DNA of 36,388 nucleotides, taken from contig DASYUQ010000015.1 of assembly GCA_036001065.1 (NCBI GenBank), forward strand, positions 1 through 36,388. The letters run 5' to 3'. The DNA comes from Candidatus Methylomirabilota bacterium. GTDB taxonomy: Bacteria > Methylomirabilota > Methylomirabilia > Rokubacteriales > CSP1-6. The notes beneath the pieces are model-generated. The model had not been told where the DNA came from, made no database searches, and was given only the letters and a program-made list of their open reading frames with translations. The first letter of the stretch is position 1, and each line of letters starts with the position of its first letter. Position numbers and translations under genes: made by a program. Positions 1-36,388 of this stretch are shown here, one piece after another.

Positions 1-4
1 GGTT

Positions 5-30
5 GGGAAGGGGGGCGAAGCCCCCCTCCC
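5..30 (-). terminator. GC-rich hairpin after the peroxiredoxin gene
   Basis: Inverted repeat of a GGGA-AGGGGGGC arm and a GCCCCCCTCCC arm around a GAA loop, with one bulged A. It begins 5 nt beyond the stop codon of the minus-strand peroxiredoxin. No T-run follows, so it may act as a factor-assisted terminator or a 3'-end stabiliser rather than a classical intrinsic terminator. Confidence 0.6.
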
Positions 31-35
31 AGGAT

Positions 36-515
36 TCAGGCGAGTTTCTTCACCTCGGCCAGGATCTTGTCGGGATCGGGCAGTTGGCCCTTGGCGTAGC
101 GCTCGGTGAAGCGCACCTTGCCATTGCGGTCGATGACGAACGTGGCCCGGACGTTGGCGTTCCAGTCCGGCCAGTAGACGCCGTAATCCTTGGCGACGCT
201 CCGCTGCACATCCGACAGCAGCGGGTAGTTGCTGATGCCGACCGTCTTCGCCCAGTTCTCGTGGCTGAAGGGGCTGTCCGTGCTGATACCCAGCACCTGG
301 GTATTCGCCGCCTCGAAATCGCGAACGCGCTTGTCGAAGGCGGGCATGCAGGTGCTTCAGCCTGGCGTCCAGTCCAGCGGGTAGAACAGCAGGACGACAT
401 TCTTCTTGCCGCGGAATTCTCGCAGGCCGATCTCCTTGAGCCCGATCGTCTTCAGCGTGAAGTCGGGGGCCGGATCGCCCACGTTGAGCGTCTTGGTCTC
501 GCTGACCGTACTCAC
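36..515 (-). CDS. Peroxiredoxin (AhpC/TSA, BCP/AhpE-like), probable selenoprotein with Sec at residue 53
   Basis: Thiol/selenol peroxidase of 159 residues that would reduce H2O2 or organic hydroperoxides in the cytoplasm. The frame opens with GTG at 515 (upstream GGGGGAT as ribosome site) and reads VGDPAPDFTL near residues 12-21, then FYPLDWTPG followed by an in-frame TGA (357-359) and S-T-C-M-P-A-F. Peroxiredoxins have their peroxidatic Cys exactly at this TGA (T-P-x-C), and the same frame continues with normal peroxiredoxin sequence to a TGA at 36-38. The TGA is therefore read as selenocysteine, giving a U53-x-x-C56 pair. A SECIS-like hairpin lies directly downstream. The start overlaps the stop of the upstream metallo-hydrolase (GTGA), so the two are translationally coupled. 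A caller that stops at TGA will give a 52-residue fragment and a separate 103-residue ORF beginning at 347. Confidence 0.88.
292..356 (-). promoter_or_regulatory. Candidate bacterial SECIS element of the peroxiredoxin
   Basis: The mRNA just after the UGA (357-359) folds into nested stems. A perfect 8-bp outer pair joins 349-356 with 292-299 (AGCACCTG/CAGGTGCT). A middle pair joins 338-343 with 308-313 (CCGCCT/AGGCGG). An apical CGC/GCG stem closes a GTTC loop at about 31-34 nt after the UGA. A G at the start of the apical loop, 16-37 nt downstream of UGA, is the published pattern for SelB-binding bacterial SECIS elements. The region is also coding, so some pairing could be incidental. Confidence 0.65.
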
Positions 516-1453
516 TCGGCGTATCCCCCTTTCGCGAATTGCCTGGCGGCGCGTGTCGGTGATGTGCGGGTCATGATAGCACGTCCGGTCGGCGCCTTGG
601 CGGGGGGCCGGCGGGCGGCGGCCCAGAGCTGCGCCCGTCGCTCCTCCAGCGTCGCCTCGGGCAAGCCGAGGTAGGCCGCCGCGGTGGTGACGCGCCCCGT
701 CTCCCACAGCCGCGCGAAGCGCTCTCTCCACCGTCGGTCTCGGAGCGCGTGGTGGTCCATGATGACGCGGCAGCCGGTGGCGTCGATGATGCGGAGCAGG
801 TGCTCGACGCCGTGGTCGATGACCGTGCCGCCGACCTCCCGCTCCATATAGGAGGGCGGTCCCGAGAGGTAGAGCAGCGTCGGCTGCTGACGCGTGAGAT
901 AGGCGGCGGCCACCGGTGAGAGCGGTCCCTGCACGTCGGCGGCGAAGACGAAGCGCTCGCGCTCGGCGCGGTCGACGATCGTGAGGGTGACGACGTAGCC
1001 GAGCGACGTGCCCTCCAGGCCGTGGGCCAGCGGCGGCGACACCTCCAGCGTGACGTCGGCCTCGCGCCGCGCCTGGCCGTCGGCCGGCTCGACTCGGGCC
1101 TGGCCGGCCAGGGCCCGCGAGAGCTCCCCGGCCCGGCGGGCCTGAAGCCCCTGCACCATCCGCCGCGGGTCCTTCACCAGCACGGCGCGCCCCACGTAGG
1201 ACGAGGGATCGGAGCGGAAGTGATCCTCGTGGTAGTGGCTCACGAAGATCAGGTCGGCGCGAGTCGCGTACGCCGAGATGCGATCGTTGGCCCGGCGCAG
1301 GGCCTCCCACTCCTCTTCGGCGGGCGGCAGGTTGAAGCGCGACGGCGCCAGCGTGGCCCCCGGGTCGATGAGGATCCCCGTGCGCCCCGCCTCCACGAAG
1401 GTCGCCATCGAGCGGGCGCCGAGCGACTCCGCCGCCAGCGGGATGACCTTCAT
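512..1453 (-). CDS. MBL-fold metallo-hydrolase, UPF0282 family
   Basis: A 313-residue metallo-beta-lactamase-fold protein of the UPF0282 type (N-terminus MKVIPLAAESLGARSMATF, then ILIDPGA and the metal-binding HYHEDH at residues 73-78). Later metal-ligand candidates include the D of FAADVQG and the H of IMDHHALRD. The fold binds two metal ions; the substrate of this family is not established. Its stop overlaps the start of the seleno-peroxiredoxin by 4 nt, suggesting a shared role or regulation in oxidative stress. The ATG at 1453 sits only 1 nt from a 90-bp MITE, so the sequence normally holding the ribosome site is element sequence (GGAAC about 12 nt upstream). The last ~20 residues are basic and may be a lineage-specific tail. 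Confidence 0.85.
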   Translation of the reverse strand: MKVIPLAAESLGARSMATFVEAGRTGILIDPGATLAPSRFNLPPAEEEWEALRRANDRISAYATRADLIFVSHYHEDHFRSDPSSYVGRAVLVKDPRRMVQGLQARRAGELSRALAGQARVEPADGQARREADVTLEVSPPLAHGLEGTSLGYVVTLTIVDRAERERFVFAADVQGPLSPVAAAYLTRQQPTLLYLSGPPSYMEREVGGTVIDHGVEHLLRIIDATGCRVIMDHHALRDRRWRERFARLWETGRVTTAAAYLGLPEATLEERRAQLWAAARRPPAKAPTGRAIMTRTSPTRAARQFAKGGYAE

Positions 1454-1454
1454 G

Positions 1455-1544
1455 CTAGTGCCGTTCCAACTTGTTGGTACTAAATCTGTCCACGAACGAC
1501 GTACACGGTGCCTTCCTAGGCGCGAATAGTTGGAACGGCACTAG
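1455..1544. mobile_element. 90-bp MITE-like element, copy 1
   Basis: Non-coding element with perfect 17-bp terminal inverted repeats (CTAGTGCCGTTCCAACT at one end, its reverse complement at the other). Two further copies lie at 2316-2405 and 7309-7398; this copy is inverted relative to them and differs from copy 2 at one base. Sequence identity between copies stops exactly at the outer CTAG. That fits insertion at CTAG with TA duplication, as known for IS630-type transposases, although no transposase is present here. The element supplies the TAG stop of the SDR gene on one side and lies 1 nt from the metallo-hydrolase start on the other. Confidence 0.9.
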
Positions 1545-2302
1545 ATGCACCGGCCGCCGTCGACTTCCACACAGGTGCCCGTGATCATCGCCGCGTCGTC
1601 GGAGGCCAGGAAGATGGCGGTTCGCGCGGTGTCCTCGGGCTGGTTCAGGCGCCCCAGAGGCACCGTGGCCACGTAGCGCGCCAGGCCGTCGGCGTCGACC
1701 TCTTTCTTTCCCATGAAGGTCGCCAGCATCGGGGTTTCCGTTGCCACCGGTGCGATGGCCACCACGCGCACCCCGTACGGCGCGGCCTCCAGCGCCAGAC
1801 TCTTCGTGAGCGCGACCACGGCACCCTTGGACGCCGCGTAGGTCTGGCCGCCGGGGCGCGGACGGATGGCCGCGGTGGAAGCCGTGATCAGGAATACCCC
1901 TCGCTTCTGCCGTTTCATCACACCGAGCGCGTACTTGGCCCCCAGCCACACGCCCTTGACGTTCACCGCGAAGATCCGATCGAAGGCCGCCTCGTCCTGG
2001 TCCTCGATCGGGGTGGGCCACTGGGGCACGCCCGCGTTGGCGAAGAAGACGTCGAGGCCGCCGAAGGTCGCCAGCGCGCGCTCGACCATCAGTTGGTTGT
2101 CGGCCGCGCGGGTGACGTCGGCCGGCAGGGCCAGCGCCCGGCCTCCGCGCTTCTCAATCTGCTCCACCGTGGCCTTGGCTGCGGCCTCGTTGATGTCCAC
2201 GGCCACCACTCGGGCGCCTTCGCCCGCCAGGGCCAGCGCCGAGGCGGCGCCGATGCCCGAACCCGCGCCCGTGACGATCGCCACCCGGTTCTCGAGCTTC
2301 AT
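1541..2302 (-). CDS. SDR family NAD(P)-dependent oxidoreductase
   Basis: Classical short-chain dehydrogenase of 253 residues. It has the cofactor motif TGAGSGIG (11-18), NAG (89-91), N114, catalytic S142, Y155 and K159 (YAASK), and the usual C-terminal EVDGG. An acidic D at the end of the second beta strand (VVAVDIN) suggests NAD(H) preference. The substrate cannot be told from sequence. The ATG at 2302 has a strong AGGGAGG ribosome site; an in-frame ATG upstream lies inside the MITE and is not credible. The TAG stop is part of the CTAG end of the adjoining MITE, so the element inserted at the stop codon without changing the protein. MITE copies now separate this gene from both neighbours. 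Confidence 0.9.
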   Translation of the reverse strand: MKLENRVAIVTGAGSGIGAASALALAGEGARVVAVDINEAAAKATVEQIEKRGGRALALPADVTRAADNQLMVERALATFGGLDVFFANAGVPQWPTPIEDQDEAAFDRIFAVNVKGVWLGAKYALGVMKRQKRGVFLITASTAAIRPRPGGQTYAASKGAVVALTKSLALEAAPYGVRVVAIAPVATETPMLATFMGKKEVDADGLARYVATVPLGRLNQPEDTARTAIFLASDDAAMITGTCVEVDGGRCI

Positions 2303-2315
2303 CGCACCCTCCCTG

Positions 2316-2405
2316 CTAGTGCCGTTCCAACTATTCGCGCCTAGGAAGGCACCGTGTACGTCGTTCGTGGACAGATTTAGTATCAACAAGTTGGAACGGC
2401 ACTAG
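2316..2405. mobile_element. 90-bp MITE-like element, copy 2
   Basis: Same 17-bp terminal inverted repeats and core as the other two copies, and inverted relative to copy 1. One end lies just outside the ribosome site of the SDR gene. The other end (CTAG, 2402-2405) supplies the TAG stop of the luciferase-like oxidoreductase. It lies between two co-directional genes and, if transcribed, would fold into a long hairpin closed by the 17-bp ends. Confidence 0.9.
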
Positions 2406-3433
2406 AGCACCAGTTCGGCCATGAGCCGGATCGCGTCGGCGTTGCCGGCGACCATCAACGTGGTGATGCCGGACGACTTCCACTCAGCGAGGCGCTCGCG
2501 GATGAGCTCGCGCGGCCCGCAGAGCGCGACTTCGTCCACCAGTGCGTCGGGCACGGCCGCCTCGGCCTCGGCCTTACGGCCGGCGAGGTACAGATCCTGG
2601 ATCGTCCGCGCCGCCTCCTCGTAGCCGTAGCGCCGGGCCAGCTCGTTGTAGAAGTTCTTGCCACGCGCCCCCATACCGCCGACGTAGAGCGCCAGACGCG
2701 CCTTCACCGGAGCCCGGCACTCCTCCACCCGCTCGCCCACGACCACGGCCACCGACGGCATGATGTCGAAGCGCGCAGGGGACTTCGCGCGATCCCCGCC
2801 CGCCGCCCGAAAGCCCGCGTCGAGCCACTGGCGGAACATTGACATGCGTCGCGGCGAGAAGAAGACGGGGATCCAACCGTCGGCGATCTCGGCGGCCAGC
2901 TCCACGTTCTTCGGCCCGATGGCGGCGAGATAGATGGGGATGGCCGGGCGCCCGTGGAGGATCGAGCGGAGCGGCTTGCCCAGGCCGGTGGCGCCGGGGC
3001 CCGCATACGGGATCTGGTAGTACTCGCCCCGGAACTCGACGGGCTTCTCGCGGTGGAGGACCGCGCGGACGATCGCCACGTATTCGCGCGTCTTGACCAA
3101 CGGCTTGCCGAAGGGCTGCCCGTGCCAGCCCTCGACCACCTGCGGCCCCGACACGCCCAGCCCCATCCGGAACCGTCCGCCCGCGAGCGCATCGAGCGTC
3201 ATCGCCGTCATCGCCGCCATCGCCGGCGTGCGCCCGGCGATCTGCATGATAGCGGTGCCCACGTGGATGCGCTCGGTGCGCGCGGCGATCCAGGCGGCCG
3301 GAGTGACCGCATCGGAGCCATAGGCCTCGGCCGTCCAGACGGAGTCGTAGCCCAGGTGCTCCGCCTCCTGGATCTGGGCCACGTCGAGCGCCATCGTCGG
3401 GCCCGAGTAGCTCAGGTGCAGCGCCAGCCTCAT
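2402..3433 (-). CDS. LLM class flavin/F420-dependent oxidoreductase
   Basis: Bacterial luciferase-like TIM-barrel oxidoreductase of 343 residues. Family landmarks are the N-terminus [68 protein letters not shown] and [23 protein letters not shown]. The pattern resembles actinobacterial F420-dependent LLM proteins (Rv3520c-like), but FMN use cannot be excluded. The physiological substrate is unknown. The ATG at 3433 fits the family N-terminus; the alkyltransferase-like gene ends 22 nt upstream. The final ...ELVL is followed by a TAG belonging to the MITE end. Confidence 0.88.
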
Positions 3434-3455
3434 GACCGCCTTCCGTCGAACGATG

Positions 3456-3755
3456 TCACCGTCCGTCGCCAGGACGCCACCGGTACTGCCGCAAGCGGAC
3501 GCGCCCGCCTGGGAGCGCGATGCCTTCCGCCTCGAGCCGGATCCGCTGGGTCAGCACGCTGCTCATCCGCGCGCGGGGACTGATGCCGCCCCGCGCGTTG
3601 ACCACCCGATGCCACGGCAGGTCCGGCGGACAGCCCCCCAGGGCCCGGCCGACCGCCCGCGCCGCCCGGGGCCGGTCCAGGAGCGCCGCGAGTTGGCCGT
3701 AGGTGACGACGCGGCCGCGGGGGATGCGCCGCACGAGCCGCCACACCGCCGGCAC
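3456..3755 (-). CDS. Alkyltransferase-like protein (MGMT family, active-site Cys replaced by Trp)
   Basis: Short protein of about 99 residues matching the C-terminal DNA-binding domain of O6-alkylguanine-DNA alkyltransferases ([14 protein letters not shown], residues 11-23). The canonical P-C-H-R-V active site reads P-W-H-R-V (47-51). Loss of the acceptor Cys marks alkyltransferase-like (ATL) proteins, which bind O6-alkylguanine lesions without repairing them and, in studied cases, pass them to nucleotide excision repair. The start is inferred: GTG at 3755, just after the stop of the ABC exporter gene (3761), gives [14 protein letters not shown]; no ATG is suitably placed. Confidence 0.8.
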
Positions 3756-3760
3756 GAACC

Positions 3761-5545
3761 TCAGGCGGAACGGCTCTTGACCCCGAGCTCCCACAGCCGC
3801 GCGTACAGTCCGCCCAGGCGCAACAGGTCCGCGTGACGGCCCTCCTCGTGAATGCGGCCGCGGTGCAGGACGAGGATGCGGTTGGCGCTCTGCACCGTGG
3901 ACAGCCGGTGAGCGATCGTGATCGTCGTGCGGCCCTCCGCCAGCCGCGCCATGGCGTGCCGGATCAGCGCCTCGGACTCCGGATCCACGCTCGAGGTGGC
4001 CTCGTCGAGGACGAGGATGGCGGGATTGTATACGAGGGCCCGGGCGATGGCCAGCAGCTGGCGCTGCCCGTGCGAGAGGTTCGCCCCCCGCTCGGAAAGC
4101 TCCTCGGCCCAGCCGCGCGGCAGGCCGTCGATCACCCGGCGGCAGTTGGCGACCTCGACCGCGCGCTCGAGATCGGCGCGGGTCACCCGGCCGTCGCTGC
4201 CCAGCTGGAGGTTGGCCTCGATGGTCCCGGTGAAGAGCACGGTGTCCTGGAAAATGATTCCCACGTGGCGGCGGAGGCTCTGGAGGTCCCATTCCCTTAC
4301 GTCGACGCCGTCGACCAGGACCTGCCCGCGCCCGACATCGTACGAGCGGTTGAGGAGCCGGGCGCAGGTGCTCTTGCCCTCGCCGGTGGCGCCGACGATC
4401 GCCACGTGCTCCCCCGGCGCCACCTCGAACGAGCAGTCGCGGAGGACCCAGTCTTCGTCCTCGTACGCGAACCAGACGGTCTTGAAGGCGACCGGCGATG
4501 GACCCCGTGGTACCGTGCGCGGGCCGGCGACCGCCGGCGCCGCGATGGCGGGGGCGCGATCGAGCAGCGCGAAGATCCGCTCGGACGAGGCCATCGCCGA
4601 CTGCATGACCGTGTACTTCGCCCCCAGGTCCCGGATGGGAAGGAAGAAGCGGTTGGTGTACTGGATGAACGCGACCAGCGTGCCGAACGTCAGGGCTCCC
4701 GCCCCGATCTGGCCCGCGCCGTACCAGAGCAGCAGGGCCAGCGCCGCCGAGCCGAGCGCCTCCACCGCCGCATAAAGGGACGCTTCCCACACGGTCGAGC
4801 CGAACATGGCCCGCCGGTAGTCGGCGTTAAGGCGGCGGAAGGCGCTGAACTCGTGCCCCTCGCGGGCGAAGAGCTGGATCACCGTCATGCCCTGGAGCGA
4901 CTCCTGCAGGAAGGCATTCAGCCTGGCCAGGCGCCGGCGGACCTCGCGGTAGGCGTCGCGGGCGCGGATCCGGAAGTAGCCGGCGATGGCGCCGAGGGCC
5001 GGCACCAGCGAGAAGGTCACCAGCGCCAGCCGCCAGTCCATCCACAGCATGACCGCCACCACACCCGCCAGCGTGATGACGTCCCCGACCACGGCGAACA
5101 GCCCGCTGGTGAACGCCTCGCTCACCGCCTCGACGTCGTTGAGCACGCGGGTCATCAGCCGCCCGACCGGGTTGCGATCGAAGAAGGCCGCCTCCAGGCG
5201 CAGGAGGTGGCGGAAGAGCATCGCCCGGAGGTCGTGCATCACCCGCTGGCCGGTGAGCTGCATCAGGTAGGCCTCGGCCGCCCTCAGCGCGCTCAGCATC
5301 ACCAGGACGCCCAGGAAGAGCGCGGCGACCTCGGTGAGGCCCCCCCAGTCGGCGGCCAGAATGTGATCGTCGATGGCGATCTTCAGGAGATAGGGCTGCA
5401 GCAGCTCGACGCAGGCGATCAGCGGGAAGAGGAGGGCCGTGGAGGCGATCAGCCGCCCGTGGGGCCGGGCGACCCGCGCCAGGCGCGCCACCAGGTGGCG
5501 GTCGAAGGCGCGCCCGAGGATCTCGTCGTGCTCGAGGTCAGGCAC
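3761..5545 (-). CDS. ABC exporter half-transporter, canonical NBD subunit
   Basis: A 594-residue protein with an N-terminal six-helix ABC exporter membrane domain (about 30-320) and a C-terminal ATPase domain: Walker A GATGEGKST (385-393), signature LSHGQ (490-494, H in place of the usual first G), Walker B ILVLDE with catalytic Glu (510-515), and H-loop H546. It starts with GTG at 5545 and overlaps the preceding ABC gene by 8 nt, so the two are made as a pair. With its partner, whose Walker B has Asp instead of Glu, it should form a heterodimeric multidrug or lipid exporter of the BmrCD/LmrCD/TM287-288 type. Substrate unknown. Confidence 0.92.
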   Translation of the reverse strand: MPDLEHDEILGRAFDRHLVARLARVARPHGRLIASTALLFPLIACVELLQPYLLKIAIDDHILAADWGGLTEVAALFLGVLVMLSALRAAEAYLMQLTGQRVMHDLRAMLFRHLLRLEAAFFDRNPVGRLMTRVLNDVEAVSEAFTSGLFAVVGDVITLAGVVAVMLWMDWRLALVTFSLVPALGAIAGYFRIRARDAYREVRRRLARLNAFLQESLQGMTVIQLFAREGHEFSAFRRLNADYRRAMFGSTVWEASLYAAVEALGSAALALLLWYGAGQIGAGALTFGTLVAFIQYTNRFFLPIRDLGAKYTVMQSAMASSERIFALLDRAPAIAAPAVAGPRTVPRGPSPVAFKTVWFAYEDEDWVLRDCSFEVAPGEHVAIVGATGEGKSTCARLLNRSYDVGRGQVLVDGVDVREWDLQSLRRHVGIIFQDTVLFTGTIEANLQLGSDGRVTRADLERAVEVANCRRVIDGLPRGWAEELSERGANLSHGQRQLLAIARALVYNPAILVLDEATSSVDPESEALIRHAMARLAEGRTTITIAHRLSTVQSANRILVLHRGRIHEEGRHADLLRLGGLYARLWELGVKSRSA

Positions 5546-7277
5546 GAGCGATCTCCTCCTCGAGCTGCTGGATGCGCCAGAGCTGGGCGTAGAGGCCGCC
5601 CCGCCTGAGGAGCTCGTCGTGCGTGCCCGTCTCGGCGACGCGGCCCTCCGCCAGCACCACGACGCGATCGGCCGCCCGCGCGGCCCGGAGCCGGTGGGTC
5701 ATGAGGAGCACCGTGCGCCCCCGGGCCGCGCGCCGGAGGTTCTCGACGATCTCCTCCTCCTTGGCGGCGTCGACGCTGGCGAAGACGTCGTCGAGGACGA
5801 GGATCGCCGGAGCCCCCGCCAGCGCCCGCGCGAGGGCCAGCCGCTGACGCTGACCGCCCGAGAGCGTGAGGCCCCGCTCGCCGACGACGGTCTCCCACCC
5901 CGCGGGAAAGCGCTCGACCTCGTCGCCGACGCCAGCGACCGCGGCAGCCGCGCGCACGACGTCGGGCGCGATCGTCTCCCGCCCCAGCGTCACGTTGTCG
6001 GTGATGGAGCGCGAGAAGAGGAAGGCCTCCTGCGGCACGTAGCCGAGGGCGCCGCGCAGGGTGCCGAGAGGCATGTCGACGACGTCGCGCCTGGCGACGA
6101 ACACCGTGCCGGCGGGCGGCTCCCACAGCCGCGCCAGCAGCGCGCCGAGCGTGGACTTGCCGCTGCCCGTGTGGCCGACCACGGCGACGGTCTCGCCGGG
6201 CTCAACCTCGAAGCTCACCGCTCTCAGCGCGGGCGGCCGATCCTCGTAGGCGAAGGTCACGTTCGAAAACCGGATGGCCGGCGTCCCGCCCAGGGGCGTC
6301 GCGTGGGGCTCGGGGGCCGGGGCGGTTGCCACGATCTCCTGGATGCGCTCCATGGAGGTGAGACCTCGGCGGACGATCGAGAGCGTGAATCCCAGTGCCA
6401 GCGTGGGCCAGGCCAGATAGGCCAGGTAGCCGTTGAAGGCGACGAGCGCTCCGAGGGTGAGGCGCCCGTCCATCACCGCCCGGCCGCCGAGCCAGAGGAC
6501 GATGAGGGCGCCCAGCCCCGTGATGAGGCCGGTGAGCGGGACGAACTGGGAGAGAGTCCGCCCCAGTGCCAGGCTCCGCCGGAGATACTCGCCGTTGGCC
6601 CGGTCGAACTCGGCGGCGGCCTGCGCCTCCATCGTGTAGGCCCGGACGACGCTCATCGCCGCCAGGTGCTCCTGCACGCGCGCGGAGAGGACGCCGAGCT
6701 GGTCCTGGGCGGCCTGGGTGCGCTCGTGGACGGTGACATTGGCCCCGCGGGCCAGCGCCACCAGCACCGGATACGGCGCCAGGGCGTAGAGCGTGAGCCA
6801 GGGGTCGACCGCGATCATCGCGCCCAGCGCTCCCACGAACGCGAACACGGTGCTGATGAAGCTCACGGCGCCGAAGCCCACCAGCACGCGCACGGCGCTG
6901 ATGTCGCTGGACGAGCGGGTCATGAGGTCGCCGATCGAATGGCGCGCGAAGAAGGCCGGCGGGAAGCGCAGGAGGCTGCGGTAGAGATCGTTGCGGACGT
7001 CGTACTCCACCCGCTGGGCGCTGGCCATGATCGCGAAGCGCGAGCCCAGGCGGGCCACGCCGTTGCCCAGGGCCAGGAGGAGGATGATGCCGACGTAGGC
7101 GCCGACCGGCGCGCCGGCCGCGTCGGCTTCCAGCGCCTCGACCGCGCGCTGGACGGTCCGGGGAATGGCCAGGCTCAGGAGGGTCGCAGCGCCCAGACAC
7201 GCGATGCCGGCCGCGTACCGGAGCCGATAGCGGACGATGTAGCGCGTGAGGGCGCGCGCCGGCGACGACACCCGCAT
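5538..7277 (-). CDS. ABC exporter half-transporter, degenerate NBD subunit
   Basis: A 579-residue ABC exporter half-transporter: transmembrane domain about residues 10-300, Walker A GHTGSGKST (368-376), consensus signature LSGGQ (472-476), Walker B ILVLDD (492-497). The residue after the Walker B Asp is Asp497 instead of the catalytic Glu. That is a hallmark of the degenerate ATP site in heterodimeric exporters, and the partner gene downstream has the normal Glu. The ATG at 7277 has GGAG about 9 nt upstream. The MITE at 7309-7398 lies 31 nt upstream and separates this gene from the ketopantoate-reductase-like gene. Confidence 0.92.
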   Translation of the reverse strand: MRVSSPARALTRYIVRYRLRYAAGIACLGAATLLSLAIPRTVQRAVEALEADAAGAPVGAYVGIILLLALGNGVARLGSRFAIMASAQRVEYDVRNDLYRSLLRFPPAFFARHSIGDLMTRSSSDISAVRVLVGFGAVSFISTVFAFVGALGAMIAVDPWLTLYALAPYPVLVALARGANVTVHERTQAAQDQLGVLSARVQEHLAAMSVVRAYTMEAQAAAEFDRANGEYLRRSLALGRTLSQFVPLTGLITGLGALIVLWLGGRAVMDGRLTLGALVAFNGYLAYLAWPTLALGFTLSIVRRGLTSMERIQEIVATAPAPEPHATPLGGTPAIRFSNVTFAYEDRPPALRAVSFEVEPGETVAVVGHTGSGKSTLGALLARLWEPPAGTVFVARRDVVDMPLGTLRGALGYVPQEAFLFSRSITDNVTLGRETIAPDVVRAAAAVAGVGDEVERFPAGWETVVGERGLTLSGGQRQRLALARALAGAPAILVLDDVFASVDAAKEEEIVENLRRAARGRTVLLMTHRLRAARAADRVVVLAEGRVAETGTHDELLRRGGLYAQLWRIQQLEEEIARA

Positions 7278-7308
7278 GCGCTATCGCTCCGCGGGCGGGT
7301 GCGCACTC

Positions 7309-7398
7309 CTAGTGCCGTTCCAACTATTCGCGCCTCGGAAGGCACCGTGTACGTCGTTCGTGGACAGATTTAGTATCAACAAGTTGGAACGGCACTAG
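7309..7398. mobile_element. 90-bp MITE-like element, copy 3
   Basis: Third copy, same orientation as copy 2 and differing from it at one base (CGCCTCGG instead of CGCCTAGG). It has the same 17-bp inverted ends starting with CTAG. It abuts the end of a 65-bp-family GC-rich repeat unit (7399-7458), so two unrelated repeats are stacked in this gap. The reading frame of the upstream ketopantoate-reductase-like gene runs through the GC-rich unit and stops inside this element. Confidence 0.9.
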
Positions 7399-8377
7399 CT
7401 TCGTCGGCTCGCCTCGGGCGGGCGGGGCCCAGCCCGCCGGCGCCCTGCGGCTGCGCACTACCCTCGGCGTGGGGCTTGAGCGCGGCGTAGACGGCCAGCA
7501 CGGTCGGCGCCGGCACGCCCAGCCGCTCGGCCAGGCGGACGGCGTGGCCGTGCAGCCCTTCTAGCTCGAGCCGTCTGCCCTGGCTCAGGTCGTGGGCCAG
7601 CGAGGAAGTCGTGTCCGGTGCCAGCGCTGCCGCCGCCTTCATGAGGCTCTCCACGGTATCGGCCGGGAGCTTGACGCCGGCGGCCGCGGCCACCGCCGCC
7701 AGCTCCTCCAGGACCGTTCGATAGAGTCGCCAGGTCTCCGGGATGGCGCGCACCACGCCGGTCGGGCAGCGCGTCAGCGCCGTGACCGCCGCCTGCGCGC
7801 AGATGAAGAGGTACTTCTCCCACAGCACCCGCCGGATCTCCGTCGACAGCTCGACGGGGATGCCGGCCTGGGCCAAGGCCTCCCGCAGCCGCTCGCAGCG
7901 CGGCGTGAGGCGACCGTCGAGCTCTCCGAACACGATGCGGCCGGCGAAGCGATGGGCGATGACGCCGGGCGCCTCGATCGCGGCGAAGACGTACGCGGCG
8001 CCGCCGAGGCCGTGGCCGGGGCCCAGCCGCGCGTCGATCTTCTCCACGTTGTCCACGCCATTCTGGAGCGACAGCACGGCCGTGCCCGGGCCGACGACGG
8101 GCTGCAGCGCTGCCAGCGCGGATTCGGTGTCGAACGATTTCACGCAGAGCAGCGCGACGTCGGCGACCGGACGGCCGTCCAGCCGCTCCACCGCCTCCGC
8201 CTTGACCGCGTACTCGCCCTCGATCGCCGAGCGGATGCGAAGACCGGAGCGACGGATCGCGTCGAGATGGGCGCCGCGGGCGACGAAGGTGACGGCCCCG
8301 CCCGCGCGCGCCAGGCGCGCGCCGAAGTAGCCGCCCACACCGCCCGAGCCCATGACGACGATACGCAGCGCGCTCAC
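7376..8377 (-). CDS. 2-dehydropantoate 2-reductase family protein (PanE/ApbA-like) with repeat-derived tail
   Basis: NADPH-dependent ketopantoate reductase family, 333 residues. N-terminal Rossmann motif VMGSGGVGGYFGARLA (residues 8-23), then ALLCVKSFDTESAL, SLQNGVDN and a C-terminal helical domain (KYLFICAQAAVTALTR) that carries the family's catalytic Lys. It may make pantoate for CoA or be a paralogue acting on another 2-oxo acid; there are no other pantothenate genes nearby. It starts with GTG at 8377. The family-like sequence ends at LKPHAEG. The last ~27 residues are encoded by a GC-rich repeat unit and then by the inner part of a MITE, which supplies the stop. The native stop appears lost. 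Confidence 0.83.
   Translation of the reverse strand: MSALRIVVMGSGGVGGYFGARLARAGGAVTFVARGAHLDAIRRSGLRIRSAIEGEYAVKAEAVERLDGRPVADVALLCVKSFDTESALAALQPVVGPGTAVLSLQNGVDNVEKIDARLGPGHGLGGAAYVFAAIEAPGVIAHRFAGRIVFGELDGRLTPRCERLREALAQAGIPVELSTEIRRVLWEKYLFICAQAAVTALTRCPTGVVRAIPETWRLYRTVLEELAAVAAAAGVKLPADTVESLMKAAAALAPDTTSSLAHDLSQGRRLELEGLHGHAVRLAERLGVPAPTVLAVYAALKPHAEGSAQPQGAGGLGPARPRRADEASAVPTC
7399..7458 (-). repeat. GC-rich intergenic repeat unit (65-bp family), single copy
   Basis: On the minus strand this reads GTGCGCAGCCGCAGGGCG, a GGGC/GCCC-rich palindromic centre, then CCGAGGCGAGCC. These are the same conserved ends as the arrays at 22250-22425, 31058-31235 and 33119-33298. One inserted base near its start shifts its frame relative to those arrays. 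It directly adjoins the MITE at 7309-7398. Confidence 0.8.
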
Positions 8378-8404
8378 AGGTTCTTCATGCTCCGGGACGC
8401 TCCG

Positions 8405-8433
8405 TTGGTTGTCAAGCGAGCATGTGGTAGAGT
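8405..8433 (+). promoter_or_regulatory. Weak sigma70-like promoter candidate for the 8446-14493 operon
   Basis: TTGGTT (8405-8410), a 17-nt spacer and TAGAGT (8428-8433) lie in the 68-bp divergent gap before the inositol monophosphatase gene. Matches to consensus are only partial (3/6 and 4/6). The predicted start would leave a very short leader before the ATG at 8446. Confidence 0.25.
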
Positions 8434-8445
8434 GCCTGCTGGATC

Positions 8446-9231
8446 ATGACGTTCCTCGAGCGGCGCGTGGCGATCGAGGCCGCGCGCACGGCCGGCCACC
8501 TGCTGCTGAACGAGCTGTCCGGGTCGCGGCGAATTTCGTACAAGGGCACACCGACCAACCTCGTGACCGAAATGGACGCGCGCGCGGAGGCCCTCATCAC
8601 CGAGCGCATCCACGCCGCGTTCGCCGCCGACGCGATTCTCGCCGAGGAAGGCGGCGCGCGGCCGGGGCAATCGGGGCGCCGGTGGATCGTCGACCCGCTC
8701 GACGGCACCACCAACTACGCCCACGGCGTCCCCCTCTTCGCGGTCTCCATCGCGCTGGAGGTCGACCGGCGGATCGCGCTGGGCGTCGTCTACGATCCGA
8801 ACCACGACGAGCTCTTCGTGGCCGAGCGCGGTGGCGGCGCGTTCCTCGGCGACGAGCGGCTGGCCGTGTCGACCACGGCGGGCCTCGGGGAGAGCCTGCT
8901 GGCGACCGGCTTCCCGTACAACATCCGCGAGACGGCCGACACCAACCTCGCCGAGTACGCCGCCTTCAGCCTTCGCGCCCGCGCCGTCCGCCGCCTGGGC
9001 TCCGCGGTCCTCTATCTGGCCTGGGTGGCGGCGGGGCGCTTCGACGGCTACTGGGAGCTGCAGGTAGGCCCCTGGGACGTCGCGGCCGGGGCGCTGCTCG
9101 TCGAGGAGGCGGGCGGGCGCGTCACCGATCTCCGGGGTGACCGCCTCGATCTGGACGCGCCGGCCATCGTCGCCAGCAACGGGCGCATCCACGACGCCAT
9201 GCTGAGCGTGCTCAAGGAGATCAGGAAATGA
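8446..9231 (+). CDS. Inositol monophosphatase family protein
   Basis: Mg2+-dependent sugar/inositol phosphatase of 261 residues. Metal-binding residues are visible: E67/E68 (LAEEGG), D83-P-L-D-G-T-T89, and the C-terminal WDVAAG (W210-D211) followed by EEAGG. The family acts on inositol-1-phosphate, fructose-1,6-bisphosphate, PAP or histidinol phosphate; the exact substrate cannot be assigned. It is the first gene of a plus-strand operon. Its TGA overlaps the ATG of the MmgE/PrpD gene (ATGA). Confidence 0.9.
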   Translation: MTFLERRVAIEAARTAGHLLLNELSGSRRISYKGTPTNLVTEMDARAEALITERIHAAFAADAILAEEGGARPGQSGRRWIVDPLDGTTNYAHGVPLFAVSIALEVDRRIALGVVYDPNHDELFVAERGGGAFLGDERLAVSTTAGLGESLLATGFPYNIRETADTNLAEYAAFSLRARAVRRLGSAVLYLAWVAAGRFDGYWELQVGPWDVAAGALLVEEAGGRVTDLRGDRLDLDAPAIVASNGRIHDAMLSVLKEIRK

Positions 9232-10634
9232 CCGCGGGGCTCGGCATGGGCGAACGATCGGCCTCTCGGCGCCTGGCCCGCTTCGCGCTCGGCCTGCGGC
9301 TCGACGAGATTCCTCCGGCCGCCGTCGAACGCGCCACGGTCCTCGTCCTCGACACGCTGGGCGGCTGCCTCGCCGCCTCCACCATGGAGTTCGGCCGGGC
9401 GGTGACGGAGACGGCGCTCCGACTCGGCGGCGGGCCGGAGAGCACGCTGGTGGGCGCCAAGGAGAGAGTCGGCGCGGCCAGCGCCGTCCTCGCCAACGGC
9501 ACGCTGGCCCACGGCCTCGACTTCGACGACACCCGGGAGGACGCGATCGTCCACACCGGATGCGTCGCGGTGCCCACCGCCCTCGCCGTGGGCGAGGCCG
9601 TCGCGGCCTCCGGCGCCGCCGTCGTCGAGGCGATCGTGGCGGCCGTCGAGGTGATGTGCCGCGTGGGGCTCGCCGTCCCCGGAAAATTTCACGCGCGCCA
9701 CTTCCATCCCACGGCGCTGACGGGCGGCTTCGCCGCGGCGGCCGCGGCCGCCCGGCTGTACGGGCTGACCGAGGACCAGCTCGTCGACGCCCTCGGCATC
9801 TGCGGCAGCCAGGCGGGCGGCATCATCGAGTACCTGGCCGACGGCGCCTGGACGAAGCGGCTCCACCCGGGCTGGGCGGCCCACGCGGGCGTCGTGGCCA
9901 CTGTCCTCGCCCGCCACGGGTTCAGCGGTCCCGCGCGGGTGCTGGAAGGCGAGCACGGCTTCTACCGCGCGTTCGCCGACGGTTGCGATACCGCTCGGCT
10001 CGAGGGCTTGCTCGGGAGCCTCGGCCAGGAGTGGGAGATCGAACGGCTCACCTTCAAGCCCTATCCCTGTGGCTCCATCGCCCATCCGTACATGGACTGC
10101 GCCCTCCGGCTTCGGCAGGAGCACCGCGTCCGGGCCGAAGAGATCGTCGAGATCCGCTGCCGGACGGCGGCGGGCCCCGTGCCCCGTCTCTGGGAGCCCC
10201 TGGCCGCCAAGCGCCGCCCGGCGAACGGCTACGCGGCCAAGTTCAGCCTCCCCTACCTGGTGGCGACGATGCTGGTCAGGGGGGAGGCCGGGTTGGCCTG
10301 TTTCACCGACGAGGCGGTCGGCGACGGCAGCGTGCTGCGGGTGGCGGAGAAGGTCGGCTACGAGGTGGACCCTACGATCGATTACCCCCGTCAGTTTTCC
10401 GGTCACGTCCTGGTGCGCCTCGCCGACGGCCGCGTGGTGGAGGCCCGCCAGGAGCATCCGCGTGGAGGCCCCGATTTTCCCTTGACGCGCGACGAGCTAG
10501 AGGCGAAATTCCGCGGCAACGCCGCCCTGGTCCTGTCGGCCGAGCGCATCGAGCGGGTGATCCGTGAAGTCGAGCGGCTGCCGCGAGCGCCGCGGCTGGA
10601 GGGGCTGGCGGCTTTACTCCGACGAGAGGATTGA
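9228..10634 (+). CDS. MmgE/PrpD family protein
   Basis: A 468-residue member of the MmgE/PrpD fold, which includes 2-methylcitrate dehydratase, cis-aconitate decarboxylase and iminodisuccinate epimerase. Recognisable blocks are VLVLDTLGG near residue 40, NGTLAHGLDFDDTR (DD near 104) and HPTALTGGFAAAAAAARL, with GAWTKRLHPGWAAHAG and KPYPCGSIAHPYMD further on. No other methylcitrate-cycle gene is present, and the gene sits between a sugar-phosphate phosphatase and an ABC importer. It may therefore isomerise or dehydrate an imported organic acid. Start by ATGA overlap with the gene before; the stop lies 2 nt before the next ATG. Confidence 0.88.
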   Translation: MTAGLGMGERSASRRLARFALGLRLDEIPPAAVERATVLVLDTLGGCLAASTMEFGRAVTETALRLGGGPESTLVGAKERVGAASAVLANGTLAHGLDFDDTREDAIVHTGCVAVPTALAVGEAVAASGAAVVEAIVAAVEVMCRVGLAVPGKFHARHFHPTALTGGFAAAAAAARLYGLTEDQLVDALGICGSQAGGIIEYLADGAWTKRLHPGWAAHAGVVATVLARHGFSGPARVLEGEHGFYRAFADGCDTARLEGLLGSLGQEWEIERLTFKPYPCGSIAHPYMDCALRLRQEHRVRAEEIVEIRCRTAAGPVPRLWEPLAAKRRPANGYAAKFSLPYLVATMLVRGEAGLACFTDEAVGDGSVLRVAEKVGYEVDPTIDYPRQFSGHVLVRLADGRVVEARQEHPRGGPDFPLTRDELEAKFRGNAALVLSAERIERVIREVERLPRAPRLEGLAALLRRED

Positions 10635-10636
10635 AC

Positions 10637-11665
10637 ATGGCACAGCGTTGGCGTCTCGCGATGACAGTTCTCGGTGTGCTGGCCTTCCTGAGCGGGGCCG
10701 CGCCGGCCCCGGCCCAGGATGTGCGCCTGGAGGCCGCCAAGAAGGAAGGCAAGGTGGTCTGGTACACCTCGCTGGTCCTCCCCAGCGCCGAGAAGGTCGC
10801 CAAACTGTTCGAGGCGGCCTACCCGGCGATCAAGGTGGAGGTCCACCGCACCGGCTCGCAGCGCATCTTGCAGAAGCTCATGCAGGAGCTCCAGGCCAAC
10901 ATCAAGAACGCGGACGTCGTCCACACCTCGGACGCCGGCCACTTCGTGCTCCTCAAGGAAAAGAAGCTCCTGATGCACTACACGCCGGCGGGCGTCGACA
11001 AGTTCCCGGCGAGCTTCAAGGACCGCGATGGCTACTACTACGGCCTGCGCGCCACGGTCAACGTCATCGCCTACAACACCAAGATCGTGTCGGCGGCGGA
11101 GGCCCCCAAGAGCTGGAAGGAGCTGCTCGACGCCAAGTGGAAGGGCAAGCTGGTCACGGCCCATCCCGGCTACAGCGGCGTCATCGCCACCCACGTGCTG
11201 GCGCTCGCGAACCACTACGGTTGGGACTACTTCAAGCAGCTCGCTCAGAACCGGGCCATGATCGTGCAGTCGGCCGCCGACCCGTCCGCCGTGGTGGCCT
11301 CCGGCGAGCGCCCGGTGGCCGTGAACGGCGGCGACTACAGCGCGTATCAGCTGAAGAAGAAGGGCAGCCCGATCGAGATCGTGTACCCCAAGGACGGCGT
11401 GCCGCTCGTCGTCTCGCCGACTGCCATCACCGTCTTCGCCCCGCATCCGAACGCGGCCAAGCTCTTCACCGACTTCACCTTCACGAAGGACGTCCAGCAG
11501 GTCATGGCCGACAGCGAGGGCCTCTACACCGGGCATCCCGAGGTGAAGTACCCCGCCGACAAGCCGAAGCTGGGCGAGCTCAAGCTGCTCCAGGTCGATC
11601 CCGAGGAGCTGGAGAAGCGCAATGAGGAGATCAAGAAGCGCTTCGTGGAGTTCTTCGGCGCCTGA
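10637..11665 (+). CDS. ABC transporter substrate-binding protein, Fe(III)/family-1 type
   Basis: Periplasmic extracellular solute-binding protein of 342 residues with a signal peptide (basic MAQRWR, hydrophobic core, APAPAQ cleavage region near residue 28). The mature part opens with AAKKEGKVVWYTS, typical of Fe(III)/FbpA- and spermidine-like binding proteins, and includes VIAYNTKIV and PKSWKELLDAKWKGK. The ATG at 10637 is preferred because GAGAGGA lies 6 nt upstream; a TTG 6 nt earlier is possible. It is followed at once by its permease and ATPase genes. The ligand could be ferric iron, an organic acid or another small solute; no Tyr cluster diagnostic of iron was established. Confidence 0.9.
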   Translation: MAQRWRLAMTVLGVLAFLSGAAPAPAQDVRLEAAKKEGKVVWYTSLVLPSAEKVAKLFEAAYPAIKVEVHRTGSQRILQKLMQELQANIKNADVVHTSDAGHFVLLKEKKLLMHYTPAGVDKFPASFKDRDGYYYGLRATVNVIAYNTKIVSAAEAPKSWKELLDAKWKGKLVTAHPGYSGVIATHVLALANHYGWDYFKQLAQNRAMIVQSAADPSAVVASGERPVAVNGGDYSAYQLKKKGSPIEIVYPKDGVPLVVSPTAITVFAPHPNAAKLFTDFTFTKDVQQVMADSEGLYTGHPEVKYPADKPKLGELKLLQVDPEELEKRNEEIKKRFVEFFGA

Positions 11666-11669
11666 CGGA

Positions 11670-13397
11670 ATGGACCCGGAGGGAACGGTGATCAGGGGCC
11701 ACGTCGCGGAGCGTTCGGGGCCGCGCATTCCGGGCCTGGACCGCTCGGTCCCGGTCTGGGTGGCCGCCGCCCTGACCCTCGTGGTGTTGATGGCGCTCCC
11801 GCTCGGTTGGATCGGCTGGGTGAGCGTCAGCAGCGAGGACGGGCCCACGCTCGCCCACTACGCCACGGTCTTCCGGGACCCGCAGCTGCAGAAGGCGCTC
11901 TGGAACACCGTCGTGATGGCGTTCTGGGTGGGCCTGGCGTCCGTCGCCATCGGGGCGCCGCTGGCCTGGCTCACGGCGCGCACCGACCTGCCCGGCAAGA
12001 CGCTGATCCGCGGGCTCATCATGGCGTCCTTCGTGACGCCGCCCTTCCTGGGCGCCTTCGCCTGGGTGATGCTGGCCGGCCCCAACGCCGGGCTGCTCAA
12101 CAGGCTCTACCGGGATCTCAGCGGCGCCGACGGCGCCCTCGTCAACATCTTCACCATGCCGGGCCTCATCTTCGTCGTAGCCATCTACACCTTTCCCTAC
12201 GTCTACATCATGGTCGCCAACACGCTCGCGCTGATCGCCTCGGATCTCGAGGAGGCGGCCGCCATCCTCGGCGCCGGCCGGCTCCGGGTGGCCGCCACGG
12301 TGACGCTGCCGATGGTGGCGCCGGCGATCCTCAGCGGGTTCATCCTCGCCGTGCTGCAGGCCCTGGCCCTGTTCGGCTCGCCCGCCATCCTCGCGCTCCC
12401 CGCCGGCTTCCACACCATCACCACGCAGATCTGGTCCTTCTTCCACTACCCGCCCAAGGTGGAGATGGCGGCGGCGTTCTCCATTCCCCTGCTCCTGGCC
12501 ACCGCGCTCCTGCTGCAGGTCCAGAAGCGCTTGCTGGGGCGGCGCGGCTACGCGTCGATCGGCGGCAAGGGCGGCCGGCGTCGGGCTATTCCTCTCGGCT
12601 TCTGGCGCTACCCGGCGCTCGGGGGGTGCCTGGCCCTGCTGGCCTGCGCGATCTTCCTGCCCTACGGGGTCCTGGCCAAGGCGGCGCTCTCGCGCGCCTG
12701 GGCCCAGCCGCTCACCTGGGACAACCTCACGCTGGCGAACTTCACCTTCACCTTCTTCGAGTACAGCGCCACGCAGTCGGCGGTGCTCAACACGCTCGAG
12801 CTCGGCGTGATGACGGCGACGGTGGGCGCCGGGCTGGCGGCGCTGCTGGCCTACGTCACCAACCGCCGGCTGATCGTCGGGCATCAGATCCTGGCCTTCC
12901 TGGCCCTGGCGCCCATCGTCATCCCCGGCGTCGTCCTGGCCGTCGGCCTCTTCATCGCCTACACGCGGCCGCCACTCCTCCTCTACGGCACGCTCTGGAT
13001 CCTCTTCGTCGCCTATGTCACCAAGGAGATGCCCGTCGGGTACTCGCAGGCCGACGCGACGTTCAAGGGCGTCCATCCGGAGCTCGAGGAGGCCGGCCGC
13101 ATCCTCGGGGCCGGCCGTCTGCGCGTGCTCGGCGAGATCACGGCGCCCCTGGCCCGCAGCGGGATCATCGCCACCTGGTGCTTCATCTTCATCGGGGTGA
13201 TCCGCGAGCTCTCGGCCTCGATCATCTTGTTCACGCCCGCGACCAAGGTGATCTCGGTCGTGATCTTCGACCTCAAGGAAGAGGGCCAGTTCGGGCCGAT
13301 CGCCGTCCTGGGCCTCTTCATGCTGGCCATGACCTTCGCCACGGTGGTGCTGATGCAGCGGGTGCTGGGGCGCGACTTCATGGGGGCGAAGGAGTAA
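11670..13397 (+). CDS. ABC transporter permease, fused two-domain Fe(III)-type
   Basis: Inner-membrane permease of about 575 residues with two homologous membrane halves, each carrying an EAA loop: LEEAAAILGAGRLRVAATVTLP near the middle of the first half and LEEAGRILGAGRLRVLGEITAP in the second. This double arrangement is typical of FbpB/AfuB-like permeases that work without a second permease subunit. The ATG at 11670 lies 4 nt after the binding-protein stop; a GTG at 11688 with GGAGGG just upstream is a credible alternative. The ATPase gene begins 10 nt after the stop. Confidence 0.92.
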   Translation: MDPEGTVIRGHVAERSGPRIPGLDRSVPVWVAAALTLVVLMALPLGWIGWVSVSSEDGPTLAHYATVFRDPQLQKALWNTVVMAFWVGLASVAIGAPLAWLTARTDLPGKTLIRGLIMASFVTPPFLGAFAWVMLAGPNAGLLNRLYRDLSGADGALVNIFTMPGLIFVVAIYTFPYVYIMVANTLALIASDLEEAAAILGAGRLRVAATVTLPMVAPAILSGFILAVLQALALFGSPAILALPAGFHTITTQIWSFFHYPPKVEMAAAFSIPLLLATALLLQVQKRLLGRRGYASIGGKGGRRRAIPLGFWRYPALGGCLALLACAIFLPYGVLAKAALSRAWAQPLTWDNLTLANFTFTFFEYSATQSAVLNTLELGVMTATVGAGLAALLAYVTNRRLIVGHQILAFLALAPIVIPGVVLAVGLFIAYTRPPLLLYGTLWILFVAYVTKEMPVGYSQADATFKGVHPELEEAGRILGAGRLRVLGEITAPLARSGIIATWCFIFIGVIRELSASIILFTPATKVISVVIFDLKEEGQFGPIAVLGLFMLAMTFATVVLMQRVLGRDFMGAKE

Positions 13398-13407
13398 GGC
13401 CGCCTCG

Positions 13408-14493
13408 ATGCCCGGAGTGATCGTCAAGGAGCTGACCAAGCGCTACGGGAAGGTCGCCGCCATCGAGGGGCTTTCCCTCGAGGTCAAGCCCCGCGAGCTG
13501 GTGGCGCTGCTCGGCCCCTCGGGATGCGGGAAGACGACGACGCTCAGGGTCGTGGCCGGATTCCTCAGGCCCGAGGCCGGCGAGATCTGGGTCGGGGACC
13601 GGTGTCTGTCCTCGCCCAGCGCCGTCGTCCCGCCGGAACGCCGCCGGATGGCGATGATCTTCCAGAGCTACGCGCTCTGGCCCCACATGACCGTCGCCCA
13701 GAACGTCGCGTACGGCCTGCGGTTCAAGAAGGAGGTGTCCCGGGCCGAGCGCGAGCGGCGGGTCCGGGAGATCCTCAAGGTCGTCCACCTCGAGGGGTTC
13801 GAGTCGCGCTACCCGGGCGAGCTGTCGGGCGGCCAGCAGCAGCGCGTGGCCGTGGCCCGGGCGCTGGTCGTCGAGCCGGAGATCCTGTTACTCGACGAAC
13901 CTCTTAGCAACCTGGATGCAAATCTCCGTGAGGAAATGCGCTTCGAGATCCGCCGGCTCCACGAGGCCTTCGGGATCACCACGCTCTACGTCACTCACGA
14001 CCAGGCGGAGGCCATGGTCATCTCCGACCGGATCGCGGTGCTTTACCGGGGACGCGTCGTCCAGATCGGAACCGCGCATCAGCTCTTCGAGCAGCCCCGC
14101 ACGCGCTTCGTCGCCGACTTCATCGGCAAGACCAACCTGATCGACGGGGTGGCCGCGGCTCCCGATCGCGTGGCCAGGGGCGGGCTCAGCCTCCGTGTGG
14201 CCTCGGCGAGCCTGAAGCCCGGCGCGGCGGTGACCGTCTCCATCCGCCCCCACGAGATCACCCTGGCCTCCGCGTCCTCACCGAGGACAGATGGCGAGGG
14301 GGTGAACGTGCTGAGAGGGACCGTTCAGCGCACGAGCTACCTCGGCGACGCCATCGACTACCAGGTGCAGGTGGACGGGAGCGATGTGGTCGTGCGCGCG
14401 GCCGGGCCGCCCCCGGCGGCCGTGCGGGCGGGTCAGGAAGTGACGCTCATCCTGCCTGCCGCCGCCTGCGTGCCCTTGACGGACAGCGACTGA
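13408..14493 (+). CDS. ABC transporter ATP-binding protein with TOBE domain
   Basis: A 361-residue importer ATPase: Walker A GPSGCGKTT (36-44), Q-loop in MIFQSYALWPHMTV, signature LSGGQQQR, Walker B ILLLDEPLSNLD, and H-loop in YVTHDQAEAM. A C-terminal regulatory TOBE-like domain follows (SIRPHEI, then RTSYLGDAIDYQV). The sequence is of the FbpC/PotA type and completes the importer begun by the two genes upstream. It is the last gene of the operon; a strong hairpin follows 12 nt after the stop. Confidence 0.93.
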   Translation: MPGVIVKELTKRYGKVAAIEGLSLEVKPRELVALLGPSGCGKTTTLRVVAGFLRPEAGEIWVGDRCLSSPSAVVPPERRRMAMIFQSYALWPHMTVAQNVAYGLRFKKEVSRAERERRVREILKVVHLEGFESRYPGELSGGQQQRVAVARALVVEPEILLLDEPLSNLDANLREEMRFEIRRLHEAFGITTLYVTHDQAEAMVISDRIAVLYRGRVVQIGTAHQLFEQPRTRFVADFIGKTNLIDGVAAAPDRVARGGLSLRVASASLKPGAAVTVSIRPHEITLASASSPRTDGEGVNVLRGTVQRTSYLGDAIDYQVQVDGSDVVVRAAGPPPAAVRAGQEVTLILPAAACVPLTDSD

Positions 14494-14505
14494 AAGAAGT
14501 GTGAG

Positions 14506-14541
14506 CCGTGGGCGAGGAGGACACCGCTTCCTCGCCCGCGG
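14506..14541. terminator. Bidirectional hairpin between convergent operons
   Basis: A 13-bp stem with one G-U pair (14506-14518 with 14529-14541, CCGTGGGCGAGGA/TCCTCGCCCGCGG) and a 10-nt loop. It sits between the end of the plus-strand ABC operon and the end of the minus-strand Pal-like gene. There is no T-run on the plus side; a few Ts follow on the minus side. Confidence 0.65.
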
Positions 14542-14556
14542 CGCAGTCAGGGGAGG

Positions 14557-15093
14557 CTACCGGCTCTTGATCCCGAAGTGGGCCCGGCGGTTCTCGGTCC
14601 AGCACTCCTCGTTCCGCGAGGTGCAGAACGGCCGCTCTTCGCCGTAGGTGATGGTCGTGATCCGGTTCTTCTGCACGCCGCGGGAGACGAGGTAGTTCAG
14701 CGCGGCGCGGGCGCGACGATCGCCGAGCGCCAGGTTGTACTCGTTGGTGCCGCGCTCGTCGGTGTGCCCCTCGATCAGAATCAACACGTCGCGGTTCGTT
14801 CTCAGCCAGTCCGCGGTCGCCTCGAGGACCTTCGCCGCATCCGGTCGGATCTCGTACCGGTCGAAATCGAAGTGGATGTCGGGGAGATTCCTGAGGGCGA
14901 CGAACTCCTTCGGCGACGGACGCGGCCCCATCCCCGTGGCATCACCGGCACCTGCCGTTTGCCTGACACCCGCCGAACCCGAGGTGCCGGCCGCCCCCGG
15001 CGTCTCCGAGGTTCCGGTAGTGGCGCAGCCGGCGAAGATGGTCGCCAGCGCCACCAGCCAGATCACGAGGTGATGACAATGACATGCCTTCAT
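14557..15093 (-). CDS. pal: Peptidoglycan-associated lipoprotein (Pal/OmpA family)
   Basis: Outer-membrane lipoprotein of 178 residues. It has a hydrophobic signal with lipobox IFAGC (Cys23), a Gly/Ala/Thr-rich linker, and an OmpA C-terminal domain (about 70-178) with IHFDFDRYEIRPDA, IEGHTDERGTNEYN and LGDRRARAALNYL. These residues bind meso-diaminopimelate of peptidoglycan. It implies a Gram-negative envelope. ATG at 15093 with AAAGGAG 5-6 nt upstream. No Tol genes are adjacent, so it could be Pal or another OmpA lipoprotein; the overall order is Pal-like. Confidence 0.85.
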   Translation of the reverse strand: MKACHCHHLVIWLVALATIFAGCATTGTSETPGAAGTSGSAGVRQTAGAGDATGMGPRPSPKEFVALRNLPDIHFDFDRYEIRPDAAKVLEATADWLRTNRDVLILIEGHTDERGTNEYNLALGDRRARAALNYLVSRGVQKNRITTITYGEERPFCTSRNEECWTENRRAHFGIKSR

Positions 15094-15436
15094 GGCTTCT
15101 CCTTTCCACTCGCGCGGGACAGTCCCTGCCCCGCCCTAGGGAGAAGCCTGCGTCGGTGCACGGATGATGCCGCAGCCTGGATGCGGCCGATCGTCTTCTA
15201 TATCAGTAGGTTACACTGCACCGAATGACGGCGCGGCTCACCCGATCTGTGACAATCCGATGCTGGCCGATGACAGACAGTCACATGAAGGCGGCGTCAG
15301 CCTGCGGCTACTTGCTCGCCGTCTCAAGCGCCGGCTCCGCCGGCGCAATCCACTGAGGTGTTCCAGAGGGGGCCGCGAGGCCGCCTCTGACTATGGATCT
15401 CGGAGGGGCCGTAACGTCCCGCCCCCTCCGACTGAG
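15094..15436. other. 343-bp gene-free region with three strong hairpins
   Basis: No credible coding sequence. Next to the pal start it holds only the ribosome site and a moderately AT-rich patch around 15195-15215 that may contain the pal promoter. From about 15328 to 15430 it is highly structured: GCGCCGGC-TCC-GCCGGCGC (15328-15346), CAGAGG-G-GGCC-GCGA-GGCC-G-CCTCTG (15364-15389), and CGGAGGGG/CCCCTCCG (15401-15408 with 15423-15430). The last hairpin lies 6 nt beyond the stop of the TPP enzyme gene and may terminate it. The other two suggest a structured RNA or an intergenic repeat. Confidence 0.6.
15401..15430 (-). terminator. Hairpin after the TPP enzyme operon
   Basis: Perfect 8-bp inverted repeat CGGAGGGG/CCCCTCCG with a 14-nt loop, starting 6 nt past the stop of the minus-strand gene ending at 15437. 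It lacks a U-tract. Confidence 0.45.
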
Positions 15437-17053
15437 CTACAGCTCCCAGGGGGGCTCGATGTCCATCGCCAGTTCGAGCACCGTCGGCCCGCCCGCTTTG
15501 AGCGCCGTCGCCAGGGCCTGAGGCAGCGCGTCCACGCTCGGCAGGCGCTCGCCCCGGGCGCCGAAGGCGCGGGCCAGCGCCGGAAAGTCGGGGTTGGCGA
15601 GATCCGCTTCGCCCCAGCGCCCGAACATCTTCTCCTGCAGCCACCGGATCGCTCCGTAGCGGTTGTCGTTCATCACCAGAAACGCGATCGGCAGACGGTA
15701 TTTTACCGCCGTCGCCAGCTCGTTGACCGAGAACATGAACCCGCCATCGCCGACGATCGCCACCACGGGGCGTCCGGGATTGGCGATCTGAGCGCCGATC
15801 GCCGACGGCACGGCGTAGCCGAGGGTGGCCGATCCGATGGGATAGAGAAACGTCCTCGGCGCCAGCACCGGGAAGCGCCACTCCATCCAGTAGTTGAGGC
15901 CGGTCTGGTCGTTGGCCACGATCGCCTCGCGGGGCAGCGCGTCGCGCAGCGTCCGGATGAGCCCCGCGATCTCTCGGGTGTAACGGGGGCTGGCGGCCTC
16001 GCGTAGCTCACCGAGCCGCGCCCGGTCCCAGGCGCTCCGGCCCCCGCCGGGTCCGAGCGTCTCCAGCAGCCGGGCCAGGCCGTCCTTGGCGTCGCCGACG
16101 ATCCCGAGCTGGGGCTTGAAGAGCTTGCCGATCACCGTGGCGTCCAGATCGAGGTGGATGAGCGTCTGGTCGGGCGCCAGCGAGAGGTTGAGCAGGAGCC
16201 CCTGGGTCGAGCGCGCGGCGAAGCGGCAACCGACGGCCAAGATCACGTCGGCTTGACGGAGCACCGGCTCGCTCGCTTGCTTGTTGGGAAGCACCCCGTG
16301 CCAGAGCAGATCGTCCGCGGGAATGGCGCCGCGCCCCATCACCGTAGTGATCACCGGCGCATCCAGCCGGCGGGCCAGCGCCAGGAGCTCCGGTTCGGCG
16401 CCCGCGGCGATCACGCCGCCGCCGGCCAGGATCAGCGGACGCTGCGCCCCGGCCAGGCGCCGGGCGGCCTCCGCGATCTCGGCCACGTGGCACGGCGGCC
16501 GGCGGCCACTCCGCGTCGCTCTCAGGACGCCCTCGCTCTTCGCGCCGAGGAAGTCGTTCGGAATGGAGATGGCCACCGGTCCGGGCCGCCCGGTCCGCAG
16601 AAGGTCGAAGGCGCCGGCGATCGTCGTCGGGATCTCGGCCGCCGACGCGAGCGTCTCGGCCATGCGGCACACGGGTCGGAAGCATTCGATCTGGTTGGGG
16701 ACCTCGTGGAGCGCGCCGACGTCGCGGCCCACCAGCGCCGAGGCGATGTCGGACATGATGACGAGGACCGGCATCGAAGCCGAGTACGATTCGGCCAGCG
16801 GGGTCAGCGTGTTCGTGGCCCCCGGCCCCGTCGTCACCACCACTACACCGACCCGCCCCGACGAGCGGGCGTAGCCATCGGCCATGAAGGCCGCCCCCTG
16901 CTCGTGGCGCGCGAGGATGTGGGTGATCTCCGACTGGCGGAGGAGCGCGTCGTAGATCGCCAGGTTGTGGATGCCGGGGATGCCGAAGACGTGACGCACG
17001 CCCTCCGCGCGGAGGGCCTCCACCACCCACTCCCCGCCCGTGCGCCCCGTCAC
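15437..17053 (-). CDS. TPP-binding enzyme, acetolactate synthase-like
   Basis: A 538-residue three-domain TPP enzyme: N-terminal pyrimidine-binding domain with the catalytic Glu in LARHEQGAAFMADGYARSSG, a central domain, and a C-terminal pyrophosphate-binding domain with GDGGFMFSVNELATA...NDNRYG. The order matches acetolactate synthase-like decarboxylases and carboligases, but the true branched-chain enzyme would usually have its small subunit nearby, and none is here. It starts with GTG at 17053, overlapping the stop of the preceding TPP enzyme (GTGA); the open frame extends further upstream but that part is not homologous. It probably shares a pathway with the benzoylformate-decarboxylase-like gene and the TRAP importer upstream. 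Confidence 0.88.
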   Translation of the reverse strand: MTGRTGGEWVVEALRAEGVRHVFGIPGIHNLAIYDALLRQSEITHILARHEQGAAFMADGYARSSGRVGVVVVTTGPGATNTLTPLAESYSASMPVLVIMSDIASALVGRDVGALHEVPNQIECFRPVCRMAETLASAAEIPTTIAGAFDLLRTGRPGPVAISIPNDFLGAKSEGVLRATRSGRRPPCHVAEIAEAARRLAGAQRPLILAGGGVIAAGAEPELLALARRLDAPVITTVMGRGAIPADDLLWHGVLPNKQASEPVLRQADVILAVGCRFAARSTQGLLLNLSLAPDQTLIHLDLDATVIGKLFKPQLGIVGDAKDGLARLLETLGPGGGRSAWDRARLGELREAASPRYTREIAGLIRTLRDALPREAIVANDQTGLNYWMEWRFPVLAPRTFLYPIGSATLGYAVPSAIGAQIANPGRPVVAIVGDGGFMFSVNELATAVKYRLPIAFLVMNDNRYGAIRWLQEKMFGRWGEADLANPDFPALARAFGARGERLPSVDALPQALATALKAGGPTVLELAMDIEPPWEL

Positions 17054-18717
17054 AGCATTGCCTTGAAGCCGCGGTCGATTGCGACGTCGACGAGGGTGGG
17101 ACCGGGATGGGCGAGGCACTCGACCAGGGCGTCGCGCAGCTCGCGCGGCTTTTCGACCCGCTCGGCACGCACGCCGAGCGCCTTGGCGAGCGCGAGGTAG
17201 TCGATCTCGGGGTTCACGAGGTCCATCCCGGGATAGATCCCGCGCTTGGCCGACTGCAGGCCGAGGCTCAGCATGCCGGACTTGAGGATCGCGTACGACG
17301 CGTTGTTGGGCACGACGTACGTGATCGGGAGACGGTAATGCGCCGCCGTCCACAGCGCCTGGGGCGCGTACATCACCGAGCCGTCGCCGATGGTGGCCAC
17401 GACCTTCCGGCCCGGGGCGCCGAGCTGGACGCCGATCGCCGCGCCCATGCCCCAGCCGAGCGTGCCCGTCTTCGAACCGAAGAAGGAGCCAGGCCGCCTG
17501 GCCGGCAGATAGCGCAGGACGAAGGGCAGCGACGTCGCCGACTCGTCCACGACGACTACGTCGTCGGGGACGACGGAGGCCAGCGTGTGCATCAGGTAGG
17601 CCTGCGAGATCGGGATGCGGTCGGCCTCCGCCTCCGCCGCCGCTCGCATCCGGGCCGCCGCTTCCGCTCGCGCCGCACCGATCTGCTGCGCGCGCGCGGC
17701 CGCGGCGGCGCGGTCGGCCTCGCTCATCAGCTCGGCCAGTGCCGCCGTCAGCGCTGCCAGCGTGCCCTTGGGGTCGGCGACGATGCCCAGCGTCACAGGG
17801 TAGCTCCGCCCGATCTCCCACGGATCGTCGTCGATCTGCACCACCGGCAGCCCGCGCGGGAAGGGCTCACCCGGCGCGTGGAGGAACCACGTGAAGACGT
17901 TTGCTCCGATGACGAGGAGCGCGTCGCAGTCCTCCAGCGCCTTCCTGACGCCGCTCGGCGCCGGGAAGAGCCCGCCCCGCCACAGCGGGTGATCGCTCGG
18001 GAAGTTGGTGCGTCGATACACGGGCTCGCCGTGGACGCGAGCGCCCAGGCGCTCGGCCAGCGCGACCACCTCGGGGACCGCCTGGGCGCGGGCGACACCG
18101 TCGCCGGCGATGACAAGGGGCGCGCCGGCGGCACGGAGCAGCTCGGCGGCGCGGGCGATCGCCGACGGCTCGGGCAGGCTCCGCGCGGCGACCGGACCGG
18201 GCCCCCGTCCCGCATCGTCCACGACGGCGCCCATGAGATCCATCGGCAGCGAGAGGAAGACCGGGCCCGTGGGCGGCGTCGTGGCGACCGTGAGCGCCCG
18301 GCGCAGCGCGACGGGCGCTTCCTCCGGACGCCGGACCTCGTACGACCATTTCGTGAACTGCTCGGTCATCTGGACGAGATCCGCCGCCAGGATCGGCTCG
18401 TCGAGCAGGAACCGAGTGTCCTGCTGGCCGGCCGTCAGCAGCACGGGTGACTTCGCCCGCGCCGCGTTGTGGAGGATCGACAGACCATTGGCCACGCCCG
18501 GCGCCACGTGGACGTTGACCGCGCCCACCTGCCCGGAGGCCTGAGCGTAGCCATCGGCCGCCGCCACCGCCACGGCCTCCTGCAGGCCCACCACGTACTC
18601 GAGGCCGGAGTCCGGGAGCGCGTCGAGAAAGGGCAGCTCGGTCGTGCCGGGATTCCCGAAGAGGTAGCGCACGCCGGCGGATTTCAAGATCTCCAGGAGG
18701 ACCTCGGCGACCGTCAT
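17050..18717 (-). CDS. TPP-binding 2-oxo acid decarboxylase, benzoylformate decarboxylase-like
   Basis: A 555-residue TPP enzyme: FGNPGTTELPFLDAL near residue 20, catalytic Glu in GLQEAVAVAAADGYAQ, and VNVHVAPGVANGL, which matches the active-site His loop of benzoylformate decarboxylase. The TPP/Mg motif is TIGDGSVMYAPQALWTAAHYR...NNASY. It would decarboxylate an aryl- or alkyl-2-oxo acid in the cytoplasm. ATG at 18717, 12 nt after the TRAP large-permease stop; its own stop overlaps the next TPP gene. The continuous TRAP-TPP-TPP order suggests the imported acid is the substrate, directly or after oxidation. Confidence 0.87.
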   Translation of the reverse strand: MTVAEVLLEILKSAGVRYLFGNPGTTELPFLDALPDSGLEYVVGLQEAVAVAAADGYAQASGQVGAVNVHVAPGVANGLSILHNAARAKSPVLLTAGQQDTRFLLDEPILAADLVQMTEQFTKWSYEVRRPEEAPVALRRALTVATTPPTGPVFLSLPMDLMGAVVDDAGRGPGPVAARSLPEPSAIARAAELLRAAGAPLVIAGDGVARAQAVPEVVALAERLGARVHGEPVYRRTNFPSDHPLWRGGLFPAPSGVRKALEDCDALLVIGANVFTWFLHAPGEPFPRGLPVVQIDDDPWEIGRSYPVTLGIVADPKGTLAALTAALAELMSEADRAAAAARAQQIGAARAEAAARMRAAAEAEADRIPISQAYLMHTLASVVPDDVVVVDESATSLPFVLRYLPARRPGSFFGSKTGTLGWGMGAAIGVQLGAPGRKVVATIGDGSVMYAPQALWTAAHYRLPITYVVPNNASYAILKSGMLSLGLQSAKRGIYPGMDLVNPEIDYLALAKALGVRAERVEKPRELRDALVECLAHPGPTLVDVAIDRGFKAML

Positions 18718-18729
18718 GGCGCGAGGATA

Positions 18730-20007
18730 CTACCGGAACAGCAGGTCGACCAGGACGAGCGACATCGGCGGGAAGTAGGTGACGACGAGCGTCACGAGGG
18801 CCAGGACGACCGTGAACGCCCAACCGGCCTTGAAGACCTCCCAGAACGGCAGCCCGGCGATGGCGGAGGTGGTGAAGAGCACCGTAGCCACCGGCGGCGT
18901 CTGCTGGCCGACCCCGAGGTTGATGGTGATGATGATCCCGAAGTGGATCGGGTCGATCCCGAGCTGGCGGACGAGCGGCATGACGATCGGCACGATGAGG
19001 ATGATCGCCGCCGCCGAGTGCAGGAACATCCCCGTCACGAAGAAGAAGATGTTCAGGAAGAAGAGCACCAGGTACTTGTTGGTGGTGGTCTCGAGGATGG
19101 CGCGGGCGAACTTCTGAGGGATCTGCTCGTTGGTGAGGTACCAGCCCAGCACCGCCGAGCAGGCGACGATCATCATGACCACCGCCGTCTGCGAGACCGA
19201 CTCCCTCAGGATGGATACCAGATTTCCCCGGCCGAGCTCGCGGTAGATGAAGAGGCCGATCGCCAGCGCGGCCACCGCCGCCAGTGCCGCCACCTCCGTG
19301 GCCGTGGCGATCCCGGCGAAGATGCCGCCGAAGATGACGACGGGGATGATCAACGCCCAGAAGGCATCGCGGGTGGCGCGACCCACGCGCACGATCGAGA
19401 AGGACTGCTCGCGGGGCAGGTCGAGCTTGCGGGCGTAGTAGTAGCAGAGCGCCATCATGGCGCCGCCCGCGAAGAAGCCCGGCAGGAAGCCGGCGAAGAA
19501 CATCTTGCCGACCGAGACCTCGGCCATCCACGCGTAGATGATCATCGGGATCGAGGGCGGGATGAGGATCGCCGCCGAGGCCGCGTTCGACACGATCGCG
19601 GCCGACAGCGCCCGGGGGTACCCGCGCCTGGCCATGGCCGGGATGACCACCTTGCCGATGGCGGCGGCGTCGGCCACGGAAGAGCCCGAGATCTCCGACT
19701 GGATCATGGTGGCCACCACCGTGGCCATGGCCAGGCCGCCCCGGACGAAGCCGACGACGCTGTGGGCGAGGTTGACCAGCCGGAGCGAGATGCCGCCCGT
19801 CTCCATGAGCCCGCCGGCCAGGATGAAGAGCGGGATGGCGAGCAGCGGGAAGCTGGAGGCGCCGGAGAAGAGGGTCAGGGGCACGAGCGTCAGCGGCGCG
19901 GCGCCCGTGACCACCAGGAAGAGGATCGTCGTCAGCGCCAGCGCCCAGGCGATGGGAACGCTGAGGAGCGTCAGCGCGACGACGATGGCGAGGAGCAGCC
20001 ACTCCAT
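18730..20007 (-). CDS. TRAP transporter large permease (DctM family)
   Basis: A 425-residue polytopic membrane protein of the DctM/SiaM type, about 12 membrane segments. It includes the conserved IPLFILAGGLMETGGIS and PPSIPMIIYAW blocks of the ion transporter superfamily. It drives Na+-coupled uptake of carboxylates delivered by the DctP protein. The ATG at 20007 gives a normal N-terminus (MEWLLLAIVVALTLLSVPIAW). The small permease ends 5 nt upstream; the TPP enzyme genes follow. Confidence 0.93.
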   Translation of the reverse strand: MEWLLLAIVVALTLLSVPIAWALALTTILFLVVTGAAPLTLVPLTLFSGASSFPLLAIPLFILAGGLMETGGISLRLVNLAHSVVGFVRGGLAMATVVATMIQSEISGSSVADAAAIGKVVIPAMARRGYPRALSAAIVSNAASAAILIPPSIPMIIYAWMAEVSVGKMFFAGFLPGFFAGGAMMALCYYYARKLDLPREQSFSIVRVGRATRDAFWALIIPVVIFGGIFAGIATATEVAALAAVAALAIGLFIYRELGRGNLVSILRESVSQTAVVMMIVACSAVLGWYLTNEQIPQKFARAILETTTNKYLVLFFLNIFFFVTGMFLHSAAAIILIVPIVMPLVRQLGIDPIHFGIIITINLGVGQQTPPVATVLFTTSAIAGLPFWEVFKAGWAFTVVLALVTLVVTYFPPMSLVLVDLLFR

Positions 20008-20012
20008 GGCGA

Positions 20013-20483
20013 CTACTCGCTGCTCACCACGACCGGAGCGCGGGCCTCGGGCGGCGCCAGCCGCTGGTCGCCCCGCAGGAGGAGGCCGAGGCGGACGAGG
20101 CTCACCAGGAGCATGAGGCCGCCGCTGATCGGCAGCACACTGTAGATCCAGCCCATCCGGACCACCTCGATGGACACCGCGGTCTCGTGACCCACCGCCC
20201 GGACCAGGGCGATGCCGTACACCAGCAGCACTCCCTGGAAGACGATGCTCAGCAGCTCGCTGACCACCGCCATCAGGCGGCGGGCGCGCGCCCCCATCCG
20301 CTCGGCCAGAGTCTCGAAGCTGATGTGGCGGCCGCGGTAGGTCGCCACCACGGCGCCGTAGAAGGAGAGCCACACCAGGAGGTACGACGCGAACTCGTCG
20401 TACCAGGACAGCGAGGCGTCGACGACGTAACGGAAGAAGACGCCGACGGTCACCAGAGCCACCATGGCCACCAGCAGGGCCAT
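20013..20483 (-). CDS. TRAP transporter small permease (DctQ family)
   Basis: A 156-residue, four-helix small permease with the family landmarks VFFRYVVDASLSWYDEFASYLLVWLSFYGAVVATYRGRHISFE. From ATG 20483 the first helix is short. The same frame extends 16 codons upstream (LRRLLARLIGVVEWWA) to the TAG of the dctP-like gene and looks like a normal DctQ N-terminus, but the only initiator candidates there are CTG codons (20531 or later). The true start may therefore be a non-canonical CTG. Sits between dctP-like and dctM-like genes. Confidence 0.88.
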   Translation of the reverse strand: MALLVAMVALVTVGVFFRYVVDASLSWYDEFASYLLVWLSFYGAVVATYRGRHISFETLAERMGARARRLMAVVSELLSIVFQGVLLVYGIALVRAVGHETAVSIEVVRMGWIYSVLPISGGLMLLVSLVRLGLLLRGDQRLAPPEARAPVVVSSE

Positions 20484-20534
20484 GGCCCACCACTCGACGA
20501 CCCCGATCAGCCGCGCGAGCAGGCGTCTCAGGGG

Positions 20535-21521
20535 CTAGCGCAGGGACTGGATGAGCTTGATCAGGTCACTGCCCCCAGCGACCTCCGTGCCGAATTCCTG
20601 GTAGATCGGCGCCGAGGCCTTGATGAAGGCCTCCTTGTCCGCCTCGTTGACCTTGATCTTGCCGGCGGCCGTCATCTTCTCGAGCAGCTCCCGGTCCAGG
20701 CGCTCGCCGGTGGTCCGGGCGTAGTCCCCCATCTCGGCACTGATGGCCTCGATCACCTGGCGCTGGTCCGGCGGCAGCTTCTGCCAGAAGCTCTCGCTGA
20801 CCAGGATGTAGGCCGGCGAGTAGACGTGCCCGGTCATGGAGATGTGCTTCTGGACCTCGTGAAACTTGCCCGACCAGATCTGGGCCAGCGGGTTCTCCTG
20901 CCCGTCCATCACGCCCTGCTGGAGCGCGGAGTAAACCTCGGCGAACGCCATCGGCGAGGGGTTGGCGCCGTAGGCCTTGAACATCTTGACGCGCCACACG
21001 CCGCTCGGCACCCGGAGCTTGACGCCCTTGAGGTCCTCGGGCTTCACGATGGGCCGGACGTTGTTGGTGATGTGACGGAAGCCGTTCTCCCACACGCCGA
21101 TCACGCGGACGCCCTGCTTGGGCAGCGGGTCGAAGAGCGCCTTCGTGACCTCCCGGTGCTCGGCCACCTTCTTCATGTGAGCCCGGCTCACGATGATGTA
21201 GGGCATCTCGAAGACGCCGTACTTCTGCTCCACCGTGCTCATGATCGTGGAGGGGATGAACATCTCCGGCGCGCCCACCTTGATGCCCTTGATCATCTGC
21301 TCGTCGGTGCCGAGCTGGCTGGAGTGGAAGACGCGCATCTCGACCTTGCCCTTGAGGGCCTCGTTGACCTTTTTCGCGTACTCCGCGGCGACGATGTCGA
21401 ACAGCGAGCCGGGAAACCCGACGTGCCCGAGCCGGATCACCTGCTGGGCCGCCGCCCGGTCGGGAAGAGCCAGCGGCAGGAGCAGGACGGCGGTGAAGAC
21501 AGCGACGATGAGACGTGCCAT
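20535..21521 (-). CDS. TRAP transporter substrate-binding protein (DctP family)
   Basis: Periplasmic binding protein of 328 residues with a signal peptide (MARLIVAVFTAVLLLPLALP...AAAQ). It carries DctP-family signatures: RLGHVGFPGSLFD, LKGVKLRVPSG (the Arg that binds substrate carboxylates), and PMAFAEVYSALQQGVMDGQENPLAQIW. The binding of a carboxylated compound is known for the family; the exact ligand is not evident. The ATG at 21521 is preferred because it starts the signal peptide and has a G-rich ribosome site. It lies 4 nt after the uncharacterised 234-residue gene. Confidence 0.93.
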   Translation of the reverse strand: MARLIVAVFTAVLLLPLALPDRAAAQQVIRLGHVGFPGSLFDIVAAEYAKKVNEALKGKVEMRVFHSSQLGTDEQMIKGIKVGAPEMFIPSTIMSTVEQKYGVFEMPYIIVSRAHMKKVAEHREVTKALFDPLPKQGVRVIGVWENGFRHITNNVRPIVKPEDLKGVKLRVPSGVWRVKMFKAYGANPSPMAFAEVYSALQQGVMDGQENPLAQIWSGKFHEVQKHISMTGHVYSPAYILVSESFWQKLPPDQRQVIEAISAEMGDYARTTGERLDRELLEKMTAAGKIKVNEADKEAFIKASAPIYQEFGTEVAGGSDLIKLIQSLR

Positions 21522-21525
21522 GCGA

Positions 21526-22230
21526 TCAAGCCCCCCGGGTCCGCGCCTGCTCGAAGAGCTTCTCGGCACGGACCGTGTTGAAGACGCCGCAGACGCAGAA
21601 CCGCGCCATGTAGCGGGCGGCCTGCGCGGGCGTGCGTCGCCCCTCCTTGACCCAGTCGACCATCTTCTTGACGAAGGTGTGGGAGACCATGCCGTGGCCG
21701 CACATGGTGCTGATCTCCAGCACCGCCCGGTCGGGCAGCCGCTCGACGCGGCCCTGGAATCCCAGGGAGTACTCGAGGCTGTGGCGCGTGAGGCCGCTGG
21801 CCTTGCAGCAGCGGGCGGCGGCGTCGATCGGCGCCGAGATGTTCACCGACAGACCGAGATCGGCCTGGACCACGTCCTCGACGAAGGCCTCCATGTCCTC
21901 CCAGCGGCTGAACACGGCCGCCACCACCGTGTGGCCCTCGATGTCCTCGATGAGGCGCTCGGGGTCCGGCCGGTCGTCCCGCTTCCAGTGGGCCAACGGG
22001 TTGAGCGCCGGCTGGGGCCGGTAGATCCCACCCTTGGTGGCATCGCCCACGTTCACCGGATTGTGCGCGAGCGCGAGCCGGGCGAAGGTCCGGTACTTGT
22101 CCACCAGCCCGTCGTCGTTGACGCCCCGGGTGGCCATGGCGAAGACGATGAAGTCGTCCTCGACGGGAGCGGGGTTCGGCTTCGGCTCGAAGGCGTAGTG
22201 CTCGCTGAAGCGATGCAGCGTGTTGGTCAT
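21526..22230 (-). CDS. Uncharacterised 234-residue protein with C-terminal Cys motifs
   Basis: I do not recognise a named family. The protein is soluble, with no signal peptide or membrane segment. Visible patterns are LNPLAHWKRD, AARCCKASGLTRHSLEYSLGF, STMCGHGMVSH and FCVCGVFNTVRAEKL. The five or more Cys and several His in the C-terminal half suggest a metal or Fe-S site. It lies 4 nt before the TRAP binding-protein gene and just after a 4Fe-4S protein gene and its repeat array, so it is probably part of the same uptake/catabolism operon. The ATG at 22230 is 2 nt beyond the stop of a repeat-encoded micro-ORF and has GGAGTC upstream. Confidence 0.75.
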   Translation of the reverse strand: MTNTLHRFSEHYAFEPKPNPAPVEDDFIVFAMATRGVNDDGLVDKYRTFARLALAHNPVNVGDATKGGIYRPQPALNPLAHWKRDDRPDPERLIEDIEGHTVVAAVFSRWEDMEAFVEDVVQADLGLSVNISAPIDAAARCCKASGLTRHSLEYSLGFQGRVERLPDRAVLEISTMCGHGMVSHTFVKKMVDWVKEGRRTPAQAARYMARFCVCGVFNTVRAEKLFEQARTRGA

Positions 22231-22232
22231 CG

Positions 22233-22372
22233 TCAGACTCCAGTTCGGAGGCTCGCCTGGGGCGCGGGGGCCCCGGGCCGTCCTGCGGCTCGCACGATCG
22301 GATTCATAGGCTCGCCTCGGACGGGCGGGGCCCAGCCCACCGGCGTCCTGCGGCTCGCACGATCGGATTCAT
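22233..22372 (-). other. Two overlapping repeat-encoded micro-ORFs linking two genes
   Basis: Micro-ORF 1 (22304-22372, 22 aa, MNPIVRAAGRRW...SEASL) starts at an ATG overlapping the TGA of the 4Fe-4S gene (ATGA), with GAGG 7 nt upstream. Its TGA overlaps the ATG of micro-ORF 2 (22233-22307, 24 aa, MNPIVRAAGRPG...), which stops 2 nt before the ATG of the 234-residue gene. The 65-bp period is two-thirds of a codon out of phase, exactly what an ATGA relay needs. Translation is not proven. Confidence 0.35.
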
Positions 22373-22425
22373 AGGCTCGCCTCGGACGGGCGGGGCCCAG
22401 CCCACCGGCGTCCTGCGGCTCGCAC
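22250..22425 (-). repeat. Tandem array of GC-rich repeats, 65-bp period
   Basis: Read on the minus strand, two identical 65-bp units (22361-22425 and 22296-22360) and one diverged unit (about 22250-22295). Each starts GTGCGAGCCGCAGGAC, has a GGGC/GCCC palindromic centre, and ends GTCCGAGGCGAGCC; the first two then carry TATGAATCCGATC. The array fills the whole gap between the 4Fe-4S gene and the 234-residue gene and provides the last residues and stop of the former. Confidence 0.92.
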
Positions 22426-23226
22426 ATCCACCGTGGCGTGACCCAGCCCGAGATTGGTCTTGCCGCGGTACGCCGGGTAGCCCTCGGCCTCGAGCAGCGC
22501 GCGGAGCCGGTCCTGGCCCTGCTCGTCGCACCTCGTCGACACCCCCACCGCGACCACCGTCTCGAGGCGCCGCGACACCCCGCGGATGGTGCGGAGCACC
22601 GTGGGCACCTGCTCCAGGCCGGTCTTGAGCTCGACGATGGCCGACAGCACCTTTTCCCCCAGGATGTCCTCCCGGATCAGGCCCCGGACCTGATCGGTCA
22701 TCAGTGACGTCACCGGGTTCTTCTTCTCGAACTCGACGCCGAGCGCGGCGAGCGCCTGCGTCATCTCCTGGATCTCCCGGAACCAGGCCCCGAGGCCTGG
22801 CCGCCCGAACTCGATGACGAACCCCGCCTCGCCCTCCTTCACCCGCCCCGTCACGTCGTTGGTCTTGACCTCGGCGGTGCCGCGCCCGTGGATACCGGTG
22901 GACTCGTGCGGCACCTGGGGATCGGAGAAGGCCCGCCGTACGATGCGCGGCCAGGTGAGGGCTTGCGGCGTCAACGCGTCGGTGGGGCAGATGTCGGGCT
23001 CGGGATCGAAGCGGAAGCGGAGCCCCTTGGCCACCCGCCGGATGCCCCGGACCATCGGGGGAAAGAGATGCTCCTTCGACATGCCCCGATAGCAGGCGTG
23101 GCACTCGACGCATTCGGCCTGATTCACCCGCGCCCGGCCAATCGCCGGATCGATATAGATGGCGCCGACGGGGCAGACCGGGATGCAGTTGCCGCAGGCG
23201 ACGCACTTGTACTCGTCGATCCTCAT
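22369..23226 (-). CDS. 4Fe-4S ferredoxin-domain protein with repeat-derived C-terminus
   Basis: A 285-residue protein with an N-terminal ferredoxin-like domain. The first cluster motif is standard (C8-x2-C11-x2-C14-x3-C18-P). The second has C39-x2-C42-x2-C45 and lacks a nearby fourth Cys; C80 (PDICPTDAL) may complete it. The remaining ~200 residues are uncharacterised (an REIQEMTQALAALGVEFEKKNPV segment, later RTIRGVSRRLETVVAVGV). Probably an electron carrier for an oxidoreductase of the neighbouring operon. ATG at 23226 with a GGAGGGAG upstream. The family-like part ends at GLGHATVD; the last 18 residues (VRAAGR...SEASL) and stop come from the GC-rich repeat. Confidence 0.8.
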   Translation of the reverse strand: MRIDEYKCVACGNCIPVCPVGAIYIDPAIGRARVNQAECVECHACYRGMSKEHLFPPMVRGIRRVAKGLRFRFDPEPDICPTDALTPQALTWPRIVRRAFSDPQVPHESTGIHGRGTAEVKTNDVTGRVKEGEAGFVIEFGRPGLGAWFREIQEMTQALAALGVEFEKKNPVTSLMTDQVRGLIREDILGEKVLSAIVELKTGLEQVPTVLRTIRGVSRRLETVVAVGVSTRCDEQGQDRLRALLEAEGYPAYRGKTNLGLGHATVDVRAAGRRWAGPRPSEASL

Positions 23227-23293
23227 GCCCGTGCTCCCTCCGCGCCGGTACACTACCGACCGCGGGTCTGACCTGTCAACTTTCGCGCGAGCC

Positions 23294-23758
23294 TCAGGGC
23301 GGCGGCGTGGGGGTCGGGCGGCCGGAGCGGAGATACTTCGCGTCGATCGCGGCGCGGGCCGCCGCGCGCGACTGACCCTCCGCCCGGAGCCGCATCACGT
23401 CACGCGTGATGTCCATGCAGAGGCTTCACGTCGCGGCGTGGCTGGTGAAGGTGACGCGCTCGGCGGTCTCCGCCTTGATGTAGCAGGCGCGGTTGGAGGT
23501 GTGGCCCAGCTCCGCGCACCCGCACGTGCAGGGCACCGAGGCCGCCCAGTCGCCCTCGGTGGCCGCGAAGCGGTAGAGCTCCGCCACCTCGGGCTTCGCG
23601 GCGAAGACGGGCAGCCGCCCCCGCGGGACCGCCTGCACCCGATCGCCGATGCTGTCGATGGTCACCGGGCCTGCACCCTCGCCGCGCAGCCACCAGGCCC
23701 CGGCGGCGAGGGCGAGCCCCGCCGCCAGGAGTCCCACCACGACGGTCCTCCCCGTCAC
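23294..23758 (-). CDS. PCYCGC-motif family protein, probable selenoprotein with Sec at residue 111
   Basis: A 154-residue exported or membrane-anchored redox protein: N-terminal hydrophobic segment (about 5-24), the Cys motif P-C-T-C-G-C (76-81), C92, then FTSHAAT followed by an in-frame TGA (23426-23428) and S-L-C-M-D-I-T-R-D-V, ending in IDAKY plus a Pro/Thr tail with stop at 23294-23296. PCYCGC-family proteins have a conserved C-x-x-C at this spot and the same downstream D-I-x-x-D-V and I-D-x-K-Y pattern, so TGA is probably read as selenocysteine (U111-x-x-C114). An excellent SECIS-like hairpin follows. It starts with GTG at 23758, overlapping the stop of the DUF1285-like gene (GTGA). A caller stopping at TGA would truncate it to 110 residues and lose the second redox pair. 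Confidence 0.85.
23388..23425 (-). promoter_or_regulatory. Candidate bacterial SECIS element of the PCYCGC-family gene
   Basis: Starting at the base after the UGA, the mRNA forms a 38-nt hairpin. Lower stem AGCC/GGCT (23422-23425 with 23388-23391), an internal loop, and a perfect 7-bp upper stem CATCACG/CGTGATG (23405-23411 with 23393-23399) close a 5-nt CGTGA loop. The loop lies 22-26 nt after the UGA with G as its second base, matching the bacterial SECIS pattern closely. Confidence 0.78.
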
Positions 23759-24210
23759 GCGGGTCGCCTCAGGGGGACTTCGCGGCCGCCTAGGCGCAGG
23801 GTCCCCTCGTCCGTCCGCTCGTCATAGTTCGCCAGCGCCAGCAGCTGGAACGCCGCGGCCCGGCTGAAGCGCGCCTCGAAGCCGGCGCCCTTGGCGGCGC
23901 AGTAGGGGACGTTGCCGGCGCCGAGCCTGATCGTCGCCGGATCGACGTCGGTCTCGGTGCCGTCGTTGAGGACGGCGTGCAGCCGCTCGCCGCTCAGCTC
24001 GACCCGCGCGACGACCCAGGGAACGTCGTCCACCTCCACCGGGATCCGCACCCGGGTCTGGATGAAGTAGCCCTGGGGGTCTCGCCGGAGGGTCGCGCGC
24101 AGGTTCGCCAGGACTCCCGGATGCGTGACCTCGACGCCGTCGTCGAGCCAATCGCCGTCGACGTCGATGCGGAGCCGGGGGAGCTTCCTCTCGCTTTCGG
24201 GCGTGGCCAT
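23755..24210 (-). CDS. DUF1285-like protein
   Basis: A 151-residue cytoplasmic protein. The pattern RIDVDGDWLDDGVEVTHP, LRRDPQGYFIQTRV and VEVDDVPWVVARVE resembles the DUF1285 family (typically 'G-x-W-x-x-x-G-x-x-I-x-R, LRR-x-x-x-G-Y-x-L-x-T, V-x-V-E-D-A-P-F'). Family function is not established. ATG at 24210 overlaps the stop of the Memo-family gene (ATGA), and its own stop overlaps the seleno-PCYCGC gene. It is thus locked into a coupled block of four genes (M20 peptidase, Memo, DUF1285, PCYCGC). Confidence 0.6.
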   Translation of the reverse strand: MATPESERKLPRLRIDVDGDWLDDGVEVTHPGVLANLRATLRRDPQGYFIQTRVRIPVEVDDVPWVVARVELSGERLHAVLNDGTETDVDPATIRLGAGNVPYCAAKGAGFEARFSRAAAFQLLALANYDERTDEGTLRLGGREVPLRRPA

Positions 24211-25436
24211 CAGAACACCACGCTGGCGTAGCTGACGACGCCGCGAGGATCCGGCCACTGGCCATAGTGCCGCAGGGCCCCCGCGCCGCCGCCGAGCGCG
24301 CGCAAGAGGGCGTAGATCGGGGAGAGCCCGCAGATCCTCCGCCGGTCGTTGTCGCTCGCGACCGAGTCGAAGAAGGCGCCGGCATCGCCGCTCTCCACCG
24401 CCCCCAGCATGGCGCGGTCCTCCCGCTCGATGCGGCCGAGCTCGCTCGGCGAGACCGGCTGGGGGTCGCCGAAGCGCGGCCCCACGTGGGCCAGGTCGGC
24501 TCCGGCGATGAGCGCCACGCGGCGTCCGCTGGCCGCGATCGTCTCACCCAGCGCCTCGAGAAATCTGGGAACGCGTGGATCGTCTTCGACGCGGCGGCGC
24601 TCGGCCAGCGCCTCGTGGGCGAAGCTGGCGAGGACGGGGACGATCGCGATGTCCCGCCGCCCGGCGGAGAGGTAGCGGAGGAAGACCGCCTGGAACTCGA
24701 TCGAGTGCTCCACGCGGTGCGCCGCCTCGGAGGCGAAGCAGTCCTGGCCCGCGCGCGCGGCGAGCCGCTCGACGAAGTCACGATCGACGGGGGCCGGCCC
24801 GAACGGCGTGTCGTAGTCCTTCCGCGTGAGCGCGAACGGGTCGGGCATCCCGGCGTGACAGGTGCCGAAGATGACGAAGAGGTCGGCGTCGCTCCGCTCG
24901 GCCAGGTCGCGGTAGGCCCACGCGTACGCGGGCCCGCCGCGGTGGTAGTCGATGTGGGGCGCGATCACAGCTCGGAGCCCGTCGGCACGCGCGGCCGTGC
25001 GGTCGATCGCGCCGGGCCCGCCGGAGGTCGTGAAGAAGGCGTCCATCGCCCGGCGAAGCTCCTCCGGATCCGCGGGGTAGGCGCTGTCGGCGTGGGCCGC
25101 CGGCCGGACCGCGGCCGCGAGAAACGCCCCGTCGATCGCCCCCCGCCGGGCCGCGAACCGCACGCTCTCCATGAACCCGTGCTCGTCCAGCGCCGCGATG
25201 ACCTCCTCGATGCCAGTTCGCGGCACGATCTCTCCATGGCGCCGGGCCAGCTCCGCCTGGATATCGAGGATCGAGTGCTGGCCATCGAAGAGCGCCAGCA
25301 CCTCCAGCAGCGGTAGCGGCAGGAGCAAGACCGAAGCCGTGTAGCCGGCCGGGTCGCGGAGCGCGACGAGCCGCTCTCCCTCGTGCTCGACGGGGGAGAC
25401 CTCGATGGATCGGAGCCGGGGTGCGTCCGCGCTCAT
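24210..25436 (-). CDS. Memo-family protein (AmmeMemoRadiSam protein B-like) with N-terminal PqqD-like domain
   Basis: A 408-residue protein. The C-terminal ~280 residues are a Memo domain: APHIDYHRGGPAYAWAY, FVIFGTCHAG, TPFGPAPVDRDFVE, HRVEHSIEFQAVFLRYL and LIAGADLAHVGPRFGD, with His residues at the positions that bind metal in the family. The first ~100 residues (LALFDGQHSILDIQAELARRHGE, then VIAALDEHGFMESV) resemble the small winged-helix PqqD/RiPP-recognition fold, an uncommon fusion. Family biochemistry is unsettled (dioxygenase relatives, copper redox proposals). Starts at ATG 25436, overlapping the M20 peptidase stop. Confidence 0.82.
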   Translation of the reverse strand: MSADAPRLRSIEVSPVEHEGERLVALRDPAGYTASVLLLPLPLLEVLALFDGQHSILDIQAELARRHGEIVPRTGIEEVIAALDEHGFMESVRFAARRGAIDGAFLAAAVRPAAHADSAYPADPEELRRAMDAFFTTSGGPGAIDRTAARADGLRAVIAPHIDYHRGGPAYAWAYRDLAERSDADLFVIFGTCHAGMPDPFALTRKDYDTPFGPAPVDRDFVERLAARAGQDCFASEAAHRVEHSIEFQAVFLRYLSAGRRDIAIVPVLASFAHEALAERRRVEDDPRVPRFLEALGETIAASGRRVALIAGADLAHVGPRFGDPQPVSPSELGRIEREDRAMLGAVESGDAGAFFDSVASDNDRRRICGLSPIYALLRALGGGAGALRHYGQWPDPRGVVSYASVVF

Positions 25437-26662
25437 ATATTGAGGAAGTTCAAAGCGGACGCAGTATAAATCCTTGCCGCATCGACCAAGTCCGATATCT
25501 CGACGCACTCGTTCACCTGGTGCGCGATGAGCCGGTTCCCGGGGCCGCACGTCACGATCGGGATACCCCGCCTCATGCGAAGAATCGTGCCGTCGGTGGA
25601 GCCCGGCACGCCGCCCAGGACCGGGCGGCGTCCCGTCGCCTGGCGGACGGCCGTCATCATGGCGCGCACCAGAGGCTCGCGCCGGTCCACCGTAGTCGGC
25701 AGGCGGAAGCCGTCGAGGGCCCGCCACTCGACGCTGAGGCCGGGGACACTCGCCGCGGCGGCGCGACAGGCGCGCTCGATCTCGGCCGAGACCACGGCCT
25801 CGTCCGGCCCAGGCGTGAGACGGATGTCCAGCGTCGCCTGAGCCGCCGACGGGATGACGTTCGACTGGGGCGCGCCGTGAACGGGCGCCTGCACCACCGT
25901 CGCCGTGACGGTGGGCGGACGGAGATAGCGGCTGCGCCGGCACAGTCGACGCAGCCGGCGCTCGAGGCGGGGTGCCTGGTGGAGTAGCGCCGCCAGCCCC
26001 GCGATCGGATTCACGCCCGCCTCCGGCATGGCGCCGTGGGCCATGCGGCCGCGGATCAGGACCCGGGCCCACACCACGCCGCGCTGTTCCAGGCACAGCT
26101 GGTTCTGCTCGGGCTCGCAGATGATGGCGGCGTCCAGCTCCTGGCCGATCGGCGTCGCACAGAGGTGCTTGACGCCCAGCATGTCCCCTTCCTCGTCGAC
26201 CAGCGCGCCGACTACGAGACGGCCACCCAGCGGCACGCCGCTCCGCTTGATCGCCGCGGCCGCGATCATCGCCGCGGCCAGGCCACCCTTCATGTCGGCG
26301 GCGCCGCGCCCCCAGATGCGACCGTCGGCAAGCTCGCCGCTGAAGGGCGGGTAGCGCCACTCGGTCGGATCGCCCTCGGTGACGACGTCGGTGTGCCCCT
26401 CCAGCAGCAGGCTCCGTCCCTCGCCCTTGTCGCCCAGCCAGGCGACGACGTTGGGCCGACCCGGGGCGACCGGCTGGATCTCGACGTTCAGGCTTTCCTT
26501 GACGAACCAGCGCTCGATGTACTGGGCGACGGCCACCTCGGTGGTGTGAGGGTCATCGGGACGGACCACGCTCGGAATACGGACGAGGTCGCGCGTCAGC
26601 GCGACCAACTCCGCTTCGTCGATGTGGGCGAGCGCCCCTTCGATGCGAGGTCCGACCGCCAC
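25433..26662 (-). CDS. M20 family metallopeptidase (ArgE/DapE/ACY1-like)
   Basis: A 409-residue dinuclear-zinc amidohydrolase/peptidase. Motifs: LLLEGHTDVV (metal His and catalytic Asp), WGRGAADMKGG (bridging Asp), VDEEGD (catalytic Glu-Glu), a dimerisation domain, and a C-terminal IVTCGPGNRLIAHQVNECVE holding the last metal His. Family members deacylate acetylornithine, succinyl-diaminopimelate or N-acyl amino acids; which one applies here is not clear. Starts with GTG at 26662, 9 nt after the GroES-like gene. It is the first gene of the ATGA-coupled four-gene block. Confidence 0.88.
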   Translation of the reverse strand: MAVGPRIEGALAHIDEAELVALTRDLVRIPSVVRPDDPHTTEVAVAQYIERWFVKESLNVEIQPVAPGRPNVVAWLGDKGEGRSLLLEGHTDVVTEGDPTEWRYPPFSGELADGRIWGRGAADMKGGLAAAMIAAAAIKRSGVPLGGRLVVGALVDEEGDMLGVKHLCATPIGQELDAAIICEPEQNQLCLEQRGVVWARVLIRGRMAHGAMPEAGVNPIAGLAALLHQAPRLERRLRRLCRRSRYLRPPTVTATVVQAPVHGAPQSNVIPSAAQATLDIRLTPGPDEAVVSAEIERACRAAAASVPGLSVEWRALDGFRLPTTVDRREPLVRAMMTAVRQATGRRPVLGGVPGSTDGTILRMRRGIPIVTCGPGNRLIAHQVNECVEISDLVDAARIYTASALNFLNI

Positions 26663-26671
26663 TCGGGCAGA

Positions 26672-26974
26672 CTACTCGTGCGGGAAGGACAGGATCACCG
26701 CGTCCAGGCGGATGACGCGGTACTCTTCGCCGGCCACGTAGAAGTAGTGGCCCTCGACCTCCTCGGCGCTCTCCTCGAAGGCGACGATCGTCTTGAGACC
26801 CGGCATCTCCCGGAACGCGTTGGCGCCCTCGTCGAAGCCATCCCCCCGCGCCACGACCTCTCCGTAGCGGATCGGCGAGCCCTTCGGGCAGTGCACGCGG
26901 ACGTCGGCGGGGCCTTCGGGCAAGAGCCGGACCAGGAGATTGATTCCGTAGACCTGGATGGGGATGTTCGTCAT
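26672..26974 (-). CDS. GroES-like (co-chaperonin fold) small protein
   Basis: A 100-residue protein. The sequence aligns by eye with GroES along its length: INLLVRLLPEG (cf. the N-terminal strand), IRYGEVVARGDGF (cf. the GEV-x-A-V-G-x-G block), KTIVAFEES (cf. VGD-x-V-I-F), and GEEYRVIRLDAVILSF (cf. the C-terminal D-I-L-A strand). The mobile loop has diverged, so binding to GroEL is uncertain, and no groEL gene is adjacent. ATG at 26974 with AGGAG at ideal spacing. It lies between a sodium:solute symporter and an M20 peptidase in one operon. Confidence 0.6.
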   Translation of the reverse strand: MTNIPIQVYGINLLVRLLPEGPADVRVHCPKGSPIRYGEVVARGDGFDEGANAFREMPGLKTIVAFEESAEEVEGHYFYVAGEEYRVIRLDAVILSFPHE

Positions 26975-27002
26975 CGATCTCCTCGAACCCTGTCAGGTCT
27001 CA

Positions 27003-28757
27003 TTATGATACCACGCGGGCTTGGGGCCGCCGGCGCGACGGGCCTTCGGCGGCGGCGCGCCAGAGATAGGCGGCGAGCAACGCGCCGACGACCACGGCGC
27101 TGCCGCCGGCGACGAGCTTTCCGAGCACGAGCGCGCCGATCCCGAAGAGCCCCAGGTACACCACGACACACCCGATCACCCACTGGATCAGACCCGCGCC
27201 CAGGCCGCCGTCCGCTCTCGCCTCCGGGACGACCGCCCACCAACCCGGGCCCCCTGGCCGCACCCGCGCATAGAATCGGCGCAGGCGCTCGGGCGACTCC
27301 GGCGGGGTGAGGAAGGTCACCAGGAGCCAGACGGCGGTCGTGGCCGCGGTCGTGATGAGCAGAAGGCAGGCGAAGGCCCGCGGATCGTCGGCGCTGAGGC
27401 CGAAGGCGAACTGGACGACGAGCGACACGACCAGCGCCGCGGTCATCGCGCTCACCTCCGACCAGGCGTTGACGCGCCACCAGTACCAGCGGAGCAGGTA
27501 CACGAGCCCGGTGCCGGCGCCGAGCGCCAGCAGGAACTTCCAGGCGCCTTCCACGGAGCCGATGTAGTACGTGACCACGCCCGAGATCGCCATCATCCCC
27601 ACGGTGGCCACGCGGCCGACCGTTGCGTAGTGCGTCTCCGGGTGCCCCGGTGCCCAGAAGCGGCGGTAGACGTCGTTGACGAGATAGGAGGCGCCCCAGT
27701 TGAGCTGGGTGGAGATCGTGGACATGTACGCCGCGAAGAACGCTGCCAGGAGGAAGCCGCGCCAGAAGGGCGGCAGGACATCGACCATCACGCGCACGTA
27801 TCCCGACTCCGGGTCGGCCAGTCCCGGGTAGAGGACCATCGAGACGAGCGCCACGATGATCCAGGGCCAGGGTCGGAGCGCGTAGTGGGCGATGTTGAAC
27901 CAGACCGCCGCCAGCAGCGCGTGGCGCTCGTCCTTGGCCGACATGATCCGCTGGGCGACGTACCCGCCCCCGCCCGGCTCGGCGCCGGGGTACCAGGAGG
28001 CCCACCAGTTGACGGCGACGTAGACGAAAAACGTCATCGCCGGCATCCAGGCCGAATCGAGATCGGGGACCAGGCGGAGCGGCGCGTCGTCGGGGAAGCG
28101 CGCGTGGAGTGCGGCCAGCAGGCCGCTCATCCCGCCTACCGCGCCCAGCGCGAAGAACGCCAGCGCGATGCAGCCGGCCATGGCGAGGGCGAACTGGAAG
28201 AAGTCGGTGACGAGGACCCCCCACAGCCCCGCGAGCGCCGAGTAGAGCCCCGTCAGCACGAAGAGCCCGATCGTCGCCTGCCACTTCCCCACGCCGAGGG
28301 TGAGGCCGAGGATCTTCGCCATCGCCGCCGTCACCCAGCCGATGATGATGGAGTTGACGGCCAGCGCCAGGTAGCAGGCCCGGAAGCCGCGGAGAAAGGC
28401 GGCCGGCCCGCCCGAGTAGCGGATCTCGGCGAACTCGGCGTCGGTCATCACGCCCGCCCGCCGCCAGAGGCGCGCGTAGAAGACCGCCGTCAGCATGCCA
28501 CTCATGGCCATGGACCACCAGAGCCAGTTGCCGGCGATCCCGTGCTTCACGGTGAGGCCCGTCACCGCCAGCGGCGTGTCGGCGGCGAAGGTCGTCGCGA
28601 CCATGGACGTCCCGGCCAGCCACCAGGGAATAGCGCGGCCGGAGAGGAAGAACTCCTCCGACGAGGCCCCGGCCCGCCGGCAGTAGACGAGCGCGACCGT
28701 CACCGAGAGCGCGAAGTAGGCGACGATCACCGCCCAGTCGACGGCGGTGAGGATCAA
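27003..28757 (-). CDS. Sodium:solute symporter family (SSS) transporter
   Basis: A 584-residue integral membrane protein with about 13-14 helices. Landmarks: FFLSGRAIPWWLAGTSMVATTFAADTPLAVTGL near the N-terminus, LYSALAGLWGVLVTDFFQF, and AAFFAAYMSTISTQLNWGASYLVNDVYRRF, which carry the Na+-site residues of the SSS/LeuT-fold family. It would import an organic solute with Na+; the substrate is unknown. It starts with TTG at 28757, overlapping the RmuC stop (TTGA), and is followed 28 nt later by the GroES-like gene. Confidence 0.9.
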   Translation of the reverse strand: MILTAVDWAVIVAYFALSVTVALVYCRRAGASSEEFFLSGRAIPWWLAGTSMVATTFAADTPLAVTGLTVKHGIAGNWLWWSMAMSGMLTAVFYARLWRRAGVMTDAEFAEIRYSGGPAAFLRGFRACYLALAVNSIIIGWVTAAMAKILGLTLGVGKWQATIGLFVLTGLYSALAGLWGVLVTDFFQFALAMAGCIALAFFALGAVGGMSGLLAALHARFPDDAPLRLVPDLDSAWMPAMTFFVYVAVNWWASWYPGAEPGGGGYVAQRIMSAKDERHALLAAVWFNIAHYALRPWPWIIVALVSMVLYPGLADPESGYVRVMVDVLPPFWRGFLLAAFFAAYMSTISTQLNWGASYLVNDVYRRFWAPGHPETHYATVGRVATVGMMAISGVVTYYIGSVEGAWKFLLALGAGTGLVYLLRWYWWRVNAWSEVSAMTAALVVSLVVQFAFGLSADDPRAFACLLLITTAATTAVWLLVTFLTPPESPERLRRFYARVRPGGPGWWAVVPEARADGGLGAGLIQWVIGCVVVYLGLFGIGALVLGKLVAGGSAVVVGALLAAYLWRAAAEGPSRRRPQARVVS

Positions 28758-30142
28758 GGCGCCAGTTCGGGGGCGTTGAGCTGGCGCGGAAACTCGGGCG
28801 CGTTCAACTCCCGGGGCTGCAGGTCCAGGGCTTCGAGGACCGGGATCTCCCCGCCGGTGGCCGCCCCGAGCTCCCGGAACCTCCGCGCCGCCGGCAGCAC
28901 CCGCGATTCCATCGAGGCGACGGCGCGGTTGAACGCGGCGGTGGCGCGTGCCATGGACCGCCCGACCTCGTCGAAGTGCTCACCCAGAATCCGCAGACGG
29001 TCGTAGAGCTGGCGCCCCAGCTCGCTGATCTCCTCGGCGTTGGTCGTGATCTGCTCCTGCCGCCAGCCGAAGGCTATGGCGCGCAGCAGCGCGATGAGCG
29101 TCGTGGGCGTGGCGATCACCACTTGCCGGGCCATGCCGTCCTCGATCAGGGAGCCATCGACGTCCGCCGCCGCGGCGACGAAGGCCTCGCCGGGGATGAA
29201 CATGACCACCAGTTCGGCGGCCTTGCCGAACTCCTCCCAGTAGGCCTTGGCGGCCAGCGCCGTCATGTGCTGGCGCATCTGCTGGGCGTGGCGGGCCAGC
29301 GCGGCGGCGCGCTCTTCGGGCGTCTTCGCGGTCACCGTGTCGAGATAGGCGGAGAGCGGAACTTTGGCGTCCACGATGATCTGGCGTCCGGCCGGCAAGT
29401 GCACGACCATGTCGGGGCGCAAGCGCCCGTGCTCCCCCTCCACCGTGACCTGCTCGACGTAGTCGCAGTGCGCCGTCATCCCGGCCAGCTCCACCACGCG
29501 GTGGAGCGTGATCTCCCCCCACCGCCCGCGCACGTTGGGCGTGCGGAGCGCGGTGACCAGGTTCCCCGTTTCGCGCTGGAGCTCGGCGCTGTGGAGCGTC
29601 AGCGTGCGCACCTGCGCCTCCAGGCTGCCGTAGGCCTGCTGGCGGCTGGCCTCGAGCTCGCGGAGCTGCACCTCGTACCGCCCGAGCGCCTCCTGGAGCG
29701 GACGCACCAGGTTGTCGAGGGCCTCCTGGCGCCGTCCCAGCTCGGCCTCCAGACGCTCCTTGGCCAGCGCCAGGAACTCCGAGTTGGTCTCCCGAAGGGC
29801 GTCGGCGCTCAAGGCCTTGAACACGTCCCCGAGCTGCCCCTGGGCCTGGTCGAGCAGCCGTCGCTGCTCCTCCAGGTTCTGGCGAGCCGCCTCCCACCGC
29901 GTTTCCGCCTGGGCCCGCAGCGTCCGCTCGTCCTCGAGCGCATGGCGCAACTCCGATACCTCCAGGTCGTGCTGGGTGAGCTGCTTCCGCAGCTCGTCCC
30001 CGAGGGCCTCGGTCGCGGCGAGGCGCGCGCCGAGCACCTCCCGCTCGGCCAGGGCCGCCGCCACGAACTGGCCGCGGGCCACGACCCACGCCAGGCCCGC
30101 GCCGATGATCAGCCCCCCCACGATGAGCCCGAGTTCAAGCAC
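28754..30142 (-). CDS. rmuC: DNA recombination protein RmuC
   Basis: A 462-residue protein: one N-terminal membrane helix (about 4-22), a long coiled coil (about 40-200), and the RmuC nuclease-like domain with RTPNVRGRWGEITLHRVVELAGM, RPDMVVHLPAGRQIIVDAKVPL and VMFIPGEAFVAAA. The D-A-K motif is PD-(D/E)XK-like. RmuC limits inversions at short inverted repeats in E. coli; that is notable given the repeats in this window. GTG start at 30142 with GGAGGGGG about 6 nt upstream. It overlaps the end of the TIGR02757 gene by 8 nt. Confidence 0.92.
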   Translation of the reverse strand: MLELGLIVGGLIIGAGLAWVVARGQFVAAALAEREVLGARLAATEALGDELRKQLTQHDLEVSELRHALEDERTLRAQAETRWEAARQNLEEQRRLLDQAQGQLGDVFKALSADALRETNSEFLALAKERLEAELGRRQEALDNLVRPLQEALGRYEVQLRELEASRQQAYGSLEAQVRTLTLHSAELQRETGNLVTALRTPNVRGRWGEITLHRVVELAGMTAHCDYVEQVTVEGEHGRLRPDMVVHLPAGRQIIVDAKVPLSAYLDTVTAKTPEERAAALARHAQQMRQHMTALAAKAYWEEFGKAAELVVMFIPGEAFVAAAADVDGSLIEDGMARQVVIATPTTLIALLRAIAFGWRQEQITTNAEEISELGRQLYDRLRILGEHFDEVGRSMARATAAFNRAVASMESRVLPAARRFRELGAATGGEIPVLEALDLQPRELNAPEFPRQLNAPELAP

Positions 30143-31010
30143 GGTGCCCCCTCCAGTGCCGGCACACGCCGCGCAGGCCGCAGGGCCCGCAGACGACGCG
30201 ATCACGGCGGTCGCGACAGTCGCCCGACATCCGTTTGTGACAGAGCGCGAAGTCGTACTTCACCGGATCCACGGGGTCGATGCGGGCCAGGCGCCGGGTG
30301 ATCTCCTCGACCATCCGCCAGGTCCGGCTGCGGCGTCGAGTGAGCCCGATGGCGCGGCTCATGTTCTCGACGTGAGTGTCGACGGGGATGAGGAGCCGCG
30401 ACGGCGAGAGGGAGGTCCAGAGACCGAAGTCGGGTGGCTCGCGCCGGACCACCCAGCGGAGGAACAGGTGCAGGCGCTTGCACGGGCCCCCGGCCGACGG
30501 GACCGGAAACAGGTGGCGGTAGCCGCGGGAGAGCCGGCCCCGCGGAAAGACCTCGCGCAGATCGGCGTCGAGGAAGGCGCGGACGAAGCGTTCCAGCGCG
30601 GGCCCGATGGGCCCCCGCCCGTCGCCGTCGCCCGCCAGGAAGCACTTTTCGAGGGTGCCGTGGCGGGCGAGCAGGTCTCGGGTGGCGATGCAGAACGCGA
30701 CGAGGTCACGCGGGCGGTTGAAGCGATAGCGGAAGCCCGCGAACGCGCCGGCGTCGCGGCGAGGTTCGAACCCGGAGACGAAGGCGGCCGGCGACGGGCC
30801 CATGGTCGCCAGCACGCCGTCGAGCGCCCGCCCGAACAGCTCCACCCGGCCGTAGGCCAGGCACGCGGTGAGCAGGCTGACGATCTCGCGGTCGCGGGGA
30901 TCGGCGTAGCGGAGGGGGAACTGAATGGCGTCGCGCCCGACACGCGCGGCGTAGTCGAACTCGCGATAGAGCCGCTCGAGCGACTCGCCCAGGGCGTCGG
31001 CTCGTCTCAT
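30135..31010 (-). CDS. TIGR02757 family protein (HhH-like, C-terminal Cys cluster)
   Basis: A 291-residue protein of the TIGR02757 family, function unknown. It opens MRRADALGESLERLYREFDYAARVGRDAIQF and has PLRYADPRDREIVSLLTACLAYGRVELF, a DTHVENMSRAIGLTRRR motif with Asp and His reminiscent of helix-hairpin-helix glycosylases, and C-terminal cysteines C-x8-C-x2-C-x5-C. The last pattern is close to the C-x6-C-x2-C-x5-C iron-sulfur loop of endonuclease III, so a DNA repair role is plausible. The start is ATG 31010; ATG 31028 would add six residues. Overlap with rmuC supports a DNA-maintenance unit. Confidence 0.82.
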   Translation of the reverse strand: MRRADALGESLERLYREFDYAARVGRDAIQFPLRYADPRDREIVSLLTACLAYGRVELFGRALDGVLATMGPSPAAFVSGFEPRRDAGAFAGFRYRFNRPRDLVAFCIATRDLLARHGTLEKCFLAGDGDGRGPIGPALERFVRAFLDADLREVFPRGRLSRGYRHLFPVPSAGGPCKRLHLFLRWVVRREPPDFGLWTSLSPSRLLIPVDTHVENMSRAIGLTRRRSRTWRMVEEITRRLARIDPVDPVKYDFALCHKRMSGDCRDRRDRVVCGPCGLRGVCRHWRGHRA

Positions 31011-31045
31011 TCGCCGCTCTGGCGGCATGATATCATGCCGTCGCC

Positions 31046-31239
31046 GTGAAAATAGTAGCGCGAGCCGCAGGACGGCGGCGGGCTGGGCTCCGCCCGTCTG
31101 AGGCGAGCCTATGAACAAGACGCGAGCCGCAGGACGGCGGCGGGCCGCTGGGCGAGCCGCAGGGCGGCCAGGGGCTGGGACCCCTGCGCCCGAGGCGAGC
31201 GAAACTGGAAAGCCCCGCCCGTCCGAGGCGAGCCGATGA
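31046..31239 (+). other. Two repeat-encoded micro-ORFs leading into nadX
   Basis: Micro-ORF 1 (GTG 31046 to TGA 31114, 22 aa, with RAAGRRRAG...SEASL) overlaps the ATG of micro-ORF 2 (31111-31239, 42 aa, MNKTRAAGRRR...SEASR), whose TGA overlaps the nadX ATG at 31236 (ATGA). Both internal ATGs have GAGG exactly 7 nt upstream, supplied by the repeat end. Translation is unproven. Confidence 0.35.
31058..31235 (+). repeat. Composite GC-rich repeat array in the nadX leader
   Basis: One full unit starting GCGCGAGCCGCAGGACGG (about 31058-31121), a shortened unit of about 30 bp (31122-31151), a variant unit starting GCGAGCCGCAGGGCGG (31152-31200), and a final partial unit ending GTCCGAGGCGAGCC (to 31234). 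Orientation follows the downstream gene. The order full-short-variant-partial is the same as at 33119-33298. The array supplies the nadX ribosome site. Confidence 0.9.
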
Positions 31240-32045
31240 TGAAGACGCGCAACGTCGGTGTCGTCGGCCTCGGCGCCATCGGCCGCGCGGTGTGCCGCGC
31301 GCTGGACGCGGGGATTCCAGGCCTCAGGCTCGCCGGCGCGCTGGCCCGCGACCGCGGGCGCGCCGATCGTTTCCTCCACGGGCTCGCCGGGCGCCCGCCC
31401 TTCCTGCCCCTCGACGACCTCATCGCCGCCTCCGAGCTCATCGTCGAGGCTTCGACGCAGGCCCATCTGGAGGAGATCGCGCCGAAGGCGCTGGGCGCCG
31501 GGCGCGATCTGGTCGTGCTCTCCTGTGGCGGACTCCTCGGACGCGGGGACTGGGTCGCGCTGGCGGAAGCCAACCGCTGTCGGATCTACGTGCCCTCGGC
31601 CGCCATCGCCGGTCTCGACGGCGTCAAGGGCGCGCGCGTCGGGACCGTCACCGCGGTGACGATGGAGACGCGCAAGCCCCCGCGGGGGCTGGCCGGGGCG
31701 CCGTGGATCGTGCAGAGCAAGATCGACCTGGACGCGATCACGGCCGAGACGCTCATCTTCGAGGGGGCCGCCACCGAGGCCTGCCGGGCCTTCCCGGCGA
31801 ACGTCAACGTGCTGGCCGCGCTGTCGCTGGCGGGGATCGGCCCTGACAAGACCCGGATCCGCATCTATGCGGTGCCGGGCCTCCAGATGAACGTGCACCG
31901 GGTCACGATGGAGGGCGAGTTCGGTCGGCTCGCGGTCGAGATCGAAAACGTCCCGTCGGAGAACCCGCGCACCGGCAAGCTCTCCTACCTCTCCACGATC
32001 GCGCTGCTGAGAGACCTCGGGGCTTCGCTGCGCGTCGGGACCTGA
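31236..32045 (+). CDS. nadX: Aspartate dehydrogenase (NadX family)
   Basis: A 269-residue oxidoreductase of the aspartate dehydrogenase family: Rossmann motif VVGLGAIGRAV (residues 9-19), EASTQAHLEEIAPKAL, VLSCGGLLG, SAAIAGLDGV, and the C-terminal domain with ANVNVLAALSLAGIGPDKTR and PSENPRTGKLSYLS. The enzyme oxidises L-aspartate to iminoaspartate with NAD(P)+, which can replace NadB in NAD synthesis; no nadA/nadC are adjacent, so a catabolic role is possible. ATG at 31236 (or 31239), with GAGG 7 nt upstream belonging to the GC-rich repeat, and ATGA overlap with a repeat-encoded micro-ORF. Confidence 0.88.
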   Translation: MMKTRNVGVVGLGAIGRAVCRALDAGIPGLRLAGALARDRGRADRFLHGLAGRPPFLPLDDLIAASELIVEASTQAHLEEIAPKALGAGRDLVVLSCGGLLGRGDWVALAEANRCRIYVPSAAIAGLDGVKGARVGTVTAVTMETRKPPRGLAGAPWIVQSKIDLDAITAETLIFEGAATEACRAFPANVNVLAALSLAGIGPDKTRIRIYAVPGLQMNVHRVTMEGEFGRLAVEIENVPSENPRTGKLSYLSTIALLRDLGASLRVGT

Positions 32046-32160
32046 CGGCCGAGGGCGGGCAGCCGTCCGAGACTCGTAACTTCTGGGTCTTGTGCCACCG
32101 CCGTACGAACAGCGTCCGTCGCGTGGTCGAGGACAGCTGCGCGCCCCCGGCCGCCCGGTT

Positions 32161-33096
32161 TCAGTGCGGCTGGGTGGCCTCCAGGTAGCGCTCGGCCTCG
32201 AGCGCGGCCATGCACCCCGTCCCGGCGGCGGTGACGGCCTGGCGATAGACGTAGTCCTGGACGTCGCCGGCGGCGAAGACGCCCAGAACGGAGGTCTGCG
32301 TCGTGCCGGGGACGACCTTGATGTAGCCGTTGGGCAGCAGGTCCACCTGGCTCCGGAAGATCTGGGTGTTCGGCTCGTGGCCGATCGCGATGAAGAGCCC
32401 GTCCACCGTCCGCTCGGTGAGGTCGCCGGTGGCGAGATTCTTGAGCCGCACGCCCGTGACCTTGCCCCGGCGGACGTCGAAGATGTCATCCAGGGTGCTG
32501 TTCCACACGAACGAGATCCTCGGGTTCTTGAAGGCGCGCTCCTGCATGATCTTGGAGGCCCGCAGCGCGTCCCGCCGGTGGACGACCGTGACCGCCCGGC
32601 CCAGACGCGAGAGGTAGAGCGCCTCCTCCATCGCGGAATCGCCGCCGCCCACGACCATGATGTCCTGATCCTTGAAGAAGAACCCATCGCAGGTGGCGCA
32701 GGTGCTGACCCCGCGCCCCATGAGCTTCATCTCGTTGTCGAGCCCCAGCAGCTTGGCCGAGGCGCCGGTGGCGATGATGACGGTGTGGCTCTCGTACTCC
32801 GTCTCCCCCACCCGCACCCGCAAGGGCCGGCGCCCGAAGTCCACCGCGGTCACGTCCTCGGCGATCATCTCGGTGCCGAAGCGCTCGGCCTGCTTGCGGA
32901 ACGTCTCCATCAGCTCCGGCCCCATGAGGCCGTCGACGAAGCCGGGATAGTTCTCGACCAGCGTGGTGAGCATCAGCTGACCGCCGGACTGCACGCCGGT
33001 GAACATGAGCGGCGCCAGGTTGGCCCGGGCGGCATAGATGGCTGCCGTGTAGCCCGCCGGTCCGGAGCCGACGATGATCACCTTGCGCGTCGTCAT
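32161..33096 (-). CDS. trxB: Thioredoxin-disulfide reductase
   Basis: A 311-residue flavoprotein: FAD motif GSGPAG (10-15), redox-active C133-A-T-C136, NADPH motif GGGDSA near 150-155 with HRRDALRAS, and the C-terminal FAD motif GVFAAGDVQD. It reduces thioredoxin with NADPH and may ultimately feed electrons to peroxiredoxins, including the seleno-peroxiredoxin at 36-515. ATG at 33096 with a strong AAGGAGG site. A GC-rich repeat array and two micro-ORFs lie directly upstream. Confidence 0.96.
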   Translation of the reverse strand: MTTRKVIIVGSGPAGYTAAIYAARANLAPLMFTGVQSGGQLMLTTLVENYPGFVDGLMGPELMETFRKQAERFGTEMIAEDVTAVDFGRRPLRVRVGETEYESHTVIIATGASAKLLGLDNEMKLMGRGVSTCATCDGFFFKDQDIMVVGGGDSAMEEALYLSRLGRAVTVVHRRDALRASKIMQERAFKNPRISFVWNSTLDDIFDVRRGKVTGVRLKNLATGDLTERTVDGLFIAIGHEPNTQIFRSQVDLLPNGYIKVVPGTTQTSVLGVFAAGDVQDYVYRQAVTAAGTGCMAALEAERYLEATQPH

Positions 33097-33116
33097 CGTC
33101 CTCGTGCCTCCTTACT

Positions 33117-33307
33117 CTAAGCTCGCCTCGGACGGCCAGGACTCTCTAGGTTCGCTCGCCTCGGGCGCAGGGTCGCCAGCTCCTGGCCGCCCTGCGGCTC
33201 GCCCAGCGGCCCCGGCCGTCCTGCGGCTCGCACGACTCGGTTCATCGGCTCGCCTCGGACGCGGGAGCCCCAGCCCCCGGCCGTCCTGCGGCTCGCACAT
33301 CCGTCAT
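33117..33307 (-). other. Two repeat-encoded micro-ORFs between the HAD gene and trxB
   Basis: Micro-ORF 1 (33242-33307, 21 aa, MTDVRAAGRPG...SEASR) starts 1 nt after the HAD gene stop (TAATATG). Its TGA overlaps the ATG of micro-ORF 2 (33117-33245, 42 aa, MNRVVRAAGRPG...), which ends in TAG 20 nt before trxB. GAGG lies 7 nt before the second ATG. Lengths match the pair upstream of nadX. Translation is unproven. Confidence 0.33.
33119..33298 (-). repeat. Composite GC-rich repeat array upstream of trxB
   Basis: On the minus strand: a full 65-bp unit (33234-33298), a shortened unit of about 30 bp, a variant unit starting GCGAGCCGCAGGGCGG, and a partial unit ending GTCCGAGGCGAGC just before the trxB ribosome site. 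Same element order and orientation-to-gene as the array before nadX, although internal bases differ. Confidence 0.9.
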
Positions 33308-33308
33308 A

Positions 33309-34067
33309 TTAGATGCGGTCCTCCGCCGCCAGGATACCCCGCAGTTCGGCCAGGTCGCGGATCTCGAACCGGGGCGGCGCCACCTCCGGCGGCAGCGCCA
33401 GGCCCTCGCGGTTGAGCCATGCGGCGTGCATGCCAACACGCTGGGCACCCAGCACGTCGATGTCGGCGCGATCGCCGACGAACAGCGCTTCCCCGGGTCC
33501 GACCCCGAGCCGCCGCAGGGCCTCATGGTAGATCGCCGGCGCGGGCTTGCGCCAGCCGACGGCATCCGAGACCACGACCGCGGTGAACAGGTCGGCGACG
33601 CCGGCCGTCTCGAGGATGCCGAGGGCCGTCGGCGTGTAGTCGAAGTTGGAGACGACGGCCAGGCGGTACCGCCGGGCGAGATCGGCCAGGAGCGGACCGT
33701 GGTGGCCGGGGAACTCCGCGACCTTGGAGAGCTCGCGCCGGTGGGTCTCCAGCAGGCTCTGCATCACGGCGCGCGGACAGGCGGTCGCGTCGAGGCCCAG
33801 GCAGCGGAAGAGCTCGGAGAAGCGCTCGGAGGCCGGGACCTCGCGGTGATCGATCGCCCGCCGGCGCTCGGCCTCCTGCCAGCTCTCGCTGAGGGCGGCA
33901 TAGAAGGCGTCGAGCGTCACCTGGGGCGCCAGGGCCTGGAGGAGCGGATGCAGGTGCCCGGCGGTGGAGCGGACCACGCGGCCGTCGAGCTGGATCGCGG
34001 GCAGGCGTTCGCGGTCGAAGTTCACCAGCGTGTCGAACAGATCGAAGAGCACTGCGCGGTAGGCCAT
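33309..34067 (-). CDS. HAD-superfamily hydrolase (subfamily IA)
   Basis: A 252-residue haloacid-dehalogenase-type phosphatase. Motif I DLFDTL (nucleophile D9, acid D12), motif II VVSNFD, motif III Lys in GWRKPAP, motif IV GDRADIDVLGAQRVGM. The helical cap at residues ~18-95 marks subfamily IA. Likely a small-metabolite phosphatase of unknown specificity. ATG at 34067, 5 nt after the DUF2203 stop; the open frame extends upstream but that part lacks homology. The native TAA is followed at once by the repeat array. Confidence 0.87.
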   Translation of the reverse strand: MAYRAVLFDLFDTLVNFDRERLPAIQLDGRVVRSTAGHLHPLLQALAPQVTLDAFYAALSESWQEAERRRAIDHREVPASERFSELFRCLGLDATACPRAVMQSLLETHRRELSKVAEFPGHHGPLLADLARRYRLAVVSNFDYTPTALGILETAGVADLFTAVVVSDAVGWRKPAPAIYHEALRRLGVGPGEALFVGDRADIDVLGAQRVGMHAAWLNREGLALPPEVAPPRFEIRDLAELRGILAAEDRI

Positions 34068-34072
34068 CGCGC

Positions 34073-34474
34073 TCAGAGGGGTTTCCGCGCGGCGTAGCCT
34101 TCGTCGAGGCCGTGCCAGTAGCGGATCTCGTGCTCGCCGCGCTTCCAACAGAGGTTCACTTCCTGGCCGCGGCGCAGATGGGGGAAGTCGACGAGGCCCA
34201 GCTCCAGGTCTTTGGGCACGCCCCCCAGGGCCAGAATCTCGTTGAGCGCCTCCTGGGTCTGCTCGACGAGCCGCTCGAGGCGCTGGCGCTCCGCCCGCCA
34301 CGCCTCTCGGTCGAGGACGGCGCCGCCCACCAGCATGATGCGCCGCTGCTCGGCATGCATGCGCTCCCGCACGGCGCCGGCCTCCCGGTGCCCCGCCATC
34401 ACGCGCTCCATGAGCTCCATGAGCGCAGGGATCAGCGCCTCCACCTCGGCGGGTGAGAAGTACCGGTCAGCCAA
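34073..34474 (-). CDS. DUF2203 family protein
   Basis: A 133-residue protein of the DUF2203 family (YFSPAEVEALIPALMELMERV at the N-terminus, a helical middle, then PKDLELGLVDFPHLRRGQEVNLCWKRGE and IRYWHGLDEGYAARKPL). Function unknown. It starts with TTG at 34474, overlapping the LutC-like stop by 8 nt. Short distances to both neighbours put it in the lutB-lutC operon. Confidence 0.85.
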   Translation of the reverse strand: MADRYFSPAEVEALIPALMELMERVMAGHREAGAVRERMHAEQRRIMLVGGAVLDREAWRAERQRLERLVEQTQEALNEILALGGVPKDLELGLVDFPHLRRGQEVNLCWKRGEHEIRYWHGLDEGYAARKPL

Positions 34475-35204
34475 CGAGCGGCGCGTCCACGAAGATGGCG
34501 TGCACCTCCTTCGGTCCGTGCACGCCGCGGGTCAGGGTGAGCTCGATGTCAGCCGTGCGGCTGGGCCCCGTGATGAAGTGAATGGCGCCGCCCCGCCACC
34601 CTGGCGGCTGGCCTTCATGCCACGATTCCAGGAAGACGCCGACCTGCTGGAGCGACTCGACCAGCGCGGTCCGATCGAAGACCGCGACGTGGTAGGGCGG
34701 CAGGAGCGAGGTGGACCGCGGGCGCCCGGCGCCCGACACCAGCACCAGCGTCCCCGTCTCGGCCACCGCCAGGTCGACGCCGGTGAGGCCGAGGTCGGCC
34801 TCGGCGACGTGGGCCCGCAGCCTGTTCCGCTCGGCCTCCGGGAGCCCGCCGGGTGGCATGAGGCGGGCCTCGAGATCCTGCGCCATCAGCGGGGCGCTGA
34901 GATCGGCGCGGAGCGCCGAGGGGTGCCAGGTGATCACGCGGCGCGCGCCCCGTTCTCGGGCCAGGGTGCCCACGATCTCCGGCACCTCGGTGAGCGACGG
35001 CACGCGGTAGAAGATACCGCCGACGCGCTCGAACTCGCGCCTGAAGACCTTCAGGGTCTCCGGCCAGCGCTCGGAGAGCTCGCGGCGGAGGGTCTCGGCG
35101 ATCCGCTGGGGGTGCGCGGGGCGCTCGGTCACGGACGCGGCGAAGAGACCCGAGGTCTTCCTCATCTCCCCGCGGATCCGGGCGAAGAACTCTTGTCGAG
35201 TCAT
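34467..35204 (-). CDS. lutC: LUD-domain protein (LutC/YkgG-like lactate utilisation)
   Basis: A 245-residue LUD-domain protein: VTWHPSALRADLS-like region, LGLTGVDLAVAETGTLVLVSGAGRPRSTSLLPPYHVAV, and the C-terminal FITGPSRTADIELTLTRGVHGPKEVHAIFVD typical of LutC. With LutA and LutB it oxidises L-lactate to pyruvate. ATG at 35204 overlaps the LutB-like stop (ATGA). The LutA component would be expected beyond the window. Confidence 0.88.
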   Translation of the reverse strand: MTRQEFFARIRGEMRKTSGLFAASVTERPAHPQRIAETLRRELSERWPETLKVFRREFERVGGIFYRVPSLTEVPEIVGTLARERGARRVITWHPSALRADLSAPLMAQDLEARLMPPGGLPEAERNRLRAHVAEADLGLTGVDLAVAETGTLVLVSGAGRPRSTSLLPPYHVAVFDRTALVESLQQVGVFLESWHEGQPPGWRGGAIHFITGPSRTADIELTLTRGVHGPKEVHAIFVDAPLVG

Positions 35205-36388
35205 GACTCGCGCTCCAGCTCGGCCCAGCGCTCGGAGAACGTGCGCGCCGCCACCGGCGGCAGATCGCGCGTCCGCGTCCAGCGGCCGAACAGGAGCGGC
35301 AGCCGGCGGATGGCGCCATCGCGCAGGAAGGGGCGTTGCAGCAGCCGCGCCAGGCGCGCCGACAGGCGATAGAGCGCTGGCCGGGTGAGCAGGCGGGCCA
35401 GGGCCTGGAACGCGATCCGTTCGGCCCAGGGCGCGGTCCTGCTCTGGACGCCGCCCTGGCGCAGCTCGATCAGCATGCGGGGAATGTCGATCCTCACGGG
35501 ACAGGCATCGGCGCAGGCGCCGCAGAGGGACGAGGCGTGGGCCAGCTCCTTGACCGACCCCTGGCCGTGCAGCATGGCCGTCAACAGAATGCCGATAGGC
35601 CCGGGATAGGTGTAGCCGTAGGCGTGGCCGCCGATCTGGCGGTAGACCGGGCAGACGTTCAGGCAGGCGCCGCAGCGGAGGCAGTAGAGCGCCTCCCGCA
35701 GCGGCCCGGCCAGCTGCTTGATGCGCCCGTTGTCGAGGAGCACGAGATGGAACTCGTCAGGGCCCTCCAGTTCGCCCGCCCGCCGCGGTCCCTGGATGAG
35801 GGTGGTGTAGACGGAGAGCTTCTGCCCCGTCGCGCTCTTGGCCAGGATGGAAAGGAAGATCATCAGATCGGTCATCGAGGGCACGACCTTCTCGACGCCC
35901 ATCACCGCGATGTGCACGCGGGGCAGCGAGGTCACCATCCGTCCGTTTCCCTCGTTGGTCACCAGCACCACCGTCCCCGTGTCGGCCACCGCGAAGTTGG
36001 CCCCGGTGATCCCGACCTCGGCCCGGAGAAACTTGTCGCGCAGCTCGTCGCGCGCGATCCGCGTGAGGACCTCGGGATCGGCGGCGACCTGACGCTTGAG
36101 CTCGCGCGAGAACAGCTCGGCTACCTGCCCCTTGGTCTTGTGGATTGCCGGCACGATGATGTGCGAGGGCTTCTCGTGCGCGAGCTGGATGATGTACTCG
36201 CCGAGGTCCGTCTCCACCGGCGTGATCCCGGCGTGGGCCAGCGCCTCGTTCAGCTCGATCTCCTCGGTCGCCATCGACTTGGTCTTGACCGCCATCCGCG
36301 CGCCCGCCCGCTTGGCGATCCCGAGGATGATGTCCCGCGCCTCCTCGGCCGTGACCGCGTAGTGGGCATGACCGCCCAGCCGCTCCAC
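35201..36388 (-). CDS. lutB: LutB-like iron-sulfur lactate utilisation protein, 5' end beyond the window
   Basis: The C-terminal ~395 residues of a LUD-domain plus ferredoxin protein. It shows GITGANFAVADTGTVVLVTNEGNGRM, HLVLLDNGRIK, then two [4Fe-4S] motifs: C236-x2-C-x2-C-x3-C-P and C289-x2-C-x3-C-P. The family is normally about 460-480 residues, so roughly 70 are missing; the GTG at the window edge is not taken as the start. It carries electrons in the LutABC lactate oxidation complex. Confidence 0.9.
   Translation of the reverse strand: MERLGGHAHYAVTAEEARDIILGIAKRAGARMAVKTKSMATEEIELNEALAHAGITPVETDLGEYIIQLAHEKPSHIIVPAIHKTKGQVAELFSRELKRQVAADPEVLTRIARDELRDKFLRAEVGITGANFAVADTGTVVLVTNEGNGRMVTSLPRVHIAVMGVEKVVPSMTDLMIFLSILAKSATGQKLSVYTTLIQGPRRAGELEGPDEFHLVLLDNGRIKQLAGPLREALYCLRCGACLNVCPVYRQIGGHAYGYTYPGPIGILLTAMLHGQGSVKELAHASSLCGACADACPVRIDIPRMLIELRQGGVQSRTAPWAERIAFQALARLLTRPALYRLSARLARLLQRPFLRDGAIRRLPLLFGRWTRTRDLPPVAARTFSERWAELERES

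Follow-up and report, generated by a model that had tools for sequence, protein, structure and literature searches.

A predicted selenoprotein gene in a Methylomirabilota genome belongs to a separate branch of the listed PCYCGC (PF13798) selenoprotein family

Selenoproteins of the PCYCGC family (PF13798) are already on record. A 2026 review (PMC13188914) names the 'CYCXC family protein (hypothetical protein OS_HP4), PF13798, UxxC' among the prokaryotic selenoprotein families, with reference to a paper of 2007, and OS_HP4 with UxxC is also listed in a 2022 review (PMC9312934). The NCBIfam entry NF041379 is named 'CYCXC family (seleno)protein', and the table of new families in the deep-Sep paper contains no CYC-type family (PMC12013277). 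A Methylomirabilota genome predicted to carry 63 selenoprotein genes is mentioned in the 2026 review, citing Deng et al. 2026 (PMC13188914), and the gene described here may stand, unnamed, in a list of that kind. The window, meaning the whole stretch of 36,388 nucleotides analysed in this work, is one contig of a 4.46-Mb Methylomirabilota assembly. A gene of the PF13798 family was identified on its minus strand in which an in-frame UGA (23428-23426) is predicted to be decoded as selenocysteine (Sec). The probability assigned to this reading is about 0.9, a figure that covers the recoding and the family, with the mechanism proposed below carrying separate odds.

The gene spans 23294..23758 on the minus strand and encodes 154 residues, from a GTG start at 23758, which overlaps the stop of the upstream gene, to a TGA stop at 23296-23294. 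The read-through frame passes from FTSHAAT through the TGA at 23428-23426 into SLCMDITRDV...IDAKYLRSGRPTPTPPP, where it reaches the stop. The original prediction had given the span as 23388-23758 with no strand; a gene is indeed present there, but it lies on the minus strand and reaches beyond that span to 23294. A plus-strand reading of 23388-23758 was rejected, with nothing relevant encoded. By protein, the closest named relative is Candidatus Rokubacteria bacterium 13_1_40CM_69_27 (93% identity over 105 columns), and the window's own genome carries a second PF13798 gene on another contig (C228), likewise with one TGA.

On comparative grounds the TGA is assigned as Sec at residue 111, the first position of a U-x-x-C motif (U111-S-L-C114; 23417..23428, minus strand). 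A CxCGC motif, which reads CTCGC here (C77, C79, C81), is encoded at 23516..23530 on the minus strand and is a probable metal- or thiol-binding loop, in which we infer metal binding. C77, C79, G80, C81 and C92 were found to be invariant across an alignment of 39 sequences, together with columns 111 and 114 (Sec being written as C). Close to the N-terminus, a hydrophobic helix predicted for residues 3-24 and visible in the sequence (23687..23752, minus strand) is a probable membrane anchor or signal. No lipobox cysteine was found in the window protein; the Thermomicrobium protein has LAACG.

Elsewhere in the window, a second selenoprotein candidate of the peroxiredoxin type was observed at 36-515 on the minus strand, where FYPLDWTPG, TGA and STCMPAFDKR follow one another in frame; read through, its product scores 140.6 bits against AhpC-TSA, and Sec-containing peroxiredoxins are known. 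At about 1455-1541 and 2325-2405, open reading frames on the two strands have translations that both end in LVPFQLFAPRKAPCTSFVDRFS(T/I)NKLERH, which suggests an inverted repeat flanking the intervening gene.

Comparison of the read-through translation with PF13798 gave 74.3 bits against a cut-off of 25, residues 48-154 aligning with positions 42-153 of the 153-position profile, which upholds the assignment to the PCYCGC family made in the original prediction. A search of 95 genomes of the phylum with the same profile returned 81 matches in 70 genomes. Every match is interrupted by TGA, once in 77 and twice in four, with no internal TAA or TAG and no stop-free match. Using a regular expression for C-x-C-x-C followed by U-x-x-C, 77 distinct genes were obtained from the 81 matches, one being a duplicate and three being missed. 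One missed match (L027), read by eye, has a TGA at the same column and a C-x-C-G-L variant, and the remaining two (L094, L111) are short pieces at contig ends in which the TGA was not placed. The 77 genes comprise group A (43, including that of the window), group B (16) and group C (18).

Against NF041379, which has a cut-off of 90 bits, six proteins from groups B and C scored 120-135, the window protein 43.8 and four further group A relatives 55.9-66.9, all of the group A scores being below the cut-off. The window protein is accordingly placed, by sequence comparison, in a separate branch of the listed family that falls outside the NF041379 cut-off. The original prediction had suggested a new selenoprotein family, and this was not supported, as a Sec form of PF13798 with UxxC (OS_HP4, NF041379) was already listed. 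That the family should still prove wholly new is very unlikely given that its Pfam family, Sec column and UxxC motif are all shared with OS_HP4, even though NF041379 does not accept the window protein and a full-text search for PCYCGC led to a passage in PMC13068155 that is unrelated to selenium. The gene is best described as a real selenoprotein gene, as judged by comparison with relatives, in a branch of a listed family that the named model does not cover.

A branch missed by NF041379 is liable to have its genes annotated as short truncated proteins, as was the case in the one annotated Sec-form record encountered, that of Thermomicrobium roseum DSM 5159 (NC_011961). There, the 'PCYCGC motif-containing (lipo)protein' WP_012642643.1 ends at an in-frame TGA (L114 4875-5330), past which the frame stays open through GICIDITRDVMRL..., with the protein's conserved half and the 19-nt hairpin described below both present. 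The existence of this cultured carrier makes Sec insertion directly testable. The T. roseum record was one of 17 matched in a collection of plasmids, the other 16 being from Bacillales. Four of the Bacillales records were opened, and at the Sec column their five proteins have Cys in four cases and Ser in one. On the Priestia megaterium plasmid (L117 6112-6597), a degenerate PCYCGC paralogue was observed in which Ser occupies the Sec/Cys column and PCYCGS replaces PCYCGC.

A DNA pattern was run over 84,980 species, each represented by one genome; it admits TGA, TGC or TGT in the Sec position and requires a continuation resembling TR(D/E)V. The scan identified 70 loci, 63 with TGA and 7 with Cys, all 70 having a C-x-C motif upstream in frame; genes unlike those of group A escape the pattern, and many of the matches recur among the 81 from the phylum. 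According to record titles, the TGA genes belong to Rokubacteria, Methylomirabilota or NC10 and to Chloroflexi and allied titles (Anaerolineae, Caldilineae, Ardenticatenales and Thermomicrobium, including Thermomicrobium sp. CFH 73360), with one each from Gemmatimonadales, 'Deltaproteobacteria' and Luteitalea; those of Bacterium HR27 and HR28 grouped with Thermomicrobium in a tree. The Cys genes were found in four records with the title Chloroflexi, in Thermanaerothrix daxensis and in one record each of Acidimicrobiia and Gemmatimonadetes. The tree (81 rows, few columns) implies at least five changes between Sec and Cys in either direction, three of them forced by well-supported branches; the joining of the long branches L144 and L158 may be false.

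These comparisons bear out the U-x-x-C selenoprotein claim of the original prediction, with Sec aligning with the Cys of homologues and both members of the U/C pair recovered at this column in other genomes. Coding sequence past the TGA is likewise conserved, as had been proposed, about 40 downstream residues including C114 being kept in the organisms sampled; neither an absence of Cys in homologues nor an absence of downstream conservation was encountered.

Downstream of the UGA, a SECIS-like hairpin lies at 23393..23411 on the minus strand and is supported by comparison. It consists of a 7-bp stem (23411-23405 paired with 23399-23393) and a CGUGA loop (23404-23400) located 22-26 nt after the UGA. 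The hairpin of 38 nt first proposed thus stands in its 7-bp upper stem and its CGTGA loop 22-26 nt from the UGA. Its lower part was rejected as unconserved (41.5% of cells paired), and only the 7-bp stem and loop are conserved. A search of 23300-23500 against Rfam returned no SECIS family, with two chance matches far under gathering.

The full 7-bp stem was found in 61 of the 63 TGA genes versus none of the 7 Cys genes. The two incomplete TGA genes (L158 and L180) retain six pairs each, and the Cys genes form five or six. With the window and T. roseum added, the comparison becomes 63/65 versus 0/7 (Fisher P 2e-8, uncorrected for kinship). Correction for kinship leaves three supported independent Sec/Cys pairs, in which the hairpin follows the residue in two, contradicts it in none and shows no difference in one; with only three pairs, two of them informative, a sign test is unable to reach significance. 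Six of the seven Cys genes share the common DITRDVM peptide over the stem, so their loss of pairing occurred at synonymous sites.

In 59 distinct Sec sequences, pairing holds in 99.5% of stem cells, and both sides have changed in two of the pairs. The top pair (24-30), which is a third codon position on both sides, is formed in 59/59 Sec and 0/7 Cys sequences; it is G-C in 57 of the Sec sequences and flipped to C-G in two, L148 (Rokubacteria) and L158 (Luteitalea). This compensatory flip provides the covariance that had been looked for in the hairpin. The Arg codon in the loop is CGT in 49 of the 63 Sec genes, CGG in 14 and CGC in none; CGC is the commonest Arg codon (48%) in 13 genes of the window. 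When codons of group A were redrawn synonymously, all seven pairs were expected in 9.3 of the 41 distinct sequences, as against 40 observed, with a maximum of 22 in 200,000 draws, the sequences being treated as independent and kinship being ignored.

Folding energy was rejected as evidence for the hairpin, as it was not above chance. The window hairpin did not exceed dinucleotide shuffles (z -0.63), and a GC-matched synonymous redraw of it folded equally well in 26% of cases. In the energy redraw test the mean z was -0.84 in group A (2/43 reaching p 0.05), -0.02 in group B (0/16) and -1.24 in group C (5/18). The hairpin is therefore beyond chance by conservation and not by folding energy. Together, the 63 Sec and 7 Cys versions provide a natural control for the requirements of bacterial SECIS elements.

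If the TGA were an ordinary stop, the product would be a protein of 110 residues, with the downstream conservation being a remnant or due to chance. The annotation of WP_012642643.1 in T. roseum ends at the TGA in this manner, the energy of the single hairpin is unremarkable, and SelA and SelB are absent from the window's assembly. This interpretation is nevertheless highly improbable when set against the approximately 40 residues past the TGA, including C114, that are conserved over the organisms sampled, the occurrence of TGA and never TAA or TAG in all 81 matches, the Cys found at the TGA column in relatives and the retention of the full stem in TGA genes only.

Under the Sec reading, tRNA-Sec and SelB would decode the UGA at 23428-23426, with the 7-bp stem and its CGUGA loop, 15-33 nt downstream, as the directing signal. 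In the window's genome, SelD is present and itself bears a TGA (contig C202 25099-26043). In the window's assembly neither SelA nor SelB scored over cut-off and no tRNA-Sec match reached gathering; of nine weak tRNA-Sec matches in this genome, eight were scanned with ARAGORN, which named none of them tRNA-SeC. A genome of the same genus (G087) has tRNA-SeC, SelA and SelB consecutively, and the stretch ahead of these genes matches the end of contig C80 of the window's assembly at 95%. As contig C80 ends 138 bases past this match, a gap is likely, and the absence of SelA, SelB and tRNA-Sec is probably due to the assembly. From the far side of the same-genus locus, only three short pieces were matched elsewhere in the window's assembly; the window's genome could conceivably have lost all three genes.

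Across the phylum, SelB was found over cut-off in 84 of 95 genomes and SelA in 83. The SelD proteins of the phylum are mostly TGA-bearing selenoproteins themselves, with one TGA in most of the matches listed over cut-off and none in six of those listed. A short repeat of approximately 70-100 bases was also observed between SelA and SelB of the same-genus genome (L112 4253-4372); more than 40 matches to it occur in the window's assembly, and no copy was found within the window.

For 38 of the 70 scanned loci, 37 genomes were tested, 33 of which have SelA over cut-off (7/7 Cys carriers and 26/30 Sec carriers). A Thermomicrobium congener of T. roseum also has SelA; a SelA search of the plasmid collection, judged on the 8 listed of 155 rows, yielded no information on Thermomicrobium. 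Loss of the machinery as the cause of the Sec versus Cys difference was rejected because SelA is present in all seven Cys-form genomes.

Read-through of the UGA with a residue other than Sec, such as Trp or Cys inserted by a near-cognate tRNA, would be compatible with the absence of SelA, SelB and tRNA-Sec genes from the window's assembly. The window gene and many homologues also end on TGA, so the codon is not reassigned genome-wide; further, Cys and not Trp is the alternative residue in close relatives, and Sec fits both the hairpin and the relatives' Sec genes. Such read-through is hence regarded as most unlikely, if marginally less so than an ordinary stop, and insertion of Sec is retained as the reading of this UGA.

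An AlphaFold model of the window protein (alignment of 39 sequences; mean pLDDT 91.5) places both the CxCGC loop and the UxxC motif in the stretch joining the first two helices of a small helical domain. Foldseek returned no match for this model with E up to 0.001, and a sequence search of solved structures from the PCYCGC alignment gave nothing convincing (best E 0.16). Foldseek candidates were then compared using VIA-align 2, in which the window model matched the CcmH structures 2HL7 (Z 4.7, rmsd 3.4, 70 aligned) and 2KW0 (Z 4.4, rmsd 3.0, 67 aligned), with the next candidate at 2.8. A separate model for groups B and C (pLDDT 82.7) matched a designed protein (Z 6.1), followed by 2HL7 (5.2) and 2KW0 (4.9), with the next at 3.2. 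CcmH, with its three-helix fold, is the best natural structural match of the two models, where a Z under 8 may mean a common arrangement only.

The redox motif of CcmH is described as being situated in a loop between helices 1 and 2 (PMC3884852). When a profile built from 115 PCYCGC sequences, 82 of which passed filtering, was compared with one of 23 CcmH sequences from the phylum, the U/CxxC motif aligned with the CcmH CxxC. This wider comparison gave a local P of 2e-4 (probability 46%) and a global P of 0.0035 (probability 3.9%), and controls with six column-shuffled and one reversed profile gave P 0.048 or more. A comparison with a narrower alignment was weaker (probability 24%, P 8e-4) and left the CxxC uncovered. 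Pfam identified only PF13798 in the window protein with E up to 1, with no match to CcmH PF03918, and the LRCxxC motif of CcmH is absent from the window protein, which has HAATUSLC where the CcmH sequences read from the phylum have LRCVVC or LRCPVC.

Upstream of the selenoprotein gene, on the same minus strand, a gene at 23755..24258 is weakly DUF1285_N-like (PF06938, 20.2 bits, under the cut-off of 29.3), its stop overlapping the selenoprotein start. The second upstream gene, at 24210..25415 on the minus strand, is Memo-like (PF01875, 136.8 bits) and has relatives at 20 of the 70 loci, and downstream a 4Fe-4S ferredoxin-domain gene was identified at 22369..23253, also on the minus strand (PF00037, 40.3 bits). 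No copper gene was found among the neighbours of the window copy or beside the T. roseum locus.

At many Chloroflexi loci and some others, the next gene encodes a small protein resembling cupredoxin/COX2; a membrane protein with Fer4_5 and then a fusion of COX2 with cytochrome c come after it, as assigned with Pfam on examples from L178 and L168. Using tblastn, relatives of these three genes were found at 22, 20 and 24 of the 70 loci respectively, against 0/53 background loci. A CuA-type motif (C-x3-C-x3-H-x2-M) occurs within 3.5 kb downstream at 22 of the 70 loci (16/63 Sec and 6/7 Cys), a motif that was chosen after being seen, with some loci holding less than 3.5 kb of downstream sequence. 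For the genes of the phylum the motif was present in 2/43 of group A, 0/16 of group B and 0/18 of group C, and background strand scans gave 0/106, the background loci being from the window's phylum and most positive loci from outside it. Relatives of multicopper oxidases were found at 8 of the 70 loci and also beside the second copy in the window's genome. Group C genes are accompanied by a Fer4_5 protein related to the Chloroflexota neighbour at 15 of 18 loci. An ethylbenzene-dehydrogenase-like protein (PF09459) was observed after a group C gene and its Fer4_5 protein (L102 40-1068). Clusters of open reading frames at these loci gave no conclusion because many of the frames are antisense in GC-rich DNA.

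From these features a function can be proposed. The product would be exported and anchored in the membrane, as the N-terminal helix suggests. Its UxxC pair would form a CcmH-type thiol/selenol centre with reducing activity and, together with the CxCGC motif, would handle Cu(I). Copper proteins outside the cytoplasm, CuA domains for example, could then have their cysteines reduced by it, receive copper from it, or both, in the manner of TlpA/Sco-type factors. Such a thiol-selenol and Cu(I) mechanism acting on copper proteins is plausible, with chances somewhat below even. The narrower proposal that Sec-PCYCGC proteins are non-thioredoxin, CcmH-like extracytoplasmic selenol reductases and Cu(I) carriers dedicated to the maturation of CuA and related copper sites is unlikely, with perhaps one chance in four; if true, it would establish a selenium-dependent copper-site assembly factor across several phyla, alongside Cys versions that occur naturally in an equivalent gene order.

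A protein into which Sec is inserted could also have a general role in metal resistance or thiol protection and not in the maturation of copper enzymes, for which the prospects are only just short of even. Copper or heavy-metal genes were seen beside three of the four opened Bacillales plasmid loci, with none obvious at the fourth, a finding that counts towards the copper-handling mechanism as well; the surroundings of these three Cys-form loci are P-type ATPases, cation diffusion facilitators or ArsR/SmtB regulators. One group B locus that was examined likewise has an HMA-domain (heavy-metal) P-type ATPase directly upstream. Against such a general role stands the CuA-motif protein found downstream at 22 of the 70 loci, including six of the seven Cys forms. 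Should the copper-site role hold, selenium would be linked to the assembly of copper enzymes.

TlpA reduces ScoI and COX II (PMC6696091), and the likeness of the window protein to TlpA/Sco is in proposed role only, namely keeping CuA cysteines reduced and supplying copper outside the membrane. TlpA/Sco proteins differ in being thioredoxin-like, and no sequence relation to the window protein was found (PF13798 being the only Pfam match). With the N-terminal domain of CcmH (2HL7, 2KW0), the window protein shares, in its predicted model, a redox motif between helix 1 and helix 2, but it has an additional CxCGC loop and beta hairpin and neither a PF03918 match nor LRCxxC. The Bacillales PCYCGC motif-containing (lipo)proteins are alike in their long architecture and PTPTP tail and differ in having 24-30% identity and Cys in place of Sec. 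OS_HP4 and NF041379 share with the window branch PF13798, the C-x-C-x-C motif followed by C and U-x-x-C, a homologous Sec column and a stem with a 5-nt loop after the UGA. The window branch is distinguished from them by a CY-to-HA spacing that is longer by approximately 10 residues, modelled as a beta hairpin, by frequent TSHAATU ahead of the second Cys, by a usual C-terminal PTPTP tail and by a stem that is placed and spelled differently.
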